A DNA stretch of 64,000 nt. Origin: Trogon surrucura. Lineage: Eukaryota; Chordata; Aves; Trogoniformes; Trogonidae. Both the position numbers and the translations under genes were made by a program. Location of the stretch: NCBI GenBank assembly GCA_020746105.1, contig CM036628.1, forward strand, positions 20,727,191-20,791,190, read 5' to 3'. The number at the start of each line of letters is the position of its first letter. Position 1 is the first letter of the stretch. This document shows, in pieces, positions 1-64,000 of this stretch. The notes beneath the pieces were generated by a model, which saw only the letters and a program-made list of their open reading frames with translations, was not told the origin of the DNA and did no database searches.

Positions 1-2184
1 ACCATCGTCCTGAAGAAGCCGCCCGGGGCGCAGGTGAGACCCCGCTTCACCGCCTTCCCCCCCTCCCCACCCCGCCTTACCTCTTCCTCCCGCCGCGGCC
101 TGGAGGGCTCCGGGGGCCGCCCTCGCCCCGGTGGGCCGGGGGAGGCGTCGCTCCTGCCCTACCGGGAAGGGCCGGGGCATGGAGGGGACAGCACGCTCTG
201 TGGGTGAAGAAGCACCACATCCCGGGGTGTGGAGGACAGGGAGCGCCTTGGGTTCAAGGTGAGATTAGACATCAGGAATTTACAACGAGGGTGGTGAAAC
301 ACCGGCACAGGTTGCCCAGGGAGGTGGTGGAGGCCCCATCCCTGGAGACAGTCAGGCTTGATGGGGCTCTGAGCAACCTGATCGAGTTAAAGATGTCCCT
401 GCTCACTGCAGGGCGTTGGCCTGGGTGGCCTTTAAAGGTCCCTTCCAGCCCAGCGCGTTCTGTGAGATGGCCACAGAAGTCAGTGGAGAGGGACAGGTGC
501 TCGCTGCTGCCTGGCTGAACACCGCGGTGCCAGCACCTTGCCTCCGTCCCGATAAGATATGTTGGTAGCGGGCAGGGGTCCTGCGCCAAAGCAGAGTGAC
601 TGCATTTCGCTGCTGGTTTCTCTCACAGCTGGGCTTCAACATCCGGGGAGGAAAAGCCTCGCAGCTGGGGATCTTCATCTCTAAGGTGCGTCCGTCATTC
701 TGTCATTCACTCCCCGCGTTCTGTCTGTTCCCCTTGGGTGCTGCTGAGCCAGCTGGGCGTGCGGGGAGGCTGTCATCATGTGCCTCGTACGCATCTCTGA
801 ACTCACAGCTGTAATTTGCCGTGTGCTAAGCAGCAATCAGACGGGCCCACACCATTTTTTGATCTCTCCCCAGCCCAGTGCTGGGGCACTGCAGTCTCTG
901 CTCCTCATCCTCCCCAGTCCTGTGTGGGTGCAGCTCCAGGGCTGGGCTGCCTGACCGTGTGGGTGGGGAGTGGCCGTGCCAAGAGTCACTGCTGCTGCCT
1001 TCACTCTTCCCGCGCAGGTGATCCCCGACTCGGACGCGCACAGGGCTGGGCTGCAGGAAGGGGACCAGGTGCTCTCGGTGAATGATGTGGATTTCCAGGA
1101 CATCGAGCACAGCAAGGTGAGCTCTCCAGAGCGGGGACAGGATGGGGAATACATGCACACACTGTCACCTTCCAGCCTCCACCAGCTCAGCTGGTGGCAC
1201 CTCATAACCTCTTTCCTGTCGTCCAGCCCAGTCTGGTCATTGAGCAAGTCTTTTTGCTTCCAGGCTGTGGAGATCCTGAAGACAGCCCGTGAGATCACCA
1301 TGCGTGTGCGTTACTTCCCCTACAGTAAGTGCCCGCTAGCTCTGAGCCCAGTTGCCTAGCAGCATTCCTCCCTGGGAAGCAGACTGCCACGTGCCTCTCC
1401 CTGCCAGTTCCACCTGAGGTTATGAGTCTGAGGTCATAGACAGTATGAAGTTATCAGCCTGCAGATCAGAAAGAATATTGGGCTTGGATTTGGGGATCAG
1501 GACAGCTACCAAGTCAAAACAGTCTTCAGCAGCTCATGTAGAAAATCTTGCAGAGCAGGGCTTAGCAACAGAGTGCTAAAAGCTGGGGTCATTGTTAGAT
1601 GGAAGCAGTAGCTATAGAGCTGTAGATGCTGCTGCTTATCCTTGAATAACATAGGGATGAGTTCTGTCACGAGGGGACCTCTGCCACTGCTGGATGCTGC
1701 TTGTGGCCTTTATCCCTCCTGAAGAGTGTTTAAATTCTGAGTGAGGGGAAAAGACTATGTTAACTCTTGGAACCCACAAAGTTTCCTGTGTTAACTCTTG
1801 GAACCTATAAAGTTCATAGATAAAAGGTGGGGAAAAATTGAGGTCAAGTCAAGCCAAACAAGGATTCCTCATAAAACAGGAACTGACCCTTAAGAAAGAA
1901 GAAAAATATGGAGCAGGGCAAGTAAGGACTTCAAACTTTTGTTCTAAATGCCCTGAAATAAATTGAAATGAGTGGCTGGGGTGTGAATGTGCTCTTTTAA
2001 AGCCAGCTGCTACTCAAGAGGGTAGCAAACACTGCCTCTGCTTAGTGAGGAATAAACAGAGTTTTCCTCTAACATGGTGGCTAATTCCTCTTTGCCATCA
2101 GCAACTCTCACTTGTGCCCTTTCAGCCTTGCCTTCTCATTCCCTTCCAGATTACCAGAGACAGAAGGAAAGAACCGTTCACTAG
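1..2184 (+). CDS. PDZD11: PDZD11, single-PDZ adaptor protein (5' part outside window)
   Basis: Coding exons are 1-33 (window starts inside it), 629-685, 1018-1116, 1264-1324 and 2150-2184, each bounded by AG/GT sites and in phase, ending at a TAG stop. The visible protein begins TIVLKKPPGAQ, carries the PDZ carboxylate-binding loop LGFNIRGG, continues through GLQEGDQVLSVNDVDFQDIE and ends YQRQKERTVH. That is nearly identical to mammalian PDZD11 (about 140 residues), so roughly the first 46 residues lie to the left. PDZD11 is a small cytoplasmic scaffold known to bind C-terminal tails of membrane transporters and the PLEKHA5/6/7 adaptors at cell junctions. Orientation next to RAB41 matches the human order inverted; KIF4A would be expected just outside the left edge. 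Intron 1 carries a CR1 fragment. Confidence 0.96.
263..480 (+). repeat. CR1 LINE 3'-end fragment in PDZD11 intron 1
   Basis: The stretch reads as a diverged sense CR1 3' region: a first-strand cue like gattagacatcaggaattt, then caggttgcccagggaggtgg, catccctggagac and a closing ggtcccttccagccca. This is the most common bird LINE, 5'-truncated as usual. Confidence 0.8.
1757..1815 (+). repeat. Two-copy tandem duplication (about 29 bp) in PDZD11 intron 4
   Basis: The phrase gttaactcttggaacc followed by a/t-rich acaaagtt or ataaagtt occurs twice back to back, the copies differing at a few positions. It has no coding role that I can see. Confidence 0.6.
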
Positions 2185-3160
2185 TAGGTGGCTGTCTGCT
2201 GGGTCTCCAGAGCAAAAAAACCACCAACTGTCCACTACTTTTCCTCAACATCTGAGATGACGCATCAAGTTTCACCTGTCACTGGAGGTACAACTGTCCT
2301 GCCGGCTGCACGGGCATCAGCTCCGCTCCCTGCACGGAGGGATGCCAGCAGAGAATTACTTAGCTGGAAGATGGATGGGGCTTTAGTCTGTACTCCTTGA
2401 ACTGGGTGTTGAAACAAGCTGACGGTGCTGATGTGGAAGAAGGTACCGGAGGGCAGCTCCTCCAGCAAGACCTGTGTTTCTCTGCTAGGGGGACTTCATT
2501 TAAGAGCGCTCTGCTGGCTGTTGTTAGGATGTAAGGCCAAGAGGGCCTGAACGTGCTTGAGCAGAGCACAGCCTTTGTCCTCCAGGAGATCAACCTGTTC
2601 ATTTCTCTGGTGACACAACATTCTTTCTTTCTCCACTATCCTACCTCTGCTCTATGCTACTGGGTTTGCTTGGGACTCAAGGAACAGCAGTAAAATCCAT
2701 TCAAACTCAGCGCACTAGTCTGCCGAGGCGTATTTATACCTCTTTGCTGCTTAACGATCCCCACGAGCCAGGACCAAGACGCTCGGAGTGTGTTTCTGAG
2801 CGGGTGCGGGCGCTTGGCCGGGTTCCCTCAGGTGTGGTGCTTGCACAGTTAAGGGTTTCACTCGCTGAACCTGCGCCTTTCACTTTGCACAGCCCTGTCC
2901 CTGTCTTGTGCTCCCCTCAGAACTCCCCGCCACTTCGAGGTAAACTTCTCCCCTTCTCTCTTTGCCAAGAACGGGGAGGAAGCCTGGTGTGGCCTGCGCT
3001 CGGAGAACACGGATGGAAACATCCCAGTTATTAGCAAAGCTGGGTGCAATGCACGGTAGTATCCTGTTGTAAATGGCATCAGGACAGCCCTCGCTCTGGC
3101 CTTCCCTGCGGTGTTTTCCACTTACCTGTAATAAATTAATAAAAGGAGTATGGCAACCAG
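2185..3160 (+). other. PDZD11: PDZD11 3' UTR with poly(A) signals
   Basis: After the stop codon there is about 950 bases without a supported exon. Two overlapping-range AATAAA hexamers at 3130-3135 and 3138-3143 on the plus strand are the likely polyadenylation signals. The 3' limit is inferred from them. Confidence 0.6.
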
Positions 3161-3565
3161 AACTCATCTTATTCCCTCTCAGGAAGTCTCTCTGGAGGGT
3201 CAGTTGTGACTGCCCTCAGTGCTACCCCAAGGGGACAGTTGGCTCCAAACTGCCCTTGCAGCCCACAAGAGGAAATCGTGGGAGCCATGTGGGGTGCAGC
3301 TCTGTTTTAGGGGTGTTTTTCCACTGGTTGCGATGGCAGCCTGCCCTTGATTAGCCTGGTTTCAGCACTGCCGGGAGTAAGAGCTGCAATGGAGGATTTT
3401 TTTCTGCAGTGGCAGTAAAGCCACTTGTTGAGCCAGGCAAGAGCAGCATTACTCTGAGGTAATTAGCAGGGTGCCCTCACAGCTGTCACTCTGATCCTGT
3501 GACTGGCTGTGGGCTAACAGGGAAGAGTGGATTCTCTCCCAAGACATACTCATGGCTCAGGTATC

Positions 3566-4340
3566 TTAACTGATAAAGCAGTCATGGGGTTTGTACTGGT
3601 CACCAGAGTCCGTTTTATCCTCCAGAACTGGGAGGACAAGCAGGTGGAGTTAGATTCCTGCTGGGAAAACAACAAGTCCAGCAACACTGGATTATTTTTT
3701 TTGGTTTTAGTGACTTGCAGAATAGAGACCATGAGTCATGAGCCTTGGAGCAGTTTTAGTCCCTGGCCAGGGAAGCAGCCTGCTCCTCACTCACCAGGTG
3801 TTCGACAGAGGTTGATAACGGTGCAATAGGCATCCAGGATCAGTGTCACCACCTCCTGGTTCTTCAAGAGCTCGAGCACTGTCCTAAACGAGGAGGAAGG
3901 AAAGTTACTTGACCTGCCTGAACAGGGTGTGGGGTTCTAGAGGCTTCTGCCTGGCCCAAGCGTCCTTGTTCATCTCGTGATCTCCCCATCTCCTCCAAGC
4001 GGCACCGACCCTACCCCTTCCTTCCCAGTCCAAGTGGCATTAACTGCCTCTTATAGCAGAGGTCCCAATGGGGTGCCCTGTACCCTGAACCTCCCCTCTC
4101 TCCTGCCAGGCAGCCTGCACAGGGTGGGCCCTCTATTTAACACAAGCCAAGGCTTCCGTGGAAGAGAGCCAGTCCCATCCCCGGCCCCTCGGCCCCCACT
4201 CACAGGCACAGTAGCCCACATCAGCGGTGGCAGCCAGCTGGGTGATGTCATACGCGTCGATGTCCCACTTTCATAGACACTGACCTCGTGCAGCACGTCA
4301 TCCGCGGTCTCTGCCCAGCTGTGGGAAGTGCTGATGGTTC
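3566..4340 (-). CDS. Unrecognised spliced gene or remnant ending in a CaaX box
   Basis: Three coding-like blocks read on the minus strand. The last is 3566-3627 (after a CCTCCCAG acceptor), ending DQYKPHDCFIS then TAA. The one before is 3795-3878 (acceptor CAG, donor GTGAGT), giving LLKNQEVVTLILDAYCTVIN. Upstream, near 4204-4320, is a block whose downstream part reads WDIDAYDITQLAATADVGYC and joins 3795-3878 in phase. Its upstream part (ETADDVLHEVSVYES) is one base out of frame with that. The terminal Cys-Phe-Ile-Ser fits a CaaX prenylation box, with Ser favouring farnesyl. It sits between PDZD11 and the RAB41 3' end, where human has no gene that I know of. I do not recognise the family. The frame break could be decay, an assembly slip or a missed exon boundary. 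Confidence 0.45.
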
Positions 4341-4777
4341 AAGGACAGGCTCTTCCCTCCCTCAATCTGCACCCCTCCCTGGCACGGTGCCTGCAGGAGG
4401 AGGGCACCCCGTGGCCAGCAAGGCTGAACGCTGCCTTGGGCTTACCAAAACACCTCGTGCCCCAAGGGGAAGAAGGGGCTTGCAAAGGCAAGGAGATCCC
4501 ATCACAGCCCCTCAAGAGAGATGAGCTGGGACCACCCGTGCTCCTGTGGTGCCCCCAGACCGGTGACACGTGTCTTGGCCCGGCACGAGGAGGACGCTGT
4601 CAATTTAAAACCCTTCTCTCCTCATTCCGCTCCCAAAGCTGCACTTAAACCCAGTAAACTCGTCCTTCTTCCACCAGGAAGAAGGGACAGACTTGTTAAA
4701 CCTACAAGAAAAATCTATAGAGGCAGCCCGGGGCCCCCCCTCTGGCAGCAGGACAGCAAAGATGTTGGTGAAATAAC

Positions 4778-6993
4778 TTTATTTAGTGTGATACACGGCT
4801 GTGGTCAGACAGTCCATACTCATATTAATAGTCACTTACTCGGCTAACAGCTAGGAGACAGCAGGGCCAGACACACACTCAATATTATACACATCCATAG
4901 AGAAGACAGTGGGAAGTGAACTATTTTATTTCACTAGTTACCACCCCCCGGTTACTTAGGGTTTCCCCCCTCCCTCCCCCCAGGTCCGTGACTCAGAACA
5001 ACACGACAGCAGAGCAGCGCACGCCTGCCTGTGAGAAAGGGGACAGCAAAACCTGTTCTACGGCAGACACGGACACACCGACAAACATCAGCAATTCCCA
5101 CACGACAGGGGTATGTACAGAGGAGGGGGCTGAGCTTCCCGCCGGCGCTGGGACTGTGGGGAAAGGGGGAAAAAAAACTCCAGAGTGAAATGGGAAACAA
5201 CATCCCACCTTCCTCCTGCTCACCCGCAGGGGAAGGGACAGGGCTCCAGGGAAACAAAAGATGGGTCACGGGCAGCAAGGTGACTCGCCACCAGGAAGCC
5301 AACGCAGGGGACTGCCGGCTCCCGCTCCGAGGCTGTCCCTTCCCCTCCCTCGATGGCCCACAGGCTCTGCAATGTGCAGGCTGGGTCAGTGACTGACAGG
5401 CATCCCGCTGGGGAAGCGTTGCTGACCCTGAAATGCTGCTGTCCCTACCCGTGCCCCGGTCAGCCGCTCTCCTGCCCGCTAGCATCCTCTCTGTCAGCAT
5501 GACATTGGCCAGGCGACGGAAAGAATGGTAAACGGCTTAAAGCCATCTGACTTGTTTTATTCTCCTCACTGTCGACAAACCTACAGACTTCTGGTTAGGA
5601 CACATGGATGAAACCCCTCCCGGTAAAAGTCTGAAAAGCTCCACAATCATGATCAGAAACCAGGGGCAGGGGGAAGAGGATACATTTCCCAACTGTCAAG
5701 GTCGAGAAAGTGACAACCAAAATTCACTTAAGCAGCATACTTCTGTGATTCTGTTCTATACATTCCTCTAGCCAGGTCTGACAATAAATCCCTGCCACTG
5801 GTTTGTCTCAGCTTTGGCAATGCTGCAGCTTAGAACTACCCCAGAAGTGGAACGGCTGCCAGCTCCATACACTCAGAGCCTCCTACAAAGGCAGAAGCAG
5901 CTATGTACAATTTCATCAAGCAGCAACCTAGGTAGAACAGCTACCACCAGCCTTCCGTCTGCTGGAACTCTCCTGCTCTGTGTGGAGAACAGGAGAGCAG
6001 AGACCAGGAAAGGAGCCTGAACAGCATCCACGACTCCCAGGGCAGGTTATCACCCCTGTAGTGATGGATTTTGGGTCCACTGTTTGCTTTCACTGTTGAC
6101 AGACAGGACCCAGGTCTCTACAAACCACCTTGAGGATCTCTCCCCACCCAGCTGCAAAGCCTCTGCACCCTCTTCCTTCCCCACACCTGACAGCCAACAC
6201 TCACCAATCACCTGCGTCCTCTGGGTGGGAAAATATTCCAACCGACGAGAGCAGCCCATGGGGTGTCTCTGCTACACACACGGGAACAACAAGGCCAAAG
6301 CTATCAGAGTTTGGGAGGTTTCCAGTGCCGCGTGTAACACAAGGGGCGAAACTCTGAAGTCGTGAGCAAGAGTTAGCCAAGATCATCCACAGAAAGGAGA
6401 AACCGAGGAGCTGATCTATTGTGTGTGCCCTGCAGGAAGCAAAAGCCTAGAAACAGATAACCTGTATTGTCCAAAAAGGCAAGGCCAAGTCAAACTGACT
6501 GGTTTCAGAGGAGCAGCCTTCCAAGAGAGGAAGTGGGGATGCAGGACAAAGACAGGGCTGGAGTGAACTAGGTAAGATGCAAGGCAGTAAGGAAGGTGGA
6601 AAGCCCACGCCCGAGCTTTATTTTCGTCTTCCCTAACTTAGTGGCTTTTCCACTGCGTTCACAGGATACATCTGAGCGGACAGGCTCAAGGTGAGGAAGA
6701 GGGTGGAGGGGGGAGGAAGGAGGGCAAGAGACAGAGTGTAAAGGGCACCACGGTGCCAAAGTGCAACAACATAAAAAAATAAAATAAAAGACAAGGACAC
6801 TCATTCTGCACTCAGGGCTCATACCATGCAGTAAGAGGGGCGGCCGGGGCTGCTCCCCACCAGTAAACAGGGAGTTCGCTCGCTTTAGTAGATTGGTTTT
6901 CAGCCCACAAAGTAGGGTTGCCTAGCCAATGAGCGGTGATGTTCTTCAGTGAGACTGGCCGGTCGGGGAATGTGCTGCTACAGAACGGGCCTG
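4778..6993 (-). other. RAB41: RAB41 3' UTR with poly(A) signal
   Basis: The minus strand downstream of the RAB41 stop has no further supported exon for 2.2 kb. An AATAAA (tttatt on plus) lies at 4778-4783, just before the unrecognised CaaX-box gene begins. A second AATAAA around 5553-5558 could give a shorter 3' UTR. The end is inferred. Confidence 0.5.
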
Positions 6994-20602
<13,609 letters not shown>

Positions 20603-20784
20603 GGCGACGCGGGGGGGCCGAGCCGGAGCCGTGACTGAGGAGAAGGAGGAGGTGACGCCGCCGAAGCCGCACCGGCAGCTGCCCGCCCGCCCGAGCTCGC
20701 CGCCCCGCGCGTCACTTCCGGCCCTGCGTCACCCGCGCGTCAGCTCCGCCCCGGCGCCCCCTCCCCCCCCCCCCCCCCCCCACG

Positions 20785-20798
20785 GTTGCCGTGGCAAC
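20785..20798. promoter_or_regulatory. Perfect palindromic X-box (RFX site)
   Basis: GTTGCCGTGGCAAC fits the RFX consensus GTNRCC-(0-3)-RGYAAC with two intact half-sites. It lies about 185 bases upstream of the RAB41 start codon. RFX factors bind such sites upstream of many cilium genes; use here is inferred. Confidence 0.6.
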
Positions 20799-20952
20799 GG
20801 GGCGGCCTCCGCGGGGCGGGGCAGCTGCGGCCTGGCCGGGGGTGGCTTTTGCGGGGGGGAAGCGCTGGGGAGCAGCTGTTTTTGCGGCCCCTCGCCCTCC
20901 CGCCGAGCCCCCCGGGGCGGGTCCCCGCGTCCAACAGCCGCCGCCCGGGCGT

Positions 20953-21375
20953 AGAATCATTTAGGCTGGAAAAAACCTTCAAGATCATCCCGTCCAAGCG
21001 TTAACCTGGCGGTGATGTCAGGCCTGTCCCTGAGCACCTCATCTACAGGGCGTTTGAACACCGCCGGGGATGGTGACTTAACCCCTGGGCTGGGCGGCCT
21101 GTGCCAGTGCTTGACAACCGTTTCTGTGAAGAATTTTTTCGTGATGGGCAATCTAAGCTTCCCCTGGCACGACTTGGAGAAGAGACCGACCCCACCTCGC
21201 TCCAAGCTCCTGTCAGGGGGAGCTGCAGAGAGCGAGGAGGCCTCCCCTCAGCCTCCTCCCGGCTGAACAGCCCCGGCTCCCTCCTTGCTCCTCGTCAGAC
21301 TCTTCGCCAGCTTCGCTGCTTTTTCTTCAGACGCGCTCCAGCACCTCAATGTTTTTCTTGCTGTGAGGGAACATC
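20953..21375 (-). repeat. CR1 LINE fragment between RAB41 and ARR3
   Basis: Antisense CR1: it opens agaatcatttaggctggaaa, passes ttcccctggcacgacttgga and tgaacagccccggctccct, and fades in gcgctccagcacctcaatg. The element's 3' end points left. Confidence 0.85.
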
Positions 21376-21497
21376 ACAGCACGACGTTGCTGCGGTTGAC
21401 GTTGTGATTGCTGTTGTGACGGGTTGATGTCGCGACTGATTGATGTTGTGAGCAATCACGACGCGGAGCCTGCACCGGGCCACGCCACGGGGGCGGA

Positions 21498-21503
21498 TTT
21501 ATT
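21498..21503 (-). terminator. ARR3: ARR3 poly(A) signal
   Basis: The plus-strand tttatt reads AATAAA on the minus strand, about 350 bases past the ARR3 stop codon at 21852-21854. It is the first such signal downstream. Confidence 0.6.
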
Positions 21504-21851
21504 GGTAACGGTGTCACGGAGCATCGCAGAACACGGGCAAAAATAAATAAATAAAAACCAAAACAAAAGAAAATAAGAGAAACACTCTGGTGACAGCGCT
21601 CACCCAGCCCACCCTCCCCGGCCCCTCACTGGCACCTGTGGGTGCGAGGAGCACCCTACCAGGCACAGTCGGGTTTTCCGGCGTGGCGATACCGGGAGGC
21701 TCCCAGCAGAGATGCTGTGAGGAGGATTTTGCCTAAGGGAAGACATCGCACCGCACGTAGGGGGCTGAGGTGTCAGGGACATGCTATGGGCATCTACGCC
21801 CCGAACTGGGGTGTGTGGCACCGGTGGCTGTCCGTGCGAGCGGGCGGCGGG

Positions 21852-24800
21852 TTAGCTTTCCTCTTTCTCGGCTTCCTCCTTCTCGTCTTCGTCATCTTTC
21901 TCCCCCTTGAGCTTTTGGCGGGCGAATTCCTCGATGACGATGTCCTCCTCACTGGAAGGGAGAGCAGAGCGTGGTCAGCATTCCGGACAACAAGGCTAAA
22001 TCTCTGCTGGCACCCAAACCGTGCTCCTGCTAGGGGACAGACTAATCTCTTTGTCTTTTGGGGACGGACCCCAAACACTCGGCAAAAAAGTCAGGTCACT
22101 GTAAGCCACAGCCTGACCCCAGCACACAAATCCAGGGCAGATCACTGGCTGGGCTGCGAGCGTGCGTGAGCAGAGGAGCTGGGCTCTCTCCTGCAACTTT
22201 TGGCCGTTTTTAAGACAATATTTTGCATTGTCAAGGGGAAAAAAGGGAAGGAAAAGATATTAAAGCCGAGACAAAGAGATTAGTTACCTCCTTGCGAAAG
22301 GCAAGCAGCGGGTGACATCGAGGGAGAGCCGCAAAATGAAAAGCGGGGGAAGAAAATGGAAAAAAAAGAGTCAGCAAAACCAATTCCAAGAGCTTACAAA
22401 TGTTTAACGGCTTGGCAAAATCTACAGGGAGTGGTGGTGGGGACAAGCCAAGAGGCTTCCTCCTCTGGAAGTTTAAATATCCTTGCTGAGCTGGGAAACG
22501 GATAAGCTTTGGTGTGAAAGCCTTGCAGTTGCAGCCTAAGTTTCCAAATACCGGGGCTCATGTCCCATTGCAGGGTTTAACCGGACACAAAATCAGCCCT
22601 TTTGGGGCTTTGCAAGCCAGGGCCGGCGGCGGGGCTGGTCTGTGGCCGTGGCTGCCAGGGAATGGGTTTGGCACGATGCGCCTTCCTAGCAGGAAGCAAC
22701 CCCAGCTGTAGCTTCAGCTGGGATAAGCTCATGTGGTGGGAGGAGAAGAGGGCTCTGGCAACAGGGAGTGTGCAGGGACACAGGGCTGTGACCAGCGTGG
22801 CTTCCAGCGGCTGAGGGAGCTTGGCATGAGGTGGGTGGGAACTGCGGCCGGAGGGGATGTCGTGTCTGGTGGTGACGCTCGTGACTGGGAGATGGAGCGC
22901 TGCTGGCTGCGGCCGAGGAACAAGGTGAGGTCTGGGCTTGCAGCAGGAGAAGCTGCTGTGTTTGCGGCAAGCAGAGTTGTAAAATAAGCCCTGGAAATTT
23001 GCAGAATGCGTGCTGAGCCCGGCATTTGAATCCTCCCAGGCTGTGACAACGCTCCTGCTGCCTGTGCCAGCGTGGAGGGGTGTCATGCTGCCTGCTGTTA
23101 CACAGGGGCTCCGGGCTTGAGGCCTGGGTGATTTAATCCAAGGGTGTAACCTCAGGCTGGAACGGGGCATCGCATCCATCTGTGATGGATCTGCATCATT
23201 TATGTGTTAGAGGAAATACTGGCTTGTGGCATAAGGAAGCATCTCTTTACCTTGGGTTAACTGTCGTCCATCGATAAGCAAAGCACAGGGAGGCAAGGAT
23301 AGAGACACACATGCAGGTTAATAGAGAAAGGACATTTCAAGTAACATGTTTTTAACGCTCAGGTGTTTTAGTGGGAAGAGAGATGTTGGGATGGGTGGCA
23401 GCTGGGGAACAGAGCTGCTCACATGGTGGCAGGTCCTAGGCAGAGGGTGGCCACCAGCTGTGTGTGTCCCACTGCCAGGGCAGAGCACGGCCCTCTGCAT
23501 GGCGGCTGCATCAGTGGGGCTTTTACCAGCTCCCCTCCTGCCTCTTCCTCCACCGCGTTTCAGCAGCATCCCAGGTGCTACTTACCGTCCTCAGGCTTTG
23601 GGTGCATCAGGATGACGGGCACCTCGACTCCGACGTCGCTGGAAGGAAAAGCACTTCTTTCAATAAACCCGCCCCGGCACCACGCTGTGCGGGTGCTGCG
23701 CGCCGTGTCACGCTCAGCCCCTCGGGCAGCTCCCTCCTTACCTGGAAGTGAGATCCCCCAGGATGCTGCAGGAGAGAAAAGACAGAAATCATCCAAGGCA
23801 GAGGAGGGGAGGTGTTTTATAATAACATACAAGATGATTAATAATAGTGTTGAAGGGCAGCAGCGATGAGGATGAAGGGATGGGTGTCAGAGAGCTCAGC
23901 TCCATGCCGGGAGCCCAGTGCATGGCTGCCCCACGCCCCAGGGGAACAGGGCAGGGATGAGGGGGCCCCTTCACCATCTGCCTGGTGGCATGAGACCCCA
24001 CAGCATGACCCAAGAGGACGGTCCTTAACCCCGTGCCACAGAGTCTCACCCTCCTCGGGACACCACCAGGTTGACCTTCACTTTGTAGGACACCAGGATG
24101 CCCAGCACTTCCTTGTCCATGCCGGGTCTCAGCCTAGGAGAAGAGCAGAGTGGAGCGGTGAGGCAGGCAGCGCTGATCGCGGACCCCCATCCGATTCCCC
24201 CACGGGGTTGTCTCTGGGCCCCGTTCCATGTGGGGTGCACTGAGAGAGGACAAAGGTGAAAGGGGAGGGCAAATCACTTGGGCTGAAGCCACAGAGCAGT
24301 TTCTGGAGGACATTTGGATTGCCTGAGCTGGGATTCACTCCCAAGATGAGACCCAGTGCACCTCTGAGATACAGGGGGGCTTTGAACGACAGTGAGGAAG
24401 CTGTGTCTCTCCTATGAGAGACAGAGAGGTGGGTCTATGGCTGTGTCACAAAATCCCTATGTTTTCCAGCTGGATAAGCTGTCGGAGTCAGGGGAAGGCA
24501 TGGGTCTGGCTGTGGTGGGGTGCCAAGGGGAGCCCACACAGCTCTTACATGGTGGTGGAGGCCAGGTTGGTGTCCTCGTGCTTGAGCTTGCCATCGAGAG
24601 CGAGGCCTCGCTTCTCACGGTTGTTCGAGAGCAGGGGCGTGACGGAGTAAGTTTTGGTGAAGGTAGAGTTGGCTGCCACGGTCTCACTGGAAGGGGTGGG
24701 AGAGGAGAGCTCTGAGCCAGCACGAGCACGATGGGCACTCAGCACCCATCGGGGATGCTCAGCATCGCACCAGCCACCTGGGCAGAACCAGACACCCCCC

Positions 24801-27800
24801 GCGCTGCTCTCCCCACACAGCTGCCTGAGCCTGTTTCCTCCTTTCGTTCTCTTATACAACCACTTCTTTTTTCTACCCCCCCGACCTTCGCTGCAGCCCT
24901 CCTTGCTCTCAGGCTGCGGCTGGCCTCAGCAATGTGAAGCGAGGAGAGGAAGCAGCTGGGGACGGGCTGCACACCGTCCCGCAGGGACCTCCCCAGCCTA
25001 CACAGGCTTACGCTGGTGTCCACAGCCTGCCTTCGCCTCTGCTTCCTCTGCATCTGCTCTTCTAACCCTGATATTTTTGCCACCCGGTGTAAAACCATCT
25101 TCCCTACCCCCTCTCCCCATCACTCATCTCTCCTACTCCTTTCTTTTCTTGCCTCTGGCCTGGATGCCTTGACACCCCCAGCCCCTTTTTACTTACTTTA
25201 TCTCCTCAGTGCACACAGTCTTTGTATATTTATCCAGTGAGTAGAGGACCACGTCTGTGATCTGATCAACTGAGGAGGCACAAGAAGGAGCAGCATCGGT
25301 GACACAGAAGAGGCACCAGTGTGCAGTCCCCACCTCTGACAGGGAGGCTGGGTTGCGATGTGTGCCGGGATGTGCCCCTCCTGCCCCCCTCCTCACCTGA
25401 GATCTTAATTTTTTTCACAATCTTGTTGGTGGTGTTGTTGATGTTGACAGTCACGTTGATGGGGTCTCCATGATAGTAGATCTGCAGTGGGAAGAGGCTC
25501 CATTACACGACCGGGCATCCCAGTCCCTGTCCCTAGGGTTGCATGTGGTGACACGAGCGGAGGGATGCCCCCCTTGGTACCCACCTCCTTGTCCAGGGAG
25601 GCTTCAAGGTGCAGGGGCTTGTCGGACATCATGAACTGCCGGGTGGTTTCCGACTTTGGAGCTGGCCCCGTCCTCATGGGTGCAAACTGGATCTTGCGGA
25701 TGATGAGGCGCACTGAGTTCCTGCGGGATGAGAAGCTGTCACTCCTGGCCCTCCCCGGCAAGGACCTGGCCTTCGAAGGGGACATGCTGGCTGTGTTCAG
25801 GGCCATCGAGGGGTCTCCAGCCAAAGGATGGGAGCTGCAGCCTGCTCTCTGACACGGGGACCATTGCTGCTCCTTCAGGCAAAGCGCCTGATCCAAGCGT
25901 GGCACAGGCTGACAGCAGCAGGTCCTTGGCCCGACCGCTAAGCTGGCCACCCCGAAACAGTCCCACGGTTTGGTTTGAGGGCCGTGAGGCACAAAGGGAT
26001 CCCCTGCAAATACCTCTTGTGAATTTTCTCCTCCAGATTTTCAGCACAAAATCCTTTGACCTCGAAGTCCACGCCACAGGCCTGGGGGGACACATACCGT
26101 CACTCATCAGGAGGAGCTCAAAGCTGCCTGAGGTTTAGGCTTATTCCCCTCCTCCTTCCACTGCATCACCCCTGGAGATCCTGCTCCCAGCTCCAGCTGC
26201 TCTTCCTCCCCAACCCTCATCCCACGGGCCACATCCTTGTGAAAGAGCAGCAGCTCTCATTTTTGGCACCCCGCAACTTCACCCCCTGCCAGGGAGAACG
26301 TGTCGAAGGGACACTTGTTGGGACAGCGGCTCACCTTTCCCACATCGTCTGGTCCTGGCTGGAGGGTGACCGAGCAGGGGAGGTTAGGGGCAATCTGAGC
26401 AGAACGGGAAAAGAGAGAGAAAAGATAAATTAAGAGCATGCCCAGAGATGAACCCTGGTGCACACCATGGAGGTGTGTGGTCAGGAAGGGCTGAGCGGCC
26501 CTTACCTCGAAGGTGAAGGGGTAGGCATTCTCCCCAAGCTTCTTCAACAGCCTGTCCTGCAAAGGAGTGAGGGTTTTCGGTGCCTGGTCTGGCACCGGTG
26601 GGAAGATCTGGGTGGTCAGGACGTAGATGTCCTTCCTGAAGGTCAATCCGATAACGTCGAGGTCATCTCGGCCGTAGCGAAACGCACAAGTCAGCGTCAC
26701 GTACACTGAAGCCCGACGGAAACAGAGAGGAGCAAGGTTAGGGGGTGAGATAAAGGGAGAACACAGGGAAAAGGGTGAATAAAGAGGAAAGAAAAAAAGA
26801 AGGAAAGAAAAACCACTTCAGTAACTCTTCAGCAGAAATATGAATCTGTTATGAGGACCTGGACCTCAGACACTAAATATAAATTTAATGAGAATCATTG
26901 TGTCTTTCTGCAAGGCATCAGTAACTTCAGAGCTGGTGCCCCAGGTAGGAAAGATGAGAAGAAAGACGCAGCCTTCCCCTCCAGGTCAGCTGCCGTGGCC
27001 CTGACATACAATGAGCTGTAGACACACGTTACACCTCTAACCTGACTACAGTCCCAGGTTGCTGATGAGCTCTGCACTGTTTTACATCCCTCCCTCTTAT
27101 AATGTGGGGTTTTCGGTATTAAATACCTTTTCTGTCCTTTAGGTACTCCGGGTCAAGCAGGCAGACGCCATCTGCAAACAAACAGAGAAGGGCCGGTGAG
27201 CTCAGCTGCCTGGGAAGATCCTTACAAAAACAGATCCTTAAAATTCAGATAATCTGCTCATCAGCAGCGAAGGTGACCCAGGGAAGCTGCTGGTCACGGG
27301 GACGGGGATGCCTCACCCAGCAGCAAGGCTGGGTTGCTTTCCCCCTATTTTTCTGTAAGGGTATTTTAAGGAAAACGAGATATTTGCTCAGCCGGAGCTG
27401 CCCTTGCTCCCTGGGCTCTGGTGGGAAGCAGAGGTGAGCAGCCACTGGCATGGGGACTGTTCCCCTTGGGCCACTCACTGCCCATGCTTCCCCTTCACTG
27501 GCGGGCACGGCCCCACTCACCTACAGAGTCCACTGAATCCACGTGATCCACAAAATCTCTCTTCCCCAGGTAGAGGGATAGCTGGAGGCAGCGCATGGGG
27601 AAGGAAAGAAGGAAGTGGGTTAATGTTTGCCACTGCATCGGATGAGATTTTCAAGCCCCGGGTTGTGTCGTGGGGTTCGTTAACCGTGCCGTTAGTGTGT
27701 CGGACCAACATCGCATCGAAGGGGTCATATAGGGCTTTTTTCTTTTTCCGCGTTTCTATTTTGAAAAGCAAGCCCTGTAGTGGCAGGTATGGCAGGAGTT

Positions 27801-28468
27801 GATCGTGGGATTTCAAAGGGAAAGAAAACCCAGCCCAAAGGGAGGGGCAGAGCCAGCCCAGAGGATCCCCAGCATAGACCCACACCCAGGGACAGGGCGC
27901 GTGGTCTCACCTCCGTGTGCCTGCACTCACCTTGCTGTTGGGGCTGGTCTTCTTGAACACCCTGCAAAGGAAGAATAGGCAGGCGGGTTGGGAACGGCTC
28001 GGGTGAGGCTGGATGGGACCCAGGGAGGGGGGTGGCCATTTGTCTCGCTGGGGCAAGGAGGCGAGGGCTTCCCTGAGAGCGCGGTGCATCTCCAAGAGCT
28101 ACACCAGAGCGCCTGGCCTTGGGGAATTCGGCGTCCTGCAAATTCAGAGCCAACCCGTGCCCCATCTGACTGCCCCCAGGGGTGTCACGCTCCCGTGACC
28201 ATCAAGGAAGGGGTGCTTTAGCTGGCTGTGTCTTAAGGACGAGTGAGGAAGCATGAACACGCAGAAGAAAAGAGAAGGTGCTTTGTTTGCCCCGTGACGG
28301 CTCGCTCCACCTTGCTATGGCCAGCTCATGTACCCGCACATGGGGGCAGCGGGTAGGGAGAGCCGGTGGGGCTTTCTTTCTCCCCCTGCTCCTGCCCCGC
28401 AGCACCCTGCTGCATCTCTATTGAAATAAAAAAGGAAAACCAGACACTTACTTCCTCCCGTCTGCCAT
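21852..28468 (-). CDS. ARR3: ARR3, cone arrestin
   Basis: Sixteen coding exons, listed in minus-strand order: 28468-28452, 27961-27931, 27581-27521, 27171-27127, 26705-26506, 26394-26335, 26081-26014, 25720-25585, 25481-25397, 25269-25197, 24686-24549, 24133-24050, 23765-23742, 23638-23586, 23260-23251 and 21951-21852. They join in phase to 394 residues, beginning [16 protein letters not shown] and ending [15 protein letters not shown]. The arrestin fold is recognisable: [60 protein letters not shown] and [20 protein letters not shown]. Cone arrestin binds phosphorylated, light-activated cone opsins and ends their signal. The C-tail keeps the [13 protein letters not shown] segment expected of visual arrestins, followed by an acidic end. 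The order ARR3-RAB41-PDZD11 matches human Xq13.1. Confidence 0.97.
23251..23260 (-). other. ARR3: ARR3 10-nt microexon
   Basis: The exon before it (23638-23586) ends in phase 1, and the last exon (21951-21852) reads as arrestin only if it is entered in phase 2. A spacer exon of length 3n+1 is therefore required. Ten bases flanked by GACAG and GTAAAG fit exactly and give the bridge [16 protein letters not shown]. Human visual arrestin genes are known to have a 10-bp exon at this place. Confidence 0.8.
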
Positions 28469-29850
28469 TTTAACTCAGTGGCTGCACAGGCGGCGATCTG
28501 CGGGGAGAGATGGAGGGGAAACGATGGGTGAGGTGGTGGGCAAGGGGCAAAGGAGCAAAGTCCTTCGTCTCCCACAGAGCCCTCACGCTATGGCGCTGCC
28601 CAGCCTTTCACCTTCACAGAGCTGGGATGCTCAGGGTAGCAGACAAGGCACACAGCGAGCAGCCGAGCCTAGCAAATCCTTTGCCCCTCGGCCAAAAACG
28701 CGGTGAGGAGGAGGCGGAAGAGAAAAAGGATGAGCGATGCCCCAGGCAGGCAGGCTTCAGAAAACAGGGTGACTCCCAAGGGAGCAAGTTCAAGGCTGGG
28801 AAAGGCGTGAGAAATGAGCCGAAGCATTTACGGAGTTTCAGTTTTATGAATTTTTCTCGTCTGCAGGAAATTGGCTTAACGGCAGGAACAGGCTCATTTT
28901 GTCCCGTCACTCACGGGAAGAGCGAGGAAGCCTTGCGGAGGCAGAAAGGCAGAGAGCAGCTGAACCCTGTGGGCAGGGAGGTCTCGGGGTGCACAGCCCC
29001 AACCCACAGCCCCTCCTTTCCCTGGCAGCCCTGCCTTCACGCCAGGAGCCCAGCCTGCATTTTGCTTGCTCAAGCCTGGTGTCCAGAATTAAACCATAAA
29101 TATCGCGGCCGATTCACCGGGAGATTAGATGGGATGAGCTCAGCTTCTTAAAGTTAGGCAGCTCTGACATTAGCAGAGCTTAAGCCCGGGCAGGATTTTA
29201 AGCCCTGGGGGGCACGTGGGCAGAGTTGTCTTTTTACGCAACAGCAGGGACGCTGGGGAGAAGGAAGAAATTGATATGGGGGGAGGAGATGATCCTCTAC
29301 CCATGAGAAAACAAGGGATTAGTCCCAAAGACGGGATCTTTGATGCCCTCAGGTGCTGCGGGATGCGAAGCTCGTGCATCCGCGCCTGCAGGATTTCTTG
29401 GGCAGCAGCCAGAGAAGGTGTGAAGGGAGCGGTGCCGTGGGCTTGGCCCTCTCCAAATTCTAGGAATTGGGGACGAGGTGATGAAAGGTGGAGAAAAACA
29501 GAACTAAACGTCTCCTCTGCATCTCCCAAGCCCCATAGAGGGGGCTCGGACCCCTCCTGGCTTGGCTAAGCTGCCCCATGCCGCTCCCCACCCCTCCGCC
29601 CATGCCCTCTGGCTCGACCACACTGAAATCCTTTCAGCAATATTTCCCCCCCCCCCTTTCAGTCCCAGACCACCCTCCTTGCAGCCACGGTCCGACACCA
29701 ACTTCCCTGCCCCTAAGTGTTTTACAAACCAGCAGGATCTGTGCCCCAAAGCGCTGGCAGCAGAGTAGGCAGCACTCACCTGGCGAGCGGCTGGATAGAC
29801 ACTCTCCTCTTCCTCTCCTAGCACGTCCCACTGTCAACCAGTCACTACGG
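28452..29850 (-). promoter_or_regulatory. ARR3: ARR3 5' UTR exons and TATA promoter
   Basis: The first coding exon begins at 28481 after an acceptor GTGCAG, leaving 13 noncoding bases before the ATG. A matching donor CGCCAG/GTGAGT at 29780 marks a likely noncoding first exon of about 65 bases. TATAAG (cttata on plus, 29873-29878) lies at the right distance upstream. About 110-135 bases further up are TAAT and GGATT cores (29990-30012) that could bind CRX/OTX-type photoreceptor factors. The promoter is inferred from sequence only. Confidence 0.55.
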
Positions 29851-29878
29851 GCTGCTCCCAGTCCTGCTGCTTCTTATA

Positions 29879-32800
29879 CCCTCCCGGCGTTCCCTCCCCT
29901 GGCAGCCGATCTCGCCCACTCGGCTTTGGCTGGGGACGTGCAGCGTGTGTGTGTGTGCGCGCACCGTGGGAGAGGTGCTTTCGGGAAGAATCCTATTAGT
30001 TTATTAACTGGGGAGACGCTTCGTGAGTAAGAGTGGGGCTATAAATACCAGCGCTGCCGGAGACCTGAGAAAGCAGCTTATGGAGATTGGCAAAGTGGGC
30101 TTAGGAGCAAGGTGATGGTAATTGAGGTGGAAGCTCTGCTCCCAGCGGGCAGGGGCACGGATGCCCATTCCCATGAAGGCTCCTCTGCAACGCCTCCCAC
30201 GGCAAAGGGAGCCCGGCCAGCCCCAAGCACAAGCATGGGCGGAGGTGGCAGAGGGGCAGGAGGCATCTGCTGGGTTTTATCCCCACCTCATGCACTTTGC
30301 TGGAGGGTTTAACAGATGGCCGGGAGATGCGGGCAGCTCCTTACATGGCCAACGTGCCCATGTGGCTGGTCACCTCGAGGTGACCCACTGTGGTCCAAAG
30401 CACACGGGACACCCTTGCCACGGGGATGCTGTACAAGGTGACTGGGTGAAGGCGTGCGTGAGGCTCAGGGTGGATCCTACACCAGGCTTAGCTTCCCTCC
30501 AGAGCAGCAGGAAAGGGGCGACCACCCCTTGGTGGTGGGATACAGACCTGCCCGTGTCCCCCCGCACCGCTGGGCAATCTGCTCAGCCCCGTGTCATTTC
30601 ATAACACCGCAGGCTGGCCTCGCCCGACCCGATTAGCACATCGTTAATTCAAGGTCCACTGCTGCAAATAGAAAACTATTGAAAAGCACAGAGTGGATTT
30701 CGCCTTACGATGAGAGAGAAGTGCTCCCCGCTCTCGTCCTCCCTCGGCAGCAGCCAGATTCCCTCCCACAGGAGTGGCTGCAGGGTGCTCACACAGATGC
30801 TGCCCCAACATTTGCCCTAGGGACAGGGCACAGACCCGACAGCAGCCTGCAAACTGCTCTAGCAAGGCCCCTCTCATCATCCTCACCTCCAGCATCCCTC
30901 CAGCCCTTGCTTCCTCAGCCAGACCTTTTGCTCTGAGCAAGCACTTGGGTCTGGCTCAGCCTTCCAAACTGAGCACTGAGGTCAGGATGCCTCTGCCCAC
31001 CCCTGTTCCCACAGCTCCCAGCACCCTGAGTCAGCTCAGCAACCTTTATCACCTGGGTACCAACCGCTCCCAAATGCAACCCACCTGTGCCCCCAGTCCC
31101 ATGGGCCACTGGGAGCCACCATGGCATGCCAGCCCCACTGCCCAGGGCTTTAGCTGTCAGCACACGTTGCCCGGGGCTGGAACTTGTGATCTCTTTAATT
31201 GGACACAGGAGAGCTACTTAACTTTGCAGATTAGCAGGTGCTATTTCTGCCGAGGTTGGGGACACGTGAACTGTGACCTTCCCGCTGGCCCGTGGAGGAG
31301 GAGGAGGAGGAGGAGGAGGCAGCCCCACCTGGACTCCTGGAGGGGGATGGCAGAGCGGCCAGCCCCAGCACTGTGCCCGGGGCACCTAATCCTGAGCTCT
31401 CTGTTTGTGGCTCTTCGTTAGGCTCTTAATAAAGCCCCTGAGACTGGTGCTGTTTACAAGAGCTGTGGCCACAGGGTCTGCGGAGTGTGGCGAGGATGGA
31501 GAGCAGATTTCATTATGGCTGGCTTCAGCTTGGTTTCATACCAACTGGGTGATTCAGCCAGGGACACCTTGCCCAAATTGCGTGGGGACAGGTATTTCCC
31601 CTCCCCAAAACAGCGGTGAGACGGACAGACCACATCCCTTCCCGAGCTCGCGCCGGGGAAGGAAGCTGGGGGTGCAGCGCCGTGTTAAAAATAATAAGGA
31701 AATGAGAGAGGGCTTCTTCCTTTTTCCTGTTTAATAAATGGCCAAAGCCTCCTCTCATCTGCTTCATCCCACCCGTCCTGTCGGGGCCGTGCGCTACGTG
31801 AAGCACAGCTCCGAGGGCTGCTGCCAGCAGGGCAGGACGCTGGTGGACGTGAGGCTGGTGGAACACACGGGAGACCAGCTTCATCCCCGTCTCCTGATAG
31901 ACAGCATCCTACCTCCCACGGGGAGCAGCCCTGGGGGTCTCCACGCTTTTGTGCCCTCTCCTGCAGGGTCTTACCTCTGAAAGGAACCCCAGGTGGAGCC
32001 AAAGCCGCCCAACAAGCTGGCACTGGTGAACCCACATCACCTTCCCAAACACAACTGTCCCTGAGTGCTGTCCCTGGGCACCGGCGCATCTGGCGACAAC
32101 CTGGCTCAGCCTCCGGCACCGCGCCCCGCAGCCACCTTATGTAAACACCGTCAGCCGGCACTGCTGATTTCTCAAAGCCCCTCAGAGCTCCGGGTCTTCC
32201 TCCCCTGATCTGGATTAAGCGGCGTGGACGCCACTAATCTGAAGCCAGGCGCCTCCGCGGCTGCGAGGAATTATTGCCACACTGTTAAGTAATGGGAGGG
32301 AGCAGCGCCACCAAGTCGGGGGTCTCTGGCAGGATGGGGGTCTCATGGGGGTCACCAGCAGGATGAGGGTGTCCATCCACCATCCCTGCACTGACCCACC
32401 ATCACTGGGTGTCCCTCCAGCAGGTGCTGGTGAAGAGATGTGACCGCTGCCATGGCAGCCTGGAGCCACCAGCCCAAAATCAAGCAAGCTGTCCGACTTC
32501 TTGGTGGCCCCACCTGCAGGTTTCTCTCGAGGCTGGGAGCCCAGGAGGAAGCCTCAGAAGGGGCTTTCAGCACATCTGCATCGACGGGCTGGTGCAGGGG
32601 GTGGTTGGAGACAGTCCCTCCGTGTTGGGCTCAGGGCTTCAGGGGACAGCTCGCGATGGCAAGGGCAGCAGGCAGCTGAAAGCGTGGCTCAGCAAGGCGC
32701 TCTGTCCTCATCCTCAGCAAGGTGCTCCATCCTCATCCTCCTCTAGCAGGACCCTGCCATCCCATCTCCCCCCAGATTAGCCCTGGTGCTCCGCGGGCAC

Positions 32801-33942
32801 ACTGGCAGCAGACAGTGGCTGTTGCTTGTCTGTAATTAATTGGTGCTAATCACCTTAGCGCAGCTCCAGCCAGCCGCACACGTGTGGCCCGCTCGCTCCT
32901 TGATGGTCGGAGCAAAAACCTCGGGGTCTGCACTAGGGAGCTGCCGAGAATTCTGCTGCTGTTTGCAGCCCTGTCCTGCTGGGAAAAGCCTCTCTCCTTC
33001 CTGGGAACTCCTGAACCCCACTTCCCTTCTGCCTGCAGGCAGGGCACGTGCAGACGGGATGACGTAAATGCCGTTGCGGGCGCTTGGGCACCCGATGCCC
33101 TCAGCATCTCCATCTCCACACCAATGGCAGAGCTCAGCCCCAAGTCAGGCAACAAGCTGCCCAGGATCAGCCCGACATTTCGAAGGCTTGCTGCTGCCCC
33201 ACACTGCTGGCCCTTCCCTCCTCCCGGGGTCCTGCCCGAGGGATGGGGTCTGCCCCGCCAATGGGGCAGATGAGTGGTGGGGAGCGGGGTGGAGGGGGAG
33301 CTCAGGGTGCCCGGCCGCGCTCAGCCCCGCATGGCCACAGCCTTCCCCCCGGAACGGAGCAGGAGGAGGAGGAGCGAGGAGGCTGGTCCCGGCCGTGAGA
33401 GCAGAGCACAGAGAAGGAGGAAGAGCGCAGAGGCCGAGCAAGCAGCACGGGGCACCGAACGGGTGGGCTCGGTCAGGGGAACAGGGACATCATGGTGGGC
33501 TCTGCCTGACCACACGCTACCGCCCCGACAGGCAGGGCTGCTGGTGTGCCCCGCGGGACAAAGCGGCATCACGGCTCCACTCCTACTTGGCTCCCACACC
33601 CCGAAAGCTCAGCTCATCCCCTCACGGCCCCCCACAAGAGCCCCAGGAGCCCCACATCATATCTGCGAGGGACGGTGAGTGTGTGTGTGGGGCGAGGTGT
33701 GGGCCCCCCGCGTGCCGTTGGGATGCCGGCCATGCAGGATGGCGGTCCTGGGGGCTGGGGCAGCAGCACAGGGTGATCCTCACTGCAGGAAAGGTCCATT
33801 TGCTGATCTGCTTCTCTCTCAGCCCCCTGCACGCTGCAGACTGGACCCTTCTGCAATGAGAAGCATCCAGACACCCACCCTTCCCCGACTGCCTCCCCTT
33901 TCCCGTTCCTGCCTCTCATCCCCATGAGCATCACCTCGGAGG
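29879..33942. other. Intergenic DNA between ARR3 and the SHIP gene
   Basis: Roughly 4 kb separating two divergently transcribed genes. I see no exon that I can support. It includes a short GT repeat (29945-29958), a GGA repeat (31293-31319) and GC-rich sequence. A GTGAGT after 33676 could be the donor of a noncoding SHIP exon, but nothing confirms it. The open frames here have no family resemblance. Confidence 0.5.
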
Positions 33943-36900
33943 ATGGCGGCGGCAAGCTGGTACCACCGGGACATCAGCAGGGTGGTGGCGGAGGAGCTGC
34001 TGGCCAAAGCCGGGCGGGACGGCTGCTTCCTCGTGCGGGACAGCGAGTCGGTCTCAGGGGCTTATGCCCTCTGCCTCCTGTGAGTCACCTGCCTGGCTTC
34101 TTGCTCTCATCCCTTGCTGGGGTTCCCCTGTCCCTGCTCCTGGCACAGCCAAGCCTCATGTCCAAGCCTCCCGTGGGGATGCCGGCAGAGTGCCAGCTCT
34201 CTGGCACAGGGGGTTTTTCGGGTGATCCCCAAGTGGAGAACCCCATGTCCTTGGGAGCAGGCAGAAGCCTGGGCCAGCAGCCCTGCCCAGCAGCAGGGGC
34301 TGCCAAAGGGAGAACCTGAAATCCAGGGCATGCAGAGCCCTTTAGGGCTGCCTCATGTGGGAGAGGCTGGCTCGTGTCGCCCTCCCTCTTCAGAAAAAAA
34401 CATCCCCTCTCCCTCCAACCCCCGACATGGCCGCATCCGGACCGCGACGCCCGCTGTTAGCATCTCGGCCGCTGGCGCTTCGAGGCTGCGTCTGCTCGCC
34501 TGGAACGAGGCTCATGGCCCCGAAGAGCACTGCTGCTGGGGCTGCCTGCACCCCTTCATCGCTGCCTGCACCCCCTCATCACTGCCTGCACCTCCTGCCT
34601 GCTGCCTGCACCCCCTCATCACTGCCTGCACCCCCTCATCGCTACCTGCACCCCCTCATTGCTGCCTGCACCCGCTCCCTGCAGCCAAGCGACGCGACAC
34701 GTCTGCAGCAGGGCGGCGTCTCGGCGGGTTTGGCAGGATGCCACCCCCTTTTCCTAGAGCTAAGCCTGGCCCAGAGCACGGGGCAAATTGCAAACACGCG
34801 GTGCCGAGGGGCACACCAGGGGTTCAGCCGGCAGCTACCTCGGCTCTTCCAGCATCCCAGGGCCGTAGGTGCCCTGGTAAAGGCCGGCGGAGATGTGGCT
34901 GAGCCCCATGGCTGAAGCGGGGGGACCCCGTGCATCCTCCCAGGCAGACGGGTACAAACCCAGAACAGTGGGTGATGCTTTCATTTCTAGAAATGAGAGC
35001 TAAGTTCCTCTCCCTGCAGAAGGGATGGGGAGTTTGCGTCAGGGCTGGGCACCGCCAGGCATCCCCCCCTCCCACGCTGCCATGTGCCCACGGTGTCTTG
35101 GGGGGCACAATGGGGGCCCCTCGTCTGCTTTTTCCCAGGTTCCAGCGGCACGTCCATACCTACCGCATCCTCCCCGATGACGAGGGGCTGCTCTCCGTCC
35201 AGGTGGGTGCAGCAGCAGGTGCCCAGAGGCTGGCGGCCGTAGGGGTGCACTCCCTGCACTGGCTAACACTGCTGTGTGCCTGGCTGGGGGGGCACAGGCT
35301 GTGACCTGGAGCCTGGGCAGGTTGCAGGTGCTGAAGCCCACACACCGAGCTCAGAGAATTGGTGCCTGCCCTCCTTGGCAGCTGATTTATTTATTTTTTT
35401 TTGCACAATCTTCCTCCAACACCCAGCACTGCAGGATACGAGTGCTTTGCAGCCACCCCTCTGGCACAGGGCTGCCTCCCCACAGCCCCACGGCTGCAAC
35501 CAGCCCACCCAGGGCAACACAGCAAAGCGCTTGTCCCCTTCCTGCCATCATCCCCAGCCCCAGCCAGGCCACCTGGCTCCGGTTTCGTCCCCACGACATC
35601 TGTTCTGGCTGCCGGCTCAGCTTCGCTTCCCCTCTTTAGTGCCACATCACGGTTCTCTTGGTACCCAGCTCTGCAGCTGCTCTTTCTAGCCTCCTAAAAC
35701 CAGCATCCCTGGGGAGCACCCCCTACCTGCTGCACAAGGCAGACATCTCCACGCTCCTCTCCTTGCCCTGCTGCCCTGACAGGGGCCAGGGTGAGCTCCA
35801 GCCAGCACTGCCAGCTCCCCACATTTTGGGGGACAAACCGACTCGGCACAGAGACAGAGGAAGGGGGGACGACGTGATGGTGCTTCCCTTCCTCTGCCTC
35901 CCCAGACCATGCAGGGCATCCAGGCCAAGTGTTTCCGCACCCTGCCCGACCTCATCGGTGCCTACCAGCAGCCCAACAATGGGCTGGTGACGCCCCTGCT
36001 CTACCCTGTGCCCCGGGCGAGGCAGGTGGCCGACGAGGACTCGGGTGAGCCAGGGAGGAGGCGGCGGGGGCCACACTGGGCTGTAAGTGAGCGAAGGGGT
36101 CCCTCTGAGCTCGCTTGTCCTCCGCCTGCAGACGGGGAGGATGGGCGAGGCAGTGGGAGTGCAGCGAGTGCGGTGGTCCCGGCCGGCGGAGCCATGGCGG
36201 GCACGTGGCTTGGCGCTCCCGTCGCTGGCCGGCCCCACATCTCACAGCAGCTGCACCAGAGGCTGCAGGAGCAGGTGCACAGCAGGTAAGGAGCCCCTGC
36301 CTGCCCTGGAGGTGATGGAGATGGGGAGATGGGAGTGGGATCTTTCCAAAGATGCCCACACCTCACCTTGCAGCCCGGCCAGTGACTTCATGGGCTTCAT
36401 GGCGGAGTACCTGAACCACAACCTGCAGCTGGATCTGGAGGCTCTGCGCCATGGGCACCCACAGCTCCGTCACCTCAGCACCGCTCTTGTCACCGCCTGT
36501 CGGGGGCTGCACAGGTGAGTGGCCCAGGAGCAGAGGGGATGGAGTGCGGACACTGCCCGGGACCACCCGCCTCATCCCCATCACGGTGGCTGAGCATCAT
36601 CACCAAGCACCAAGGCTCAGGAGATGATGCCTGTGCTGGCTCTCACCCACTCCTCTCCTCTTTGCAGTGAGATTGACTTCACGCTGGCAGGACTGGAGAC
36701 GCTGGCCAGGGTGTTCGACCCCCCGGCATCCCCTCGCAGCCCAGCCAGAGAGCAGGTGAGACCCCCCCCAGCCCCTGACCACCCACAGGCGCCTTGTCGC
36801 GTGTGGCTGGTGCAGCCGCTCTGTGGAGGGGGCAGTCGGGGCGGTTTCAGTGCTGCGCTCCTGCAGTGCTGCTGGTGGTCCCTGTGTGCTGGCAGAGGGG

Positions 36901-39900
36901 ACGTGGCTCCCTGTGGCCTGGGGACAAGCAGGGACTCGCTCCTGCACTCAGTCTGGGTCACATCTGGGCAGGGGAAGCTGCTTCCCCTGCCAGACCTCAG
37001 GGAACCTCACGTCTTGGGGTGCAACGTGTGGGCATGAATCTGCTCCGGTGCCACTGCACTGCTCCAAAAAAACATATGTCCTTGCCCGCAGGGTCTCCTG
37101 AGCAGCGATCCAGACCTCGAGCTGCTCCTCAACAAGATATCTACTGTCAACCATCTCCTCTCTTCTCTGGAGAAGAAGGTACCTTCCTCCCTCCCCTCCC
37201 TTGGTGCCAAACTGGGGGTGGCACAGCTGGGGAACCTCACTCTGCTCCAGCAAACCCCTCACCTGAATCAAACCCCCAGCAAAGCAACGTGCTGGCGGCA
37301 GCACAGCCCAGTGCCTGGTGCCCGTCTCTCCCACAGGTGCTGAAGTCGCTGCAGGAGACGGTGTCAAGGCACAACCTGGCACTGCCCAGCGTGGTGGCAG
37401 CCCCGCCGCCGGCCGCCAAGCCCCTGGCCGTGCAGAGCTTTGAGGTGAGGGCTGGGGGGGGCACAGCAGGGCCCCCGCTCAAGCAGAGCCAGGGGGTCCG
37501 ACGCGGCAACTGCATCCCTGTGTGCAGGTGAAGGTGGGCAAGTCGCAGCGGGCAGCGCTGACGGTGGATGTCGAGTCGGGCACGGTGGCTGTCACCAAGA
37601 GGGGAAGTGGTTCCCCAGAGGAGACCATCCCTCAGGACAAAAGTAAGGGGCTGCTGACACCACCCCCCCCAAACCAACGGGGTGCTGCGGGATTCCTTGC
37701 AACGGGCCTGATGCCAGGGTGATGGGCTGCAGAGCTGGTGGTAGCCCAAGCCCCCATCCTAACTTTGGGAGGGGGGCACTACTGCCCCCCTCACGCCCAG
37801 CATTCAGTCCTGCAGCTGATCAAATACCAGAGCATCCAGAGCAAGGTGAGGCTGGTGTACGACCGGGAGCCACAGCGGAGCCTGAACAGGGACTTCGTCT
37901 TCACCAGTGCGCGGGTGAGCGGCAAATACAGAGATTTGTCACATACCTCAGCAAATGAGGGGTCTCAGGGTTGAGACCACCCCTGCAAGACAGCTCCTGC
38001 GCTGGGGGCAACGTCCTGCTTTGGGACCCTGACACCCGAATTGTCCTGCAGAAGCGAGAGGCCTTTTGCCAGCTGCTGCAGTTGATGAGGATCCAGCACT
38101 CCAACCTGGACGAGCCCGACCTCATCTCGGTGTACATTGGGACGTGGAACATGGGTGAGGGGCCAGGAGAGGGTCACGTTGTCCTGGGCACTCGTTGTGA
38201 GCCCGGGTGCTGCAGGGAGCTGGGAAACCTGAGGTCTGAGTGGGAGGAGGATGCTGGAGAAGATGCCAACCTGTCTGCTCTTGGGTTTATCTGTCCTGTC
38301 ACAATCCACTTGCCTGGTGGCTGTCAGGGCAACAGAGGAGCTGGGGGTCCCAGGAGGGTTTTGGATGGTAGCAGCAAATCCCAGCATCAACCTGGGATGC
38401 ATGTGGTGCTGGCATGATGCTTCCCTCCTGGAGATGCTTCCCTCCTGGTGGGAGAGGTGCTTGAGGAGCCCTGCACGCCACATCCCACCCCGTGCCGTGA
38501 CCTGCCGTCCCCTGCCTGCAGGCAGCACGCCACCCCCCCGCTCCCTCGCCTCCTGGCTGACCTCGAGGGGCTTGGGGCGCACACAGGATGAGACCACCGC
38601 CTGCGTCCCCCACGACATCTATGTCGTCGGCACCCAGGAGAACTCCCTGGGCGACCGCGAGTGGGTCGAGTTCCTCCGCGCCTCGCTGAAGACCCTGATG
38701 GCCATCGACTACCGAGTGGTAACAGGGAGGGGGGGGGCACTCAGGGCTGAGCAACCTGCAGACATCCCAGCAGCACCCTCCCCCCATCCCCCAGGGCTCT
38801 GACCCCCAAACACAGGGTCCTCTCCCACCCCAAGGAGCCCACTGTGCGCCACGTGCTCCATGCAGGGGGACCCACCTTGCAGAGCTGGGTTGGCTGACCT
38901 TCCTGCTTGGCCATGGGAGGGAGGAAGGAGTGGGGAGATTCACCCCCTGCCCCTCCACCCAGGTCGCCCTTCAATGCCTCTGGAGCATCAAGATCGTGGT
39001 GCTGGTGAAGCCCGAGCATGAGCGACGCATCAGCCACGTCCACACGTCCAGCGTGAAAACCGGGATCGCCAACACCCTGGGTACGGATTAGGGGGGACAC
39101 CCCAGGAGGAGGGGGTCACCCCAGGACCTCTGGGCTCCCCCAGAGCTCAGACCCCGGCATATCCCTGCAGGAAACAAAGGAGCTGTGGGCGTCTCCTTCC
39201 TCTTCAATGGGACCTCCTTTGGCTTCGTCAACTGCCACCTGGCCTCCGGCAGCGAGAAGACCCACAGGTGATGGGGGAGCACAGGTGGGACGGGGCTGGC
39301 CCGGGGCAGGCAGGTGTCTCAGGGTGCTGGAGGAGCCCTGGTGGGCTGTGAGGCTGCCCCTGTCCCCCTCCTGTCCCCACCTGGTGGGTACAGGATGAGG
39401 ACGAAGTGTCCCCAGGGTGGCTCACGTGTCCCTGCCGCAGGCGTAACCAGAATTACAGCGACATCCTGCGCTCCCTGTTCCTGGGCGACAAGTGGCTCGG
39501 AGCCTTCGACCTCACGCTGCGCTTCACCCACCTCTTCTGGTTTGGGGACCTCAACTACCGCCTGGACATGGACGTGCAGGTGGGACTGCAGTTAGGGTCG
39601 GTGGCACAGCGGGCTGAGGGGAGCCGGGGCTCACGGCGCCTTCCTCCCGCCGGCACAGGACATCCTCGCCCACATAACCAAGAAGGAGTTCGAAGCCCTC
39701 CTGGCTGTCGACCAGCTCAATCTGGAGCGGGAAAAGAACAAGGTGTTCCTGCGATTCAGTGAGTGCTCCCCACACTGAGCCCCACACCCAGGGTCCCCAT
39801 GGATCCCTCCCCGGGCCACCTCCAGCACCCGGCAGCGCCCTGGTCTGGCACAGCCCTGTGCAAAATGCCGAGGTGGCCTCAAGTTGCGCCAGGGGAGATT

Positions 39901-42900
39901 TAGATTAGATATTAGGAAAAATTTCTTTGCTGCAAGAGTGGTGAAGCTCTGGAACAGGCTGCCCAGGGAAATGGTGGAGTCGCCATCCCTGGAGGTGTTC
40001 AAAACACATGCAGATGTGGCACTTGGGGACATGGTTTAGTGGTCATGATGGTGTTGGGTTGATGGTGGGACTTGATGGTCTTAGAGATCTTTTCCAACCT
40101 TACTCCATGCTGCTATGAAAGCCTTGACGTGCACACTGCGAACCCTCGGTGGGACCCCCACACGGGGACTGCGACACCCCATGGGTGTCAGCTGTGGGGA
40201 CAGGCTGATCCGTGTTGCCACCTCTGTGTCTTTGTTCCCAGGAGAGGGTGACATCTCCTTCCCCCCGACGTACCGCTACGAGCGGGGCTCCCGGGACACC
40301 TACATGTGGCAAAAGTTCAAGCCCACGGGAGTGAGTTCCTGATGAGCTCCCATCGAGCTGAAGAAGCACATCGTGAGGGGACAGGGACAGAGGGGGCTGC
40401 GTGGTGATGCTCAGTGCCTTTTCCTTCCCTCTGGGTTGGAGAGACCTCACTTTTTGGGGCACTGGTCACTTTTCTGGGCTGGAGGGGAGGCCAGACCTAA
40501 GGGGACACTAAAGGCAGCTGCTTTTCCCATTTTTAGATGAGGATCAACGTCCCCTCGTGGTGTGACCGCATCCTGTGGAAGTCACATCCAGAGACCCACG
40601 TGGTCTGTAACTCCTACGGTGAGTGAGACCCCAGGACTAGGGGGACACTGGGACTCAGGGACTGTCACCCACCTCTCCCCTCCTGCCACTCAGGCTGCAC
40701 CGACGACATCGTGACCAGCGACCACTCGCCCGTTTTCGCCACATTCGAGGTGGGAGTGACGTCGCAGTTTGTGCCCAAGAAAGGTGAAGGGTCAAGGGCC
40801 GGTGTCCCCCTCCTTGTGCCCGGTTTGGGGTGAGCCCCGGGTGCTCACTGACCCACTGGTACCCACCTGCAGCCCCAGGATCCAGCCCCGAGCCCCCAGC
40901 ATGCATCGAGTGGGAGAGCATCGAGGTCATCGTGAAAACAGCCAGCCGCAGCAAGTGCTACATCGAGTTTCACTCCTACTGCCTCGAGGGTAGGTTGGTC
41001 CTGGGCGAGTGGACACACTGGAGGGTTGAGTCAGCCCTGGTTGGAGCTGTGCCCCCGCCCTGGCTTTCCCCTGACAGAGGTGCAGCGGAGTGGGGAGAAC
41101 ACCTCCCAGAGCTGCGACGTCCCGGGATTCCTCAGGCTGGTCTGGGCTGCAAAGCATCTGCCTGTGGTACGTGCTGGATCCTCCCTCATCCCTCATTCTC
41201 AGCCCTCCTCTTCCCCACCTCTCCTGCACCCTGAGCCCTAAGGGGTGCCAGGGGCTGTCACCATCCCCCCCCCTAGAATAGAACCCCTCTCCAAGGACCC
41301 CTCTCTCTGCATACAGCTGAACCCCATCCTGCCGGACCTGGAGTACCTGGGGGACCAGCACCTCCTCCTCAGCATCAAGGGCGTGGAGAGCTGCGAGTCC
41401 TACGGTGTGCGCGGGATGATGGAGTGACAGAAGGGACCCAGGCACCCACCCCGCTCCAGGGTGCTGCTGTGTATTGCTGGGGGCTCACCTGCCCCCTCAA
41501 GCTGCCCGGGAGGAGGGGGGTAACGTGCGCTGTGCCCACAGGGGAGTGCTGCATTGCCATGAGGTCAATGATCGGCAGCATGGCCCAGCAGTTCGAGACA
41601 TTCCTCTTCCACCATGGCGAGGAGACGGGCTCTATCCGTGGCTGGATGAAGGTCCGAGTGCCCAAGGATGTGCACGGCACCCGCGAGAGGCTCTACGGTA
41701 AAGCCCCCCTGGCTCCATTGCCCTGGGCATGGCGTGACTGGGAGCTCCCCGTGCCCCTGATGCCCTCCTGGACCCCCATGTGGTGCCTGGAGGGGAAAAA
41801 ACCAGATTTCGGTCCATTTGCAGAGTGGATCAGCTTTGAGGAGGAGGATGCTGAGCCAGTGGCAGATGCCCCAAAATGCCCCAAGCCCTCCCAGCAGCGC
41901 ATCAGGTACTCCAGCAGGGCTCAGCATCACCACGAACCCCACCCATGGGGTGATGCTGAGCCCCGTCTCACCGCACTTCGCAGGAGCCGGCCCCGCAGCC
42001 TCCCAGAGCCAGCTTCCAGCTACACCAACCCAGCTTACTTCATCTTTGAGGGGGTCCCCAACACGTGGGGGCCAGCCCCCAGTGCCAGCGAAGCCCACGA
42101 GAAGGACTCAGAGAGCCCGGCTGGGAGTCAGCGGCGCTGGGGTCCCCTCGGGGTGCAGGTCCCTTCGCCCTCAGGAGAAGAGCGGTGGGGTGGCCGGTCG
42201 CGCTGCATGCTGGGGGGCTCCTCCTGCGGGTGCCCTCTCAGCCCCCTCGGTGCGGGCCAGCAGAAGAGACCCAAATCGGCCGTCCTGGCAGGGCCGGGCG
42301 ACTGCTCGCTGACGGCGCTGCACATGGCCACCTGCCTGAGCCAGCTGGACCGAGTGATCCCCGAGCGAGGTGGGGACAGCCAGAAAACACTCCTGGGACA
42401 GACCCACAGCACCCTGGAGCCACCCCCACGGCCCCGGCGGGAAGTGCCGAGGGGCACACTGGATCCTCGCCAGCATGGCCACCCTGGAGAGGTACCGCCA
42501 TGGGGCTCCGGAGCTCGGCCGAGGGGCTTGGGAAGCTCAGGGAGGGGGTGAGAAACTCTTTTTGGCCACAGAGCCACCTGCAGATGCGAGGTCCCGGCCC
42601 TGTGGCAAAGCTCCTCCTGATGGAGCTGCCGCGGGACTGGCGGTGGGATGCGGGAGGAGCAGCAACGCGCCCAGTTCACACGGGATGAGGACACAAAGGT
42701 GGGGACAGCGTAGCCCTGCTCTGACGACTGGTGTGTGTCCTTCTTTCCCCAGTGGCCGTGCAACAGGGGTGAGCGGTCCCACGGCGTCAGCAGGTGCCTG
42801 GGCCAGGACGGGCTGCAGGAGCACGGCTGGGACCACGAGGACATCTTCAGGTACCCCCAGGGCCTGGAGCTCGGAAAGGGGGGCACCGTGCTGGACACCT

Positions 42901-43172
42901 CCTGTGGCCCTGGGGTCCCTGGCAGAGCCCCGCGCCCCAGCGGGGAGGAGAGGTGAGCCTGGAGGGGGGATTTGGCAGGGCAGTGATGGGGAATATCAAA
43001 TCCTCGCATCTCAGGGGATGCCCCTGGGCCATGCGGGCTCCCTGCTCTGCCAAGCACTCCCTCGAGCCACACACAAGATGTCACGGAGCGGGACGTGCTG
43101 GATACTGGGGAACTCAGCCCCACTCCCCCCCGGCTCAGCCCCGGCAAGCTCGGCGAGGGCTGGCAGTGGTGA
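33943..43172 (+). CDS. SHIP-family SH2-domain inositol polyphosphate 5-phosphatase (third paralogue candidate)
   Basis: Twenty-seven phase-consistent exons give about 1132 residues. Starts and ends: 33943-34079, 35139-35202, 35906-36044, 36132-36285, 36374-36514, 36668-36755, 37092-37178, 37337-37444, 37528-37642, 37808-37914, 38052-38154, 38522-38718, 38963-39080, 39171-39267, 39441-39579, 39659-39758, 40242-40330, 40537-40618, 40694-40783, 40873-40989, 41078-41166, 41317-41404, 41542-41697, 41824-41905, 41984-42491, 42753-42850, 43067-43172. SH2 (residues 5-112) has FLVRDSES with its phosphotyrosine-binding Arg. The phosphatase (about 405-710) has [44 protein letters not shown] and SDHSPVF. 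Then come a C2-like region, an NPAY motif near 912 and a worn SAM-like end. An in-frame TGA just upstream fixes the start. SHIP enzymes convert PI(3,4,5)P3 to PI(3,4)P2 at the membrane. Gene order argues against INPPL1 and INPP5D themselves. Confidence 0.92.
34541..34680 (+). repeat. Minisatellite, 7 x 20 bp, in SHIP-gene intron 1
   Basis: Seven head-to-tail 20-base units of the form gctgcctgcaccccctcatc, each starting exactly 20 bases after the last, with one to five substitutions per unit. Confidence 0.95.
39882..40122 (+). repeat. CR1 LINE 3'-end fragment in SHIP-gene intron 16
   Basis: Sense CR1: gatttagattagatattagg, aatttctttgctgcaagagt, ggaacaggctgcccaggg, catccctggaggtgttcaa and a closing ttttccaaccttactccatg. 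It lies wholly in the intron between 39758 and 40242. Confidence 0.9.
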
Positions 43173-43687
43173 GCTTGCCACGGAGACCTGATCTGGGACC
43201 CAGCACCTAAAGCACCTCTCCCCAGCCCAGCACTCACGTCTGCTCTCCTCCACGGAGCTCCCGGGGCAGGCAGACAACTGCCCAGGAGGACCAGGCACCC
43301 GGGGCTGGACTTACCAGCCATGCTCCCAACTTGTCTCTCCTCCCAGCAAGTGACTCAGTTGGAAAATCTCAGGAAGCTCCTGTGGCCGATGGGATGGACA
43401 TGGTCCGGGTCTCACCGTCTGTCTCCATCCTCCCTTCCCAAAGCGCTGGGAGGACCAAGCTGAGCTCCACCAGCAAGGATGGACAGGGCACATGGGAGAC
43501 GTTGAGGCCACTCAGGATGTGGGGACCCCTCAGCGGGCAGCTGACTCACAGCCCAGCCCTGCGCAATCTCTTGCCTTCGGCCTCACCAGCTTCTCCCTCC
43601 TCCTCAGGCTCAGCCCTGGTGGGACGTGGAGCACTTTTCCTATAGGAGCCGTTTCCTTACGAGATGCCCCTTGCTCTTCCTCTCCAA

Positions 43688-43693
43688 AATAAA
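43688..43693 (+). terminator. SHIP-gene poly(A) signal
   Basis: AATAAA about 515 bases past the proposed stop at 43170-43172, in otherwise unremarkable 3' UTR. It is the first signal downstream. Confidence 0.6.
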
Positions 43694-43709
43694 GTCTCAG
43701 GGACACTGG

Positions 43710-46700
43710 GGTGCGGGTGTGCAATGCCTGGTGCTGTGTGCAGGCAAGGAGGGAGCCAAGCCAAGCAAGGAAAGCCTGGTGAGGGGAGCCCCGGCTGCTC
43801 CAGGAACATCGCCCCGCCCCAAATCCCCCCTTGGGGGACCCTGCAAACTCTTGACGCTGCCCTTACCTGGTGTCCAAGGTTCACCTCCAAACGTGCCAGC
43901 TCTGCCCTGCACACCCGGGGTCCCTGCGTTCGCCCTCTGTAGCCCAGCACCCCCGGGCTGCCCCCGCACCTTCCAAACCTCGGGGTGCCACCGTTCGCCC
44001 CCGGCACACCCCGTTTGTCGCGATGCCGACTCGTTTGCGCAGCCCCCGCTCTCGCAAAGGAGTTAAATCTACCGGAGTGGGCGCGGCGGGGGCACACGCT
44101 CCCCCCAAAACACGGGGACTCTCCCGTGTGGCTGCTGCGACACCCAGCGTGACCCCGGTTTCGGGGACACTATCCCCAGGCTGGCCTCAAGGTGGCAGTG
44201 GCCACCTTTGTCCCCAGGCTGGCCCCGCAGGGTTGGGGGGGGCCAGCGGGGCAGCACCCCGGGGTGCAGGCGCTGCCGGGACCCCCGTGGGGCGGGGGGG
44301 AACTGCCCTGGGGTGGGCGAGGGGCCACGGTCCCCCGTGGGGAGGGGAATGCGGTCCCCAAGGGGAGGGGGACGCAGTTCCCGTGGTCGAGGGGCTGCAG
44401 ACCTCATAGATGAGGGGCTGTGGTCCCCATCGCCGAGAGTTCTTGGCCCCCCCAGGGGAAGGACTGTGACCCCATGGGTGGGACCATCCCACCCCACGTC
44501 TGGGAGCAGCTGCGGGGGCTGCGGACAGCCCAGAGCTTTCGAGGGTGACGCAGGGCGATAGACAGCCCAAAGCCTTCGAGGATGGGGGGTGACGGAGGGC
44601 GACAGACAGCGGGTGACAAGCCGAGCCCCTCGGGCACCCCCCCGGGGCAGGCAGGGACACTGGCACCGGGCTCCTGTGCCCGCCCCCGCCCGCCTCCAGC
44701 CCTGCCTCTCCCGGGCACTTTGCTCCCAGCGTTGGCAGCGCAGGAGCCGGCACACTCCGCAGCCAAGAGTGACCCGCAGCCCCTCCGGCATGGCCCCCGG
44801 CTCCCCGGGGGTGCCGCGCTCCTGAGAGCCACCCCCAGCCCAGGACCGCAGGTGAGCCGGGGCAGCCCGGGGACAGCAGGAGCCCGGGGTGGCCCCGCCA
44901 CGGCCAAGCAAACCCAGCCGGGTGCCGCGGGAAGCGTCTTTGGCCCCTCAAGGGGATAGAGGGAGGATCTCCAGGGCTGGGGGGGTGGAGGGTAGGGGTC
45001 AACAAGCTCTCCCCATCCCATCGCCATCCCCAAATCCCTCCGTCGTCCCCAAATCCCCCCATGCATCCTCCTCCCTAACACACCTCTGCCTTCCTCCATC
45101 ACCTTCCCACCTTCATCTCTCAGATTGTCTCCTCACGGGGCTTAGCCTGACCTCGTGGGCTGTCAGGGGTGAGAGGACACACAGGGAGAGCCCATCCCAG
45201 GGTGAAAGGGAATCCTCGTCTCTCAGCCCTCTGAGAAAAGGGGTCACTTCAGAGCAGGGGACGCGGTGAGCAGTGAGGGAAGCTCCCAACCCTGAGGAGG
45301 GGGAGGCAGCACGGGCAGATTGTGCTTTGGCTGCTCCCACAGCGGAAGGGAAGGATCGAAAAGAAATTAGGTCACACTCCCCTTGTGCTGGGGCTTTGAC
45401 TGAATGAACCATGTGGTGATTAGGGACAAGGGTCCTTCTGCAGGATGTTTTGCATAATTTCCCCTTGTTGTGCAATTTCCAAGAGCTTAGGGCTAGAAGA
45501 AAAGCCCTGTTTTTCCCCATGCTCCAGCAGCAGCCTGTCCCGGGCTCACCCAGCCCCACGTCCCTCGGTGGATGCTCGCTCCCCTCCAACATCTGCTCTC
45601 AGGGCAGTGGGCAGGATTTCAACTCAGGGGCAGAGTCTGCCTTCGGTGCCCTTCCAACCTCCATAAATCCACAAGGAAGGAAGCCTTGACCAGCTGCTGG
45701 GGCACCCCAGGCTGGGGGGCTCCCACTGGGGGCCGTGGCTGCAGTCGGTCCTTCCTTGAAAAATCCCAGGCTGGGAGAGGCTGTGGTCAGGGAGAGCCTT
45801 GCTGGGGACGTCGAGGAGGAGCAGGGCCTGGTAGTGACATGTCCTCGGGGTGGACTCATGTGAATCAGTGATTTAAAGCACTGATTTTGATCATAAGATG
45901 AGGAAGCAGGAAACCTGTTGAGATAAAGCTTGTCATATGTCATCTTCTTTTGCGTTTGTTTTTTTGGTGGTTGTCCCCAAAGGAAGCTTTTGCAGGAGCT
46001 GTTAAATCGTGGTGCTGAGCACCGACCACGCTCAGGCTTTGTCAGCTGCCGTGGACCCACACTCTCCTCTGAGAAGCCCAGCAACACACAGCTGCTCAGG
46101 CTTTTTCCTCACACCACGTTATTATTTTTTAATTATTGGCTTCTTCCTATCTTAGCTGTTTGTTGACCCACGTTGTGGGCATTGGCTTTGGTCACTGAAG
46201 CGTGCAGCACCTCCGGTCCGAGCAGGCTCAAGGCTTCGTGCTTGGGAAGTGTGAAGGGGAAAACAAATCTGGTGCTTTGTGTCTTCAGCAGCGTCATGAC
46301 TCGGCGAGGTGCAACTGCTGGGCTGGGACCAACACGACCAGCACAGCAGCCCATGGGACCACCACCAGCAGGAGCGCTTGGAGGTGCAGGGTTTCCTCCC
46401 GGCTGGTTTACCCTCCTGGTTCCAGGGAAAACAGTTCAAATTCTTCCCGCTGTTAATGTTTGATCAGGATGTGCCTGTTGCTCTCTGAACTCATTGCTGT
46501 CGTAAAGCCAGGCACCTGCCTGCGACAGCCGCGGTGTGGAAGGAGCCGCGAGGTGTTTGGTGCAAGCCCGAAGCTGCAGCTCAGCCCACAACTCAAACAG
46601 AGAGCGCCGAGGTGTGGTGGGGCCGGCCCTGTGGCCCCCCACCCACCCATCTGCCTGCTGATTCATTTATGATCATCTCTGCAAACTCAGGGATGTCTTC

Positions 46701-48010
46701 GCAGGCGAGGCTTTGCAGGGAGAAGATGGATGGCAGCCCGGCTCACCCCACAGACACACCCTGTGGGGCGTTCCTGCCAACGGCGCTTGTCACGAGAAGC
46801 TGTCAGGCTGCACATCGTCGTGGAGAAGGCAAGGGGCAGACAGGAGGGGGGTGCTGAGGGACCTGAGGCATGAAGGAGCCCGGGAGGATGCAGCCTTCCA
46901 CCTCGTATCCCCGTCATCTCCCTGTGCCCTCCTCTGTCCTGGCACCCATCATCTCCTGGGTGAGCTCTGGACCCACAGAAAGCAGAGGCGTGTCAGAGCT
47001 CCCTCCGTCAGACGTGGTTTGGGCTACACCTGGCAGGGTGGCAGATGCTCCTGCTCTTAGGTTCCTCGTCTGAGCATCCATCCTTGGCTGACAGACTGGC
47101 TGCCCCAAAATCGCTTCTCCAGAGGGGGTGGAGGGCAGCCTTCGCTGGACACCACGACACTGGCAGAAGCTCCTTCTCCTGTCTGGAGGCGCAGACTCTG
47201 AGCTCTAGGTGAACACAACCCTGAGCTCTAGGTGAACACAACGCTGACGTGCCGAGGGGATGCAGATCCCAGCCTTGGATCTGTGTGAGGGGACACGTCC
47301 CTCCCGCCTCATGAACTTGCACCGTCTGGAGCTGGGACTTGGCTCCGGCGCGTCTCCTCTCCGCAGGGCTTAGATCATCCCTCTCCTGTGGAGAATACCC
47401 GGCAGCTGGAGGCCCCTCACCGTCCGGGGACACTCTCCCAAAGGCTCCTCTAACAGCCCCCAGAGGATTTCTCTGGGCCATGATATTCCCCTAGACAAGC
47501 CTTTCTTCTCCTCCTCCCGCCTTTCTTCTGTCAAGGAGCCCTTGGGGATGTGCGGCATTGTCAGGATGGTGCCAATTAGGCTGAGCTGGCTTCCAAGAGC
47601 TCGCGCTGGCACCGGCCGGGGGCTGCTGTTGCTCATAAAGGTCTCATTGTTCGTCGCGCCGTGGGGCTGCTGCCCGGCGGGGCCGGCGCGGTCCTCTTGT
47701 CCCAGGCACGCTTCCCGGCCCCGCGCGGCGCTGCTGTCGCTGCCCGCTGCTCCGAGGGGGTGATGGATGGGCGTCGTGGCGGGGGCGGCAGAGGGGAGGG
47801 CTCACTGAGCCTCCCCCAGTTCCCCCCCACGAGGCCTGGACGCGCGAGCTGAGAAAAACCAGAGAACCATCAAAGCGGCCGGAGCTCCTGGAGGTGGGGG
47901 GGGGGGGGGCGGGCAAAAAGAAAATCTGGCATCTTTGGCCCCCTTCCACGCTTTGTGCCTGACAATGGTGGGGATCAACGACTAAAGCGCTTTTATTATC
48001 CACTCCCCTA
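43710..48010. other. Intergenic DNA before P2RY4
   Basis: About 4.3 kb without a recognised coding exon. It has GC-rich, degenerate repeats at 44250-44445 (units built round gggg-ct/cacggtcccc) and a two-copy 37-44-bp repeat at 44523-44605 (gacagccca-agc-ttcgagg). A CpG-rich block ending CCGCAG/GTGAGC at 44850 could be a noncoding P2RY4 first exon; it holds a short upstream ATG frame. A poly-G run lies near 47895-47909. The remainder shows nothing that I can name. Confidence 0.4.
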
Positions 48011-48027
48011 GATCTGGCTCGGAGGAC

Positions 48028-49149
48028 ATGGCTGCTTCGGGGAGGACGTTCCCAGTTGCCCCGTGGACACCGACAGCTCCTTGGCCGGGGGGAAACACCA
48101 CGGCGGTGGCAGAGGAGAAGTGCGTCTTCAACGAGGAGTTCAAGTTCATCCTGCTGCCTGTCTCCTATGGCATCGTCTTCGTGGTGGGGCTGGCCCTCAA
48201 CTCCTGGGCCTTATGGATCTTCATCTCCAGGATGAGGCCCTGGAACGCCACCACCACCTACATGGTCAACCTGGCCATCTCCGACACGCTCTACGTCCTC
48301 TCCCTTCCCACACTGGTTTACTATTACGCCGACCGCAACAACTGGCCCTTCGGGACGTGGCTGTGCAAGATGGTACGCTTCCTCTTCTATGCGAACCTCT
48401 ACAGCAGCATCCTCTTCCTCACGTGTATCAGCGTCCACCGCTACGTGGGCATCTGCCACCCCATCCGCTCCCTGAAGTGGGTGAAGACCAAGCACGCCCG
48501 CATCATCTGCGTGGGTGTCTGGCTTGTAGTCACCATCTGCCTCATCCCCAACCTCGTCTTTGTCACCACCAGCAACAAGGGCAACAGCACCCTGTGCCAC
48601 GACACCACCAGGCCCGAGGAGTTTGACCATTACGTTCACTACAGCTCCTCCGTCATGGCCCTCCTCTTCGGGGTCCCCTTCCTGGTGATTGTCCTGTGCT
48701 ACTGCCTGATGGCCAAGAGACTCTGCAAGTCCAGCTTGTCCAGCCCCGGCCCCCGAATGCCCTCCTACAAGAAACGCTCCGTCAAGATGATCATCGTCGT
48801 GCTCACCGTCTTCGCCATCTGCTTCGTGCCCTTCCACATTACCCGGACCATCTACTACACCTCCCGCTACTTCCAAGCCGACTGTCAGACCCTCAACATC
48901 ATCAACTTCACCTACAAGATCACTCGGCCCCTGGCCAGCGTCAACAGCTGCCTCGACCCCATCTTGTACTTCATGGCTGGGGACAAGTACCGGGGGCGGC
49001 TGCGCCGGGGGCCAGCCCGGCACCTCCGCTCCGCGCCCACGTCTGACCTGTCCCTGGTGTCCCCCTCCATGGACAACGTCATGGGTGGCAGCCACACTGC
49101 CAGTGACACCCGAAAGGTGGGGACAGCACAGAGCAGAGGCGGGTGCTGA
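48028..49149 (+). CDS. P2RY4: P2RY4, P2Y pyrimidinergic G-protein-coupled receptor
   Basis: One uninterrupted 373-residue coding exon with seven hydrophobic segments (about 39-66, 76-98, 111-140, 158-181, 206-231, 253-276, 295-318). Family marks are FKFILLPVSY in TM1, NWPFGTWLCK before TM3, HRY at 137-139 in place of DRY, HDTTRPEEFDHYVHYSS in loop 2, the TM6 HxxR at 270-273, KITRPLAS in TM7 and SCLDPILYF. Loop 2 is near identical to P2RY4 as opposed to P2RY2. P2RY4 responds to UTP (and ATP in some species) and couples mainly to Gq. N23 is a glycosylation sequon. An acceptor CCCCTAG at 48005-48011 suggests that the coding exon follows an upstream noncoding exon. AATAAA lies at 49592-49597. Synteny with ARR3 and IGBP1 agrees. 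Confidence 0.95.
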   Translation: MAASGRTFPVAPWTPTAPWPGGNTTAVAEEKCVFNEEFKFILLPVSYGIVFVVGLALNSWALWIFISRMRPWNATTTYMVNLAISDTLYVLSLPTLVYYYADRNNWPFGTWLCKMVRFLFYANLYSSILFLTCISVHRYVGICHPIRSLKWVKTKHARIICVGVWLVVTICLIPNLVFVTTSNKGNSTLCHDTTRPEEFDHYVHYSSSVMALLFGVPFLVIVLCYCLMAKRLCKSSLSSPGPRMPSYKKRSVKMIIVVLTVFAICFVPFHITRTIYYTSRYFQADCQTLNIINFTYKITRPLASVNSCLDPILYFMAGDKYRGRLRRGPARHLRSAPTSDLSLVSPSMDNVMGGSHTASDTRKVGTAQSRGGC

Positions 49150-49591
49150 GGGGCCAGAGGGGGTTCCAGTAACCTCATCCCCAGTCTCTAGGAGTTGTGG
49201 CCCCTCTGGGGTCCAAGTGGGCATCCTGGCACCCCCAAACCTGACCTTGCCCTGCCTCTGCAGGAGGGACAGAGACACTCAGAGAGGAGGGTGCTGGTGC
49301 CGCTCGAGGCAGGACAGCCACCGGACACCCTGGGCATGGGAAGGATGCTGAGAAAGCCGTTTTGGTGACACAGGCTGTTCCTGGGGACACGCGGCAGTTG
49401 ACAGGTCACTAGAGAGGAGTGGGCACGCACAGCCCTTCCAGCCTGCTAGACAGCGACATATGGGAATGGGACCAAAGCCAATACTGGGTCCTCTGGGTGC
49501 CTGGAAGGCTCAGAGATGACCCTGTCACATCACTGCCCTTGGGGAGGCAGGGAGGGCCACAGTAATGAGCACTCGCTGCCCATCGACCCCC

Positions 49592-49597
49592 AATAAA
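49592..49597 (+). terminator. P2RY4: P2RY4 poly(A) signal
   Basis: AATAAA about 440 bases after the P2RY4 stop codon, the first in that strand and position. From here to about 50780 I see no further supported feature; the facing acyltransferase 3' UTR must end in this stretch, possibly at a variant AATACA near 50319. Confidence 0.6.
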
Positions 49598-50786
49598 ACC
49601 CCTTTCTCTATGCTCAGACCTGTTTCTTCCCGCAGCAGAAGAAAGAGGGACGAGACACCCGCCCTTGCCCAGAAGGCAGAGAAAAGCCAACCTGCCGCCT
49701 GAACAGCCGGGGCAGGTTGGGAGCGAGGAGCCAGCGCGGTGACGGGGGAGTGTTGGGGAATCTGCTTTTATGGGTGTTTGCTTTCCAAATGTTTACCCGT
49801 CCCTTCTGTTTGACCAAGCGTCTGCGCAGAGATGGTTATCAGCTCTGCTGACTCTCCCACACCAGTCCCATCCCTGCCCCAGGGGGGGCTGCCCCCCATG
49901 AATCCCAGGGAAGCGACACCCGTAGCATCATCGGGGCGTCACCCCTGCAGCCGCATCCCACCAGGAGCCACCCAGGTCACCCACAGTCCCGCAGAGAGCC
50001 CCTCACTCACTCACCTCTGAGCTGAAAGCAGGGAAAGAGGCCTTCCTCCTGAGCCCAGTTAACCCAGTAAGAGCGGTTTCCCCCGCCCCTCACCTCCCAT
50101 TATACCTGACCTGACCCAGGTGGAGCTGGAAGCTACTCGGTTGCACCTGGGCGGTGTGAGGATCCCCACCAAGCACAGCCCCAGCTCTGGAGGTGGGACA
50201 CGGGTGGGTTGTGGGGACACGGGTGGGCGGCAGGTCCAGGGGTGCAGCCGTGGTGCCACTGATCCTGCCCCCCCTGCCCCCAGCACACACAGGCAGCAGC
50301 GGGAGGGTTGGAAATCTGTATTGGGTACAGAGGCAGCAGAAAAGGCTCATGTGGGGTCAAAGCAGCCCCCAGCCCTTGCCCAGAGCCACACGGCACCACC
50401 TGACGCCACTTCCATGGGTGCCCAAGTCCGGGGACGTCCTCCCTCCACGCCAGGGTGAGCTGTCGCCCCAGCCTGGTCCCACGTGCGGTCTGGCTGCCAC
50501 CCCAAAGAGCCCGTCTCCTTCCCTCCTCCCATGACACCCCCTCCCTCAGCTCACGGTGTCCTGGCTAACTCGGGGGAACCCCAGTCTTGCACCAGCCCCC
50601 CTCACCCCTCAGGGGACAGCTGTGTCACCCACAGCCCCTCCAAACCCCTTCCAAAGGGGAACTCCCTCCCAAACTTGTTTTTTTTCAGCTGGAGGAGCTG
50701 AGGGTCGCAGCGGGGACCGTCCCCCGTGTGTTCCCCAAAATCCCTGCCCTCGAGAGCCAGGAGCCGGCGGCCGGCACCGGCCGCAC

Positions 50787-52771
50787 TCAGAGGATATGCA
50801 GCTCGTCCGCCTCCGAGAGCCCGTACTTGGTCTTGTTCTCATTGAAGAGCTTGAGCAGGGACCCGATGTACATCTCGTGGTACATGTCCACCATCTCGCG
50901 GCTCGGGTTCTCGATCTTGGGCACCGTCACTGGCTCCCCCACTGCCAGGAGGGGAGGAGGCTCAGGCCGGCGGCACGGAGACGCACTCGGCTCAGCAGAG
51001 TGTCGCCATCCAACGCCGCTCGACACGGGGCGTCCTCTTTCTCCACCCCTCCACCTGCTGGGGTCCCCTCCGCCCTGGTGGGAGATGCTCACCCACGGTG
51101 GTGATGGGCCTGGCGTAGGGGAGGAAGCCCCGGGACTGGCCGGAGGTGAGGCCCCGGCCGTAGAAGACGCAGGGAGCGAAGCCCATCATCTTCTGGAAGC
51201 GCTGCTGGATGCTCCTCATCCAGCTGCCCTCCTCAAACACCACCTGACGAAAGAGGTCATTCTCCCCAAACGAGAAGGAGGGGACGAGGCAGGCCCTGTG
51301 GAGGGGACATAACGGACTGTGACGGGACGCCAGGACCCTCAGTCCCGCCGCGGTGGCAGCTCCAGCGACCCACCCGTGCTGCAGGGCCATGCGGACGAAG
51401 CCTTTGCGGTTCTTCAGGATGAGCGTGGTGACGCCGGGGCGGCAGGAGAGCGACTCGGCCGCGCCGCCGATGACGATGGCCACCGCGTTGCCGGTGCCGT
51501 TCTTGGACAGCAAGTACCCGATGGCGCGGCGTGTCACCGGGCACAAACCTGGGGCGGGACGGACCACGGGTGCTGTGGGACAGTGCCTGGGGAACAGGAG
51601 ACCCCACAAAGGACCCTGCTTGGTGGGACCACGCACGAGACAGTGGGAAGGTGCCCCTTGCTGCAGGAGAGCTACCAGGGAGGGGTCCCCTGGGCACTCA
51701 GGACTGCGGGCAGGGTGCAAGGTGAGGGTGGGGCGCAGGCAGGGTGGAGGCAGAGCACCGCCCCTGCCCCTGGTGAGCACAGAGACCATCGATCCCAATT
51801 TTCCCACAGGTGGGACCAGGTTTGTTGCCCCATGGAGCCTCCACGCCCACAGGCATCGCCCACTTGGTATTCTCTGTGGCAGTGGGCAGGGGCACCCGCT
51901 CGGCTCCGTGAGGGCAGGGTGGGGGGCAGTTCCCCCCGGAGGCTCACCCCCACTCATCAGGTACTCCCTGAAGACAGGCAGGCGAAAGTTGCCAGCCAGG
52001 GTGGTGAGGAAAGGTTGGATGCCCGGGAACATCTCGCTGAAGCCTGTAGAGCCCGTGATGAAGTTGCAGAAGGCGCCGACGCAGAGGATGCCGTGGGGGT
52101 GGGAGCCGATGATGTAGTTGTGGCTGGGGGACAGGTCGTGCGTCTTCACCAGCTGCAGGGATGAAATTTCGTCGAGGGGACGTCACGGCGGCACGGCAAC
52201 CATCCCGTCCTGCCGCCCTGGGGCCGTACCTTCACGGGGAAATAATCCCGAAAGTGCCTCCACACGCGCCATCGCCGCAGGCACGGCAGCCTCCTGCCAC
52301 CTGCGAATCGGGGAGGGACCGCGGGAGGTGACCCGTGGGGAAGCGCTCCCCATGGCCCCATCGCCGCGAGGATGACAGGGCAGAGAAGGGGTGGAGCGGG
52401 TGGGATGGTGGTGCCAGAGGGAGACCCCGCACCCCATCCTGCTGTGCCCATCCCCACCTCTCTCCGGCGTGTCCCAGTCAAAGATGATCCAGGCCAGGTA
52501 GAGTGCGGAGATGGGCCAGAAGCTGGTGAACACCAGGTAGATGAGGATGAGCAGGCTGACGGTTCCTGCGGGAGCCGGTGAGGGGGGTGAGCAGTTGGGT
52601 GCCCGCCGCACCAGGATCCCCCTTGTGCAGCCCCCTACTCACCCAGCAGCAGGAAGCTGAGCACCCACTGCAGGACGGCGAGGGTCTGGAGCCAGGAGCG
52701 GACGTCGCGCTGCGAGGGCCAGCGCGCGGCAAGCAGGGTGCGCAGGGCGGTCTGGAGGCTGGCGCGGCTGC
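50787..52771 (-). CDS. DGAT2L6: DGAT2-family acyltransferase (DGAT2L6/AWAT locus), first exon not found
   Basis: Seven phase-consistent exons: 52771-52643, 52565-52458, 52300-52230, 52152-51948, 51548-51374, 51295-51093 and 50941-50787, giving about 348 residues. Motifs in order are LAVLQWVLSFLLLG (membrane segment 1), a second membrane segment ending AWIIFDWDTPERGG, FRDYFPVKLVKTH with the family YFP motif, the catalytic SHPHG, NFRLPVFREYLMSGG, GGAAESLSCRPG, RKGFVRMALQHG, FSFGEND, FEEGSW and GFAPC. It ends SEADELHIL. Such ER enzymes transfer acyl groups from acyl-CoA to diacylglycerol or long alcohols. Sequence resembles DGAT2 itself, but position next to P2RY4 and IGBP1 matches human DGAT2L6/AWAT1, so the symbol is by synteny. 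The first exon (expected to end in phase 1) could not be placed; substrate is unknown. Confidence 0.88.
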
Positions 52772-55700
52772 CTGCAGTGAGTGAAACGGCCCCCAGTCCA
52801 AAACCAGCACGGGCTGGGAAAAACGCCACACCAGAAACCCGGGGTGCTCCGGTACGGTGGCACCCGTTGGCAATGGTGGCAATGCAGGAGGTAGGACGGG
52901 AAGGATGAAGCAGCGGGCGAGGAGTGATGGGATGGGGAATGCTTGTTCCCAGAGAGCTCCAGACCACGCCAGGAGGTGGCCCTGGGCAACCGGAGGCTGC
53001 TCTGGGGCCAGCCCCGCTCTGAGCAGGGTGGGCACCCGCAGCCCAAACCTGCCAACACATTCTGTGCCATGCCAAGCTCCCCGAAGGCCAGGAGGTTCCC
53101 TGTGCCATCCAGGCTCACAGAGGAGTCAGGGCTGTCTCAGCCAGGGAGGTGTAGGGCAGCATCTGCCCCCCAGCGAGCACCAGGGACAGGGTGGCCAGGG
53201 CTGGCTGTCCCCGCTGCTCCTCGCCTCCCACGAGGGACAGTCTGGCTGCTCCACTCCCCTCACCGCCCCCTTCCCGCTGCCCGACCTTAGTGAACCATTA
53301 ACCGCCCCAGGCCGGGCGCCAGGATCCAAACTCCAACTCCATCCCTCCTCCTCCTCCCTGAAACGGGCCCGAGGCACCAGTCCCGCTCCCGGGCAAAGGT
53401 CTGCGATGGCCAAGACCACCCAGTACAACCACAGCGAGCTAAGTGGGCCCTGGCATCAAAAATTCCTTGTTTTCTTGAGGAAAAAGACCCTAAAACCAGA
53501 CAGATGCTCAGGGTGAGACGGGAAAAAGACCCTCAGGTTGGAGGAGAACTCCCAAACCCGGTTTCAGGAGGAGGCTCAACTCATCTTGGTTCAATCCAAA
53601 CCATGAATGGGACAACTGAAATAAATTAAACACTGGAGCCATCACCGGCATTGGAGAATTGTTTTCCCTTTCCCTCGAGTGGCGCGCTGGGCTTTAAGCA
53701 ATCCCCCCTGCCCCGACAACTTTCCAAAGCCCCTTTTCTTTTTTCTTTTTTCCCCCTGAGCTCTGCCTAGCCAATTTGTGCCTACTCAATCATTGCTTTT
53801 TTTAGTTCCTTCTCCTAACTACCCCCTCAGGCACTCCATGAACATCCAAGACTGCAGACAGAAAACGGAGAAGCCCCAGGGGCTCCGCTGCTGGCTCTGT
53901 CTGTGGCGACAGGAGCTTCTTCAAACTCAAAATCTGGGATTCCACGGCCCGGGGCACTAAGGAAAGACGAAGGAGAATTTGGAACGTCTTGTAGCAGTAA
54001 CGTTAGCGAATGCATTGTCAAGAAATTTCATTCCTGTTGAGCAACTGTGTGTTTTCCTCTGGTGCTGCTAACCCCGAGTCGCCCCGAACACCTCCCTTTC
54101 CCCTAAGCAGTCTAAAAGCAAATAAGACAATAGCGACGACGAACGCTAATTGCCCGACCAGAGCGTCGGAAAACCATTCCAAACGCGCTTTGGAAAGAGC
54201 TTACCACTAAGGTTTTGGGAACAGGCTGCGATAATTGTTTTCATGGCGGCAAGGAGCTCCAGGAGGTTCAGCAGGTTAAAAGGCGAGTTTGGAAATAGCG
54301 GAGGGCGGCTGCGGAGCCAGATGCTTTAACCAGCTGACCCAAGGTAAACCGTCGACGCTTCGGGGATTTCACAAACCGCTGTCGCTCTCTCCCGGGGTGA
54401 CTCCCCTCCGGAGCCGCCCAGAAACGTCATCCCCGAGCTCCCGCTCGCGAGTCCTGGCCATCGGCCCCATCCCCTCCTCTGCCACCCCTAAGAGGGGGCA
54501 GGTAGCTCTGCCCGCCAGCCCAGGAAGACTGGAATAGCGCCTGGAGAGGACTGGGGAGGGGGGAAACGAGAAGAGAAGGGAAGAAAGAAGCAGCCCTGAG
54601 GTGGGGTTTCAGGGTGACAGCCGGAGGAAAACCATGGGAACTAGTTCACTGGAGTTTCTTCCTGGGATCTGCCTCTCCAGAAGTACTCAAGCTAGGAAGA
54701 GCAGGCTAACGTGCAAGGAGAGGGAAAAATACACATATAGGATTGCACACGGTCTTAGAAGTAAAAAACACATTTCGCAGGAGAGTTTTGGAACCCAAAA
54801 AATCCCGTGATCTGCTCTTGTAGAGACTCAGTATCTGGAAGAACAGTGCGACAGCGTTCCCTGCAGGCTGTGGCATCACAGGGAGCCGAGATGCTGTAAA
54901 AGAAACACCTGAGCTCTCCCGGAGCCGAGCTGGCCCTGTGGGTGTGCCCAAATCACGCTAACGGGAAGCAAAAAACCCAAATCCCTTCCAAATCCCACTG
55001 TCCCAAGGTAACGCAGCACCCTGCTCCTGAACCCGACCACGCCAAATCAGAGACACTACCGCCCCGTGGCCTGGTCCAGGTCACGTGCAAGTAGCAGTGA
55101 TGCTGTGCTCAGGGTTTGGGTTTGGTTTTTTGTTTTTTTTTTTTAATCCCAATATTCGTAACAGGTTTAGAACAACCGCAGCTGCCAGCTTGAACTGGGT
55201 AACTCCAGAGCTTCCAGCCGTGGTTCCTCATGTTCCTGCCCAGTAAGAGCCCGCTGGGTCAGTGCCTGGTACGACACATCACGGCCTCCCTCCTCACTCA
55301 GTGCCAGCGGCTCTTGAAAATACTCTCAGAGGAACCCGGACAAGGTTTTCACCCCTTCATGGTTACTCTGTGGGTGGATTTCAAAACACAATGACAACTA
55401 CTTTGCTTTTCTACGGCACCATTTGTCCCAGCTGGGAGGACACACACTGTGCAGCACCTCCCGCACGCCACAGCCCCGCAGACCCCGCGTTACACCAATA
55501 AAAGCACAAACGTTTCCACTAAAGCATTTGTACACCACACAGCATCAGCACTTCAAGACGTTGCCTTCGAAATACTTGACGTACCCAACGCAAAAAAATC
55601 CCAAACACTTGAGCCAGCCCCGCTCGGGGAGGAACAGAGGGATGAGTCTTTGTGGAATGGCCACCGAGGGCACGGCTGTATACGGAGCTCCCGCCGAGGC

Positions 55701-55900
55701 GACCGCGGCGCTGTGGGCCAGAGCGGTCGGGAACCTCGGCCAAAAAAAGCCACTGGTCATCTGACGTTGCCCATTTCCCACCCCCAACTCCTTTGGCTGC
55801 TGGAAACCAGCTTTACAGACTCGCTCTGGAAGAGCGCAGGGTGAAGAGCAAGGGATTTTCACAGAACGAGGCAGCACGAAGAGGATCTTCCAGGATTTCC
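52772..55900. other. Region between the acyltransferase and IGBP1
   Basis: It should hold the missing acyltransferase first exon and its promoter, but no ATG-containing exon with a convincing phase-1 donor stands out. AATAAA hexamers occur on the plus strand near 53619 and 55498 without a gene to match. No repeat family was recognised. Confidence 0.35.
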
Positions 55901-55928
55901 AGGCCCTGCTCCCTCCGCAGCGAGAGCC

Positions 55929-58900
55929 TCAGCCCATATTCTGCCGGTTGCCGTAGCCTCTGAAGTGCGTGTCCTTCCAGTCATCCCAGTTCCGAGCTTT
56001 TTGAAGTGCTTCCTCATCGTCCTCCTCCTCTTTTTTCTCCTGCTGCTGCTTCTGCAGTTCTTCATCGGTTACACCTGCTGAAGGTCAAGAACAGGAGTGA
56101 GGGGCGGCAAGGCAGCAAAACTCTCAAAACAGAAGCCCGTGTGGACGGAGCGCAGCAACTGCCACAGAGCAATCCAGCAACCTGGATCTTGTCACATATC
56201 CTGAGAACGTCAGCTCCTGCTCTTCCTCAGCTGGTGGCTGCTTTACACCCCAAACACATCCCCGCTCACCCTTTCCCTCCAAAACCTTTCTAAATTCTCC
56301 GTTTTTCGCTCTGCCGCTCTGTACCTGGTGCTCTCTGAGGCACGGTCTGACCGGGCGCGACTCCCTGCCTCCTGCGCTGCTCGTACCAGTCGTCCACCGT
56401 CATCGTGGGCAGCCCGGGATAGCCAGCACCAAACACTCTGCAGGAGGAGACAGAAAACACCACTTTACATCACCAAAACCAAGCAGAAATGCAGACAACT
56501 GCGCACGGAACTGCTCCGTGACCCAATCTGTACTGACCATGCAAGGCACGAACAAATATTTTTCTAACAGCCTGGGCCTTCAGCAACAGACTTTGCCATA
56601 ACGGCGTTTAAAAAGTTCATCCCGCTGTTTTTTTCTAGCCCAAAGACCTCGAATCGCTTCTCCAGCCCAAAGGAGAACACCCTGTGCAAGCCCAGATGCC
56701 AAGGAGGACCCTGGGAGCAGAATTAGGAATTAGGGTAAACAGCTATATGCTAGGCTTGGGGCAAATAATGTCAAAAGCATGAGGAGAAATCTGTTTTCCA
56801 GCCCATTCTGTGCTTTAGCTGCCGTATTCCTCTCAAGAGAGCCACAAGGCATTAAGAGCTTGATACCCAGTCAAAAGCTGTGTTATCGTGACCGATGGCT
56901 CTCCTGTAGGAATCGCATCTCCCCAGCCTCTGGGAGCCCTTGTTTGAACTCACCAAAATATCCCAGAGTTTGCATGAGATTAGAGACCACACGTGCTTTT
57001 TCACTATGGGGCTCTTTAAAAAAAAGAGCGAAGAACAACCCTGTTATGTCACATGGAGGTTAGAGAGGCAGATCAGCTCTGCCTCCTCATACCCAGTGTA
57101 AATAATCACAACCCCAACACACCTGGCCTGAGCAGTGTCCCGGGTGAGAATGAAAGGTTTCAACGGAGTCCGGACTGGACGAGAAGCACTGGGAGGTGCT
57201 GCTGGAGGCTGAAGATGCAAACAACAGTCACAGGATGATCGTGCAGATGAGAATCCCCTCCTCTGCCTCCCGCCCCAAACCAGTTATTCAAGGTCTCATC
57301 CCAAGGCGGACGTCTGCGTTACCCCGTCCTGATCAAAGCGGAAAGCCAGCAGAGCTAGACCAGCTCAGCTCAAAGCATGAAATGCCACTTATGACAAAAC
57401 ACAGCACATCGTGGAGCAAACAGAGCTCATCGTTCCCCACGATATCGCCAGGAACTGCAGTTCTGCGAGAAGCCTCCATCGTTCTGAGCGGGTATTTCTT
57501 TCTGTAGCATCCGGACACAGCGCCGACCAGAAGGTTTGAGAGAAACCATGAGGGTCTTCTTTTAATTTATAAATGTGCTTAATCCCTCGGAGTTCAGGGT
57601 GAGGCAGAACCCAGCAAAGCGCCTTTGGTTGAGCTCTGCTGCTCAGTGCTCCAGCATTTCCCAGTTTCTAGCACCCCACCTGCTTGTGCCCAAACCGAGC
57701 TAAATTTTCATCGAGAATTCACAGGATTTAACTCCCGTAACTCTGCTACTGGACTCCTCGGGGGTTCTGGCCAGGTCTAACCACACCCAGTTCCTTAAGA
57801 GAGATCTCGTACCTGCTTCACAGCACCTCTGCTCCTCAGGAGGACCATTTCTTCGTCGATGCTCTCAATCTCCTCCAGGCTGGTGTTGATCCATTTCTTG
57901 AGTTCCAGGATGTAAAACTCCCGCACCTGATCCTCGTCCGCTTGCCCACTCTCCACAGAGGTTCTCAGAGAGGCCAACTTGCTCTCTAGTTCCTTCTTCT
58001 GGTTATATCTGGCTCGAAGAAAACAAAAATGAGATTGGTAAAAAGCTTTCCAGGCAGACATGGTGTTTTCCAAAATAAACAATTTCCTGTTTCTTGAAAT
58101 TCCAATAAATGGAGCTGGAGAGCTCCCTCCTGCCCCCAACCCCCTTTTAAAAGCTCTTCCTGCCAGTTGCTGACCAGTGCTCATCAGGGTACGCAAATTC
58201 CAGATATTTATAAAGCTCACATCCTTGACAAATTTCTTTCCTTAAGGTGATTTCGTGTATTTAAAAAGAAAAATGCATGCCCAAAGGGAGGTTGTGAGGC
58301 TTCACTGCTGTAATTTGTCTGCTAAAAGCAGCTTTAAAAAGTCAGTTTCGATTTACAGGCGCCTCTCAGTCATTTTTTTCTTCCCCTAAAACTTGAGCAA
58401 TCCCTGCAAATCAAGCCTTCCAGGTAAAATTAGGCAAACCCAGCAACATTAATTTCCTGGAGAAAACAAGATTTTAACTCATTGGCTCCTCCACCAAAAA
58501 AACCAACGCAACAGCTATTTTAAGTTGCTTCTGTCTGACATAGAGATACCGAGAAGCTGCTTAGAAGGCAGATCAAAACTTTCTCAACTTCCACCTCAGG
58601 TGTCTGGGTTGTTTTCTTAACCTAATTTTGGCTTTCTAGATTTTCGTCCATTTTGGGAACTGGTTATTAAAGGGAGGAACAAGGTATATAACACACTTCC
58701 AGGCTAAATCCTTGTGTCCCCCTCCCTCCAGTTACCGCGGCGCCCGCAGAACAAACAGTCAGAGCCAAGGGTCACAAACCTCCATGCAGTGCCTATCTTA
58801 AAACAAGTGGTTTGTGAGCAAAGCATTCCACCAGTGAGGGAACTGGTTTTTTCCCTGGTAGTCCTTGTTCTCTACACTCTTGCACCAGCCTTCCCTTACA

Positions 58901-60683
58901 CCAGTTCTCACAAAAAGCCTCTAAAACACCGTGAAGCAAGAGCCTACCTCTCGATTTTGGTTTTCCTGCTCAAAGCCATGGCCACCAGGCTGGGCTGGGC
59001 AGCGACGGGGCCCCTCGGCGACGGGCTCCCGCCGTCCTCCTCCCCTGAGGAGGGGCTGCGGGCAGCGGCAGGGGGCAGCTGGAAGTCGCCGATCCCGTAG
59101 CTCTTGCAGAGCTTGAGGAAGCTCCAGAACTGGGCGCGGGCGCTCTCCAGGTGCTCCAGCCTCTTGCTCAGGTCCACCTGCTTCACGGTGAGGGCGCCCA
59201 GCAGAGCGGGCACCAGCAGGTACCGCAGGTCGGCCGAGGCGATCTCGTCCAGCTCCTCGTTTTCGCTGCGAGGGGAAAGAAAGGATAACAGAGTCATAGA
59301 CTGCCGGGTTCGAAGGGACCTCAGGGATCACCTAGCCCAGCCCTCTAAGGTAAAGACAGACAGTTTAAATGGGCTGGCCCAGCACCTTGTCAAGCTGAGC
59401 CTTAAAACTGTCTCAGCACCCTCAGCAAGTTTGCTGATGATACAAAGCTGGGAGGGGTGGCTGACAACCAGGCAGGCTGTGCTGCCACCCAACGAGATCT
59501 GGCCAGGTTGGAGAGCTGGGCACAGGGGAACCTCATGGAGTTCAATAGGGACAAGTGCAGAGTCCTGCATCTGGGGAGGAATAACACCAGGCACCAGCAC
59601 AGATTAGGGGTCACCCTGCTGGGAAGCAGCCCCAGGGAGAAAGCCCTTGGAGTCCCAGTGGGCAGGGAGTTGTCCCTGGGACAGCAACGGGCCCTTGTGG
59701 CCAAGAGAGCCAGTGGGATCCTGGGGGTATCAAGAAAAGTGTGTCCAGCAGGGCTGGGGAGGTTCTCCTCCCCCTCTGCTCTCCCCTGGGGAGACCACCC
59801 CTGGAATCCTGTGTCCAGTTTGGGGCTCCCCAGTTCCAGAGAGATGGGGACCTACTGGAGAGAGTACAAGGGAGAGCTGGGACCTCCTCCCTTCATCATC
59901 CTCGTAGCTCTCCGTTGGACTCTACGAGTCCAACGGAGAGCTACGAGGATGACGAAGGGACTTGAAAATCTCTTCTCAGTGGTGCCCAGCAATAGAACAA
60001 GGAATAATGGGTTTAAGTTAGAACATAGGAGGTTCCACCTCAACATGAGGAGAAACTTCTTGGCTGTGCGGGTGCCGGAGCCCTGGCCCAGGCTGCCCAG
60101 AGAGGGTGTGGAGTCTCTGTCTCTGGAGGCTTCCAAAAAAGCTCCTGTGGGGCTGCCCTGGGTGACCCTGCTCTGGCAGGGGGTGGCACTGGGTGATCTC
60201 GAGGTCCCTTCCAAGCCCAGCCTCGTGTGATTCTAAGGCTGGGGAAGCCGCCCCCGCTCTTGGAAGCCGATTGCGGTGCCCGGTTGCTCTCACGACAGGG
60301 CGGCCGGGGCGGGAAGGGGCCTGGAGGGATCACGGGGCCGCACAGATCCCGACCGTCTCCACAGACGGAGGCCCCACGGTCCCTCTGGGCAGCCTGTGCC
60401 GGCGCTCCGCAACCCCCACAGCACAGAATTACTCCTTCCCGCCGCCGGACAGAGCCTGCCCGCCCCCGGCGGAGGACAACGCGCAGGGCCCTCACCTGAA
60501 CAGCTCCAGCTCCTGCACCATGGCCGCCGCCCGCCGCAGCGCCTCCAGCCCCCGCCGCACCTTCTCTTGCACCGCCGGAGCCCCCGAGGAAGGCTCGGCG
60601 CCGTTCTCCGCCTCCTCCCAGAGCCGCCGGCCCGATTCCAGCAGCTCGGCCAGCCGCGGCGCCGCGCCGGGACCCTCCGCCAT
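55929..60683 (-). CDS. IGBP1: IGBP1 (alpha4), PP2A-catalytic-subunit binding protein
   Basis: Six phase-consistent exons: 60683-60496, 59265-58948, 58008-57813, 57208-57123, 56437-56325 and 56077-55929, totalling 349 residues (human about 339). It begins [20 protein letters not shown] and contains [58 protein letters not shown] and [15 protein letters not shown]. It ends with an acidic run, then [20 protein letters not shown] and MG. IGBP1/alpha4 is the vertebrate Tap42 homologue: it holds and stabilises free catalytic subunits of PP2A, PP4 and PP6, downstream of TOR signalling. The conserved C-terminus and helical-repeat N-terminus are complete. The last intron ends in two adjacent AG acceptors. 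Its promoter is a CpG island with ETS-like sites. Confidence 0.96.
59289..59415 (-). repeat. CR1 LINE fragment (antisense) in IGBP1 intron 1
   Basis: Reads as antisense CR1 3' end: agtcatagactgccgggttcg, gggacctcagggatcaccta, gcccagccctc. It abuts a sense CR1, giving an inverted pair. Confidence 0.7.
59416..60236 (+). repeat. CR1 LINE 3' portion with residual ORF2, in IGBP1 intron 1
   Basis: Sense CR1 of about 820 bases. Its frame from 59457 still reads reverse-transcriptase C-terminal text ([30 protein letters not shown]), interrupted by an inserted inverted repeat at 59896-59952. It finishes with the usual 3' UTR (ggttccacctcaacatgagg, cttccaagcccagcctcgtg, gattcta). It is a truncated, non-functional copy. 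Confidence 0.92.
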
Positions 60684-60900
60684 CGTGCGAGGGGACAACG
60701 CCGCCGGCCCCACCGCCCAACCGCTTCCGGGGCGGCCGGAAGTGCCCCCGCCCGCCATGGTGGTGAGGGCGGAGGAGGGCGGCCAGGCCGGGGAGGGCCG
60801 GGCGGGGCCGCCATCTTGGGAAGGTCGAGCTGGGCCCGCGCCGCGTGGTGCCGGGAGGCGGCTCTTTGCTAAACGAGGGACAAATGGGGATAACGGGCGG
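60240..60900. promoter_or_regulatory. IGBP1: CpG island promoter of IGBP1
   Basis: GC- and CpG-rich sequence flanks the IGBP1 start codon at 60683. Just upstream (plus coordinates 60723-60744) are two ETS-type sites, cttccgg and ccggaagtg. There is no TATA box. No divergent coding exon is recognised on the plus strand. Confidence 0.7.
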
Positions 60901-61133
60901 GTCTCCCCGCTAGGAGAGGGAGCAGGTGAAGTTTAAAGCTGGTTTTTCTTCAGAACTGGGGCTGAAACATCAGGTGATCGACGGGGATGTGAGGAAAAGC
61001 TCTGCGGTGGGGTAATAAAGCGGGGCTGGAGGCGCTCGGCCGCCGGGAGCCAGGCGAGCTTCCGACCGGCCGCGTTTGGCTTTCTTCACACCTCTGCGAG
61101 GCAGCTCCGTGAAGAGTTGCTCCTCTTGGGATG

Positions 61134-61491
61134 CATTAATTGAACCTATCACGCCATTAATTGAATCGAACCTATCGTGCCATTAATTGAACCTGTCGCG
61201 CCATTAATTGAACGTATCGTCATTAATTGAACATGTCACGCCATTAATCGAACCTGTCGCGCCATTAATTGAACGTATCGTCATTAATCGAACCTATCGT
61301 GCCATTAATCGAACCTGTCGCGCCATTAATTGAACGTATCGTGCCATTAGTTGAACCTATCGCGCCATTAATTGAACGTGTCATGTCATTAATTGAACGT
61401 ATCGTGCCATTAATTGAACCTATCGCGCCATTAATTGAACGTGTCACGTCATTAATTGAACGTATCATGCCATTAATTGAGCCTGTCGCAC
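61134..61491 (+). repeat. Minisatellite, 17 units of mostly 21 bp
   Basis: Seventeen head-to-tail copies of a unit like cattaattgaacctatcgcg(c). Two are 19 bp, one is 26 bp and the rest are 21 bp. Because 21 is a multiple of three, the array stays open in some frames on both strands, producing artificial repeats such as LIERIVP and SINGTIR. Confidence 0.96.
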
Positions 61492-64000
61492 CGTCGCTCC
61501 CTTCAGCTGCGCTTTTAAGGACGAGAGCGAAAGAGGATCCGCTGGGGTGAGCCCCAGCCTGGGGAGTCTCTGAGCAGTTCACACATCACCTTTCTACGAG
61601 ATATCTCCATTTAATCTTTAACAGACGCCTCCTTGGAGACCTTCACCCCTCGCAGCCAGCAGGGCGGGTCATAGCCCTGTTCTTCCAGGAGCTGTGAAGA
61701 GGTTGGTGGTGGATTCGGGGCTCTCAGCCCTCCTCCCTCCCCCTTGAAAACCAAGCAGGGGCAGGTTTGACCCAGATTGTCAGAGGCACCACAGCACAGG
61801 CATCGACCAGCACGTCATCCTGGCTCGCTGGGCGGGCTGGACCAAGGAAATATGAAAATCCACGTGAGGCCACGTTGTTCTCCTCTTGCCGCCTGGCAGG
61901 ATGGGTTTTATTTGAGCTGCGCCTTCTAATTACGTTCTCAACACAAGGGTAAAAATAAAGTATATTCTCTGGAAGGACCAGCGAGTCCCTATTCACACCA
62001 GCCTCAAGCTGGACACTGCAGGAACAGGAGCTGTGATTAACCCTCGGGTCTTACGGCTGTTACTCACCTCTGCTGATTTCTTTCCATCCCTCAGCTGAAG
62101 ATCCCCATAAGGACAACCCCTGTTATTATTATGTGTCATCCTGAGGGCATTGTGGTACTGCTGGACGTCCCCGGAAATAAAGAAGAGCAGAAACGTGAGG
62201 GTTTTTCCTTTAACAGGAGCGTTTACTCGTATTTGTGTGTTGCGGTGTGACAGCGTGGGCAGCGCTCACCCCAAAGGTCAAAGCAACATCCCCCAAATCT
62301 TTACAGGTGTTGACCAACAGCTGAGCCCTCAGGCATCGGCCTCATCCTGTGCGTTCTCATTTCACAGCTTTCTTTGTGAAGAGCACAAGTAAAAAGCAGG
62401 TGGAAGTGCTGAGCCGGCCCGAGCTGCTGCAATCCGGGGCTGTAGGGAAGAAATATCCCAACGTGTTCTTGGCCACAGAGGCGTCCTTCCTTCCTCCAAA
62501 ACACTTACCTCATTACTAACAGCTTGTTGCCCTTGCTCAGGTTATCCTCCTAAAATAAGTTACGCAGCACCCTTCAGTGAGTAAAGAAATAAAAGGAAGA
62601 AGAAATAAAACAAACTGCACAAGCAATGCTTGAGGTTGAAAGAGTCGGTGAAAATCACTCGCCTTTCTCCACACTTGGTCGTCTGCAGAAGCGGGATGGG
62701 CAGGGAACGATCGCATTCACACCAGCATCGCCCTTCTCAAACCCAAATTAAAAGTCAAGCAGTAACCCAGAGGAGGCTTCTCCCAGCAAACCTGGTTCTC
62801 GCCATGTTTCATGCGGAAGGGTGGTTTTCCTCTGCGCACGGGCCATCCCCAGAGCCGCCTCTCCCCTGTCAGTTCCCAGACCAGAAAGTGGAAGAATTCT
62901 TGCCGTGGAGAAGTCAGCTCTGGGGAGTCTCATCTCCGGAGAGACGGATAAACAAAAAGCCACAAGACATGGGGGACAAATGGCTAATGACAGGGAAGTC
63001 AAGGAGGTAGAGCTGTCACATTAACAGGGCTGGTGGGGCGGAGGGTAATGACAGCAGCCCGGAGAGCGCCAAGGGCGAAACTGGGGCCAAAGAAACGTGG
63101 GAGCAAGCGTCTGAAGGGCTGACGCCCTCGGTTCCAGGGGTGCTGGGTTGGTTCAGGGCTGGCTGCTCGAGCTAGCCCAGGCTGGGGGAAGAGGCTCCAT
63201 GCTCCCCTGACACCCTCTTGCCGCCTTTGCTGCCCAAATGGGGGGAGAGAGAGAAAATGCAACTGCTCGGAGGGATCCCCACCGTCCTCCCTCCCGCCGG
63301 CCTGACTCTTTGCACCCTTCGGCTAATTACAGGACCCAAACGGAGCCCACGGTCCCCCTCAGGGCCAGCTGATCCCTCTGGTCCTTCCCCAGCTCTTCCC
63401 AGTCAGGTGTGCGGTGTTGATGCAGGGAGGAAGGAGAGGACCCTGCATATTCAGCACTTGACCCTGGTTTTCCCAGGCAGAAATTCAAATGGGACCTCTC
63501 TAGGAGGGGATCACAACAGCTCCCCGGGGCATTCCTCACTATTGTGGCTCCTCTCCTCCGCCCCAGGCCATGTGTGTTTGTAGTTACCAAATGCAAATCA
63601 CATTTCCCACCCTCCTGGCTGAATCTCTCACTCCCCAAGATCTTTCCCCTGCTTGCTTTTTTTTTTTGTTTTGTTTCCCCCCTCACCAGCTCGTTTGGCA
63701 ACGCTCTGCAGAGTTCACAGCCTCTCCCGGTTTCACCTTCCTCTGATCTGGCGATGCACAGCGAGGGGACTACAGAGAAGGTATTTAAGCAATCCCCCTG
63801 ATTAAGTGCCTGCATCCCCTCGCTGGACACAGAAACTGCAGCCTAGCAGCTGAAGACTCCTTTTTTTTTATTTTTTTTTCTTTTTCTGAGGAATGCTGGT
63901 GACTAACCTCTAATTGCATTTTAAAATGAGAACCCGAGATAGCTTTTTGGCCTTCCGCAGCTGTGACGGAAGCCTCACAGCTGTGGCTTTACTGTCAGTC
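61492..64000. other. Right-end sequence with no recognised gene
   Basis: About 2.5 kb of moderately AT-rich intergenic-looking DNA. It has AATAAA hexamers (for example near 61954), a poly-T run near 63658 and a T-rich stretch at 63862-63882. I see no exon with family resemblance, no RNA gene and no clear CR1 copy. Confidence 0.4.

Follow-up and report, generated by a model that had tools for sequence, protein, structure and literature searches.

The locus between ARR3 and P2RY4 in the bird Trogon surrucura raises the question of whether this genome holds a third SHIP-type 5-phosphatase gene and, if so, where that gene came from. SHIP signalling is treated as a two-gene system, with SHIP1 found mostly in blood cells and SHIP2 widespread. 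A third SHIP gene was not found in the open-access literature among the matches listed, and the present locus may already be listed as INPPL1-like by automatic annotation. We analyzed a window of 64,000 nucleotides (C15:20727191-20791190 of the 1.17-Gb T. surrucura genome); positions without a contig name are positions in this window.

A SHIP-type gene between ARR3 and P2RY4

The window carries a SHIP-type gene, to which we gave the working name SHIPX, on the plus strand at 33943-43172, with the ATG at 33943 and the TGA ending at 43172, exactly as placed in the preliminary description. Its 27 exons have canonical AG/GT borders and join into a chain of 1136 amino acids in which the terminal stop is the only one (Table 1). 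Exons 1-24 (33943-41905) encode 896 stop-free residues, and 21 of the 24 were matched by tblastn at INPPL1, which lies on C1 of this genome. Exons 4 and 8 had no tblastn match in that locus and are supported by their splice sites and reading frame, and exon 24 was placed there weakly. The earlier claim of a full set of spliceable exons holds for the 27 AG/GT exons and their uninterrupted frame, but exons 25-27 are less certain than exons 1-24, their borders having been set from the reading frame and from similarity to the tail of INPPL1. The end of exon 25 has an alternative donor at 42369, and the acceptor of exon 27 was picked by frame. We compared intron phases with the phase left free and the search places set by hand from tblastn, leaving out exon 1. 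Entry and exit phases agreed with the INPPL1 locus in 21 of 21 exons tried, and with the INPP5D locus in 15 of 18, exons 9, 16 and 21 differing in entry phase.

No clear CpG island was seen at the SHIPX promoter (CpG observed/expected 0.32-0.57). Intron 1 contains a tandem repeat at 34541-34677 (20-bp unit, 6.8 copies), and intron 16 contains, at about 39890-40100, what we take by eye to be the 3' end of a CR1-type retroposon, a mark of avian genomes.

Table 1. Position of SHIPX features and of its immediate neighbours in the window
Feature	Position	Strand	Evidence
SHIPX exons 1-3, N-terminal SH2 domain	33943-34079, 35139-35202, 35906-36044	+	Gene model; Pfam SH2 1.5e-17; nearest solved SH2 domain, SHIP2 2mk2 (E 1.8e-43)
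SHIPX exons 4-8, linker from SH2 to first C2	36132-36285, 36374-36514, 36668-36755, 37092-37178, 37337-37444	+	Gene model; tblastn match to C1 for exons 5, 6 and 7, none for 4 and 8
SHIPX exons 9-10, first (PH-like) C2 domain	37528-37642, 37808-37914	+	Pfam C2_SHIP1-2_first (PF24150) 4.8e-23
SHIPX exons 11-19, inositol 5-phosphatase domain	38052-38154, 38522-38718, 38963-39080, 39171-39267, 39441-39579, 39659-39758, 40242-40330, 40537-40618, 40694-40783	+	Pfam Exo_endo_phos2 1.2e-71; phmmer to SHIP2 5okm 4.3e-235 (phosphatase+C2)
SHIPX exons 20-23, second C2 domain	40873-40989, 41078-41166, 41317-41404, 41542-41697	+	Pfam C2_SHIP1-2_2nd (PF24147) 1e-41
SHIPX exons 24-25, tail with NPXY motif	41824-41905, 41984-42491	+	Gene model; homologous NPAYYVLEGVP at C1 locus
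SHIPX exons 26-27, probable degenerate SAM-domain relic and stop	42753-42850, 43055-43172	+	Alignment to bird INPPL1 SAM; no Pfam SAM match
AATAAA polyadenylation-like signal 3' of SHIPX	43688-43693	+	Sequence
ARR3 (visual arrestin) exons, divergent neighbour	24049-27963	-	Arrestin_N 3.4e-8; tblastn with an arrestin query
P2RY4-like receptor ORF, downstream neighbour	47986-49146	+	7tm_1 6.1e-58; best paralogue at C1:3185268 (59%)

Domains and catalytic residues

Four domains of SHIPX passed the Pfam cut-off: an SH2 domain, a 5-phosphatase and, on either side of the phosphatase, the two SHIP-specific C2 domains. The closest solved proteins, for the SH2 domain as for the phosphatase-C2 unit, are those of SHIP2. 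The SH2 domain carries the phosphotyrosine-binding motif FLVRDSES, the arginine of SH2 domains being the residue that binds phosphotyrosine, and the preliminary description had rightly called this domain intact. The motifs of the 5-phosphatase are likewise intact (34 residues), and phosphatase motifs of 27 residues, together with TSDHSPV, match SHIP2. Chain 5okn has A for the D of WFGDLNYR, and SHIPX has D at the aligned site. Exon 25 holds the NPAY motif that had been noticed before, and SHIPX thereby combines the features of the SHIP family: an SH2 domain, a 5-phosphatase with its motifs, two flanking C2 domains and an NPXY motif in the tail.

At columns that are invariant in the bird and reference SHIP1 and SHIP2, SHIPX keeps 218 of 247 and has changed 29. 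Where both SHIPs, OCRL and INPP5B are all invariant it keeps 57 of 59, with Y in place of F and D in place of E at the other two, and this count agrees with the earlier claim of a phosphatase with every catalytic motif. Against bird INPPL1, 498 codons from 14 gapless exons gave pN 0.181, pS 0.485 and dN/dS 0.26, an average in which a recent relaxation could hide.

The C-terminal tail

The SAM domain of bird INPPL1 is intact, with a Pfam SAM_1 match of 1.1e-13 over two exons (C1:4446532 and C1:4446227). No Pfam model matched SHIPX exons 26-27 in the search that returned this control. Alignment of the SHIPX tail to the bird INPPL1 SAM domain nevertheless scored 63, compared to 23.5 +/- 4.4 for shuffled sequences, none of which reached 63 in 2000; exon 26 alone scored 37, which six of 2000 shuffles reached. 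The SAM-homologous part is four residues short in its first part and seven residues longer where the two exons meet. The C-terminus of SHIPX is probably the relic of a SAM domain and is predicted to be non-functional. In the preliminary description the gene had been called complete, which stands for the SH2-phosphatase-C2 portion but not for a tail of the SHIP2 type.

The decayed SAM domain and the uncertain last exons could also be read as signs that constraint on the gene has relaxed, or that the gene died recently and its frame is intact by chance, and the longer branch of SHIPX in the tree described below (0.29 versus about 0.17 for SHIP2, the root lying somewhere on the SHIPX branch) would fit such a reading. 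Set against this are the 24 stop-free exons, most of them with an INPPL1 match, the near-complete retention of family-invariant columns and the low dN/dS. We consider relaxation or recent death of the gene unlikely.

INPPL1 and INPP5D elsewhere in the genome

A whole-genome search with the protein of SHIPX exons 1-24 gave 56 matches, of which the best candidates were scored. They resolved into three loci, namely the window, C1:4448201-4458404 and C12:20445238-20492259; the rest were single-exon matches to other SH2 or 5-phosphatase genes. A separate check for stray relatives in bacterial and archaeal contigs produced 107 pattern matches and no confirmed one. In phosphatase+C2, translated exon by exon with split codons omitted, the C1 protein is identical to the reference (solved) SHIP2 at 409 of 449 positions (91%) and the C12 protein to the reference (solved) SHIP1 at 393 of 448 (88%), and we therefore assigned C1 to INPPL1 and C12 to INPP5D. 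Over the same domains SHIPX is 72.4% identical to both bird SHIP2 (347/479) and reference SHIP2 (326/450), and 56-57% identical to bird SHIP1 (273/475) and reference SHIP1 (249/446).

The presence of both genes outside the window bears directly on the possibility that SHIPX is the only INPPL1 of the bird in a new place. Its SHIP2-like sequence would agree with relocation, but INPPL1 is present on C1, 91% identical to reference SHIP2 and with its SAM domain intact. A moved INPPL1 is thus refuted in this genome and retains practically no probability.

Gene neighbourhood

The order of genes in the window is a PDZ-domain gene (+), a RAB6-like first exon (-), ARR3 (-), SHIPX (+), P2RY4 (+), a DGAT2-family gene (-) and an IGBP1/TAP42 gene (-), which bears out the earlier placement of SHIPX between ARR3 and P2RY4. 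Gene names beyond the domain level, PDZD11-like for the PDZ-domain gene among them, are presumptive. The name ARR3 is likewise presumptive and follows from the place of the gene, the best solved match of one of its exons being beta-arrestin-1. Some 6 kb separate the start of SHIPX from the first ARR3 match, which is on the opposite strand. Human Xq13.1, which we take to have the order PDZD11-RAB41-ARR3-P2RY4-AWAT1/DGAT2L6-IGBP1, repeats the order of the window minus SHIPX, and the human ARR3-P2RY4 interval is not known to contain a SHIP gene. An ORF at 59406-60230, in the stretch occupied by the IGBP1/TAP42 exons, looks by eye like the tail of a CR1-like reverse transcriptase.

The other two SHIP loci have comparable company. 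An arrestin exon lies at C1:4221317, about 225 kb from INPPL1, and another at C12:20537096, at a distance of about 45 kb from the matches for INPP5D; from their sequences we take these to be ARRB1 and SAG, respectively. A classical arrestin therefore stands near a SHIP gene in all three loci, and close P2Y paralogues occur in two. Besides the best paralogue of P2RY4 on C1 (59%; Table 1), there are two with 44%, one at C1:3221852 and one at C12:811377, which is some 20 Mb away from INPP5D. Together with the P2Y paralogues on C1, the threefold pairing of SHIP with arrestin speaks for an early paralogon duplication. PMC5795056 places the four arrestins in one paralogon on different chromosomes while allowing for a local duplication before 2R, and its text mentions neither INPP nor SHIP2.

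Among the genome arrestin matches examined, no locus was assigned to ARRB2, a weak negative given that the ARR3 of the window was missing from the matches too. PMC5501109 reports that ARRB2 may have been lost in birds; its main text contains neither INPP nor SHIP. Two arrestin-domain copies with identical scores lie about 32 kb apart at C61:3191759-3205913 and C61:3223591-3237746, and stem either from a recent tandem duplication or from duplication in the assembly.

Phylogeny and age of the duplication

We built a maximum-likelihood tree from SH2+phosphatase+C2 of SHIPX and of the bird and reference SHIP1 and SHIP2, and rooted it on an outgroup of OCRL and INPP5B, both partial, under LG+G4. 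Bird and reference SHIP2 paired to the exclusion of SHIPX with aLRT 97.7 and ultrafast bootstrap 98 (98.2/95 with the outgroups), and SHIPX fell outside both INPPL1 and INPP5D. In the AU test (JTT+G4), grouping SHIPX with bird SHIP2 (0.020), with reference SHIP2 (0.0056) or with either single SHIP1 (~1e-37) was rejected. The SH test rejected only the grouping with a single SHIP1, leaving SHIPX+bird SHIP2 at 0.336 and SHIPX+reference SHIP2 at 0.325. The sharing of sites was symmetrical: SHIPX agreed with bird SHIP2 only at 14 sites and with reference SHIP2 only at 14, while the two SHIP2 proteins agreed with each other and differed from SHIPX at 114 (all alike, 380; all different, 23). Counts of 14, 14 and 114 form the pattern expected of a duplication that predates the bird-mammal split, an age that is favoured by the AU test and the site pattern but not by the SH test.

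These results removed two simple assignments. SHIPX is not an INPPL1 orthologue, because it lies outside the SHIP2 pair, another INPPL1 is present and its SAM region has no Pfam match; the AU values for grouping with either SHIP1 rule out an INPP5D orthologue. A further alternative is that SHIPX is a fast-evolving INPPL1 duplicate of the bird or sauropsid lineage that only looks old. It draws on the greater closeness of SHIPX to SHIP2 than to SHIP1 and on the tolerance of the SH test, and it has to contend with the AU rejection, the support for the SHIP2 pair and the even sharing of sites. Such a duplicate would also have needed a chance insertion into the ARR3-P2RY4 block, when ARRB1 and the closest P2RY4 paralogue sit on C1 with INPPL1. 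We judge it very unlikely.

In the best outgroup-rooted tree, SHIPX was basal to SHIP1+SHIP2 (RELL bootstrap proportion 0.83; free tree 88/85), as might be seen if SHIPX were a SHIP duplicate from before 2R, for example a tandem copy, that became the sole survivor in the ARR3 block. The difference was not significant, as the AU test kept SHIPX as sister to SHIP2 (0.169) and, at a borderline value, as sister to SHIP1 (0.054), so that SHIPX may have branched before SHIP1 and SHIP2 or together with either of them. A distant and partial outgroup can moreover attract long branches, and one SHIP gene per arrestin block is the simplest arrangement. We judge a pre-2R duplicate unlikely.

Origin and putative function

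The reading that accounts for these observations, and which we hold to be very probable from sequence comparison, is that SHIPX is a third SHIP paralogue that arose in the genome duplications of early vertebrates and was retained in this bird; as parts of the same reading, SHIPX would be the SHIP copy of the ARR3 paralogon, INPPL1 that of the ARRB1 paralogon and INPP5D that of the SAG paralogon. The preliminary description had proposed such a surviving third copy and had suggested that separate INPPL1 and INPP5D genes be sought; the recovery of both, the tree and the SHIP/arrestin synteny support the proposal. Weighing against it are the basal position in the rooted tree, the tolerance of the SH test, the decayed SAM domain with the 29 changed columns, and the P2Y paralogue at C12:811377.

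The putative function of SHIPX may be sketched from its domains. The SH2 domain would bind tyrosine-phosphorylated receptors and bring the protein to the membrane, and the phosphatase-C2 unit would remove the 5-phosphate from PI(3,4,5)P3 to give PI(3,4)P2, as SHIP1 and SHIP2 do; its action would be expected to lower Akt signalling. Coupling between phosphatase and C2 is probably kept, as SHIPX retains, within FDLTLRF, the F and L that are replaced in 5oko, a loop that presumably faces C2. The SAM domain of SHIP2 has EphA2 and ARAP3 as partners, and without a SAM domain SHIPX should have lost recruitment by them. Its divergent position close to ARR3 hints at possible expression in photoreceptors. 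More tentatively, and with a small chance of being right as a whole, SHIPX may represent a third active SHIP class in birds, perhaps in many non-mammalian vertebrates, that may be free of docking by SAM partners and may serve photoreceptors.

With a third intact SHIP gene in a bird, a two-gene scheme may fall short when results on bird PI3K signalling are interpreted. Comparison with SHIPX would show, in a natural setting, what a SAM domain contributes, and on the map of vertebrate duplications the gene occupies the place of SHIP in the ARR3 block. Should a loss of SHIPX from mammals be confirmed, it would allow a clean study of how its role passed to SHIP1 and SHIP2.

Comparison with SHIP1 and SHIP2

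Among known systems SHIPX most resembles SHIP2/INPPL1 (5okm, 3nr8, 2mk2; bird C1). The order of SH2, first C2, 5-phosphatase, second C2 and NPAY is shared, as are the intron phases in every exon tried and the F and L positions within FDLTLRF, and identity in phosphatase+C2 is at its highest. SHIPX differs from SHIP2 in its separate locus, its decayed SAM domain, its diverged tail and its position outside the SHIP2 pair in the tree. With SHIP1/INPP5D (6dlg, 5rw2, 2ysx; bird C12) it shares the order SH2, C2, 5-phosphatase, C2 and most of the intron phases tried, but the identity in phosphatase+C2 is considerably lower. SHIP1 and SHIP2 are told apart by 117 columns; in 71 of these SHIPX agrees with SHIP2, in 16 with SHIP1 and in 30 with neither.
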